Source: Corallococcus praedator (GTDB lineage: Bacteria; Myxococcota; Myxococcia; Myxococcales; Myxococcaceae). Taken from it: a stretch of 42,581 nucleotides of DNA. This document shows positions 1-42,581 of the stretch, one piece after another. The stretch lies in NCBI RefSeq assembly GCF_003612125.1, contig NZ_RAWI01000034.1, positions 1 through 42,581 of the forward strand, given 5' to 3'. The notes beneath the pieces are model-generated. The model worked only from the letters and a program-made list of their open reading frames with translations. It was not told the DNA's origin and made no database searches. A program made the translations under genes and the position numbers. Within the stretch, counting starts at the first letter, position 1, and each line of letters starts with the position of its first letter.

Positions 1-547
1 ACTCCCCCACCCTTCAACCGCGCAGGGACCCTTCTGCAAGCGCGCGGCCAAGGTCCTCACGCGAAGGTGTTCCCTCTGGGAACGCCCTGGGAACGCGGCG
101 CAAGGGCGGGGTGCGTGTCCGCCAGCCGGTAAATCCTCCCGCCCCGGGGGCGGGGGGCGGCGGTAAAGAAAGTCGCCGCGCGGGTTGCCCTCCCGAGCAC
201 CAGGCGGGCGAGGGCAGGGGACGCGCTGTGTCCAATGGGTGACAGGAATGCCGCCACGCCCCCGTCACGGGAACGTGAGGGATTGGGCATCCCGCCGCGC
301 GGAACATTCCTCCCATGCGGTGTGACCTGGCGTGGCAGAGATTTGACGCGTTTGAGTCATGTCGTTGTCTGGCATTGAGGCATCTTGCCCGTCGTCGAAT
401 CCGGGCACGCCGGGTCCGATGACTCTTCCGCCACCTCCATGTCCTCCCGACCGCGCAAGGCGGAAGGGCCGGGGTCTGCCCGGCAGCAGGGGCACGGGTG
501 GCGATGAGGCTGTCCAACCTGCATCAGGCACCAACCAGGAGTTGTCC
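1..547. other. Non-coding 5' region, no supportable gene
   Basis: I see no convincing gene in this stretch. Open frames exist on both strands because the DNA is GC-rich, but none has a Shine-Dalgarno sequence with a recognisable protein. It holds small dyads: GTTCCC/GGGAAC at 69-83 with a 3-nt loop, a direct repeat of CTGGGAACGC at 76-85 and 87-96, and a GCGGCG/CGCCGC hairpin at 157-179 with an 11-nt loop. The frame of the downstream gene stays open back to 359, but the signal peptide places its start at 548. An upstream gene probably ends outside the window. Confidence 0.6.
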
Positions 548-1537
548 ATGAAGACGACGATGAAGTGGGTGATGTCCGCCGCGGTGTTCGCGATGTCGGC
601 CGTGGGCTGCGGTGGCGCGTCGGAGGCCACGGTGGAAGACATGGCGACGGCGAAGCAGGACCTGGGCCCGAACCGGGAGTTCTACGGCTCGGATACCTTG
701 AAGGACGCGATGATCGCCGCGAGCCTCGCCTCCAGCGCCAACCTGAACGTCCAGGGCAAGGGCTCCGGCGTGGGCGAGGGCTGTGTGCGCACCGGTTCCG
801 CCGGTTACTGCACCGCCGGCCAGCAGGCGCTCTCTCCGATGTCGCGTGACTTCAAGGCGCCCTGCCGCACGGGCGAGCGCAGCAACATCATCGCGCTGGA
901 CGCGGTGAACGCGTTCGTGAACACCAGCAACGCGCTGACCGACATCTCCCTGGCCGACCTGCGCAAGCTGTTCTTCGCCACGGACAGCGCGGGCGTGGCC
1001 ATCCCCGGCTCCTGCACCAGCACCCTCACGAAGTACCGCCGCGACGACCTGTCCGGCACCACGGACACCTTCAAGTCCCTGGTGGGCGGCGGCACCTTCT
1101 GCTCCGACGTCACCGTCATCGCCGACGGCGCCCTGCCGGCGGCCTGCGCGGGGGAGACGAGCGCCACGAAGTGCATCGGCAAGCTGACCGCGACCGACGC
1201 AAACGCCATCGGCTACTCCGGTGACTCCGCCGCCCGCACGGGCAACCGGGCGCTGAGCGTGAATGGCATCGCCCCCAGCGTCACCAACGTCCGCAAGTTC
1301 CTGACGGACAAGGCCAACGCCTACCCGCTCTCCCGCGGGCTGTTCCTGAACGAGAGCACCACCAACACGCGCTCCACCAACGAGCGGATCCTCTACGCGT
1401 GGGCCTACAGCGCCGCGAACAAGCAGGCCTTCGAGAACATCCTGGTCAACCAGGGCTTCATCGCCTGCGACACCACGGGCGCCCTGAAGTGCGGCGGCGT
1501 GAACAACGACGGCAAGGGCGCCGGCCTCTGCCAGTAG
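548..1537 (+). CDS. PstS-like periplasmic substrate-binding lipoprotein
   Basis: This 329-residue exported protein resembles the phosphate-binding PstS/PBP-like family, which captures oxyanions outside the inner membrane. ATG 548 was chosen over the longer open frame from 359 because it has AGGAG at 537-541 and begins a signal peptide (MKTTMKWVMSAAVFAMSAVG) ending at Cys21, a plausible lipidation site with a weak lipobox. The mature part starts with a G-S-D-T-L segment, has a GKGSGVGEGC loop and later Y-R-R-D-D-x-S-G-T, as in PstS proteins where Ser/Thr/Arg/Asp side chains hold the anion. Mature cysteines suggest disulfides. No pstC, pstA, pstB or phoU lies nearby, and a strong hairpin follows, so it appears monocistronic. 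It could serve a remote Pst transporter, act as a sensor, or bind something other than phosphate. The family is fairly sure, the ligand is not. Confidence 0.8.
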   Translation: MKTTMKWVMSAAVFAMSAVGCGGASEATVEDMATAKQDLGPNREFYGSDTLKDAMIAASLASSANLNVQGKGSGVGEGCVRTGSAGYCTAGQQALSPMSRDFKAPCRTGERSNIIALDAVNAFVNTSNALTDISLADLRKLFFATDSAGVAIPGSCTSTLTKYRRDDLSGTTDTFKSLVGGGTFCSDVTVIADGALPAACAGETSATKCIGKLTATDANAIGYSGDSAARTGNRALSVNGIAPSVTNVRKFLTDKANAYPLSRGLFLNESTTNTRSTNERILYAWAYSAANKQAFENILVNQGFIACDTTGALKCGGVNNDGKGAGLCQ

Positions 1538-1569
1538 TCCCGCGCTGAACCCAGGCAGCACGTCGCACC

Positions 1570-1598
1570 GGGCCGGGAGGGAAGACCCCTCCTGGCCC
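1570..1598 (+). terminator. GC-rich hairpin after the PstS-like gene
   Basis: GGGCCGGGAGGG (1570-1581) pairs with CCCTCCTGGCCC (1587-1598) around a 5-nt loop. This is a 12-bp stem with a single G-T wobble, 32 nt after the stop. No U-tract follows, which is common in such GC-rich genomes. Confidence 0.6.
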
Positions 1599-1655
1599 CC
1601 TTGCGCCGTGGGGCTGCCGCTGTCCCCCCACTGTCACCCGAAAGAACCCGGACCC

Positions 1656-2699
1656 ATGCGCTCCATCGTCACGCTGCTCGTCGCATCCACCACCTTCATC
1701 AGCGCGCCCGCGCTCGCCGACTCCACCTCCCAGAATGCTCTCAAGGGAAGCCCGCCCTGGGCCTGCCGCCAACCGGCTGGCACCGTGGGCACCGTGCGGG
1801 AGATCCCGCTCGCCCCGGGCTCGGAGCCCGTGGGCATCACCGTCGGGCCGGACCTCAAGGTCTGGTTCACCCAGACCGGCAGCAACACGATTGGCCGCGC
1901 CACCCGGGACGGGCAGGTGACCCAGTTCGCCCTGCCCACGCCGTATGCCTCTCCCCAGAACATCACCCCGGCCCTGGACGGCAACCTCTGGTTCACCGAA
2001 TTGAGCGTGGACCAGGTGGGGCGCATCACCCCGGCCGGCGTCGTGACGGAGTTCCCGCTCCCGGAGCGGGGTTCGTCCCCGTTTGGCATCACCGCGGGCC
2101 TGGACGGCAACGTGTGGTTCACGGAGGTGACGGGCAACCGCATTGGCCGCATCACCCCGGCGGGCGTGGTGACCGAATTCGCCATTCCCACGCTGGCGTC
2201 CCAGCCCCGGGGCATCGCCCTGGGCGTGGACGGCAACATCTGGTTCACCGAGCTGGCCGGCAACAAGATTGGCGTCATCTCCCCCGCCGACGGCACGCTG
2301 CGGGAGTTCAGCATTCCCACGCCGGACAGCGGCCCCAGCGCCATCACCCCGGGCCTGGACGGCGCCATGTGGTTCACCGAGCAGTTCGGCAACAAGGTGG
2401 GCCGCATCACCCCGGCCGGCGTCGTGACCGAGTACGCCATCCCCACCCCTGACAGCTCACCCGCCGCGCTCTCGGTCGGCGCCGACGGCAACGTCTGGTT
2501 CGTCGAACAGTTCGGCAACAAGCTGGGCCGCATCACCCGCACCGGCGCCATCACCGAGTTCCCCCTCCAGACCCCCGACAGCTTCCCTTCCGGCATCTCC
2601 TTTGGACCCGCTGGATTCTTCTGTCTGGATGGCAATGTCTGGTTTGCCGAGCGCTTCGGTGACCGGCTTGGAAAGCTTCAGGTCGTCACGACGCCGTGA
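1656..2699 (+). CDS. Exported virginiamycin B lyase-like seven-bladed propeller
   Basis: The protein has 347 residues. ATG 1656 begins a clear Sec signal peptide (MRSIVTLLVASTTFISAPALA), so it is exported. The mature protein is seven repeats of about 42 residues, each with a G-[IL]-x-x-G-x-D-G-N-[VI]-W-F-[TV]-E core followed by N-x-[IVL]-G-R-I-T-x-x-G-x-[VI]-T-E-[FY]. This is the Vgb/SMP-30 beta-propeller pattern; the seventh blade has a short Phe/Cys-containing insert. Vgb linearises streptogramin B antibiotics in the cytoplasm using a conserved His and Glu pair. This protein has no histidine anywhere and carries an export signal, so the lyase reaction is unlikely. A binding or structural role, or different hydrolytic chemistry, is more plausible. 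It is probably monocistronic, lying between two hairpins. Confidence 0.85.
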   Translation: MRSIVTLLVASTTFISAPALADSTSQNALKGSPPWACRQPAGTVGTVREIPLAPGSEPVGITVGPDLKVWFTQTGSNTIGRATRDGQVTQFALPTPYASPQNITPALDGNLWFTELSVDQVGRITPAGVVTEFPLPERGSSPFGITAGLDGNVWFTEVTGNRIGRITPAGVVTEFAIPTLASQPRGIALGVDGNIWFTELAGNKIGVISPADGTLREFSIPTPDSGPSAITPGLDGAMWFTEQFGNKVGRITPAGVVTEYAIPTPDSSPAALSVGADGNVWFVEQFGNKLGRITRTGAITEFPLQTPDSFPSGISFGPAGFFCLDGNVWFAERFGDRLGKLQVVTTP

Positions 2700-2741
2700 C
2701 GTCAGGTGTTGCAAGGACTTGTCAAAGCAAGACAGTGTCTG

Positions 2742-2779
2742 CGCGGTAGGGTGCCCTTCATGGTTGGCGCCCTACCGCG
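2742..2779 (+). terminator. Strong hairpin after the Vgb-like gene
   Basis: A 14-bp stem with one wobble: GCGGTAGGGTGCC (2743-2755) pairs with GGCGCCCTACCGC (2766-2778), plus a flanking C-G pair, around a 10-nt loop. It is followed by a T-rich GTTCTTC stretch. It lies inside the longest possible frame of the next gene, which supports that gene starting at 2838 instead. Confidence 0.7.
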
Positions 2780-2837
2780 GGGGTTCTTCAAAGGCGGGGC
2801 CCGGCTGACGCCATTCGACGAACGGGGTCCCGAACAC

Positions 2838-5594
2838 ATGTGGATGACACGGAAGGGGTTTGTGCCCGGCCTGGCCCGGGGTGTCTTGTTATGGGCTGGG
2901 GTGCTCGCGGCGGGCTGTTCCGAGTCACCGCCCCCGCCGCTTCCGGTGCCGCCACCGCCCGTGGCCACGGCCTGTCCGCCCGCGCGTTCGGGCGAGCGCA
3001 TCCCGATGCACGCCGGTGCGCCCGCGGCGACCTTCACGGAGACCTTCGACGGGCTGAAGGCCCGCGTGGATGCCCAGTGCGCCCAGTGTCATGCGGCGCC
3101 CAACGCCGTGGGGGGCTTCCAGTACGGCGCCGGCCTGGAAGGGCTGAAGCACGACGGCGCGAGGATGGCCCTGAAGGCCTCCCAGGGAGAGATGCCTCCG
3201 CTGGCCACGCCCGAACAGACGAAGAAGGCGGTGGAGCTGGCGTGCGCGATCGACGCCTGGCTGGCGCAGGGGTCTCCGACGGGGAGCTTCAGCGGCAGTT
3301 GTGACGACGCGGTCACGGGTGGTGTCTCCGTGGAGCCCGGGGTGGCGGCGGCGATGACCGACCTGGGCCACTGCGTCCCGGACGTCACGAAGCCGGAGCT
3401 GTTCGGGAGCGACCCGGACAAGGACGCGGCCTTCGCGGCGCTCACGAAGCTGCCGCCCAGGCTGTCCGACACGGACACGGACATCATGACGTTCGACGTG
3501 GAGAAGCTGGCGGCGCGCGGCACCTTCGCCTTCGCGCCCACCTATCCGCTCTTCTCCGACCACGCGAAGAAGCTGCGCCTGGTGCACGTGCCGGCCGGTC
3601 AGTCCATCCGGTACGACGCGCAAACGAAGGCGTTCCACATCCCTCCCAACACGCGCTTCTACAAGACGTTCTTCAAGTCGGTGGCCGGCAAGGATGGCTA
3701 CCTGCGCTACCGGAAGATTGAAACGCGCCTCATCGTCGTGCGCGAGCCCTGGAACCAGTCGCTCTTCGGCACCTACCTGTGGAACGCGGAGGGCACGGTC
3801 GCGGAGCTGCATGACCTGCGCTACCGGAACGGGGAGCCGTTCTCCGACCGCGTCCTCGTCTACACGGAGCACGAGGGCACCGGGAAGACGCGCAACTACG
3901 CCATCCCCGGCGCGCACCGGTGCGTCAATTGTCACACGGGCTCCGAGGGCCAGAACTTCGTGCTCGGCTTCACACCGCTGCAGCTCAACCGCCGCGCTCC
4001 GGGCGAGGCGGGCGTGGATGCGAACGCGAACATCCAGGAGGACGAACTCAGCCAACTGGAGCGGCTGGTCCGCGCGGGCGTCATCACCGGCTTGCCGGCT
4101 TCCGGCACGCGGCAGGAGTTGAGGGACCTGCTCCCGAAGCTGGAGGGGTACGCGCAGCAGGCCGGCCCGGAGGGCCAGCCCGTCCCCGGAAAGGAAGCCC
4201 TGGAGCTGCAGGGCTACTTCGTTGGCAACTGCGCGCAGTGCCACAACCCCAACGGGTTCGCCGTGCAGAGCAACCCCGCCATCGCTTCGCTGGATTTCTC
4301 CGCGGGAGGCATCCTCTTCGGCTGGAACCCCTGTGGCGTGAAGGAGAGCAACGGCCAGCGCAGCTATGCCGTCTGTGATGATGGAGCCCAGCCCGACTTC
4401 TTCCTGAAGGACCTGTTGCTGCGCACCCCGGGCAGCACGCTCTATCAGCGCGTCGCTCGGGACACGGATGCCCGCATCATCCACATGCCCGCCAACGTGC
4501 CCGGCAACGACTGCCGCGCCGCGCTGCTGATGGCGCGCTACCTGGGCGCGCTGGAGTGGAAGGGCGAGGAGGCGCTGTCCGCGCAGGACAAGGCGGCGAA
4601 GAAGCAGGAGCGCCTGCGCCAGGCAGAGCAGGCCGTGGCCGCCTCGTGTTCGAACCCCACCGATGTGCGGTGGATCACCGAGGACTTCACGGACAAGGTG
4701 CCCTACGAGCCGCGCAACTCGCGCTGGAAGGACGCCATCGGGAAGCCTCCCTATGAGCACCTGACCCGCTATCCCATCACCGCCCAGCACGAACAGCTCG
4801 CCCGTCAGTCCTTCCCCACGAACTGGTGGGTGGGCAAGCCGGGCTGCTCGTTCCCAAACCAGCCCGCTCCGGAAACCATCGAACCGTGGATGCTGGATAC
4901 GCTGGGCAGGCCCCGCTACAGCTGGGGCCGGCTCTACAGCTCCACGCCGGGCGCCACCGCCTTCCAGGGCATCTGCGCCAACTGCCACGGGCGCGCGGGC
5001 GACGGCCAGAGTGGCGCGGCCAAGACGCTGGTGGCCCTCAACGGCGCACGGGTGGCCAACCTCACCGCGGGCCTCTTCGGCGCGACGAACGGCACGCCCA
5101 ACCTCGTGCCCTTCGAACAGGAGTACGGCGCGCACGGTGGCGCCCGCTACCTGCTGTGGATGGCGAGCGGCGGCACCACGGTCCAGTTCACCGAGCAGTT
5201 CATGCAGGCCTGGGTGAAGTACGGCGAGGTGGACATCGACTTCTCCGCCGACACCCGGGACTGGGCGTCGTGGGGCGCGAACATGCTCGGCGCGGCGCGC
5301 GGTGCCTGCGACCTCATCCGGCTGGGCAAGTTCGGCACGGCCACGCCCCCCAGCGCCAACATCACGGCCATCGGCGGAACGCGGATGTGGACGGAGGTCT
5401 GCGCCCTGGACAATCCGCTGACAGAAGGCATCCGCGAGGGCACGGACTCGGCGGCGCTCCAGGAGTGGCTGCGGCACGCGGAGTTCAACGTGGGCGTGAT
5501 GGCCTACTTCTTCCTCCGGGATGAGCTGTCGAAGAACCCGCCGGGATGGATCTACCCGCTGCGCAACGAGTGCGAGAAGCGCGTCGCTCCCTGA
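2838..5594 (+). CDS. Four-haem c-type cytochrome lipoprotein (HNE_0200/TIGR03806-like)
   Basis: This is a 918-residue envelope protein. The start at ATG 2838 (ATG 2844 is also possible) gives a signal peptide ending in L-A-A-G-C27, a good lipobox. It has four CXXCH haem c sites: CAQCH 81-85, CVNCH 362-366, CAQCH 465-469 and CANCH 713-717. The middle region, with LFSDHAKKLRLVHVPAG and a later KTFF segment, resembles the HNE_0200 conserved family often found with secreted redox or cell-surface proteins. The C-terminal part after residue 690 looks like a second cytochrome domain, so the protein may be a fusion. Its role is probably electron transfer at the outer membrane or periplasm; the partner is unknown. 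The DUF4397-type lipoprotein gene follows after 47 nt and is probably co-transcribed. Confidence 0.85.
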   Translation: MWMTRKGFVPGLARGVLLWAGVLAAGCSESPPPPLPVPPPPVATACPPARSGERIPMHAGAPAATFTETFDGLKARVDAQCAQCHAAPNAVGGFQYGAGLEGLKHDGARMALKASQGEMPPLATPEQTKKAVELACAIDAWLAQGSPTGSFSGSCDDAVTGGVSVEPGVAAAMTDLGHCVPDVTKPELFGSDPDKDAAFAALTKLPPRLSDTDTDIMTFDVEKLAARGTFAFAPTYPLFSDHAKKLRLVHVPAGQSIRYDAQTKAFHIPPNTRFYKTFFKSVAGKDGYLRYRKIETRLIVVREPWNQSLFGTYLWNAEGTVAELHDLRYRNGEPFSDRVLVYTEHEGTGKTRNYAIPGAHRCVNCHTGSEGQNFVLGFTPLQLNRRAPGEAGVDANANIQEDELSQLERLVRAGVITGLPASGTRQELRDLLPKLEGYAQQAGPEGQPVPGKEALELQGYFVGNCAQCHNPNGFAVQSNPAIASLDFSAGGILFGWNPCGVKESNGQRSYAVCDDGAQPDFFLKDLLLRTPGSTLYQRVARDTDARIIHMPANVPGNDCRAALLMARYLGALEWKGEEALSAQDKAAKKQERLRQAEQAVAASCSNPTDVRWITEDFTDKVPYEPRNSRWKDAIGKPPYEHLTRYPITAQHEQLARQSFPTNWWVGKPGCSFPNQPAPETIEPWMLDTLGRPRYSWGRLYSSTPGATAFQGICANCHGRAGDGQSGAAKTLVALNGARVANLTAGLFGATNGTPNLVPFEQEYGAHGGARYLLWMASGGTTVQFTEQFMQAWVKYGEVDIDFSADTRDWASWGANMLGAARGACDLIRLGKFGTATPPSANITAIGGTRMWTEVCALDNPLTEGIREGTDSAALQEWLRHAEFNVGVMAYFFLRDELSKNPPGWIYPLRNECEKRVAP

Positions 5595-5641
5595 AACCCA
5601 TTCATGACCCTGCAACACCCATTCCCGAAAGGGGAAGTCGC

Positions 5642-7420
5642 GTGAAGAGACACAGCTTGAGGGCACTCCTGTGGTGTGTGGGATTGAGTGTGGTCCCGCT
5701 GCTGGCCGGATGTGGTTCCACCGAGTGCCGGGATGCGTTCGATTGCCGGGACCAGGGCACGGCCCCCACGGGCCAGGTGTGGGCGTGCCAGGAGGAGAAG
5801 TGCGTCGCCGTCACTCCGACGCCGACCGCGGAGGTGGACGCGGGCACGGGCACCGATGCCGGGACGGACGCGGGCACCGATGCCGGGACGGACGCGGGTG
5901 TGGACGCGGGCACCGATGCCGGAACGGACGCGGGCACCGATGCAGGGATGGACGCGGGCCCCATCGCGTATGTCCGCTTCGTCAACGCGCTCTACGAGGG
6001 CAACTTCGACGATGCCAACACCCCATGGGACGCGGCCCGTTACCGGATGGATGTCCAGGCGGGGACGCCCGCGCAATCCCTGTTCACGGGGGTGGAGTCC
6101 GGCGAGCCGGGGGTGAAGGACTTCGTCCCCGTCACGCCGGGCGCGGACCTCCAGTTCTCCCTGCGCAAGGCAGGGGCGTCCGCCACGGAGCCCGCGCTGG
6201 CGACGACCGGGAAGGTCTCACTGGCCGAAGGCGAACGGCTGACGCTGCTGGCGGTGGGCGGGATGGCGAGCGTGGGGACCAGCGAGGTCAACGCGCCGAA
6301 GCTCCTGGCGCTGAAGGACGACGCGTTCGGCGCCGTGCCGCCCGACGAGGTCCGCGTGCGCCACGTGACCGCGGACCAGGTGATCGCTGACTTCTTCCCC
6401 CGGCTCCTCAAGACGGACTCGGGCGAGGAGCTGCCGGAGGTCACGCCCTTCACCGCGGATCCGGAGGTGAAGGGGCGCGCCATCCCGGCGACGACGGGCC
6501 GGCTGCTGGTGCGAGGCAGCATCGACGCCCCGGAGCCCTCGCAGAGCGCGGAGGTGGGCTACACCCTGCCGTCCGGTGCGCTGGTGAAGGGTCAGGGCTA
6601 CTACGTCCTGTCCTCGGGGGATGACCGCCGTGCCATGAACGACGCGGGCGCTTCCTCACTGCTGCTGATTCCCGCGGGGAAGGGCGGCGCCGTGCGCCTC
6701 AAGCGGGATCCGCTGCTCTATTTCTTCCATGCGCTCATCGACGGTGGGGCGCTGAAGGTGAGCAGCCAGGGCGCGCCCATCGCGACGGGCCTGGGCTACG
6801 GGAATGATCCGGCGGTCGGTGATGTGGCAGCGGGCACGGCGGGACATGCGCTGACGTTCTCCCTGGCGTCGGGCACGACCGTGCTGGACGCCTTCCAGAC
6901 GGGCCCCCTGGAGGCGGGCCGCCGCTACCTGGTGGTCGTGAGCGGCAGGTCGGGACAGACGGGCGCCGAGGGGCCCCGGGCCTTCATCGTCCCGGACACC
7001 TTCGCGCCGGACGCGCAGGACGCGCGCGTGCGGTTCATCAATGCCTGTTCATCTTCTCCCGCGCAGGGCGTGGGGCTGGGCTTCTTCGATGTCGCCGGTG
7101 ACAACTCCAGTCGCGGCCCCACGTACACGAGCGTCATCCCGGACGTGACGTATGGCGCGGTGGGCGGCTCCGTCGAAGGGGAGGGCTTCCCCGCGCCGAT
7201 GGGGACGGACGCGACGGGCTCCTACGCCTGGTACGCCATCCGAGGGCAGGAGGGTGGTGCGTCCACGGAGCGCTCCGTGAAGGGGACCCGCATCACCCGG
7301 CCCCACCTCTTCGTGCTGATGGGGGACTGGACGACGGGCCCGAAGTTCCGCGCGCTCAACCTGCGCAACAACAGTTGGACCGCCCTGACGCCCCGGGGCG
7401 ACGAAGCCTTCAAGCCGTAG
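5642..7420 (+). CDS. DUF4397-like surface lipoprotein with Thr-Asp-Ala-Gly repeat linker
   Basis: This 592-residue lipoprotein starts at GTG 5642, 4 nt after GGGGAAG at 5631-5637. The signal peptide ends in L-L-A-G-C24. A short Cys-containing segment (E-C-R-D-A-F-D-C) follows, as in many myxobacterial surface lipoproteins. Next come about 40 residues of (T-D-A-G)n/(V-D-A-G)n linker, then a large beta-rich region with at least two repeats that begin A-[YR]-V-R-F-[VI]-N-A, typical of DUF4397 domains. Function is unknown; it probably sits on the outer membrane and binds or presents something. It follows the four-haem lipoprotein by 47 nt, so the two may form a surface complex. Longer in-frame starts overlap the upstream gene and lack a signal peptide. 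Confidence 0.8.
   Translation: MKRHSLRALLWCVGLSVVPLLAGCGSTECRDAFDCRDQGTAPTGQVWACQEEKCVAVTPTPTAEVDAGTGTDAGTDAGTDAGTDAGVDAGTDAGTDAGTDAGMDAGPIAYVRFVNALYEGNFDDANTPWDAARYRMDVQAGTPAQSLFTGVESGEPGVKDFVPVTPGADLQFSLRKAGASATEPALATTGKVSLAEGERLTLLAVGGMASVGTSEVNAPKLLALKDDAFGAVPPDEVRVRHVTADQVIADFFPRLLKTDSGEELPEVTPFTADPEVKGRAIPATTGRLLVRGSIDAPEPSQSAEVGYTLPSGALVKGQGYYVLSSGDDRRAMNDAGASSLLLIPAGKGGAVRLKRDPLLYFFHALIDGGALKVSSQGAPIATGLGYGNDPAVGDVAAGTAGHALTFSLASGTTVLDAFQTGPLEAGRRYLVVVSGRSGQTGAEGPRAFIVPDTFAPDAQDARVRFINACSSSPAQGVGLGFFDVAGDNSSRGPTYTSVIPDVTYGAVGGSVEGEGFPAPMGTDATGSYAWYAIRGQEGGASTERSVKGTRITRPHLFVLMGDWTTGPKFRALNLRNNSWTALTPRGDEAFKP
5835..5959 (+). repeat. 24-bp coding tandem repeat (TDAGTDAG linker)
   Basis: Imperfect tandem copies of a 24-bp unit reading GCGGGCACCGATGCCGGGAC plus GGAC encode Thr-Asp-Ala-Gly pairs. 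One copy is shortened to a 12-bp GVDAG-type unit. All changes keep the reading frame. It is a low-complexity spacer in the lipoprotein, not a CRISPR array, because there are no spacers. Confidence 0.85.
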
Positions 7421-7440
7421 TCGCATCGCTGGAAACACCA

Positions 7441-7474
7441 ACGCCCGCTCGGGAAACCCATCCCGGGCGGGCGT
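7441..7474. terminator. Bidirectional terminator between convergent genes
   Basis: ACGCCCGCTCGGG (7441-7453) pairs with CCCGGGCGGGCGT (7462-7474) with one mismatch and an 8-nt loop. It lies exactly between the ends of the convergent genes at 7420 and 7504. Confidence 0.65.
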
Positions 7475-7503
7475 CGTCGTGTGCCGTCTCGCGGTGCGGA
7501 GGA

Positions 7504-8007
7504 CTACAGGACCTTCACGGGCACTTCCTTGAGCACCTGGTCGCCGCGCATGATGACGACGGTCCACGCGCCGGGCTTCGCCAGCTTCACGCCGGTCCAC
7601 TGACGCGCGCGCCAGCCCTCGCCCTTCACCTTCACGTCCTTCGTCTCGCGCACGGTGGCGCCCTGCTTTACCTGCACCAGCAGGTCCTCGACGGAGTCGC
7701 CCTGGGGCACCAGGTAGCTCTGCCACAGCATCACGGAGGTGCCCGCCTTGACGCCCTCGGGGCCCACCTCGGCGGTGCACTCGTACTTGTTGGGGCCGTC
7801 CTTGGCCACCTCGGTACACAGCTTGGCTTCCACCAGCACCGGACCCTGGCCCTGGCCCTTGTAGAAGAAGTTCCAGGTGTCACGCACCGCGTCCGCGCTG
7901 GGGGCCTTCACGGTCTGCGCCGGCGGAGCCGCCGCCTCCTGCGCTCCCGCGACCGTCGCCACACCGAGTACCGCGCACAGCACGCTTCCGTTGAACACGC
8001 TCTTCAT
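7504..8007 (-). CDS. Small exported protein of unknown function
   Basis: This 167-residue protein starts at ATG 8007, with GAGGGG upstream on the minus strand. The first 23 residues (MKSVFNGSVLCAVLGVATVAGA) form a Sec signal peptide. An Ala/Pro-rich stretch follows, then a compact domain with a conserved-looking W-N-F-F-Y-K-G-Q-G start. Two cysteines lie about 14 residues apart (K-L-C-T-E...Y-E-C-T-A), possibly a disulfide, and the C-terminus is an Ig-like beta strand pattern ending in P-G-A-W-T-V-V-I-x-R-G-D. The ending resembles small periplasmic domains that bind partner proteins, but I do not recognise a named family. It lies 98 nt downstream of the atoE-type gene on the same strand. A longer start at 8088 would add sequence with no export logic. 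Confidence 0.75.
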   Translation of the reverse strand: MKSVFNGSVLCAVLGVATVAGAQEAAAPPAQTVKAPSADAVRDTWNFFYKGQGQGPVLVEAKLCTEVAKDGPNKYECTAEVGPEGVKAGTSVMLWQSYLVPQGDSVEDLLVQVKQGATVRETKDVKVKGEGWRARQWTGVKLAKPGAWTVVIMRGDQVLKEVPVKVL

Positions 8008-8105
8008 GATTCGGGATCCCCTCGTTTGGACGTTCAAGGAGGCCGTCCCACGTCCGGCCTCCAGGAGTGTGTGTCTAGCACGGAACACCCCGCCCCCGTC
8101 CTGCC

Positions 8106-9452
8106 CTACCCGAAGAGGAAGAAGCCCAGCGTCACCAGTGGCAGGTAGACGAGGAAGGCGACCAGGAGGAAGCCCAGGATGTCTTTGAACTCCAACCGCG
8201 CCACGGCCAGCAGCGGCAGCGCCCAGAAGGGCTGGATGAGGTCGGTGGCCATGTCGCCCCAGGCGTACGCCAGCACCACCTTCTCCGGCGCCACGCCCAG
8301 CCGGCCCGCGGCCTCCAGCAGGTACGGCGCTTCAATGGCCCACTTGGAGCCGCCGGAGGGCACGAAGTAGTTCACCACCCCGCTGTACAGATACACGATG
8401 GCGGGGAACGTCTCCCGCGTGGACAGCGACACGAAGAGCTCACCGATGCGGTCCGTCAGCCCCGTGGCCTTGAAGATGCCGTAGATGCCCGCGTACAGCG
8501 GGAACTGCAACACGATGCCGTGCAGCACGCTCGCGGCCTCCTCGCTCGCCTTGAGCAGCCGCGCGGGCGTGCCGTGCAGCAGCACCGCCAGCACCAGGAA
8601 CGTGAAGTTCACCACGTTGAGGTTGAGCGCGCGCCAGCCGCCGTTCAGCCACAGGTGCCGCGCGAACCACGCAAGGCCCAGCACGCCGAAGATGACATTG
8701 AGCAGCCACGCGTGATCCAACCACTCGGCGGGGCTGAGCTTCCCGGAGGGCTTCGGCGGCGGGGTGAAGTCCCCCAGCTTCTCCAGCACCGCAGGCTCCA
8801 CGCGCACGGTGCGCTCCGGGGACGGGTGCAGCGCCCACGCGAGCGCCGTGAGCAGCGCCACCGCGCAGAGCGTCAGGCCCACGTTGAAGGGGGAGAACAG
8901 CGTCCGGTCGATGGGGATGATCCCCAACTGCTTCTCCAGGAAGTGCCCCGGCGTCGCGACCAGCAGCGGGGCGGAGGCGGACAGGCCCGCGTGCCATGTG
9001 GCGCCCAGGCCGAAGTACGCGCACGCCACCAGCAGCCGGTAGTCCACGTCCGGCCTGCGGCGCGCGATGAAGCGCACCAGCATGGCGCTGGCCACCAGGG
9101 ACAGGCCCCAGTTGAAGTACGCGAGCGCCATGGACACCGCCGCCATCAGCGCGGTGGCGCCGCGCGGGCTCCTGGGCAGGCTGGCGACCTTCTCCAGCAG
9201 CGCCTTCACCGGGGCGGTGAGCGCCAGCAGGTAGCCGGTGAACATCACCAGTGCCATCTGCATGGAGAAGGTGAGCAGCTCCCAGAATCCGCCGCCCCAC
9301 GCATCCAGCACCACCGGCGGTGAAGCCCCCACCCACCCCAGGGCGAGGGCCATGGTGAGCAGGGTGAGGAGCACGGCGATGGCGAAGGCGCTGGGAACGA
9401 ACCGGGAAGAGAAACGGCCCAGCCCTTCGGCGAGCCTGACGAGGGTTTCCAC
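8106..9452 (-). CDS. atoE: AtoE-type short-chain fatty acid permease
   Basis: This 448-residue polytopic inner-membrane protein matches the short-chain fatty acid transporter family (E. coli AtoE, 440 residues), which imports acetoacetate or butyrate-type acids. GTG 9452 was chosen because it has GGAG 8 nt upstream and its N-terminus (R-F-S-S-R-F-V-P-S-A-F) aligns with the start of AtoE. A longer ATG start would overlap the divergent gene at 9529. Family hallmarks are W-G-G-G-F-W-E-L-L-T-F-S-M-Q-M, the F-N-W-G-L-S motif, and near the C-terminus F-V-P-S-G-G-S-K-W and the G-D-M-A-T-D-L-I-Q-P-F-W-A segment. About ten to twelve hydrophobic segments are visible. No atoDAB acyl-CoA genes are adjacent. 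The substrate is inferred from the family. Confidence 0.88.
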   Translation of the reverse strand: METLVRLAEGLGRFSSRFVPSAFAIAVLLTLLTMALALGWVGASPPVVLDAWGGGFWELLTFSMQMALVMFTGYLLALTAPVKALLEKVASLPRSPRGATALMAAVSMALAYFNWGLSLVASAMLVRFIARRRPDVDYRLLVACAYFGLGATWHAGLSASAPLLVATPGHFLEKQLGIIPIDRTLFSPFNVGLTLCAVALLTALAWALHPSPERTVRVEPAVLEKLGDFTPPPKPSGKLSPAEWLDHAWLLNVIFGVLGLAWFARHLWLNGGWRALNLNVVNFTFLVLAVLLHGTPARLLKASEEAASVLHGIVLQFPLYAGIYGIFKATGLTDRIGELFVSLSTRETFPAIVYLYSGVVNYFVPSGGSKWAIEAPYLLEAAGRLGVAPEKVVLAYAWGDMATDLIQPFWALPLLAVARLEFKDILGFLLVAFLVYLPLVTLGFFLFG

Positions 9453-9475
9453 GGGGCGGACTCCAGGCGGGCAGG

Positions 9476-9496
9476 CGCTCCACAAACTCCGGAGCG
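9476..9496. promoter_or_regulatory. Small inverted repeat in the atoE/kaiC-like divergent gap
   Basis: CGCTCC (9476-9481) and GGAGCG (9491-9496) form 6-bp arms around a 9-bp spacer, in the 76-bp gap between divergent genes. It could be an operator for either gene. The dyad is short and may be due to chance. Confidence 0.25.
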
Positions 9497-9528
9497 ACAC
9501 CCCGGGTTTTACGGTATGAGCGGTCGCC

Positions 9529-11001
9529 ATGTCCCCTAGCGAGCAGCACACCCCCGTCTTCGATCGCATCGCGACGGGCGTGCCCGGACTGGATCCCATC
9601 CTGGGCGGCGGCCTGATGGCATCGGGCGTCTACATCGTCGTGGGAGAGCCCGGGGCAGGGAAGACCATCCTCGCCAACCAGCTCTGTTACGAGCAGGCGC
9701 GCCAGGGCACTCGCTGCCTGTATGTGACGCTGCTCGCGGAGTCCCATTCGCGCATGCTGGCGAACCTGCGCAGCATGGCGTTCTTCGACGCCTCGCAGCT
9801 TCCCCAGCGCATCTACTACGTCAGCGGCTTCCGGATGCTGGAGGAGCAGGGGCTACCGGGCCTGCTGGAGCTGTTGCGCCGGGAGATGCGCAACCACGGC
9901 GCGGGCATCCTGGTGCTGGACGGGCTGGTGCAGGCGCAGGAGGCCGCGGGCAGCAGCCGCGACTTCAAGAAGTTCATCCATGAGCTCCAGGTGTCCGCGG
10001 GCCTCACGCGCTTCACCGCGCTGCTGCTCACGAGCAGCGTGGGCCCCACCGTGCATCCCGAATACACGATGGTGGACGGCATCCTGGAGCTGCGCGAGCG
10101 CACGGCGGCCATGCGCTCCTGGCGCGAGCTGCAGGTGCGCAAGTTCCGCGGCAGCGCGAGCCTGAGCGGGTCGCACCACTTCCGCATCTCCGAGGCGGGC
10201 GTGGAGGTGTTCCCCCGCCTGGAGTCGGTGGTCAGCCGCGCGCAGCCGCCGGACTGGGGCACGCAGCGGGTGCGCTTTGGCGTGCCCACGCTGGACGCGA
10301 TGATTCCAGAAGGGCTGGCCGCCGCGTCCACCACGCTGGTGATGGGGCCTCCTGGCAGCGGCAAGACGCTCCTGGGCGCCAGCCACCTGGCGGAGGGGCT
10401 GCGCCTGGGCGAGCCCGGCCTGATGGTGAGCTTCTACGAAGGCCCGGACCGGCTCTTGCACAAGGCGGCCAACGTGGGGCTGTCGCTGGGCAGCGCGGTG
10501 CGGGACGGCCGGCTGACGCTCCAGTGGAACATGCCCGCCGAGTGCAACCTGGACATGGTGGCGCACGCGCTGCTGGAGGACGTGCGCAAGCGCGGCGTGA
10601 AGCGGCTGTTCGTGGACGGCCTGAGCGCCATGGTGGAGACGACGCACGAGCCGGCGCGCATCAGCCCCTTCTTCGCCGCGCTCACGCAGGAGCTGCGCCG
10701 GCTGGGGGTCACCACGTTCTTCACGTTGGAGACGCCCCGGCTCTTCGGCCCGGACATGGACGTGCCGCTGGGCACGGGCCTGTCCGGCGTGGCGGAGAAC
10801 CTGCTGTTCATGCGCCACCTGGAGCTCAACGGCCGGCTGCGGCGGCTGCTCTCCATCTTCAAGCTGCGTGACGCGGACTACGACCCGACGTTGCGCGAGT
10901 TCCTCATCACGCCCCAGGGCATCGAGGTGCAGCCTCCGTTCCAGCCGTCGCCTGAATTGCTGCTCACCGGCATTGCCCGCTTCCCGGGCAACCACTCCTG
11001 A
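9529..11001 (+). CDS. KaiC-like double RecA-fold ATPase
   Basis: This 490-residue cytosolic protein has two tandem KaiC-type RecA domains. Domain 1 has Walker A GEPGAGKT at 39-46 and Walker B ending at Asp131 (ILVLD). Domain 2 has Walker A GPPGSGKT at 273-280 and Walker B LFVDG with Asp363. The G-[VI]-P-x-L-D-x-[IM] entry motif of the family opens both domains (about 18-25 and 251-258). Known KaiC domains carry a Glu-Glu pair after the third strand; here the equivalents read L-A-E71-S and Y-E304-G, so each pair keeps only one Glu. No KaiA or KaiB is present. It is followed after 14 nt by a receiver gene, the usual arrangement of non-clock KaiC-like signalling ATPases. The role is probably nucleotide-dependent signalling through that receiver. 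Confidence 0.87.
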   Translation: MSPSEQHTPVFDRIATGVPGLDPILGGGLMASGVYIVVGEPGAGKTILANQLCYEQARQGTRCLYVTLLAESHSRMLANLRSMAFFDASQLPQRIYYVSGFRMLEEQGLPGLLELLRREMRNHGAGILVLDGLVQAQEAAGSSRDFKKFIHELQVSAGLTRFTALLLTSSVGPTVHPEYTMVDGILELRERTAAMRSWRELQVRKFRGSASLSGSHHFRISEAGVEVFPRLESVVSRAQPPDWGTQRVRFGVPTLDAMIPEGLAAASTTLVMGPPGSGKTLLGASHLAEGLRLGEPGLMVSFYEGPDRLLHKAANVGLSLGSAVRDGRLTLQWNMPAECNLDMVAHALLEDVRKRGVKRLFVDGLSAMVETTHEPARISPFFAALTQELRRLGVTTFFTLETPRLFGPDMDVPLGTGLSGVAENLLFMRHLELNGRLRRLLSIFKLRDADYDPTLREFLITPQGIEVQPPFQPSPELLLTGIARFPGNHS

Positions 11002-11015
11002 CCCCCAGAGACTCC

Positions 11016-11402
11016 GTGGCTCCCGCGACCGAGACCGTGCTGGTGGTGGACGACGAACAGGGCATCCTGGAGGCCCTCGCGGACCTCTTGAGGGAAGAGG
11101 GCTACCGCGTGCTGACGGCGTCCCATGGCAAAGAGGCCCTGGAGCGCATGGCGGAGGTGAAGCCGGACCTGGTGCTCACCGACTGGATGATGCCCGTGCT
11201 GGATGGGCCCGCGCTCATCGAGCGCATCCAGAAGGACCCGGAGCTGCGGCACATCGCCGTGCTGGGCATGAGCGCCGTGGACACCAACGGCCTCAGGCGT
11301 CAGCACCCCGGGATGGAGTTCCTCCAGAAGCCCTTCGACATCCGCGCCCTGATGAAACAGGTGCGCAAGGCCCTGGACGCGCCGCGCGTCCGGGAAGGCT
11401 GA
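11016..11402 (+). CDS. Single-domain response regulator paired with the KaiC-like ATPase
   Basis: This is a 128-residue stand-alone receiver. The acidic pair is Asp12/Asp13 (VLVVDDE), the phospho-acceptor is Asp56 (LVLTDWMMP), the switch residue is Ser86 (GMSAVD) and the conserved Lys is Lys105 (LQKPFD). There is no output domain, so it passes phosphate or conformation to a partner. The start is GTG 11016, 14 nt after the KaiC-like stop; its ribosome site is weak, which suggests translational coupling. Family knowledge links such KaiC-like plus receiver pairs to histidine-kinase signalling, but no kinase is adjacent; the large one at 14473 is a candidate partner. Confidence 0.88.
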   Translation: MAPATETVLVVDDEQGILEALADLLREEGYRVLTASHGKEALERMAEVKPDLVLTDWMMPVLDGPALIERIQKDPELRHIAVLGMSAVDTNGLRRQHPGMEFLQKPFDIRALMKQVRKALDAPRVREG

Positions 11403-11433
11403 GCATTCCAGCCGCGAGCCCGGGAGGCCCGCC

Positions 11434-12255
11434 ATGTTCCACCTGCTCAAGCTGGGCCCGGTGCCCCTCTCCATGGGCACCACCGGGGTGTACCTGCGCA
11501 TCGGCGCGTCGGGCGACCCGTCCGCCCCCGTCTTCGAACAGGACGACGTCGCGGGCGTGAGGGCCCTCATCGCCGGCCTGGAGGACCCGTCCCAGGCGCT
11601 GTGCGAGCCCGCGCTGGCGGAGGCCGCCCTGGAGCTGGGCCTGAGCGTGGCGCCGCCTCCGCAGGCGGCGCTCTCCTCGCGGGCGGCCATCGCCACGTTC
11701 CTCGCGTGGGGACAGCGGGGCGTGTCCGGGCTGGGGTCGGACAAGGCGCTGCTCTTCGTCCAGGCCGCCACCGAGTACTGGAACGCGATGCCCTGGACGC
11801 ACTGGGATGACGGCCAGCCCTTCGTGGTGGACGTCACCGGCGCGCACGCGCACACCTACGAGGGCTGCGTCTTCCACGCGGACGACGGCCTCGCGGGACT
11901 GGCCCTCTATGAACGGCCCGGCGCGCTCGCGCGGCTGCTGGAGCTCCAGGTCCACGGTCAGGGGGAGGAGGCGAAGGCGCTGCCCGCCATCGCCGTGTCC
12001 CTGGAGCCAAGCCCCGCCTACGCGGTGGAGGCCCTGTCCGCCGCCGGCCGCGTGCCCCGGCTGCCCCTGCCCATCAAGTCCGGCCCGCACGGCGTGAGCG
12101 TCCCCTCCAGCCTGGAGTCCCTCATCCTGGTGGCCGCCCTGCGCGCCGTGGCCCGCCTGTCCCCCACCCAGCCGGAGGCCCTGAGCAGCATGGTGGCGGG
12201 TGAGGCGCGGATGGACGTCCGGGTGCGGGCCCCGGCCCAGCGCGTGCGCAACTAG
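11434..12255 (+). CDS. Hypothetical cytosolic protein in the kaiC-like operon
   Basis: This 273-residue protein has no signal peptide or membrane segment. ATG 11434 is preceded by GGGAGG. I do not recognise the family. Visible features are an Ala/Leu-rich helical first half, an aromatic patch A-T-E-Y-W-N-A-M-P-W-T-H-W-D-D-G around residues 112-126, followed by a strand-rich piece (F-V-V-D-V-T-G-A-H-A-H-T-Y-E-G) and a hydrophobic C-terminal helix. It follows the receiver gene after 31 nt and is followed by a modest hairpin, so it is probably the third gene of the KaiC-like operon. A regulatory or adaptor role is possible but only inferred from position. Confidence 0.7.
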   Translation: MFHLLKLGPVPLSMGTTGVYLRIGASGDPSAPVFEQDDVAGVRALIAGLEDPSQALCEPALAEAALELGLSVAPPPQAALSSRAAIATFLAWGQRGVSGLGSDKALLFVQAATEYWNAMPWTHWDDGQPFVVDVTGAHAHTYEGCVFHADDGLAGLALYERPGALARLLELQVHGQGEEAKALPAIAVSLEPSPAYAVEALSAAGRVPRLPLPIKSGPHGVSVPSSLESLILVAALRAVARLSPTQPEALSSMVAGEARMDVRVRAPAQRVRN

Positions 12256-12283
12256 GCGGAATCAGGCGCCCCAGCCGTTTCGC

Positions 12284-12301
12284 CCCCTGCCCGAACAGGG
12301 G
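12284..12301 (+). terminator. Hairpin closing the kaiC-like operon
   Basis: CCCCTG (12284-12289) pairs with CAGGGG (12296-12301) around a CCCGAA loop, 28 nt after the stop of the preceding gene. The stem is short but wholly G/C-rich. Confidence 0.4.
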
Positions 12302-12382
12302 AGCGGGCTTGTGTGTAGCTGTGAACAACCGCTGCGATGGAAAAGGTTGATTCACAAAGTATCTGGGTCCATAGGTGGAGGC

Positions 12383-12790
12383 GTGACTGACGCCGGCCTC
12401 TCTCCACGGGTCCAGCGCTTCCTCACGACGCACATCGATTCCATCGAGAAGCTGGAGGTCCTCCTCCTGCTTCGCGCCCGGACAGACCGGGCGTGGAAGG
12501 CGCCGGAGGTGGCCCTGGAGCTGCGCATCACCGAAGCCTCGGCGGCCCGCCGTCTGGCGGAGCTGAAGACGGGAGGGCTGCTGCTCCAGGATGGGGTTCC
12601 GGGCGAGGCCTTCCGCTTCAGCCCCTTCCAGTCAGACGACGTGCAGGCCGCGGCGGAGCTGGCGACCACCTACGCGGCGCGGCGCGTGAGTGTGATTTCG
12701 TTCATCTTCTCCCGTCCCATGGACCGGGTGCGGGGGTTCGCGGACGCATTCGTGTTGAAGCCGGACAAGGATGGCAAGGACCATGGCTGA
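12383..12790 (+). CDS. Winged-helix-like putative transcription regulator
   Basis: This 135-residue basic protein has a helix-turn-helix core, R-A-W-K-A-P-E-V-A-L-E-L-R-I-T followed by E-A-S-A-A-R-R-L-A-E-L, and then a G-G-L-L-L-Q-D-G wing, typical of MarR/IclR-type winged helices. The C-terminal half (A-A-E-L-A-T-T-Y-A-A-R-R) is a helix that may dimerise. GTG 12383 is chosen because AGGTGGAG lies immediately upstream, though the spacing is short; the frame is open further upstream but without a better site. Its stop overlaps the start of the next membrane-protein gene, so it heads an operon and may regulate it or sense the state of those proteins. No ligand pocket can be named. Confidence 0.7.
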   Translation: MTDAGLSPRVQRFLTTHIDSIEKLEVLLLLRARTDRAWKAPEVALELRITEASAARRLAELKTGGLLLQDGVPGEAFRFSPFQSDDVQAAAELATTYAARRVSVISFIFSRPMDRVRGFADAFVLKPDKDGKDHG

Positions 12791-13040
12791 AGCGGTCTAC
12801 CTCCTGTGCGCGTTGACGAGCGTGGCGTGCGCGGTGTTGCTCCTGCGCGCGTGGCGGCGCACGCGGATGAAGCTGCTGTTCTACAGCGGGCTGTGCTTCT
12901 GCATCTTCACCCTCAACAACGTGCTGCTCTTCGTGGACCTGGTGCTCATCCCGGAAGGGGACCTGTCGTTGGCGCGCACCGTCACGTCGCTCCTGGCCAG
13001 TGGGGTGCTGCTCTTCGGCCTCATCTGGGACGTGTCCTGA
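12783..13040 (+). CDS. DUF5985-like small membrane protein A
   Basis: This 85-residue protein is made of about three hydrophobic segments. Its signature is L-L-R-A-W-R-R-T-R near residue 25, then L-F-Y-S-G-L-C-F and N-N-V-L-L-F-V-D-L-V, as I recall for the DUF5985 family of small inner-membrane proteins. ATG 12783 overlaps the stop of the winged-helix gene (ATGGCTGA), which points to translational coupling. A start at 12771 is possible. Function is unknown. The gene is followed after 14 nt by a second, related small membrane protein; the two probably form a heteromeric complex. Confidence 0.72.
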   Translation: MAEAVYLLCALTSVACAVLLLRAWRRTRMKLLFYSGLCFCIFTLNNVLLFVDLVLIPEGDLSLARTVTSLLASGVLLFGLIWDVS

Positions 13041-13054
13041 CGGACGGACCGGCC

Positions 13055-13330
13055 ATGCTCAAGACCCTGCTCGACGGCGCGGTGATGATGGCGTACCTGG
13101 CGTGCGCCCTGTTCTTCCTGCGCTTCCACCGGCAGTCCCGCGACCGGCTCTTCGCCTTCTTCGCCCTGGCCTTCGCGTTGATGGGCCTGCACAACCTGCT
13201 GGGCACGGTGGTGGGCCAGGACCTGGACTCCGAAAACCGGCACTACCTGTACGTCGTCCGGCTGGTCGCCTACCTGCTCATCCTGGGCGGCATCTGGGAC
13301 AAGAACCGCGCGGGGCGAAGCGCGCGGTGA
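13055..13330 (+). CDS. DUF5985-like small membrane protein B
   Basis: This 91-residue protein is a divergent relative of its upstream neighbour: a first helix, then F-F-L-R-F-H-R-Q-S-R-D-R-L-F-A-F-F-A-L-A-F, G-L-H-N-L-L-G and a final hydrophobic helix before a basic tail. The R-F-x-R-x-x-R-x-R-L-F and H/N-N-L-L-type positions match the A protein, so the pair arose by duplication. It sits 14 nt after gene A. A hairpin overlapping the stop codon (13305-13328) separates it from the aldo/keto reductase. No catalytic residues are visible; it is probably a structural or sensory membrane partner. Confidence 0.72.
   Translation: MLKTLLDGAVMMAYLACALFFLRFHRQSRDRLFAFFALAFALMGLHNLLGTVVGQDLDSENRHYLYVVRLVAYLLILGGIWDKNRAGRSAR
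13305..13328 (+). terminator. Hairpin overlapping the stop codon of the DUF5985-like B gene
   Basis: ACCGCGCG (13305-13312) pairs perfectly with CGCGCGGT (13321-13328) around an 8-nt loop. The last paired base is the first base of the TGA. It may attenuate transcription into the aldo/keto reductase gene that starts at 13358. Confidence 0.35.
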
Positions 13331-13357
13331 GATGTTGGGGGCCTGGAGGCGTCATCC

Positions 13358-14314
13358 ATGTCCGGCCCATCGTCGTTGCCCCGCTTCACCCCGCGCCGTG
13401 AGTTGGGGCGCACGGGCTTCACCGCGACGTCGGTGGGCATTGGTGACGTGGCGGACCGCACGGTGCCGCGCGAGGAGTTGATCGCCACGCTGCGCCGGGC
13501 GCTGGACGCGGGGCTCAACGTCATCGACACGGCGCCCGGGTACGAGGACGGCCTGAGCGAGGAGGTCGTGGGCGAGGCCCTGCGCGGCCGGCGCGAGGGC
13601 GTCTTCGTCATCGACAAGGTGGACGTGCTGGACGCACCGGTGGCGCCGCAGGTGGAGGAGAGCCTGTCCCGGCTGGGCCTGCCGTCGGTGGACCTGTTCG
13701 CGCTGCACGCGGTGAAGTCGCTGGCGCAGTGGGAGCAGGTGGCGCGGCCGGGCGGGGCGCTGGAGCAGTTGGAGGCGTGCGTGGCGAAGGGCCAGGCGCG
13801 CTTCCGGGGCATCTCCTGTCACCACCCGGACGCGCTGCTGGCGGCGGTGCGTTCCGGGCGCTGTGACGTGGTGATGTTCCCGCTGGGCCCGTTCGTGGAC
13901 GCGCGCTACGTGGAGCAGGTGCTGCCCCTGGCGCGCGAGAAGGGCGTGGGCGTGGTGTCCTTCAAGACGTTCGGCGCGGGCAAGCTGTTGGGGGACACGG
14001 AGGGCTACGGCCGGCCGCTCCAGGCGCGTCCGCGCGGAAAGGTGGGCTCCGGCGGCGAGGCGCGGGACACGCCGGTGTTGCCCCACCTGTCGGTGGCGGA
14101 GTGCGTGCACTACACGCTCACGTTGGATCCGGACGTGATGTTGATGGGGCTGGGCTTTCCCAACGAACAGGACGCCGCGCTGCACGCGGCCGCCGCCTTC
14201 CGCCCGCTGGAGGATGCCGCGCTGCGGACGGTGCGGGAGCGGGCCCATGCGGCCATCGAGGGCAAGGGCGCGGTGTGGTGGAACCCGCCTTCACCCGAAG
14301 TGCCCACGCGCTGA
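13358..14314 (+). CDS. Aldo/keto reductase family protein
   Basis: This 318-residue cytosolic oxidoreductase of the AKR (TIM-barrel, NADPH) superfamily starts at ATG 13358, with GGAGG upstream. The catalytic tetrad is present: Asp57 and Tyr62 in N-V-I-D-T-A-P-G-Y-E, Lys87 in V-I-D-K-V-D and His117 in F-A-L-H-A-V. The opening R-E-L-G-R-T-G-F and the C-terminal G-L-G-F-P-N-E-Q segment match the subfamily that acts on small carbonyls. The substrate is unknown. It is the last gene of the winged-helix/DUF5985-like operon, 27 nt after the second membrane protein. A redox job connected with those membrane proteins is only inference. Confidence 0.88.
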   Translation: MSGPSSLPRFTPRRELGRTGFTATSVGIGDVADRTVPREELIATLRRALDAGLNVIDTAPGYEDGLSEEVVGEALRGRREGVFVIDKVDVLDAPVAPQVEESLSRLGLPSVDLFALHAVKSLAQWEQVARPGGALEQLEACVAKGQARFRGISCHHPDALLAAVRSGRCDVVMFPLGPFVDARYVEQVLPLAREKGVGVVSFKTFGAGKLLGDTEGYGRPLQARPRGKVGSGGEARDTPVLPHLSVAECVHYTLTLDPDVMLMGLGFPNEQDAALHAAAAFRPLEDAALRTVRERAHAAIEGKGAVWWNPPSPEVPTR

Positions 14315-14411
14315 GCCGCCGCGAGAGGGCAGACGGGCCTGGACGGGTTGGCTGGCGGACACTCGTCCCGACTCCGGATTCCATGGGGCCTTGTGGGGGG
14401 GAGGAGACCGT

Positions 14412-14438
14412 CATTATCGAAGCGCCCCATCGGTAATG
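14412..14438. promoter_or_regulatory. Inverted repeat upstream of the large histidine kinase
   Basis: CATTATCGA (14412-14420) and TCGGTAATG (14430-14438) form 9-bp arms with one mismatch and a 9-bp spacer, in an AT-richer patch 35 nt before the kinase start. This could be an operator or a leader hairpin. Confidence 0.4.
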
Positions 14439-14472
14439 AAGCGCTGCCCGTGCGGTGCCTCGGTCCTCCTCC

Positions 14473-17400
14473 ATGCCCGAACCCTCCCTCGAGCCATCCG
14501 CCGAGCCCTCCGGAGAGACGCCGCCTGTCATGGAGGCGACGAACGCGGTCCGGCTGGCGGACGCAGGAGGCGTGTCTGACTTCGCGAGGGCACCGGAGCC
14601 CCTGGATGCGGCGGCGCAGGTGGGGGTGTGGAACCTGTCCGAGCGTGTGCTGGAGGACAGTCCGCCTTCGCGAGGACCCGGCGAGGGGAATGATTCGCCC
14701 GAGGGCCGTAACCAGGACGTGAAGGTGGCCTCCGCGAACAGCCTGACGGACCTGGACGTCGCGAGCGCTCGCGACGTGTCGGAGCTGCGAGCCTCGCGCT
14801 CAAGCGGTCCACCCGAGCTGACGGCTTCGGCCGTGAGCACGAGGGACGCGGCGGACGGCGTGAAGGACCCTCCCGTGAGCCGGACCGGGGCCGCGCCGGT
14901 GCTGGCGCTTCCACCCGAGGCCGGCGCGCCGTCGCATGCCTTCGGGGAGGAGGGCCGCTTCGCCTTCCTGGCCCGCGCGGGGGAGGTGCTGTCGTCGTCG
15001 TTGGATGAGCCCACGGTGCTGCGCCAGCTCGCGGACCTGGTGGTGCCGGGGCTGGCGGACTGGTGCGTGGTGGATCTCATCACGCCCGCGGGCACGGTGG
15101 TGCGTCGGGCCGCGGCGCACCGCGACCCTTCGCTCGTGCCTGACGCGTATGCCATCGCGGAGCGCTGGCCCCTGCGGGTGGGCGGCCCCACGGGCGTGCC
15201 CCATGTGCTGGGCACCGGCCAGCCCTACCTCCTGCCGGACGTGCCCGAAGCCTACGTCCAGGCCGCCGTGGCGCGAGGAGACGGACGGCTGGCGGAGGCC
15301 TGGAGGCTGGGCTGCCGCTCCGTGATGCTGGTGCCGCTGGAGGCGCGGGGCCGGGTGCTGGGATGTCTGTCATTGATGCGCGGTACGTCCGACCGCCGCT
15401 ATGGCGAGCAGGACCTGGCGCTGGCGCACGAGCTGGCCCGGCGGGCCGCGCTGTCGCTGGACAACGCCGCCCTGTATGGCGAAGCCCGTCAGGCCCAGGC
15501 GCGCACCGCGCGACTCCAGGCGGTGACGGCGGCCCTGTCCCGCGCGGCCACCGAGGACGCGGTGGCGCAGGTGCTGGCGCGCGAGGTGTGGGAGGCCAGC
15601 GGTGCCACGCGCGTCGCGGTGCTGGCCCTGGAAGAGGACGGCGGCCTGCGGCCCCTGCGCCTGCTGGGGTACTCCGAGGACGCGCTGGCCCGGTTCCTCC
15701 GCCCCCAGGACGAGGACGCCTTCCCGAGGATGCTCCAGGACTGTCGGCGCGAGGCGTGGTGGTTCAGCTCGCAGGAGGAGTTCCTCCGCCAGCACCCCCA
15801 GGCCGCCGGGTTCGCGCGGAGCCAGGGGCCCGGGGCCCGCGCGGTGGTGCCGCTGTGGGGCGAGACGCGGGTGCAGGGGCTGTTGCTGCTCGCGTGGCCG
15901 GAGGCGCGCGCCTTTTCTCCGTCGGAGCGGTCCTTCCTGGAAGCGCTGGCGCACCAGTGCGCGCAGGCGTTGGAGCGGGCCGCGCTCTACGAAGCCCTGC
16001 GCGAGCGCACCGAACGCCTGCGCCAGGCGCTCGTCACCGGCGACATGGGCACGTGGCGGGTGGACCTGGGGCGCGCGAAGGAGACGCGGGACGCGGCGCT
16101 CAACCACATGCTGGGATTGCCCGCGGTGGATTCCTCCTCGGCCGTGGGCGACTTCCTCTCCCGCCTGCACGCGGAGGACCGGCCGTACGTGGAGGCGGAG
16201 TTCCACCGGTACCAGCGTCAGCCCCCCTGCTTCTTCGAGCTGGAGTTCCGCGTGGTGCGCCGCGACGGCGGCGTCCGCTGGTTGCACAGCGTGGGGCAGT
16301 CCTTCCCCGGCCCGGACGGGAAGGTCGCGTACCTCACGGGCGCCATGGCGGACATCACGCGGCGCAAGGAGGCCGAGGAGCGGCTGCAATTGCTGCTGGA
16401 CGCAAGCCGCGTGCTGGCGCTGCGCCTGGACGACGTGGAGCAGACGCTGCCGGAGGTGGCGAAGCTGGTCGCGAACCACGTGGCCACCGGATGTCGGGTG
16501 GACCTGGCATCGCCGGACGGCACCCTGCGGCGGGTGACGGCGGCCCACCGGGCGTCCGCGCACGACGCGCGGTGGAAGGACACCCCGTCGGACCGGGAAT
16601 CGGGGCCCACGCAGCCGGCGCTCCAGTGCTTCGCGTCGGGCGAGGTCTGCTTCCTGTCGCACCTGGACGCCCAGCGGGGTGACGCGCTGTCCGTCCACGT
16701 GGACGGTGTGTCGCCCACGTCGGTGCTGGCGGTTCCGCTGCGCGCCCGGGGCCGCGTGCTGGGCGTCATCACGCTGTTCACCGCCGTGCCGCAGCGCGCG
16801 CTGGTGGCCGCGGACGTGACGATGGTGGAGGAGCTGGCGCTGCGCATTGGCGTCGCGCTGGAGAACGCGCGGCTCTTCCACGACGCCCAGTCCGCGGTGC
16901 GCCTGCGCGATGAGTTCCTCTCCGTGGCGAGCCATGAGCTGAAGACGCCGCTGACCAGCCTCATCCTCCAGCACAACCTGATTGGCCGGGCGCTGGAGGT
17001 GGCCGGGGCGTCGGGGCTGGTGACGGGCCGGCTGACCACGGCGCAGCGGCAGGTGCTCCGGTTGACGGCGCTGGTGGACAACCTGCTGGACGTCAGCCGT
17101 CTGTCATTGGGCAAGCTGGCGCTGGAGCGCACGGAGGTGGACCTGGCGCAGCTGACGCGCGACGCGGTGGAGCGGCTGGAGGAGGTGTTCGCCCAGTCCC
17201 GGTGTCCGGTGCGCGTGGACCTGCCCCGCACGCTGACGGGCCAGTGGGACGCGCTGCGGTTGGATCAGGTGCTGGTGAACCTGCTCACCAACGCGGCCAA
17301 GTACGGCGCGGGCCACCCGGTGTCGGTGCGCGCGGGCACCGGAGCGGAAGGCGAAGCCTGGCTGGAGGTGCGCGACGAGGGCATCGGCATCGACGCGGCC

Positions 17401-17616
17401 GCGCTGCCCCGCCTCTTCGGCCGCTTCGAGCGCGCCGTGTCCGACCGGCACTACGGCGGCATGGGGCTGGGGCTCTACATCAGCCGGCAGATTGTCGAAG
17501 CGCTGGGCGGCCGCATCGACGTGGACAGCCAGCCGGGGCAGGGCGCCACCTTCACCCTGCGACTGCCCCGTCACGCCGCGCCCGACACGCAGTCCCGTCC
17601 CCCCCAGGATTCGTGA
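14473..17616 (+). CDS. Large soluble histidine kinase (GAF-GAF-PAS-GAF-HisKA-HATPase)
   Basis: This is a cytosolic sensor kinase of about 1,047 residues. No transmembrane segment is visible. The first 155 residues are a Pro/Ser/Glu-rich, probably disordered tail. Approximate order: GAF at 165-340, GAF at 350-505, PAS at 515-635 (ending in D-I-T-R-R-K-E), GAF at 645-800, HisKA with the H-box S-H821-E-L-K-T-P, and HATPase with N-L-L-T-N-A-A-K-Y, D-E-G-I-G-I and M-G-L-G-L-Y. It senses small molecules or redox/light through its GAF/PAS domains; no ligand Cys/His can be assigned. It lacks a receiver domain. The start is uncertain: ATG 14473, GTG 14455 and ATG 14530 are all possible and none has a clear ribosome site. 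The partner may be the receiver at 11016. Confidence 0.9.
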   Translation: MPEPSLEPSAEPSGETPPVMEATNAVRLADAGGVSDFARAPEPLDAAAQVGVWNLSERVLEDSPPSRGPGEGNDSPEGRNQDVKVASANSLTDLDVASARDVSELRASRSSGPPELTASAVSTRDAADGVKDPPVSRTGAAPVLALPPEAGAPSHAFGEEGRFAFLARAGEVLSSSLDEPTVLRQLADLVVPGLADWCVVDLITPAGTVVRRAAAHRDPSLVPDAYAIAERWPLRVGGPTGVPHVLGTGQPYLLPDVPEAYVQAAVARGDGRLAEAWRLGCRSVMLVPLEARGRVLGCLSLMRGTSDRRYGEQDLALAHELARRAALSLDNAALYGEARQAQARTARLQAVTAALSRAATEDAVAQVLAREVWEASGATRVAVLALEEDGGLRPLRLLGYSEDALARFLRPQDEDAFPRMLQDCRREAWWFSSQEEFLRQHPQAAGFARSQGPGARAVVPLWGETRVQGLLLLAWPEARAFSPSERSFLEALAHQCAQALERAALYEALRERTERLRQALVTGDMGTWRVDLGRAKETRDAALNHMLGLPAVDSSSAVGDFLSRLHAEDRPYVEAEFHRYQRQPPCFFELEFRVVRRDGGVRWLHSVGQSFPGPDGKVAYLTGAMADITRRKEAEERLQLLLDASRVLALRLDDVEQTLPEVAKLVANHVATGCRVDLASPDGTLRRVTAAHRASAHDARWKDTPSDRESGPTQPALQCFASGEVCFLSHLDAQRGDALSVHVDGVSPTSVLAVPLRARGRVLGVITLFTAVPQRALVAADVTMVEELALRIGVALENARLFHDAQSAVRLRDEFLSVASHELKTPLTSLILQHNLIGRALEVAGASGLVTGRLTTAQRQVLRLTALVDNLLDVSRLSLGKLALERTEVDLAQLTRDAVERLEEVFAQSRCPVRVDLPRTLTGQWDALRLDQVLVNLLTNAAKYGAGHPVSVRAGTGAEGEAWLEVRDEGIGIDAAALPRLFGRFERAVSDRHYGGMGLGLYISRQIVEALGGRIDVDSQPGQGATFTLRLPRHAAPDTQSRPPQDS

Positions 17617-17628
17617 GGGGGGGACGGG
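17594..17628. terminator. Bidirectional hairpin around the kinase stop codon
   Basis: CCCGTCCCCCCC (17594-17605) pairs perfectly with GGGGGGGACGGG (17617-17628). The 11-nt loop contains the TGA at 17614-17616. It serves the kinase (+) and the DUF779 gene (-), which end convergently. Confidence 0.65.
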
Positions 17629-17643
17629 GCGCGCGGGGCGTCG

Positions 17644-18036
17644 TCAGTGGTGCTGGACGCCCTTGAGCGGAGGCCCTTCGGCTTCCATCGCCCGGTACTC
17701 GTCGTCGGTGAACAGGCGCGAGCGGATGAGGAAGCGCACGCCTTCGGGGGCTTCGACGGAGAAGCCACTGCCGCGACCGGGCACCACGTCCACGGTGAGG
17801 TGGGTGTGGCGCCAGTACTCGAACTGCGACCCGGACATGTAGAAGGGCGTGCCGACCACCGCACCCAGGTACACGTCCTCCTGGCCCACGCGGAAGTCGC
17901 CGCGCGGGAAGCACATGGGCGCGCTGCCGTCGCAGCAGCCGCCGGACTGATGGAAGAGCAGCGGACCGTGGAGGCCCTGCATCTTGTGGAGCAGGGCCTC
18001 GGCGGCCGGCGTCACTTCAACGCGCGGAACAGGCAT
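17644..18036 (-). CDS. DUF779 protein partnering acetaldehyde dehydrogenase
   Basis: This 130-residue protein of the DUF779 family is regularly encoded next to ExaC/AcoD-type aldehyde dehydrogenases. The family hallmarks are the cysteine cluster S-G-G-C34-C35-D-G-S-A-P-M-C42 and the acidic/hydrophobic end R-S-R-L-F-T-D-D-E. The cysteines suggest metal or thiol chemistry, perhaps maturation or protection of the dehydrogenase, but the role is not established. The start is ATG 18036, 2 nt after the stop of the dehydrogenase gene, so the two are co-transcribed and probably co-translated. An open frame on the other strand here is a shadow. Confidence 0.85.
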   Translation of the reverse strand: MPVPRVEVTPAAEALLHKMQGLHGPLLFHQSGGCCDGSAPMCFPRGDFRVGQEDVYLGAVVGTPFYMSGSQFEYWRHTHLTVDVVPGRGSGFSVEAPEGVRFLIRSRLFTDDEYRAMEAEGPPLKGVQHH

Positions 18037-18038
18037 CC

Positions 18039-19565
<1,527 letters not shown>

Positions 19566-19650
19566 TCGCGCGACTCCTGTCCTGCGGTGGGTTTTGAAGA
19601 CGAACCGACGATAGGCACGTGACGCTCCGCGTTATGCGAGGGGCGCGGCC

Positions 19651-19668
19651 TGTTAATGTCTGTTAATG
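19651..19668. promoter_or_regulatory. Direct repeat TGTTAATG x2 in the exaC divergent region
   Basis: TGTTAATG occurs at 19651-19658 and 19661-19668, an exact repeat with a 10-bp period, about one helical turn, in an otherwise GC-rich gap. The spacing suits a tandem-binding regulator of exaC or of the divergent receptor gene. Confidence 0.4.
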
Positions 19669-19743
19669 ATCTGCGAGGATGCGCAGACGGGCGCCCGCAG
19701 AGCCTGCCTGGGGCCGAGGGACGCAAGCGTGGATGGGAGTGGG

Positions 19744-22122
19744 ATGACCTGGGTCGCCAGGGCTGCACTGGCGGCCTTGCTGGCCTGCGGGAGCGGGGCT
19801 CGAGCGAGCAGTGACATCGTCGGCACCGCGGTGGACGTCTGGGAGGAAGCTCCGCTCAAGGACGTCCAGGTCTGGGCCCACTCGCCTTCCCAGGACGTGT
19901 CCCGGTTCGCGCGGACGGATGCGCAGGGCAGATTCCACTTCGCCCAGCTTCCTCCGGGGACCTACTCGCTCCTGTTCTCCACGGAGCAGGACAGGTCACA
20001 GCACCGCTACTGGGTTCTCCGGAAGGAGGACGTCCTGCTGCGGGACGGAGTCACCCTTCGCGTCGACGCGGCGCTGGTGGAGGAGTCCGGCACCATGATC
20101 TGCTTTGGGGGGCGCGACCGGGATGTGAACAGGTCGAGGACGGACTGGTCGCTCACGCCTTCGTACCTCGGGGGCTTCGCGGTGGGACGGTCCACGCCGG
20201 TGCAGGGCGCGGTGCGCTCGCTCGACGGACTCCTCGCGCTCGCGGCGGGGGGGCGCACGGACGCCTCAGGAGCGGGCATCTCCTTCCATGGCGCCTCCGC
20301 CTTCGAGAATCGCCATGTCCTGGAGGGGATCTCCACCAGCGATCCCTCGTTCGGAACCAATGCCCTTCCGCTCAGCACGGAGCTGCTCGGGTCCTTCCTC
20401 CTGACGACGGGGGGATACGCTCCGGAGATGGGCCGCGTCTCCGGTGGCCTCATCGAGGCGACGCTCCCCACGGACGCCACTCCCCTCGTGGACCTCGCGA
20501 CCCTCGACACCGTCGAATACGACGACGCCCTCGAAGCCGCCAAATCCCTCCATGGCTCCGTCTTCGGCTCCTGGGCGCCGGGTGTGTTGGAGGGCCCGCG
20601 CGCGTCCGACACGGGCACGCTCCAGCACCTGGGGGACTTCGGGGCCACCGTCGGTGGACCGCTCATCCCGGAGCGTTTGTCCTTCTTCGCGGGCGTCACC
20701 CCGGCACTCAGCCGCGTGGCGACGCCCCGGTCCGCGCAGCAGGGCGAACCCTCACGCTTCACCGACCAGCGCAGCGTCCAGGCCCTGGCGAAGCTGACGT
20801 ATTCGCCCAGCCTGGCCCATGTCCTGTCGCTGTCCTGGGTCACCACGCCTGCTTCCCTGAGAGGCGCCAGTCCCCCCGTGGGGGATGCCTGGACGGGAAG
20901 CGGATCCGACAGCACCACCACGCTGATGGCGCTGGGGTATTCAGGGTACCCGGGCCCCGTGCAGGTGGATGCACGGGTGGGCTGGCTGCGACAGCAGGGC
21001 TCCGACGCGGCCTTCCCTCATGAACGGGAGCGCCTCCAGGCCAATGCCCGCACCACGTACCGGCTCAAGGCCCTGGGCGCGCATGTCTTCCGCGCGGGGG
21101 CCGACGCGGAGTTCCTGCGTGATGCGCCCCTCGGAGCGAGCGCGACCAGCCAGCAGGTCGGGGTCTTCGTGCAGGACTTCTGGGACGTGCGCGACTGGTT
21201 CGCGGTCAATGGAGGGGTTCGCTACGACGTGCAGTGGTTGAGGGACACGGACGGCGGGCCCGCGCTTCGGCTCGGGCGCCCCTTCTCCCCGCGCCTGGGC
21301 GTGGTCCTGGACCCGTCTGGCAGGACCTTCTCGCGGTTCTTCGCTCACGTCGCGAAGGTCCAGGGGCCGGTCCTGCTGGGCCTGCTCACGCCCCCGTCCT
21401 CCCGTGTGTCGCTGGCGCCGGGGCTCGTGGCGCCGTCCTCCACGGAGTTCCTCGCGGGCGTGGAGCTGCCCCTCATGAGCGAGGACACGCTGGGCGCGAC
21501 CTATACGCACCGCCGACTGGAGACGGGCCTCCGGTCGTTGAACCGCGACGACGGCGGCCTCGTCCTCGTCAATCCAGGGACGGGCCTGGGGGCGGACCTG
21601 CCGGAGGCGCGGCGCACCTACGAGGCGGTGATGCTGGAGTGGCGACGCACGCTCCGCTTCGGCTGGCAGGCCCAGGTCAGCTACACGTGGTCGCGGCTGC
21701 GCGGCAACGACGCGGGACTGATGCTGCTGTCGGATGCGCGGGGCGTGCCCCGGCTCGTCACCGACACCGAGGCCCGTGAGCCGGACGCCCTGCTGCCGGC
21801 GGACCGTACCCACATCCTCAAGGCGTTCGGCTCCCGGGAGTTCAAACACTCCCACCGCCTGAAGTCGGTCCTGGGCCTGTCCTATCTCGGAGGCTCCGGT
21901 ACCCCCGTCGACGGTGTGGCCGAGCGCCTGCCGTGGAGCCACACCGTCAATGTCCATGTGGACGTGCGCTACCGCGTCGACCGCGTGGCCAATGCCTCCT
22001 TCAGCCTGGATGTCTTCAACCTGCTCAATGGCCAGGCGGAGACCCGTCTGGATGTCGCGGGAGCGCCCTTGCGGTACCCGCTTCCCCGGCAGGTGCGAAT
22101 CGGGGTCCGGTACACCTTCTGA
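19744..22122 (+). CDS. TonB-receptor-like outer-membrane protein with carboxypeptidase-regulatory domain
   Basis: This is a 792-residue outer-membrane barrel protein. ATG 19744 has GGGAG just upstream and begins a signal peptide (MTWVARAALAALLACGSGARA). Residues about 24-105 form a carboxypeptidase-regulatory-like domain (D-I-V-G-T-A-V-D-V...A-Q-G-R-F-H-F...L-P-P-G-T-Y-S). A plug-like region (G-G-Y-A-P-E-M-G-R-V-S-G-G) and a long beta-barrel ending in R-Q-V-R-I-G-V-R-Y-T-F, with C-terminal Phe, follow. The order matches the Oar-type group of TonB-dependent receptors common in myxobacteria. No clear TonB box is visible. The ligand is unknown. An upstream ATG at 19666 is less likely. Confidence 0.82.
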   Translation: MTWVARAALAALLACGSGARASSDIVGTAVDVWEEAPLKDVQVWAHSPSQDVSRFARTDAQGRFHFAQLPPGTYSLLFSTEQDRSQHRYWVLRKEDVLLRDGVTLRVDAALVEESGTMICFGGRDRDVNRSRTDWSLTPSYLGGFAVGRSTPVQGAVRSLDGLLALAAGGRTDASGAGISFHGASAFENRHVLEGISTSDPSFGTNALPLSTELLGSFLLTTGGYAPEMGRVSGGLIEATLPTDATPLVDLATLDTVEYDDALEAAKSLHGSVFGSWAPGVLEGPRASDTGTLQHLGDFGATVGGPLIPERLSFFAGVTPALSRVATPRSAQQGEPSRFTDQRSVQALAKLTYSPSLAHVLSLSWVTTPASLRGASPPVGDAWTGSGSDSTTTLMALGYSGYPGPVQVDARVGWLRQQGSDAAFPHERERLQANARTTYRLKALGAHVFRAGADAEFLRDAPLGASATSQQVGVFVQDFWDVRDWFAVNGGVRYDVQWLRDTDGGPALRLGRPFSPRLGVVLDPSGRTFSRFFAHVAKVQGPVLLGLLTPPSSRVSLAPGLVAPSSTEFLAGVELPLMSEDTLGATYTHRRLETGLRSLNRDDGGLVLVNPGTGLGADLPEARRTYEAVMLEWRRTLRFGWQAQVSYTWSRLRGNDAGLMLLSDARGVPRLVTDTEAREPDALLPADRTHILKAFGSREFKHSHRLKSVLGLSYLGGSGTPVDGVAERLPWSHTVNVHVDVRYRVDRVANASFSLDVFNLLNGQAETRLDVAGAPLRYPLPRQVRIGVRYTF

Positions 22123-22154
22123 TCCTTCAGGGCGGAGCGTGGAGGGAGTGGGTC

Positions 22155-22649
22155 CTACTTCGCGGCGACCGTGGCGGACTCCACCTTCTGGATGAGCTCC
22201 CACTCCAGGTCGGTGTCGCGGGTCGTCGGGTACAGCCCCGCGTTCTGGATGACGTCGTTCTTGTACACGTTGCGGCCGTCGGCCTCGCGCGTCTGCGTGC
22301 GCTCATCGCGCTGGAAGTGGACGGTGCTCTGGCCGGGGACGCGCTCGACGCCCGTCACGGAGTAGCGCGCCCAGGTGGTGCCCAGGGACGTGGGGGTGCC
22401 GATGAGGAGCCACTCGGTCCGCGCGATGAAGCCTTCGCGGGAGCGCTCATCGAGGGGCTTGATGGAGAAGCCCTCGTCCTTGATCAGCGCGAGGGCCTCG
22501 GGCCAGACCTCCGCGAGGGGCTTGCGGTACACGTGGTCGCGCGCGGTGTCTTCCTGAGCGACCTGCTGGCGGACAGCGGCGCAGCCGGAGCCCGCCAGCG
22601 AGAAGACGGTGGATGCCAGCAACGCAGCGGTTCGGAAGGATGGCTTCAT
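22155..22649 (-). CDS. Small envelope lipoprotein, BamC-like feel
   Basis: This 164-residue exported protein has a probable lipidated Cys23 after L-A-G-S-G; the lipobox is weak. The mature part has an amphipathic start (V-Y-R-K-P-L-A-E-V-W-P-E-A-L-A-L-I-K-D-E-G-F), then a strand-turn-strand with R-T-E-W-L-L-I-G and a long Arg/Asp-rich beta end. The helix plus beta pattern is reminiscent of BamC-like/NlpB lipoprotein domains, but I cannot confirm the family. It converges with the TonB-receptor-like gene, so it is transcribed separately. The start at ATG 22649 follows from the signal peptide; a longer frame upstream adds no signal logic. Confidence 0.72.
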   Translation of the reverse strand: MKPSFRTAALLASTVFSLAGSGCAAVRQQVAQEDTARDHVYRKPLAEVWPEALALIKDEGFSIKPLDERSREGFIARTEWLLIGTPTSLGTTWARYSVTGVERVPGQSTVHFQRDERTQTREADGRNVYKNDVIQNAGLYPTTRDTDLEWELIQKVESATVAAK

Positions 22650-22807
22650 GGCGTTCCTGTTTCCTTGGGAAGGTGGCGCCAGGACTGTCCCTGGCGCGGG
22701 GCCCAAGCGCCAAGCCTCCGGACACGGTCGGGACGACTACCCTTCAAGACGCAACCATCCGCCGTGTCTTCGCCCAAGCCCGGAGGCCGACGCGCGCGGT
22801 TTCAGCA

Positions 22808-22821
22808 CCGGCGCGCGCCGG
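22808..22821. terminator. Palindromic hairpin after the S15-type hydrolase
   Basis: CCGGCGCGCGCCGG is a perfect 14-bp palindrome, able to fold as CCGGC/GCCGG with a GCGC loop. It lies 13 nt beyond the hydrolase stop on the minus strand. It may be a terminator, with no U-tract. Confidence 0.35.
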
Positions 22822-22834
22822 CACGGGACTCCCA

Positions 22835-24439
22835 TCAGCGCAGCGGCAGGTCCAGCCAGGACGGGCCGCGGAGCGACAGCTGTGCTCCGACGTTGTTGGC
22901 GCCCAGGTAGAGCGGGTCCTGGGTGTCCACGACGAGCGCGAGCTGGTGCAACGCCGCGACGTCATAGGCCGTGGCGGGGAACTTCAGGTCCAGGTCCACG
23001 GGGGTGCCGGGCGTGGCGCCGGTCCAGGTGAGCGGCACGTGGGTGATGAGGCCACCGAAGTCGCCGGTGACGTCATACAGGTACGCGACCACGGTCCCGG
23101 AAGAGGCGGACGGCGTGATGCGCAGGCGCAGGGTGGCCGAGCCACGGATGGCGATGGACCGGGTTGAAAGGGCCGACGTCCAGACGCCCGCGTTGAGGCG
23201 GTTGATGCCCGGCAGCCAGACGATGGGCGGAATGCCGGTCAGCGCCTGGAGCCCGTTGGTCAAGAGCGCCACGCCCGCGTCGGCGGTGGTGTCGAACGCC
23301 CAGACGGTCCTCGCGGCGCTGGAAGAGGGCGTGCCACCCAGCGTGCCGGCGCCATCCAGCAGGCGGATGGCGCCCAGTCCGTAGCGCTGCGTGCTGGAGG
23401 CGACAGCGGCCCATGACGCGTAGCCCTCCACCGCGCCGTTGTACGTGCGCAGCACGATGGGCGCCTCGTGGGTGATGCTGGGGTCCACGCCCGCGACGTG
23501 CGCGTCCATCCAGCGCGTGACGCTGCTCCAGACGTGGTTGGGAAGCCCGAACAGGCCGGTGGCCTCCACGACGGCGTGGTCACCCGGCGCGAGCTCCAGG
23601 CGCTTGGGCCCCGTGAGCTGGCCGTAGAACTCCACCAGCTGGTTGGGCGGAAAGAGGCTGTCGCCATAGGCGTTGGCGATGAGGATGGCGGGCGCGTTCG
23701 CGTTGATGCGGGACAGGTAGGTGCTCGCGGAGCGCACCCGGCCCCAGGCCTTGATGCCCGCGATGTCGCGGTTGGCGTAGTAGTTGTCGATGGTCGTGCG
23801 CAGCTCCGGGCCAGGCCTGCCCAGCAGGCGCGACGTGAAGTCCAGCAGGCCCACCGCCTGCGGTCGCCGGGTCTCCCCGCCGAACAGCGAGGCCACCAGG
23901 TCCGTCCAGCCGGACAGCGCGGCCACGGCCTTCACGCGCGGGTCGAACCCGGACGCGATGAGCGAGATGCCAGCGCCATACGAGACCCCCGCGAGGCCGA
24001 TGCGCGAGCCGTCCGCGGACGTATTCGCGAGCAGCCAGTCGATGATGCGCGACGTGTCCGCGATGTCCGCGGGGCCTGCCGTGTCGATGCCACCCCCCGA
24101 GGCCCAGAAGCCTCGCGGCGTATAGGACAGCGCCACGTAGCCCCGCTGCGCCAGCGCGCTCGCCTGGGCCAGGTACTCCAGGTCATTGAGCCCCCAGCTG
24201 GAGATGAAGACGATGGCCGGGTGCGGCCCCGGCGTCGTCGGCGCGATGTAGTTGGCCTTGAGCACGGTGCCGTCGCCCGCGGTGATGTCCACGAACTTGA
24301 AGCCGGTGGTCGGCACCGCGGCCACGACGGCACGCGCGGCCGTGGCCTGGACGGGAAGCGCGACGCCCGCGAACGGCGCGAGCAAGGCCAGCAGGAGGAA
24401 CGGCAGCGGGAGGACCCGCGATGGAACACGCTGCGACAT
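22835..24439 (-). CDS. Exported alpha/beta hydrolase with PepX_C-like domain (S15/X-Pro peptidase type)
   Basis: This 534-residue secreted hydrolase of the X-prolyl dipeptidyl-peptidase/cocaine-esterase-like group starts at ATG 24439, with GAGGTG upstream, and has a signal peptide with an L-P-F-L-L-L-A-L-L core. The nucleophile is Ser153 in G-V-S-Y-G-A-G; probable partners are Asp260 (N-A-Y-G-D-S) and His288 (P-G-D-H-A-V). The C-terminal 190 residues form a beta-sandwich ending L-S-L-R-G-P-S-W-L-D-L-P-L-R, like the PepX_C domain. A predicted extracellular peptidase or esterase suits a predatory lifestyle. It could equally be an acyl-amino ester hydrolase. The gene is followed by a palindromic hairpin. 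Confidence 0.85.
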   Translation of the reverse strand: MSQRVPSRVLPLPFLLLALLAPFAGVALPVQATAARAVVAAVPTTGFKFVDITAGDGTVLKANYIAPTTPGPHPAIVFISSWGLNDLEYLAQASALAQRGYVALSYTPRGFWASGGGIDTAGPADIADTSRIIDWLLANTSADGSRIGLAGVSYGAGISLIASGFDPRVKAVAALSGWTDLVASLFGGETRRPQAVGLLDFTSRLLGRPGPELRTTIDNYYANRDIAGIKAWGRVRSASTYLSRINANAPAILIANAYGDSLFPPNQLVEFYGQLTGPKRLELAPGDHAVVEATGLFGLPNHVWSSVTRWMDAHVAGVDPSITHEAPIVLRTYNGAVEGYASWAAVASSTQRYGLGAIRLLDGAGTLGGTPSSSAARTVWAFDTTADAGVALLTNGLQALTGIPPIVWLPGINRLNAGVWTSALSTRSIAIRGSATLRLRITPSASSGTVVAYLYDVTGDFGGLITHVPLTWTGATPGTPVDLDLKFPATAYDVAALHQLALVVDTQDPLYLGANNVGAQLSLRGPSWLDLPLR

Positions 24440-25087
24440 GGGACACCTCAAGTGGGGGAAGCCTTGAGAAGAGGGGAAGACCTCTAAGATTAGATAGAGG
24501 CGCACTCACGGTATGAGCAGATTGATTCCCGAATCAAGGCCCCGGCAGGGGTCCATCCCAATCGCAGACAAATGTTTCAAGGCATGGCGGGGCACCGTCG
24601 GTCCTGGTCGGTCCGAAGCCCGGGAGCCCCCGGCATCCACGGAAGACTCTTCATTCCTGCGGGCTTTGTCGTGCCTCGAACAGGTCGCGGATCCGCGCGC
24701 CCCTCGCACGGCGTCAGCGGCTTCCACGCGTCCACCGGGAGCCGCGCGAACACGGCTTTCTTCGCGAGTGAACGAGGTGTTTTCCGCTCTCGTTGGTGAT
24801 GTTGATGAACACTGGAAACCCGCACGCACGCCTGTCATCGTGTGGGACTGCGCGTCGCGGTGGCGACGTTGAAGGGGCGTGAAGGCGGAAGTCGGTCAAG
24901 GTTGGGCGGACTGAACGTATTGAGTAGCAGGGCGGAAAATTATCCCGTCCCGGGGCTGTAAAAACTCCCCGAAACCGAAGGGTGTCTCCGGATGCGCTGG
25001 AACACGGGTCGCGAAGGAGTGTCGGAAAAGCGAAGCGGATCAACCGTTTGGCGCGACCGTCCGCGCAACCCTGAAAATCCCGGGTCC
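24440..25087. other. Non-coding gap between hydrolase and Ser/Thr kinase, with possible transposase scrap
   Basis: No convincing gene is visible in about 650 bases. The best frame (24513-24872, +) contains a segment reading F-L-R-A-L-S-C-L-E-Q-V-A-D-P-R-A-P-R, which recalls the N-terminus of ISAs1-like transposases. It is not followed by the rest of a transposase and has no terminal inverted repeats that I can find, so it may be chance or a decayed remnant. The region from 24870 to 25000 is AT-richer, with an AAAATTA patch and a poly-A stretch, and probably carries promoter or regulatory signals for the kinase. Confidence 0.5.
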
Positions 25088-25103
25088 TGGCACACCGCTG
25101 GCA
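25088..25103 (+). promoter_or_regulatory. Sigma-54-like -24/-12 promoter for the Ser/Thr kinase
   Basis: TGGCACACCGCTGGCA matches the TGGCACG-N4-TTGCA consensus closely: GG and GC have the required spacing and two positions differ. It lies about 60 nt before the kinase start, so transcription would begin near 25115. No enhancer-binding regulator is adjacent. Confidence 0.5.
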
Positions 25104-25161
25104 TCCGCTCCTGACGCTGTCCCAACCCCCGCTTCGCTTCGGCAGGTCCCGGTCCCCCTCC

Positions 25162-27090
<1,929 letters not shown>

Positions 27091-27165
27091 GGGGGCCGGC
27101 CCCGCATCTGGAGTGGGGTCGCCTTGCGTATGGGAGGGGAGTCCTCGTTAATCCTCTCCTCTTCC

Positions 27166-28476
27166 ATGGCTTCCGAACCCGACGACAAGCTTCCGCCCCA
27201 GGGGCGGTTCAACCGCCTGCGCAAGCTGGCGGGCCTCTCCATGCACGTGGGCTCGGAGGTGCTCAAGACGGGCGCCAAACACCTCGCGGGCTCTAGCCCG
27301 TCTGAGCTGCTCAGCCTGGGCACCGCGGAGAAGCTGGTGGCCACGCTGGGGGAGATGAAGGGCGCGGCCATGAAGCTGGGCCAGGCGCTCTCCATGGACC
27401 AGGACCTGCTCACGCCCGAAGTGCGGCAGATGCTGGCGAAGCTGCAGAACCAGGCGCCCGCCATGTCCTACGCGCAGGTGTCGCGCGTGGTGAAGGAGGA
27501 GCTGGGCGCGCCGCCGGAGGAGCTGTTCCGCGAGTTCTCCCGTGAGGCGCTGGCCGCCGCGTCGCTGGGGCAGGTGCACAAGGCGGTGCTGCACGACGGC
27601 CGCGCGGTGGCGGTGAAGGTGCAGTACCCGGGCATCGACGCGTCCATGGTCCACGACATGGACAACCTGGGCCTGGTCGTGAAGACGGTGTCCAAGACGT
27701 CGCGGATGATGGACGGCACCGCGTACTTCCAGGAGTTCCGCGACGAACTCATGCTGGAGCTGGACTACCGCCGCGAGGCGATGCTCGCCGCGGGCTTCGC
27801 CCAGAGCGTGGCGAAGCTGCCGGACCTGTACGTGCCGCAGGTCATCGTGGACCGGAGCGCCCGGCGCGTCCTCACGCTGGAGTTCCTGGAAGGCCAGACG
27901 CTCAAGGACTGGGTGCCGACGTCCCCGGACAACGCCGCGCGCTTCCGCGTCGCGCGCCAGCTCATCCGCGCCACCTACGGGCCCTTCCTGGACGCGGGGG
28001 AGATCCACGCGGATCCGCACCCGGGCAACTTCATGGTGATGCCGGACGGGCGCATGGGCCTCTTGGACTTCGGCTCCATCAAGCGCTTCAGCCCGGGCTT
28101 CGTCGCCTCCAACCGCCGCATGTTCCACCAGGCGCTGCGACTGGAGACGCTGGACGTCCTGGCCCTGTGCCGGGAGGTCGGCTTCACGGTGGAGTTGCCG
28201 GAGCCGGAGGCGGAGGCGCTCCTGCGCGAGGTGCTGCACATCGCCGGGCGGCCCATGCGCGCGTCGCCGTATGACTACGGCACCTGCGACATCAACCGCG
28301 ACCTGCGCAACCACTTCACGCGCAACGCCGCGCGCTTCCTGCGCATCAAGCCGCCCCCGGAGGCGATGATGTTCTTTCGCGCCACCGGCGGGCTCGCGCA
28401 GAACCTGCGCCTGCTGGGCGCGCACGGCGACTTCCGGCAGGTGTTCCTGGAGGTCGGCGCCCTCGTGGAGGCGTGA
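27166..28476 (+). CDS. ABC1/AarF/UbiB family atypical kinase
   Basis: This protein of about 436 residues has the UbiB/ABC1 atypical kinase fold: K-x-G-Q motif K-L-G-Q at 70-73, the Ala-rich loop A-A-A-S-L-G-Q-V-H, Lys151 (A-V-K-V-Q-Y-P-G), H-A-D-P-H-P-G-N and L-D-F-G metal motif. Members support quinone biosynthesis or lipid homeostasis and act on membranes. The ubi genes are not nearby. The start is uncertain: ATG 27166 lies too far from the GGGAGGGGAG at 27132-27141, while TTG 27124 or ATG 27130 begin before that purine-rich stretch. The gene follows the Ser/Thr kinase by 75 nt and may be read with it, ending at a hairpin that spans its stop. Confidence 0.87.
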   Translation: MASEPDDKLPPQGRFNRLRKLAGLSMHVGSEVLKTGAKHLAGSSPSELLSLGTAEKLVATLGEMKGAAMKLGQALSMDQDLLTPEVRQMLAKLQNQAPAMSYAQVSRVVKEELGAPPEELFREFSREALAAASLGQVHKAVLHDGRAVAVKVQYPGIDASMVHDMDNLGLVVKTVSKTSRMMDGTAYFQEFRDELMLELDYRREAMLAAGFAQSVAKLPDLYVPQVIVDRSARRVLTLEFLEGQTLKDWVPTSPDNAARFRVARQLIRATYGPFLDAGEIHADPHPGNFMVMPDGRMGLLDFGSIKRFSPGFVASNRRMFHQALRLETLDVLALCREVGFTVELPEPEAEALLREVLHIAGRPMRASPYDYGTCDINRDLRNHFTRNAARFLRIKPPPEAMMFFRATGGLAQNLRLLGAHGDFRQVFLEVGALVEA

Positions 28477-28482
28477 GGGCGC
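28457..28482. terminator. Hairpin spanning the ABC1 gene stop
   Basis: GCGCCCTC (28457-28464) pairs perfectly with GAGGGCGC (28475-28482) around a 10-nt loop; the TGA is at 28474-28476. It lies between convergent genes ending at 28476 and 28495. Confidence 0.55.
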
Positions 28483-28494
28483 GCGGGGACGGCG

Positions 28495-28899
28495 CTACTT
28501 CGCGGGGGCCTCGGCGGCGCGCGGGCGCTTGTGCAGCCGCTCCAGCTTGCGCGCCAGGTCCGCGCCCTGCGTGCTCTTGGACAGGTAGCCGTCCGCGCCC
28601 GCCGCCAGCGCCAGGGCGCGCAGCTTGGCCTCGTCGGAGGCGGAGTAGAGGACGAAGCGCGTGTGTTCCGGGGCCTGCTGCCGGGCCAGCGCCAGCACCT
28701 TGTCGCCGCTGAGCGCCGGGATGTTCACGTCCAGGAGCACCAGGTCCGGCGCGGTGGTGCGCACCAGGTTGGAGACCCCCAACGACGAGCGGTGCGTGCG
28801 CACCTCGAAGTTGTAGGAAGACAGCGTCCGCTCGGCCAGCGCGAGCTGGTCCGGGTCATCGTCCACGATGAGGACGCGAATCTTGGACTCCGACGACAT
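28495..28899 (-). CDS. Orphan single-domain response regulator
   Basis: This 134-residue stand-alone receiver starts at ATG 28899 with GGGGAG upstream. Landmarks: acidic VDDD near the N-terminus, phospho-acceptor Asp in L-V-L-L-D-V-N-I-P-A-L, Ser in L-Y-S-A-S-D-E-A-K-L and the Lys in Y-L-S-K-S-T-Q-G-A-D-L. The Lys is followed by Ser rather than the usual Pro. It is a clear paralogue (about two thirds identical by eye) of the receiver at 33751-34170, which is encoded with a hybrid kinase. No kinase is next to this one, so it is likely to be phosphorylated by a distant kinase or by the neighbouring FIST system, as a sink or a second output. Confidence 0.88.
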   Translation of the reverse strand: MSSESKIRVLIVDDDPDQLALAERTLSSYNFEVRTHRSSLGVSNLVRTTAPDLVLLDVNIPALSGDKVLALARQQAPEHTRFVLYSASDEAKLRALALAAGADGYLSKSTQGADLARKLERLHKRPRAAEAPAK

Positions 28900-29012
28900 G
28901 GTGGCTCCCCCTGGAACCGACAGTTGGGGTGTCCCGATCACGCCGCCCCAGAGACCAGCGCGTCAGGCACCCCCGGAGTATCGCCCAAGCGTCTCCCGCC
29001 TGACCAGCGTCC

Positions 29013-29029
29013 CTGGAATTTTCTGGAAT
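29013..29029. promoter_or_regulatory. Direct repeat CTGGAAT x2 near the receiver/small-ORF divergent region
   Basis: CTGGAAT at 29013-29019 and 29023-29029 repeats with a 10-bp period in an otherwise sparse gap. It lies upstream of the orphan receiver (-) and of the possible small gene (+) and could be a regulator-binding site. Confidence 0.3.
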
Positions 29030-29125
29030 GTTTCATCCTGGATGGGGCCCCTGTACCTGGAGGGTCGGGCCGTTCGTGCAGGTCATCGTTCACTTCTCGT
29101 GGATCGCCTCCCACGAGGACTCCCG

Positions 29126-29288
29126 ATGTCCACCCAGGACGTCGTCTCCAGGTTGCGCCAACGCAGCCAGCGCCTGGCCGGCCGCCAGCACTCCCAGGGA
29201 TGACGCGGAGTGCGGCCGGGCGCTCGGCGATGGACGCCGCGCCCACGCGAATGCCCTCTGCGTGGACCGTCCCGTGCTGTGGCAATGA
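29126..29288 (+). CDS. Possible small gene with apparent +1 frameshift
   Basis: ATG 29126 has GAGGA 6 nt upstream (29115-29119) and encodes a peptide starting M-S-T-Q-D-V-V-S-R-L-R-Q-R-S-Q-R-L-A that stops at 29203. Removing one G from the GGG before the TGA continues the frame to 29288 with D-D-A-E-C-G-R-A-L-G-D-G...V-L-W-Q, about 53 residues in total. Both halves use G or C at almost every third position, as real genes here do. A strong hairpin follows at 29301. It may be a small protein with a sequencing error, a real frameshift, or a coincidence of GC-rich DNA. Confidence 0.35.
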
Positions 29289-29300
29289 CAGACACCGGGA

Positions 29301-29325
29301 GTCCCCCGTGGCTGGCACGGGGGAC
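29301..29325. terminator. Strong hairpin serving hydrolase (-) and possible small gene (+)
   Basis: GTCCCCCGTG (29301-29310) pairs perfectly with CACGGGGGAC (29316-29325) around a 5-nt loop. It lies 30 nt beyond the hydrolase stop on the minus strand and 12 nt beyond the possible small gene on the plus strand. Confidence 0.6.
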
Positions 29326-29355
29326 CCTGGCATGAAGCGATGAAGCCGGGCTGCT

Positions 29356-30159
29356 TCAGGGCGCCAGCGCGGGGTCCGTCTCCGCGTCGTGCCGGGGCTG
29401 GCCCAGGTGTTGGAGGAACCATTCCCCGGCGAGCTCGGCCACCCGCTCCAGCTCCGCGTCCTCCTGGAAGTGGTGGGTCGCGCCCGGGATGATCTCCATG
29501 TGCTTCTGGGCCTGGAGGTCGGCGTAGGCCCGGCGGTTGATGTCCAGGCCCAGCGTGTCCGCGCCGCCCACCAGCAGCAGCGTGGGCGCCCGCACCCTGG
29601 GGAGCACCGCGCCGGCCAGGTCGGGCCGGCCGCCCCGGGAGACGACGGCGCCCACCAGCTCCGGACGGTTGGCCGCGGCGGACAGCGCCGCGCCCGCGCC
29701 GGTGTGCGCGCCGAAGTAGCCCACGCTCAGGCCGGTGGTGTGGGGTTCGCGTTGCAGCCACCGCGCCGCGCCCGCCATGCGCAGGCCCAACAGGCCCATG
29801 TTGAAGCGCAGCTGTCGCGTGCGGCGCTCCTCCATCTCCTCGCTGGTGAGCAGGTCCAACAGCAGGGTGCCCAGTCCCATCGCCTGGAACAGGCGCGAGG
29901 TCTGCGCGAGCCGGGGACTCTGGCGGCTGCTGTCGCTGCCTCGCGCCAGCACCACCACGCCCCGAGCGCCCGCGGGCACCGCCAACCGCCCCCGCAGGAG
30001 GACGGCGTCATCCACCGGCACCATCACCTCGCGCTCCAGGTGCGTGCGCGCCGCCGGTGTTCCCGCGCCACGTGCCGCGGGGGCTTCCCGCTGCTGCTCC
30101 GACGACCCGTGGTCCTGCCGTGCTGCCCTCAACCCCGTTCGTGACCGGGGACCTGTCAT
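29356..30159 (-). CDS. Dienelactone-hydrolase-like alpha/beta protein with His at the nucleophile site
   Basis: This 267-residue cytosolic alpha/beta-fold protein starts at ATG 30159, with GGAGGAG 5 nt upstream. It resembles hydrolases that are often fused to or located next to phosphoribosyltransferases: V-V-V-L-A-R-G-S-D-S-S-R and R-F-N-M-G-L-L-G-L-R-M-A-G segments. The usual nucleophile motif G-x-S-x-G reads G150-A-H152-T-G154, with codon CAC, so the catalytic Ser is replaced by His. The acid (near Asp201) and His229 (G-A-T-H-H) remain. The protein may be a non-catalytic relative. It lies downstream of the O-methyltransferase with a hairpin between, and may be transcribed separately. Confidence 0.82.
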   Translation of the reverse strand: MTGPRSRTGLRAARQDHGSSEQQREAPAARGAGTPAARTHLEREVMVPVDDAVLLRGRLAVPAGARGVVVLARGSDSSRQSPRLAQTSRLFQAMGLGTLLLDLLTSEEMEERRTRQLRFNMGLLGLRMAGAARWLQREPHTTGLSVGYFGAHTGAGAALSAAANRPELVGAVVSRGGRPDLAGAVLPRVRAPTLLLVGGADTLGLDINRRAYADLQAQKHMEIIPGATHHFQEDAELERVAELAGEWFLQHLGQPRHDAETDPALAP

Positions 30160-30303
30160 ACAGGCTCCTCCCGTCTGCGTTTGGCTGACCTGCGACTGAG
30201 GGCAAGTTGAGCACCCGCCCGGCCGCTGTGACCTGTCGGAAGGTCCAGGTTGTCCGCCGTCCGACACCGCATTGTAGGGAGGGAGGAGGCCCCGAGGAAA
30301 CGA

Positions 30304-30321
30304 CCCACCCCGGAGGGTGGG
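30304..30321. terminator. Terminator of the TDO-like operon
   Basis: CCCACCC (30304-30310) pairs perfectly with GGGTGGG (30315-30321) around a CGGA tetraloop. On the minus strand it lies 14 nt after the methyltransferase stop and is followed by TCGTTTCC, the most T-rich tail of the window's hairpins. Confidence 0.65.
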
Positions 30322-30335
30322 GCCGCTGTCGGATT

Positions 30336-31397
30336 TCAGGGCTTCGTGGCCACCACGAGCTCGAAGGGGCCGGGCCGCACGTGCGCGTCGCGGAAGCCCG
30401 CGGCGGTGAGCGCGTCCAGGTAGAACTCCACCTCGCGCAGCCGGCTGGAGCACGCGTCCACGCCGATGAGGAAGTAGGACCAGAAGAACTGCGCCGCCAG
30501 TCGCTCCGGCGTGCGGAACTCCTCGCAGATGAGCACGCGGCCCCCGGAGGGCAGCGCGGCGAAGGCGGCCTGCATCAACTGACGCGCCACCTCCGCGGGC
30601 CAGTCGTGGAGCACGCGCACGAACGACAGCGCGTCGTAGCCCTGCGGCAGCGGCTCGCGCAGGAAGTCCCCGCCCACGAAGCCCAGGCGCTCTTGCGGCA
30701 GCCCCGCGCGCTCGCGCGTGCGCGTGACGAGCGCCTCGGTGGCGGGCAGGTTGTAGACGTCCACGGAGAGCGCCGCGTGTTCGCGCAGCAGGTGCTCCGC
30801 GAGCGTCCCGTCACCGCCGCCCACGTCGAGCAGCCGCGCCCCGGAAGGCCACAGCGCGCCCGCGTGCGCGCGGAACGTCTCCAGGATGGGGCCCAGGCCC
30901 GCGGCCATGCTGGCCTCGAAGCCCTCCACCTGTTCGGGCGTGCGCGGAGGCCAGTCGAAGGAGGCGGCGGACATGGAGTGCTGTCCGCGCAGCACCTCCG
31001 GAAGCCGGCCATGCAGCGCCTTCCAGTCGTACTTCTCCCGGTCGCGCTCCAGCGCGCGAGGCCCCAGCACCGCCTCCGCCGCCGCGCGCAGCCCTGCCAC
31101 GCCCCGGTAGCGCGTGTCCTCCAGCGCGTCGGTGGGCTGTTCGCGCTGCACGAGCCCCAGGCTCTCCAGGCAGTCGAGGAACTTGTACAGCCGCTGCGGC
31201 ACGAAGCCGTGCCGCGTGGCCAGCGTCCCCAGCGTCACCGGCCCGGGCTCCAGTTCGTCCAGGAGCCCCAGCCCCAGCGCCGTCTCCACCACGTCCAGCG
31301 CGCGCGCGCCGTTGAACAGCAGGTGCAGCAGGGCACGCGGCGACGTGGGCTCGCGCGGGGGAAGGGCGGAAGGGGAGGATGACAGCGCCGCGCTCAT
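30336..31397 (-). CDS. SAM-dependent O-methyltransferase (Methyltransf_2 type)
   Basis: This 353-residue enzyme has a typical plant/bacterial O-methyltransferase plan: an N-terminal dimerisation winged-helix (residues about 20-90), SAM motif I L-L-D191-V-G-G-G-D-G at 189-197 and the catalytic general base His264 in V-L-H-D-W-P, as in COMT-like enzymes. The C-terminus ends in F-E-L-V-V-A-T-K-P. It methylates a hydroxyl on a small aromatic or polyketide substrate. Its ATG overlaps the stop of the kynureninase-like gene (ATGA), so it is translationally coupled. Together with the two upstream genes the likely substrate is tryptophan-derived, such as a hydroxylated kynurenine or anthranilate, but no hydroxylase gene is present in the window. 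Confidence 0.88.
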   Translation of the reverse strand: MSAALSSSPSALPPREPTSPRALLHLLFNGARALDVVETALGLGLLDELEPGPVTLGTLATRHGFVPQRLYKFLDCLESLGLVQREQPTDALEDTRYRGVAGLRAAAEAVLGPRALERDREKYDWKALHGRLPEVLRGQHSMSAASFDWPPRTPEQVEGFEASMAAGLGPILETFRAHAGALWPSGARLLDVGGGDGTLAEHLLREHAALSVDVYNLPATEALVTRTRERAGLPQERLGFVGGDFLREPLPQGYDALSFVRVLHDWPAEVARQLMQAAFAALPSGGRVLICEEFRTPERLAAQFFWSYFLIGVDACSSRLREVEFYLDALTAAGFRDAHVRPGPFELVVATKP

Positions 31398-32539
31398 GCG
31401 GCCTCCTTGCGCTGCTCTTGGAGGAGCGCGTCCATGAAACCGTCCACTTCTTCCAGCGTATTGTAGAAGTGCGGCGCGACGCGCAGGAAGCCCCGGTGGC
31501 TGCAGATGAAGCCGCGCGCCACCAGCCGCTGCATCACGCTCACGTCGCCGGGGAAGCTCAGCGCCACGATGCCGCCGCGCTGGTGCGGCTCGCGCGGCGT
31601 CACCACGCGCAGGCCCGCTTCATCCGCGCGGGCCATCACCCGCGACGTGAGCTTCAACGAGTGCTCGCGCACGGCGGTGATGCCCACGCCCTTCAGGAGC
31701 TCCAGCCCCGGCCGCGACAGCAGCACCATCAGCGGCGCGGGCGTGCCGCCCATCATCCGCCGCGCATCCGGCGCCCAGTCCTCCGCGGCCTGGAAGGCCA
31801 GCGGCGTCGCGCCGGCCAGCCACCCGGTGCTCGCGGGCCGGAGCGTGGGCAGCAGCTCCGGACGCACATACAGGAAGGCGGCCTCGGAGCCGCCCAGCCA
31901 CTTGTGCGCGCCGCCCATGAGGAAGTCCACGTCCAGCGCGCGCACGTCCACGGGCACCGTGCCCACCGACTGGTACGCGTCCGTGGCGATGAGCGCCCCG
32001 GCCGCGTGCGCCGCCTTCGCCACGCGCGCGATGTCCAGCAGCGCGCCGGTGGAGAACGCGGCGTGCGACACGCAGACCAGCCGCGTGCGCTCGTCGATGG
32101 CCGCCTCCAGCGCGGCCTCATCCACGCGGCCGTCGCGCGACGGCACCACCACCAGCTCCGCTCCGTAGCGCGCGAAGCCCTTCCAGATGAAGGGCACCGT
32201 GGGGAACTCCAGGTCGGTGACGACGACGCGGCGGCGCTCGCCGCTGAAGTCCAGGCAGGTGCCCAGGCGCGACAGGTGCGCGCTCAGGTTCAAGTCCAAC
32301 GCCACGGACGCGGGCGGCGCGTTGATGAGTCCCGCCACCGCGTCCGCGTAGCCCTGCATCTGGGACAGCCATTCATCCCAGACGGCGTCGCGCCACGTGC
32401 GCATCGTGGTCCAGTACCGCGCGAGCACGCCCTCCACGGCCCGGGGCATCGCCCCGGTGGAGTTGCTGTTGAGGTAGGTGCAGGTTTCAAGCAGGGGATA
32501 CTCCGCGCGCAGGGCCCCCGGGAGCACCCCTCCGCTCAC
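31394..32539 (-). CDS. Kynureninase-like PLP enzyme (aminotransferase class V fold)
   Basis: This protein of about 381 residues belongs to the PLP-dependent class V family and is most like kynureninases, which cleave kynurenine to anthranilate and alanine. The PLP lysine is Lys213 in G-G-A-H-K-W-L-G-G; Asp187 (A-T-D-A-Y-Q) would hold the pyridine nitrogen. In kynureninase the residue before the Lys is Tyr (YKYLNG); here it is His212, and the flanking motif also differs. GTG 32539 was chosen because it overlaps the stop of the dioxygenase-like gene (GTGA); a longer open frame upstream runs into that gene. Length is shorter than kynureninase (about 416). The function is inferred from the operon. 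Confidence 0.82.
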   Translation of the reverse strand: MSGGVLPGALRAEYPLLETCTYLNSNSTGAMPRAVEGVLARYWTTMRTWRDAVWDEWLSQMQGYADAVAGLINAPPASVALDLNLSAHLSRLGTCLDFSGERRRVVVTDLEFPTVPFIWKGFARYGAELVVVPSRDGRVDEAALEAAIDERTRLVCVSHAAFSTGALLDIARVAKAAHAAGALIATDAYQSVGTVPVDVRALDVDFLMGGAHKWLGGSEAAFLYVRPELLPTLRPASTGWLAGATPLAFQAAEDWAPDARRMMGGTPAPLMVLLSRPGLELLKGVGITAVREHSLKLTSRVMARADEAGLRVVTPREPHQRGGIVALSFPGDVSVMQRLVARGFICSHRGFLRVAPHFYNTLEEVDGFMDALLQEQRKEAA

Positions 32540-33537
32540 GTCTGGTTCCTCAGCTCGTGGGGATGGGGATACGCGGTCGGCGCGCCGTGGGCGTGCATCG
32601 GGGCCGGTGCGCCGTGGGCGTGCATCGCGGCCGCCGCGCCGTGGGCGTGCATCGCGGCCGCCGCGTCGTGGGCGTGCATCGCGGTCGGCGCGCCGTGGGC
32701 GTGCATCATCGGGCATCCGCCCCCGCGAGGCGCCGCGTGCGCATCCGTCCCGCGCGCCGCGCCCGTCGCGTAGCCACCCTCGCGCTTCCAGCTGTTGGTC
32801 ATCTCCACGCGCACGTCCCACAGCGCGCGGAACAGCGGCAGGGTCATGCGCCCGGCCAGCACCTGCGTGGGCAGGCCGTCCAGCGCCTTCACCGAACGGT
32901 CCACGCCGATGGTGCGGCGCACCAGCTGGAAGTGCGCGTACAGCCAGCCCTGGAAGGCCTCGTCCATGGTGACCAGGTTCTCGCAGACGTGCTTCAGATC
33001 CTCGTGCCCCCCGGCCGTGTAGATCTGCATCAGCGTCACATTCCGCCGCTCCAGCATCCGCTCCATCGCGGACTCCAGCCCCGTGGCCGCCAGCCGGAAC
33101 GTGTTGTAGCCCGGCGACTCCTGCCCGCTGCCGTTGCCCAGGCTGCGGCGGATGACCTGGTACGCCTCCGGCGTCATCGTCTCCAGGATGGCCATCTCAG
33201 AGGTGATGCACTGGAGGATGCGCTGCACCCGCGCCAGCCGGGCGACCACGGCCCACAGCGCGTCCCGGTCCAGCTCCGCCACCACTTCCACGATCTCCCG
33301 CGACGCCAGCTTCAGGTACAGCTCCTGGGACTGGTGGACGATCTGGAACATCAGCTCGTCGTGCGACACGCGCTCCGCTTCCGCGGACTGCAGGCCCAGC
33401 AGCGTCCCCGTGTGCAGGTAGCGCTCGTAGTCCAGCTCTCCCTTGCCCACCCACTTCTTCAGCATCGGGTTGAAGAGCGGCTGAGTCAGCTCGTGCTTCA
33501 GTTTTTCCGCGTGGCTGTAATCAGTGGACATGAACAT
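32536..33537 (-). CDS. Tryptophan 2,3-dioxygenase-like haem enzyme with His-rich tail
   Basis: This 333-residue protein is of the TDO superfamily, which cleaves the indole ring of L-tryptophan to N-formylkynurenine. The core (residues 1-255) has F64-Q-I-V-H68-Q near the substrate pocket and the axial haem ligand His202 (L-Y-A-H-F), followed by R-R-T-I-G. The usual GTGG loop that holds the substrate amino group is absent and reads V-D-R-S-V-K-A-L-D-G-L-P. Residues 262-333 form an unusual tail with thirteen His and repeated M-H-A-H-G-A-P units. ATG 33537 has GGAGG nearby; ATG 33531 is also possible. It is the first gene of a three-gene coupled operon. It may act on modified tryptophan. Confidence 0.87.
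   Translation of the reverse strand: MFMSTDYSHAEKLKHELTQPLFNPMLKKWVGKGELDYERYLHTGTLLGLQSAEAERVSHDELMFQIVHQSQELYLKLASREIVEVVAELDRDALWAVVARLARVQRILQCITSEMAILETMTPEAYQVIRRSLGNGSGQESPGYNTFRLAATGLESAMERMLERRNVTLMQIYTAGGHEDLKHVCENLVTMDEAFQGWLYAHFQLVRRTIGVDRSVKALDGLPTQVLAGRMTLPLFRALWDVRVEMTNSWKREGGYATGAARGTDAHAAPRGGGCPMMHAHGAPTAMHAHDAAAAMHAHGAAAAMHAHGAPAPMHAHGAPTAYPHPHELRNQT
32572..32711 (-). repeat. 27-bp tandem repeat encoding MHAH-rich TDO tail
   Basis: Five copies start at 32587, 32614, 32641, 32668 and 32695 with GTGGGCGTGCAT on the plus strand, exactly 27 bp apart, plus a partial copy before 32587. The minus strand encodes Met-His-Ala-His-Gly/Asp-Ala units. The length keeps the reading frame. 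The repeat is coding, not a CRISPR array. Confidence 0.9.
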
Positions 33538-33614
33538 AGCTCCCTCCGGGGTGCAGGAACGTATGAGTGCTGGGTGGAATGCGCCCCGGTTCGGCGGGAA
33601 CAGTGAGCGCGGAA

Positions 33615-33658
33615 AACTCTAGAAGCGACTACCTTACAGGGCTTTCTGTAGAGTTCAA
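33615..33658 (-). promoter_or_regulatory. Candidate promoter with inverted repeat for the TDO-like operon
   Basis: On the minus strand a -35-like TTGAAC (33658-33653) is followed after 16 nt by TAAGGT (33636-33631). The arms AACTCTA (33615-33621) and TAGAGTT (33649-33655) form a perfect 7-bp dyad with a 27-bp spacer that overlaps the -35. It could let a regulator control the operon. Confidence 0.35.
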
Positions 33659-33750
33659 GATGCCAGCCCTACTTGGTTATCACTTTCCGAGATTTTTCTC
33701 GCACTGGAAGGCAGGGTGGCCCGAGGGGTCGGGCGCACCCAGGGTGCTGT

Positions 33751-34170
33751 CTACCCCTCAACAGGCGAGGGGTTCCGGCCTGGCGTGGCCGGCCGGGGCT
33801 TCAGGCGCATCGCATTGAGCTTCTGGGCCAGGTCGGCGCCCTGCACGCTCTTGGAGATGTAGCCGTCCGCGCCGGAGGCGATGGCCAGCGAGCGCAGCTT
33901 CGCCTCATCTGACGCGGAGTAGAGGATGAAGCGGGTGCCGGGGGGCGCGTACTGGCGCGCCAGCCCCACGACCTTGTCGCCCTTGAGGGCGGGGAAGTTC
34001 ACGTCGATGAGCACGAAGTCCGGCTCGGACGCGCGCACGATGTTGGACACACCCAACGCGGACGTATGGGTCTGCACTTCGAACCCGTACGCGCTCAGCG
34101 AGCGCTGCACGAGGTCGAGCAGGTCCGGGTCGTCGTCCACCACCAGGACGCGCGGTTTTGGTTCAGCCAT
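33751..34170 (-). CDS. Single-domain response regulator of the FIST/hybrid-kinase operon
   Basis: This 139-residue receiver starts at ATG 34170. Landmarks: V-V-D-D-D, the phospho-acceptor in V-L-I-D-V-N-F-P-A-L, Ser in L-Y-S-A-S-D-E-A-K-L and Lys in Y-I-S-K-S-V-Q-G. Like its paralogue at 28495-28899, the Lys is followed by Ser, not Pro. Its start overlaps the end of the hybrid-kinase gene by 8 nt, so they are translationally coupled and very likely functional partners. The kinase or its internal receivers should phosphorylate it. It has no output domain. A hairpin overlaps its stop codon. Confidence 0.9.
   Translation of the reverse strand: MAEPKPRVLVVDDDPDLLDLVQRSLSAYGFEVQTHTSALGVSNIVRASEPDFVLIDVNFPALKGDKVVGLARQYAPPGTRFILYSASDEAKLRSLAIASGADGYISKSVQGADLAQKLNAMRLKPRPATPGRNPSPVEG
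33753..33773. terminator. Hairpin at the end of the FIST-kinase operon
   Basis: ACCCCTC (33753-33759) pairs perfectly with GAGGGGT (33767-33773) around a 7-nt loop and overlaps the stop of the receiver gene at 33751-33753. No U-tract follows on the minus strand. Confidence 0.45.
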
Positions 34171-37129
34171 GGCTTCTCCCTAGGTACTGACGAATCGTCT
34201 CGATCAACTGATCGCGATCCAGGGGCTTGGTCAGGTAGGCCGTGCAGCCGGCCGCCTGGGCCTTGTCCTGGTATTCGCGCCCCGCGTGGGCGGTGACGGC
34301 GATGACGGGCACATTCTGCCCATCCGGCAACGCCCGGAGCCTGCGGGTGACTTCCCAGCCGTCGAGTCTCGGCAGGGACAAATCCATGAGGATGAGGTCC
34401 GGCACGTCGGCTTTCGCGCGCTCCAAGCCCTGCTCGCCGTCCTCCGCCTCGATGAGGTCATACAGCCCGCCCAGGTAGCGGCGGACGATGTCGCGGTTCT
34501 GCTCGCTGTCCTCCACGTACAGCACGCGGGGCAGCTTGCCGGCGCTCGCGGCCCGCTGGGACATGAGCAGGCCCTTGGCCTGGGAGATGACGTCCTCCAG
34601 GGCCGTGCCGCCCTTGCGCACGAAGCCGGCGAAGCCGTCGCGCAGGAGCGTCTCTTCCTCGCCGGTGAGCGTCTTGCCGGTGAGCACCACCACCGGCACG
34701 GACAGCTTCTCCGCGCGCAGCCGGCGCAGCACCTCGAAGCCGTCCAGGTTCGGCATCATCAGGTCCAGCACCACCAGCGACGGCGGGGACACGCGCGCCT
34801 TGAGCAGCGCGTCCTCGCCGTTGCGCGCCTCGTTGGTGGAGAAGCCCGCGCGGCGCAGGTTGCGGCTGACCAGCTCGCGCGTGGCCGCGTCGTCGTCCAC
34901 CACCAGCACGTCACCCGTGGCGGCCGTGGCGCCCGCGGAGGCGAGGCTCTTCTGCACTACCTCCACCAGCCGCTCCGGCTCCACCGGCTTCACCAGGTAC
35001 TCGCACGCGCCCAGGCTGAAGCCGCGCGCGCGCTGCTCCTCCACGGACACGAGGATGACCGGGATGCCCGCCAGGCCCGGCTCGCTCTTGAGCTGGCTCA
35101 GCACCGACCAGCCGTCCATCCGGGGCAGGTGGATGTCCAGCAGGATGGCCTGCGGCTTGAGCTCCCGCGCGAGCTTCAGCGCGGCGATGCCGTCATCCGC
35201 CGTCACCACCTTGAAGCCCGCGGGCTCCAGCTGTCCGGTGACGAGCTGCTGGATGAGCGGATCATCATCCACCACCAGCACCGTGCTGCCCGGCCGCGCC
35301 ATGGGCGCGAGCTTCTGCGCCACGTCCTGGATGGGGACCAGCCGCTCCGTCGCATGCGGGCTGTTGGCGCCCACCGTGGTCGCCAGCACGTCCGGCAGCC
35401 GCACGGTGAAGGTGGAGCCCCGGCCCAGCGTGCTCGTCACATCCACCGTGCCGCCCAGCACGCGCGTCAGTTCGCGCACGATGGCGAGCCCCAGCCCCGT
35501 GCCGCCCACCTTGCGCGTGGTGGAGCCGTCCACCTGGCGGAACTTCTCGAAGATGAAGGGCAGCTGGTCCGCGGGGATGCCCACGCCGGTGTCCTCCACC
35601 GTCATCAGCATCTCCCCCGAACCCGCGGGCACCACCGTGAGCGCGACCTCGCCCGTGTCGGTGAACTTGGCCGCGTTGCTCAGGAGGTTGAGCATGATCT
35701 GCCGCAGCTTGAGCGCGTCCGTGCGCACCTCGTGCGCCTCCGGATCCACGTGCACCGTGAGGGCGACGTCCTTGCCCTTCAGGTACTCCTTCACCGTGGC
35801 CATGCACTCGTCGGCCAGCTCCTGCACGTCCACCGGTTCGGTGACGACCTCCACGCGGCCGGCTTCAATCTTGGACAGGTCCAGGATGTCGTTGATGAGC
35901 GCCAGCAGCGTCTTGGCGTTCGTCTTCACCACGTTGAGGTCGCGCCGGCCGTGCGGCGTCAGGCGGTTGCCCTCCTCGCGCATCAACAGGTCGCAGTAGC
36001 CGATGATGCCGTTGAGCGGGGTGCGGATCTCATGGCTGAAGTTCGCCAGGAACTCGCTCTTGAGCCGCACGGCGCCTTCCGCCTCGCGCGCGCGCTCCTC
36101 CTCGTTGCGCTTGGCGACGGAGAGCTCCTGGGCCAGACGGTCCAGGTCCTCGTTCTGCTGACGGATGATCTCCATCTGCAGCGCGCGCTGCTGGTAGCTG
36201 GCCAGCGACCGGGCGGACACCGCGCGCGTCTTCTTGATCTCCTCCAGGCTGGCGGCCAACTGGAGGTTCGCGGCCTCCAGCTCCTCCTTGGAGGCGCGCA
36301 GCATGGCCTCGTTCTGCTTGCGCTCGGTGATGTCGTCGGTGACGCCCATCACGAAGCGCGCGATGCCGTGCTCGTCCAGCAGGGGAATCTTGCGCGTGGC
36401 GAAGATGCGGTCCTCGCCGTCCGCGCGGGCCACCTCCTCGAACGTCTTCATCTTCCGGGTCTCGAGGATCTCCGTGTCGATGGCGACGAACGAGTCCGCC
36501 TGGTCATGCGGGAAGTAGTCGTGGTCCAGCTTCCCCAGCAGCCATTCCTTGGTGACCTTGAAGGCGTCCGCGAACGTCTTGTTGGCCACCACCAGCCGGC
36601 GCGTCTGGGCGTCCTTCACGAACAGCACGAAGGGCAGCGCGTCGATGATGTTGCTCAGCAGGTAGTTGGTCCGCTTCAGCTCCACGCCCGTCGCCTGGTG
36701 CTGGGCGCGCTCGGCGTGCAGGCGCAGCTCGCGCGCGACGACGAAGGGCAGGTGTCCGTAGCGGTCCTCGGTGACGTAGTCGAGCGCCCCCAGCCGCATG
36801 GCGGTGTCCAGCGTGGCCGGGTTCCACGCGGGCGAACTCACCACGAACGAAAGCGACAGCCCGCGCTGCTGCCACGTCGCGTGGACGGCCTCCCAGGACA
36901 GCCCCGGCACTTCCGTGCCCACGAGCACGAGCGCGTAGGGCCGCGCCAGGGCCTGCTCCAGCGCCGCCTGCGAGCACGCCTGCTCCAGCGTGAGCATGGA
37001 GAGGATGTCCTCGCGCTCCAGCGCGTCGCGCATGGCGCGCGTTTCGCGCTCGCTGCCCACCAGGAGCAACGACAAGGTGTACCCCAGCGGTGCTTCCGCG
37101 AGCGCCACGTCGAACGGTTGGTTGGCCAT
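34163..37129 (-). CDS. Hybrid histidine kinase (pseudo-REC, PAS, HisKA, HATPase, three REC)
   Basis: This 988-residue soluble kinase has an N-terminal receiver-like domain (20-140) without the acceptor Asp (A-L-V-L-V-G-T-E-V-P-G). Next come a PAS domain (155-270) ending T-D-D-I-T-E-R-K, a coiled coil (275-350), HisKA with His366 (S-H-E-I-R-T-P), and HATPase with N-L-L-S-N-A-A-K-F and T-G-L-G-L-A-I. Three receivers follow, with acceptors Asp665, Asp789 and Asp916. The multiple receivers suggest several internal relay steps or several output choices. The start lies 4 nt after the FIST gene stop. The likely stimulus reaches it through the FIST protein; the output is the adjacent receiver. No membrane segment is seen. 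Confidence 0.93.
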   Translation of the reverse strand: MANQPFDVALAEAPLGYTLSLLLVGSERETRAMRDALEREDILSMLTLEQACSQAALEQALARPYALVLVGTEVPGLSWEAVHATWQQRGLSLSFVVSSPAWNPATLDTAMRLGALDYVTEDRYGHLPFVVARELRLHAERAQHQATGVELKRTNYLLSNIIDALPFVLFVKDAQTRRLVVANKTFADAFKVTKEWLLGKLDHDYFPHDQADSFVAIDTEILETRKMKTFEEVARADGEDRIFATRKIPLLDEHGIARFVMGVTDDITERKQNEAMLRASKEELEAANLQLAASLEEIKKTRAVSARSLASYQQRALQMEIIRQQNEDLDRLAQELSVAKRNEEERAREAEGAVRLKSEFLANFSHEIRTPLNGIIGYCDLLMREEGNRLTPHGRRDLNVVKTNAKTLLALINDILDLSKIEAGRVEVVTEPVDVQELADECMATVKEYLKGKDVALTVHVDPEAHEVRTDALKLRQIMLNLLSNAAKFTDTGEVALTVVPAGSGEMLMTVEDTGVGIPADQLPFIFEKFRQVDGSTTRKVGGTGLGLAIVRELTRVLGGTVDVTSTLGRGSTFTVRLPDVLATTVGANSPHATERLVPIQDVAQKLAPMARPGSTVLVVDDDPLIQQLVTGQLEPAGFKVVTADDGIAALKLARELKPQAILLDIHLPRMDGWSVLSQLKSEPGLAGIPVILVSVEEQRARGFSLGACEYLVKPVEPERLVEVVQKSLASAGATAATGDVLVVDDDAATRELVSRNLRRAGFSTNEARNGEDALLKARVSPPSLVVLDLMMPNLDGFEVLRRLRAEKLSVPVVVLTGKTLTGEEETLLRDGFAGFVRKGGTALEDVISQAKGLLMSQRAASAGKLPRVLYVEDSEQNRDIVRRYLGGLYDLIEAEDGEQGLERAKADVPDLILMDLSLPRLDGWEVTRRLRALPDGQNVPVIAVTAHAGREYQDKAQAAGCTAYLTKPLDRDQLIETIRQYLGRSHG

Positions 37130-37133
37130 GTGT

Positions 37134-38294
37134 CTAGTTGGAACCGAACGCCAGCACGGTCAGCGTGGTGTTGATGTGGAAGCCTGAGTAGATCTCGAAC
37201 TGCACGTTCATCCCAGCAGCGGACGGTGCGAGCTTCAACGCTTCGGAGAGCTGGGGCACCACACCGGTCGCGTTCGCGTACCACATGCGTCCGCTGCAGT
37301 GGAACAGGAGGGCGGCCTGGGGGTTCTGGACCCGCCTGGGCAGCTCCTCGGCGAAGAAGTCGCGCGTCATACCCGCCAGGTCGCCTGCCTTCATCAAATC
37401 CAGCTCGCTTCCCTCCTCCAGCAGGTTGGCGAACAGGATGGAGCCGTCCTCCAGGGGCCGCCACGCGGCGCGGATGAAGTACTCGCGGCCCACCTTCAGC
37501 GCGGTGGGGCGCACGGCGAAGCCCTTGGGCTTGCCGAACTCCAGCTCGTCCGGGGTGACGCCCAGGATTTCGGCGTAGCGCTTCGCGGCGGGCTGCCCGT
37601 CGATTTCGAGCGCGCGCGTGTGCGTCTCATCCACCTTGGTGATGGTGAGCCGCTGGCCGGTGGGCACGTACCAGTGCGAGCGCAGCGCGGCCCAGGGCGC
37701 GTTCGTCTTGAAGAGGGCCACGAGCACGCCGTCGCCGGCCACTTCGCCATCCACGTGGATGAGCGCGGACTGGCGCGAGGGGTCCGGCTCCGAGTCGCTG
37801 GCGCCGCCGCCCACCAGCACCAGCGTCTGGTTCTTCTCCAGGATGCCCAGCAGCAGCTCTTCTTTTTTGTAGCGGAAGCCGTCGTCAATCACGAGGCCCA
37901 CGTACCGGCGCGCGTCCAGGTCCTGCTGGCGCACGCCCAGCTCCTCGCACGCGCGCTTGATGGCCTGGGCGCCCGCGGCGATGGCGTCGCCGGTGAGGCC
38001 GCTGCCCAGGCCCAGGCCCACCTCGAAGTCGCCGGACAGCGCGCCCAGCACCACGCTGTTGGTGTGGATGCCGTTGTTGTCCAGCTCCCCGGCCGTGGTG
38101 GCGCCCACGAGCCGGGTGTCCTTGGGCAGCCGCTCCCGCACCGCGCGGTTGAGCGCGCGCTGGTCGCGCTGGCGGGAGGCGAACAGCGTGACCAGCTTCG
38201 GCGGGGGGCCGTGAAGCTGTCGTAGGAGGTCCTCCGCGGCGGCGACTGGATCCGTGAGGGTGGAGCGAGCCGTCTGCATCTTCACGCTGGCCAT
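37134..38294 (-). CDS. FIST domain signal-transduction protein
   Basis: This 386-residue protein has FIST N and FIST C domains, which are thought to sense small ligands such as amino acids in signalling proteins. Family features: V-T-L-F-A-S-R-Q-R-D, G-A-T-T-A-G-E, the internal G-L-V-I-D-D-G and G-G-G-A-S-D, and the C-terminal L-F-H-C-S-G-R. ATG 38294 has GGAAGG upstream; a longer frame lacks a better start. The gene ends 4 nt before the hybrid kinase and lies 34 nt after the multihaem lipoprotein. FIST domains are usually fused to kinases or cyclases; here the sensor is a separate protein encoded with the kinase. The ligand is unknown. Confidence 0.9.
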   Translation of the reverse strand: MASVKMQTARSTLTDPVAAAEDLLRQLHGPPPKLVTLFASRQRDQRALNRAVRERLPKDTRLVGATTAGELDNNGIHTNSVVLGALSGDFEVGLGLGSGLTGDAIAAGAQAIKRACEELGVRQQDLDARRYVGLVIDDGFRYKKEELLLGILEKNQTLVLVGGGASDSEPDPSRQSALIHVDGEVAGDGVLVALFKTNAPWAALRSHWYVPTGQRLTITKVDETHTRALEIDGQPAAKRYAEILGVTPDELEFGKPKGFAVRPTALKVGREYFIRAAWRPLEDGSILFANLLEEGSELDLMKAGDLAGMTRDFFAEELPRRVQNPQAALLFHCSGRMWYANATGVVPQLSEALKLAPSAAGMNVQFEIYSGFHINTTLTVLAFGSN

Positions 38295-38328
38295 GGAGGA
38301 CCTTCCCTTGCGAACCGGGCTTGGGCGG

Positions 38329-40209
38329 CTAGAGGCCGCTGCCCGGGTGTGTCTTGTGACAACTGCCGGTGCACTGCTGGAACGATTCGCGACCGCCACC
38401 GACATACATGCTTTCGATGGGGCCGAAGGACTTCACGTGGCTGTCCGGATAGCTCTTGTGGCACGACAGGCAGGCGGCCTTGCTGGTGCGCTGCGTGGTC
38501 TCCTTGTCCAGGTGGCAGGAGGAGCACTTCTCCAGGGGCGCGTCGAAGCGGTTGGAGCGCGAGTGGATGAAGTGCGTGCGCACGAAGATGGGGCCTTCCA
38601 GTTCGAAGCCCAGCGGAGCATGGCACGACGCGCACGCGGCGCGGTTGTCGTTTCCGTGCAGCACGTTGCTCAGCTCGCCGCCCTGGCTGTGGCAGCTGTT
38701 GCAGGGGCCGGTGGTCAGCCTGGCCTCGGTGTGGGTCTTGGTACCCACCTGGATTTCGATGGTGCGGGAGGCGGGCAGGTCCTCGCCCAGGAACACGCGG
38801 CGGCTCTTGGCCGTGACCAGGTACGTGCCGGGCTTCGCGTCCGTGGGCAGGTGGTAGGTCCAGGTGTCGCTCACGGGCGCGTCCCAGCGGCCGTCATTGG
38901 GGAAGAAGGCGCCGCCGAAGAGCTTGTTGGCGGGCGGGAACGTCATGAACTGCGCGTAGACGCCGTCGCGCGCCGGGGTGGCGATGGTCTGCACGTCCTG
39001 GGAGTCGTCGAGGAACGCCTCCAGGTCGACGATGGTGCGGATGGGCTTGATGTCCTGCGCGGGCCCGATGAGCTGCGTCATCATCATCCGTTCCCGGTGC
39101 TTGCGGCGGTAGTACGTGGCGGTCGGGTCGAAGAAGGCCTGATAGTACTGGATCCCGGCGGGGTGACCGGGAGCACCCGGCGGTGCGACCTCATTGTAGG
39201 TTGGTAGGCTGCCGGCGGGGTGCAGCCGCTTGCCCTTCCCGTCCTTCAGGGTCATCTGGAAGGTGACATCCGACCCGGGGGCATACGTGCCGTCCTTGCG
39301 GGGCGCCGTCAGCGCCTTGATGTCGATGGCGAACCCGTAGTCGTACGCGGGCGACGCCACCTGCGTGACGGGGATGTAGTAGGGCGCGAACGGCCGCAGG
39401 CTCCAGCGCAGGCGCAGGCCCTTCGTCTTGGACGTGAAGGTGAGGGTCTGCTTCTTCGCGTGCTCGTACGCGTTGCGCACCTCCACCAGCGCCTCCTCCT
39501 CGAAGGCCTTCGCGCCCGAGCAGTCCGTGAGGCTGCGACAGTCGCGCGTCCACTGAATGGCGCGCAGACGGCGGATGAAGAAGTCGTCGCGCTCCGTGCG
39601 GCGCGTCTCCTCGCTGCCGATGTTCAGCAGCACCGGCGGACCGGTGAGGATGCCGCGCGCGTCCACGGGCTCCACGGTGAAGAGGCTGGTCGCCTTCATC
39701 CAGGCCGCGTCGCGGTAGAAGCGGCGGCGGGTGAAGGTCCCGTCCGGGTTGGACAGGCCGACGAACTCCTCGTCCGCCTGGCGCACACCGCCCCACCCGA
39801 TGGCCAGGAAGTCGCTGTTCTGGCGCAGGCCGTTCACGCCCTCGTCCACGGTCGCGTTGATGGAGGCGCGCAGGTCGATCTGGTTCACCCAGAACGTCTG
39901 CCCGGCCTTCACCTTCAGGGGCACGCCCTCGCCGTTGTCCACCTCCAGCGCCAGCGCCACGGGGGCCGACCCGCCGTTGCCGCCGCCCCTGCGGGCGTCG
40001 TCGTCCGTCACCGCCTGGGACTGGGACGCGAGCTCCAGCGGGGCGACCTGACCGTCCAGGGAGGTGGAGTCCTCCGAACCTGAAGCGTCCTGTCCGCCGC
40101 ACGCCAGCGCCAGGCCCGCCATCGCTGCCAGCAAGCTCGCGCGGCCCGCGGAACCCACGCGGGAAGAAGTACGAGTACACCGCGCCCTGAAAGCTCCAAC
40201 TGCGACCAT
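38329..40209 (-). CDS. Multihaem c-type cytochrome lipoprotein with a CX3CH site
   Basis: This 626-residue envelope lipoprotein starts at ATG 40209 (GAGGAG upstream) and has a signal peptide ending L-A-L-A-C37. Residues 60-490 are beta-rich and without haem motifs. The last 125 residues have CNSCH 503-507, CASCH 526-530, CSSCH 562-566, CLSCH 580-584 and a final C613-T-G-S-C-H618 with three residues between the cysteines (CX3CH) instead of two. The haem cluster resembles the multihaem part of outer-surface electron-transfer proteins, but I cannot identify the N-terminal family. It probably acts at the outer membrane. It lies 34 nt before the FIST gene and could be co-transcribed with the FIST/kinase operon. 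Confidence 0.85.
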   Translation of the reverse strand: MVAVGAFRARCTRTSSRVGSAGRASLLAAMAGLALACGGQDASGSEDSTSLDGQVAPLELASQSQAVTDDDARRGGGNGGSAPVALALEVDNGEGVPLKVKAGQTFWVNQIDLRASINATVDEGVNGLRQNSDFLAIGWGGVRQADEEFVGLSNPDGTFTRRRFYRDAAWMKATSLFTVEPVDARGILTGPPVLLNIGSEETRRTERDDFFIRRLRAIQWTRDCRSLTDCSGAKAFEEEALVEVRNAYEHAKKQTLTFTSKTKGLRLRWSLRPFAPYYIPVTQVASPAYDYGFAIDIKALTAPRKDGTYAPGSDVTFQMTLKDGKGKRLHPAGSLPTYNEVAPPGAPGHPAGIQYYQAFFDPTATYYRRKHRERMMMTQLIGPAQDIKPIRTIVDLEAFLDDSQDVQTIATPARDGVYAQFMTFPPANKLFGGAFFPNDGRWDAPVSDTWTYHLPTDAKPGTYLVTAKSRRVFLGEDLPASRTIEIQVGTKTHTEARLTTGPCNSCHSQGGELSNVLHGNDNRAACASCHAPLGFELEGPIFVRTHFIHSRSNRFDAPLEKCSSCHLDKETTQRTSKAACLSCHKSYPDSHVKSFGPIESMYVGGGRESFQQCTGSCHKTHPGSGL

Positions 40210-40476
40210 GGGGGACTCCTCGAAGGCTTGATTGCGGACGCTTACAGTCACAGCGTCGCGTTCTGGGGACCCGGTAGCCCTTCCGTCGGGGGGACGGTGG
40301 CGGATGAGGTCCGACTCAAAACCGGCTTTTACCGGGAGCGAGTACTTTTAGCCGTACGAAGAATATCCACAACGAACAGATCGATTCAACTTCTGAGAAT
40401 ATTTCCGCTCAGAGGAGAACCCGATTGTTTGGGACTGGATGGGAGGGGTGCCTGGGGCACAACCCACCCGGACGGG
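40210..40476. other. AT-rich intergenic region between kinase and multihaem gene
   Basis: The gap holds no ORF of interest. It has a patch of AT-rich DNA (40320-40420) in a GC-rich genome and two AGAATAT copies, at 40360-40366 and 40396-40402. The candidate promoter of the multihaem gene lies here. No clear terminator of the kinase gene was found. Confidence 0.5.
40360..40389 (-). promoter_or_regulatory. Candidate sigma-70-like promoter for the multihaem gene
   Basis: On the minus strand TTGAAT (40389-40384) and TATTCT (40365-40360) are separated by 18 nt. Each matches the consensus at four of six positions. It lies about 150 nt before the multihaem lipoprotein start and could drive a multi-gene transcript ending at the FIST-kinase-receiver hairpin. 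Confidence 0.4.
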
Positions 40477-42336
40477 TCAGGCCCGAATCGCGGCGGCGAC
40501 ATCCGCCGGGGATTCCGGGATGAACGGGAGTTCGACAATGAACTCGGCCCCTTCGCCCTGGCAGCTGTGGACGCGGATGGTGCCGCCGTGGGCCTCCACG
40601 AGCTGCCGGACGATGTAGAGGCCCAGGCCGAAGCCGGGGGCGCGGCTGTCGGTGGTGACCCGCTCGAAGCGGGCGAAGAGGCGCTGCTGGTCTTCCAGGG
40701 GGATGCCGGCGCCGTGGTCGCGCACGACGAGCCGGGCCCGGTGGGCGTCGTGCTCCACGCGCACCTCCACGGGCTGGCCCCGGCCGAACTTGAGGGCGTT
40801 GCTGACCAGGTTGGTGAGGACGCGGTCCAGGCGCTGGCGGTCCCAGCGGCCGCACGCGGCGCCCCGGGCGTGGACGGTGAGGGCGCAGCCGGCGGCGGTG
40901 GCCTGGTCCTCGTGGCGGGCCACCACCTCGCGCGCCAGCTCCGCCAGGTCCATGGTGCGCGCTTCCAGCTCCAGCCGGCCTCCGGACAGGCGCGACAGGT
41001 CCAGCAGGTTGTGCACCAGCCGGCCCAGGCGCTTGGTCTCGTCCTCGGCCAGCAGCAGCCCTTCGCGCAGGCGGGGGTCCTCCGCGTTCGCGGGGGCGCA
41101 CTGCAGGCGCAGGCGGCGCAGGCGCAGTTGGAGCGAGCTCAGCGGGTTGCCCAGGTCGTGCGCCGCGACGCCGATGAGCTCCAGCGCCCCCTGCGTGGCG
41201 GCGAGCAGGCGGGCGTTGTCCAGCGCCAGCGCGGCCCGGGCGGACAGCTCCTCCAGGAAGGCCTGGTCCGCGGCGCCGTAGTGGCGGTGCGGGCGGGTGG
41301 ACAAGAGGCACAGCGCGCCCAGCACGCGGTTGTCCACGATGAGCGGCACGCTCAGGGCGGAGCGCACGCCCAGCGCGCGCCACAGCTCGCCGTAGGTGCT
41401 GTCGTTGACGGACGCGGGCAGCCGCTCTGGATCCACCTCCGCGAAGCGCTCCGCGCGGCCGGTGTAGACGACGCGGGCGGGGCCGGGTTCGTCGCGCGCG
41501 GGGCGGCGCAGGAGGGGCTCCCACAGCCGCGTCTGGGTGGCCGCGTCCGCGCACGTCACCGCGCCGGGGCGCACGTGGCCGTCCTCGCCCGGGAGGTAGA
41601 GCACGCACGCGTCCGCGATCTCCGGCACGCACAGGCGGGTGAGGTCGGCGCCCAGGGCCTCCGCGCCGGCCTGGGGCTGCAGCACGCGGCCGGCCTCGGC
41701 GAGCAGCGCCTGCATGCGCTCGGTGCGCTTGCGCTCGGTGATGTCGCGCGTCACCTCCGCGAAGCCCTGCAGGCGGCCCGCGTCGTCGTACAGCGCGGTG
41801 AGCAGGCTCTCCGCCCAGAAGCGCGAGCCGTCCTTGCGCATCCGCCAGCCCTCGGACTGCAACCGCCGCTCGCGGGCGGCGCGCTCGCGGTAGGAGGCGG
41901 GCACGGCGCGGGACACCGCGTCCGGCACGTGCAGCAACTCCACGTCCTGGCCCACGATGTCCTCTGACGTCCAGCCGGTGAGCCGCTCCGCGCCGGTGCT
42001 CCAGCAGGACACCTTGCCGTCCGGCTCCAGGAAGCACAGCGCGTAGTCGGACACGCCATCCATGAACAGGTGCAACCGCTGTTCACTCTGCAGCCGCTCC
42101 GCGTGCATGGGGCCCAGGGCGTTTCTGAGCACCATGCCCAGCGCGGCCACGCAGCCCAGGCCCAGCAGCGCCACCAGCAGCGTGCGCAGGTCGGAGTCGC
42201 GGTGCGTGGAGAGGGCGTCACCCGCCGCCAGCGTGTGGGCCGCGGACACCATGGTGGCGAGCAGGATGAGTCCGGCCAGAAGGCACACGGACAGACCCGC
42301 CCCGACCCGCTGAGCGAAGGTCCAGCGACGCAGCAT
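40477..42336 (-). CDS. Membrane histidine kinase (PAS-GAF-HisKA-HATPase)
   Basis: This 619-residue sensor kinase has two transmembrane helices at about 12-32 and 52-72 that flank a short periplasmic loop, then PAS at 80-202 (ending T-R-D-I-T-E-R-K) and GAF at 210-380. HisKA has His393 (A-A-H-D-L-G-N-P-L) and HATPase has N-L-V-S-N-A-L-K-F and G-F-G-L-G-L-Y-I. ATG 42336 has GGGGGAG 7 nt upstream. It carries no receiver and no partner is adjacent; it lies upstream of the multihaem and FIST genes on the same strand but with a 267-nt gap. The promoter region (42337-42581) holds a perfect 20-bp palindrome. Confidence 0.9.
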   Translation of the reverse strand: MLRRWTFAQRVGAGLSVCLLAGLILLATMVSAAHTLAAGDALSTHRDSDLRTLLVALLGLGCVAALGMVLRNALGPMHAERLQSEQRLHLFMDGVSDYALCFLEPDGKVSCWSTGAERLTGWTSEDIVGQDVELLHVPDAVSRAVPASYRERAARERRLQSEGWRMRKDGSRFWAESLLTALYDDAGRLQGFAEVTRDITERKRTERMQALLAEAGRVLQPQAGAEALGADLTRLCVPEIADACVLYLPGEDGHVRPGAVTCADAATQTRLWEPLLRRPARDEPGPARVVYTGRAERFAEVDPERLPASVNDSTYGELWRALGVRSALSVPLIVDNRVLGALCLLSTRPHRHYGAADQAFLEELSARAALALDNARLLAATQGALELIGVAAHDLGNPLSSLQLRLRRLRLQCAPANAEDPRLREGLLLAEDETKRLGRLVHNLLDLSRLSGGRLELEARTMDLAELAREVVARHEDQATAAGCALTVHARGAACGRWDRQRLDRVLTNLVSNALKFGRGQPVEVRVEHDAHRARLVVRDHGAGIPLEDQQRLFARFERVTTDSRAPGFGLGLYIVRQLVEAHGGTIRVHSCQGEGAEFIVELPFIPESPADVAAAIRA

Positions 42337-42525
42337 GTGGCACTCCCCCCCGACGGCACCGAGCGCTTCTGTGCAGAAGGACCCGCAGCATCACTGAAAA
42401 AGTAGGGCGAATGACATCGCACTCCCGGGCAGGGTAGTCATTAACCCATGCTTTCCAGGAATACCGGGGTAGGATGCCCGGCGCCGCCAGAGAAGAAAAG
42501 TTCCTGGCAGGCGGGTTCTTGCCGG

Positions 42526-42545
42526 GGTGTCCACCGGTGGACACC
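42526..42545. promoter_or_regulatory. Perfect 20-bp palindrome upstream of the membrane kinase
   Basis: GGTGTCCACCGGTGGACACC is identical to its reverse complement over all 20 bases. A 20-bp perfect palindrome without a spacer is rare by chance and typical of a dimeric repressor site. It is about 190 bp upstream of the kinase start and may instead belong to a gene outside the window. Confidence 0.5.
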
Positions 42546-42581
42546 TGGAAATCGGGCGGAGATCCAGAGAGGGGCTGCCGC

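Follow-up and report, generated by a model that had tools for sequence, protein, structure and literature searches.

Streptogramin B lyases open streptogramin B in a Mg2+-dependent reaction. Those of the staphylococcal Vgb type are presumably cytoplasmic, leaderless proteins, and we take their active site to consist of Y18, H228, E268, H270 and E284, in the numbering and with the roles assumed throughout this work. The letters at these five positions agree with the solved Vgb sequence. The staphylococcal VgbA and VgbB structures (2z2n, 2z2o, 2z2p and 2qc5) share a seven-bladed fold with the protein described here, at 43-45% identity and an rmsd of 1.3-1.5 A. However, our protein differs from them in its predicted export, in an N-terminal extension and a blade-7 insertion with one invariant Cys each, and in retaining 0/5 of the site residues. 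VgbC from Paenibacillus sp. LC231 resembles it as a Vgb homolog encoded by an environmental bacterium, and the passages available from that study report that purified VgbC inactivates linopristin (PMC5155152). Therefore, an environmental setting alone is no argument against lyase activity. CylK is also a Vgb-like propeller with replaced Vgb site positions, which carry hydrophobic residues in that enzyme; unlike our protein, it is fused to a Ca2+-binding domain and catalyzes alkylation at the domain interface, according to the excerpts of its description (PMC8916777).

The fold and the Pfam family are thus already known, and Vgb-like proteins are widespread. The listings and passages covered by our literature search contained no account of the exported clade, of its gene cassette or of a residue-based split of the Vgb family. 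Searches combining PstS, multiheme cytochrome and outer membrane returned nothing, as did a search for 'COG4257'.

The propeller gene and its predicted product

The window is the whole stretch of DNA analyzed here, 42,581 nucleotides of Corallococcus praedator contig NZ_RAWI01000034.1, from a genome of 10.5 Mb. The features of the propeller gene are as follows.

1656..2699, + strand: gene for a predicted exported seven-bladed Vgb-like propeller, 347 aa, free of His (PF24684 327.6 bits; AF2 model)
1656..1718, + strand: Sec-type leader, residues 1-21, ending in A-L-A, judged by eye
1764..1766, + strand: Cys37, in the extension that precedes blade 1, invariant in 19/19 orthologs
2622..2624, + strand: Cys323, in a short blade-7 insertion relative to Vgb, invariant in 19/19 orthologs

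The first-pass annotation had given the coordinates, length and complete lack of His of this protein, all of which proved exact on re-checking. It had also described seven W-F-T-E-type blades, and we located their tryptophans at W70, W112, W154, W196, W239, W281 and W329; the motif reads exactly WFTE in four of the seven blades and WFTQ, WFVE and WFAE in the others. From the sequence, we favored the ATG at 1656 as the start codon over an upstream GTG at 1608, which would add two His, because the closest ortholog (L008, 87% identical) starts at the matching ATG and has no in-frame ATG, GTG or TTG upstream. The dN/dS ratio, taken from computed dN and dS, was 0.13-0.49 in 11 ortholog pairs, which shows a real gene under purifying selection. 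Long antisense open reading frames lie opposite the propeller (1634-2635, - strand) and opposite the cytochrome gene described below (2925-5666, - strand); GC-rich codon usage most likely accounts for them.

By eye, the leader MRSIVTLLVASTTFISAPALA terminates in A-L-A and lacks a lipobox, and a leader end of the form [AVG]-x-A was matched by pattern in 19/19 orthologs. These observations agree with the signal peptide proposed at first pass and make export of the propeller likely. As an argument against lyase activity, the signal peptide is no more than supporting evidence. It is reasonable to suppose that Cys37 and Cys323 pair as a putative disulfide that closes the propeller. In a wider alignment of 21 rows, neither cysteine lies in a column that is invariant or nearly so.

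The predicted AF2 model has a mean pLDDT of 88.9, with residues 1-30 below 50, and a Foldseek search with it placed the S. aureus and S. cohnii lyases at the top. The overlay on staphylococcal Vgb that had been suggested as a check was run with this model and returned the Vgb fold: VIA-align against S. aureus Vgb (2z2o) gave Z 47.3 and an rmsd of 1.5 A over 295 residues, and the first non-Vgb rows in the list stood at Z 34.7 and lower. The match to Pfam PF24684 (Vgb_lyase), 327.6 bits against a curated cut-off of 50, denotes membership of a sequence family, not function. Against the NCBIfam VgbB and VgbA models (NF000096 and NF000022), the protein scored 292 and 281.5 bits and did not reach the cut-offs of 600; a distant true lyase would probably also miss 600 bits, because these are strict 'exception' models. 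SMP-30/gluconolactonase (PF08450) matched with 38.4 bits against a cut-off of 26.3, with its best stretch confined to residues 121-178. The beta subunit of hydrazine synthase (5c2v_B), considered as an earlier example of a propeller next to cytochromes, was set aside, as its Z of 32.8 was no better than that of unrelated WD40 proteins.

Active-site positions

Alignment to Vgb placed the following residues at the five positions.

1830..1832, + strand: Val59 at the Vgb Tyr18 position
2463..2465, + strand: Ala270 at the Vgb His228 position
2583..2585, + strand: Phe310 at the Vgb Glu268 position
2589..2591, + strand: Ser312 at the Vgb His270 position
2652..2654, + strand: Arg333 at the Vgb Glu284 position, Arg in 17/19 orthologs

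The window protein thus has 0/5 lyase residues, and none of the five was found in any of the 19 orthologs, the window protein included. Across these 19 sequences, the Y18 column holds L, V, T, S, A or R, the H228 column V, N, A, S or L, the E268 column R, Q, F, L or V, the H270 column A or S, and the E284 column R, S or F. Arg occupies the E284 position in 17/19 and the E268 position in 9/19 orthologs; therefore, the acids of the site are lost and often charge-reversed. A lyase site hidden in a rotated blade register was also considered and rejected, as the window protein has no His and a register-free motif search agrees. The first-pass annotation had held that antibiotic inactivation is very unlikely and that a 'virginiamycin B lyase' label would be misleading. 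The replacement of all five positions in 19/19 orthologs argues for the former, and a protein that scores 327.6 bits against PF24684 yet has 0/5 site residues bears out the latter.

The same annotation had reasoned from the missing His. Their absence stands, but the total count is a weak reason, and the five-position test decides. As a criterion for lyases, the His count was rejected: no His occurs in 25 of the 96 distinct related cores that measure at least 250 aa. Among the propeller orthologs, the number of His ranges from 0 to 6, only the window protein and the ortholog closest to it having none, and the five-residue site is equally absent from those with up to six.

Lyase-type and predicted exported propellers across the family

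As a control, we aligned 114 open reading frames to Vgb. All five lyase residues were present in 11, two in three, one in 15 and none in 85, and no frame had three or four (0/114). These 114 rows represent 107 distinct cores. They come from the 79 loci closest to the window protein (of 383 relatives, the best 80 were used) and from hits in the order; the sample is therefore not an unbiased survey of PF24684, and 38 of its rows have at least one unread position. Nine of the 11 five-of-five frames are myxobacterial, and the remaining two are from Shimazuella and Saccharibacillus. A register-free motif search of 120 frames recovered the same 11 and one frame antisense to a lyase gene, which we took as chance. 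In a second set of 19 frames, there were 13 motif matches, of which 10 fell on lyase genes (two being partial) and three lay antisense to one. Inspection of 14 further myxobacterial regions, which cover only some of the remaining matches, yielded eight full-length five-of-five frames, of which two repeat loci already counted, as well as two partial lyase frames with the last four residues.

The five-of-five myxobacterial homologs (L106-L112, L114, L116-L121 and L125) share the Pfam-type propeller and the bacterial order with the window protein. By eye, the printed stretches upstream of the full-length myxobacterial lyases contain no hydrophobic leader. These leaderless proteins keep Y-H-E-H-E and, unlike the window protein, those included in a quick tree lie on its lyase branch. 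The tree comprised 107 rows including two references, left out identical cores and cores below about 240 Vgb positions, and was supported by SH-aLRT only. It grouped the 19 exported orthologs on a branch of their own (SH-aLRT 100) and 19 lyase-motif rows, two of them the reference enzymes, on a separate branch (SH-aLRT 90), with a single change of the lyase state. Of the 19 genomes that carry the exported propeller intact, at least five (G096, G097, G098, G101 and G102) also encode a complete leaderless five-of-five lyase.

Two further kinds of Vgb-like sequence were encountered. L122 (G104) and L123 (G057) belong to another Vgb-like type; their N-terminus resembles a leader, and the readable positions hold non-lyase residues. 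Large open reading frames (about 740-1000 aa), arranged in runs and rich in matches to Vgb-like propellers, occur at G069:C1:1210571-1217352, in a Corallococcus relative, and at G096:C102:320259-327078, in a Myxococcus relative.

The gene cassette

The propeller gene is the second of four genes, and the other three are listed here.

548..1537, + strand: gene 1, PstS-like protein with lipobox AVGC and the motif R-x-D-x-S-G-T (TIGR02136 49.6 bits, below cut-off)
2838..5594, + strand: gene 3, cytochrome c with four CxxCH and lipobox AAGC (partial SO2930-family match, below cut-off)
5642..7420, + strand: gene 4, DUF4397 protein with lipobox LAGC and a TDAG-repeat linker (Pfam domain match)

The order PstS-like, propeller, tetraheme cytochrome, DUF4397 recurs in all 18 intact loci besides the window. 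The PstS-like, cytochrome and DUF4397 genes co-occur in 30 of 96 family genomes, and close matches to the first two (E <1e-50 for the PstS-like gene and E 1e-100 for the cytochrome) fall in the same 30; weaker PstS-type matches occur in 74 of the 96. Of these 30 cassettes, 19 have an intact propeller, three a truncated one and eight none; therefore, the other cassette genes do not need it. The propeller is an optional part of a module that is so far known only in this family. In the eight propeller-free cassettes, the PstS-like and cytochrome matches are about 136-216 bp apart. The truncated remnants, L149 (G055), L150 (G111) and L159 (G112), lie between the PstS-like and cytochrome genes.

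A DUF4397 homolog lies downstream of the cytochrome in 30/30 cassettes, the motif R-x-[DE]-x-S-G-T is present in the PstS-like protein in 30/30, and the cytochrome has four CxxCH in 29/30 and five in the remaining one. A crude pattern found a lipobox in 28/30 PstS-like proteins, 23/30 cytochromes and 7/30 DUF4397 proteins, the last probably an undercount, because the scanned stretch begins near the match and misses many N-termini. The PstS-like assignment is weak: the protein matched no Pfam family, its best sequence match among solved structures had an E of 0.002, and its predicted model reached a pLDDT of only 50.6. For the cytochrome, the best solved sequence match was at chance level (E 0.084).

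The gaps beside the propeller gene measure 118 and 138 bp, and a scan for promoters and terminators found nothing above chance. No cytochrome homolog (E 1e-40) was found outside the family in 145 genomes of the class. A cytochrome neighborhood as a general trait of Vgb-like propellers was rejected, since a frame of at least 100 aa with at least two CxxCH was found in 5/72 more distant loci. Recoding of an in-frame TGA in the cytochrome gene, flagged in 11 of the 30 genomes, was rejected as well: no stop precedes residue 915 in 11/11, and where the match extends further (3/11) the TGA aligns with residue 916, the ordinary end of the gene.

Elsewhere in the window, a second cytochrome-like protein with weak cytochrome c3/c7 matches is encoded at 38329-40251 (- strand). 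A hybrid histidine kinase with three receiver-domain stretches (34163-38405, - strand) adjoins a FIST-domain protein, and a Ser/Thr protein kinase with TPR (25162-28473, + strand) adjoins an ABC1-type atypical kinase.

Discussion

Judging from the aligned positions, the window propeller is almost certainly not a streptogramin lyase. We think it on balance probable that it is an exported, disulfide-closed propeller of the Vgb fold that has no Vgb site and serves as a rigid binding or scaffold accessory of an exported cassette module. The protein would fold as a Vgb-type seven-bladed ring, closed by the putative Cys37-Cys323 disulfide, and would work outside the cytoplasm as a rigid binding or scaffold protein. 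There, it may be an accessory to a module of PstS-like, tetraheme cytochrome c and DUF4397 lipoproteins, in which the PstS-like lipoprotein might bind phosphate or another oxyanion and the propeller might partner its neighbors physically or functionally. A functional tie between the propeller and the cassette is probable. If one role has to be named, binding or scaffolding is the best guess, since the Vgb site has gone without a recognizable replacement cluster and the frame of the blades is conserved; we infer that the propeller has no other catalytic activity.

The main rival is an enzyme with a different, unrecognized active site or a specific ligand site, because Q101 and S228 at the mouth of the propeller are well conserved (18/19 and 16/19 orthologs). 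The substrate of such an enzyme would be some other extracellular compound, perhaps a cyclic ester or a sugar. Propellers of the Vgb-like fold type host varied chemistries, as the available portions of the CylK study illustrate (PMC8916777), and several polar residues outside the blade consensus are invariant or nearly so in the orthologs, namely, R84, R162, Q243, Q101 (18/19) and R333 (17/19). However, the mouth residues that follow the blade Pro differ among the orthologs at blades 1, 3, 4 and 6, no His is conserved, and no acidic residue occupies any of the five Vgb positions. We consider a different enzyme unlikely.

It is less probable again that the propeller is a passenger, acquired, unimportant to the cassette and eroding in some lineages. 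Its truncation in 3/30 cassettes and its absence from 8/30 are what such a history would predict, but the dN/dS of 0.13-0.49 in 11 pairs, the fact that the 19 intact copies belong to one clade and occupy a single position, and the two Cys that are invariant in 19/19 orthologs speak against it. A surface adhesin or lectin-like protein that binds prey or polysaccharide, to which export, a repetitive rigid fold and a predatory myxobacterial host would all be suited, seems slightly more improbable still: the 347 residues include no wall anchor, stalk or second domain, and nothing in the analysis favors sugar binding. That the automatic label is right and the propeller, though diverged, still functions as a streptogramin B lyase is scarcely credible despite the 327.6 bits against PF24684 and the 43-45% identity that it shares with Vgb structures along the entire fold, given that the five positions are replaced in 19/19 orthologs (E284 by Arg in 17, E268 by Arg in nine), that the NCBI VgbA and VgbB scores are less than half of the cut-off, and that the PDB title of 2z2p describes an enzyme with the H270A exchange alone as catalytically inactive.

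Resistance calls that rest on the Vgb family name are in print: in the excerpts consulted, streptogramin resistance in soil Thaumarchaeota is inferred from annotation (PMC10064710) and streptogramin lyases (vgb) are counted in Saccharibacteria (PMC8651080). Reading the window propeller as a resistance gene is very probably wrong. The window's own genome contains no second match over the Pfam cut-off for PF24684, and a label-based resistance call there would therefore rest on the propeller alone. In our sample, the five-residue check set the lyase candidates apart from all other frames without intermediates, and it is therefore directly usable in resistome surveys.

The cassette supplies a testable biological context for the exported clade. 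A further possibility, which we put forward tentatively and hold to be doubtful, is that the Vgb-like propellers of the exported clade act as a specialized, non-enzymatic subunit of a three-gene module that is otherwise complete, and that this module, made up of an oxyanion-binding PstS-like lipoprotein, a tetraheme cytochrome and a DUF4397 lipoprotein, is an unrecognized myxobacterial surface redox system. If this were true, the Vgb fold would have been co-opted to serve as a scaffold linking an anion-binding protein with a cytochrome.
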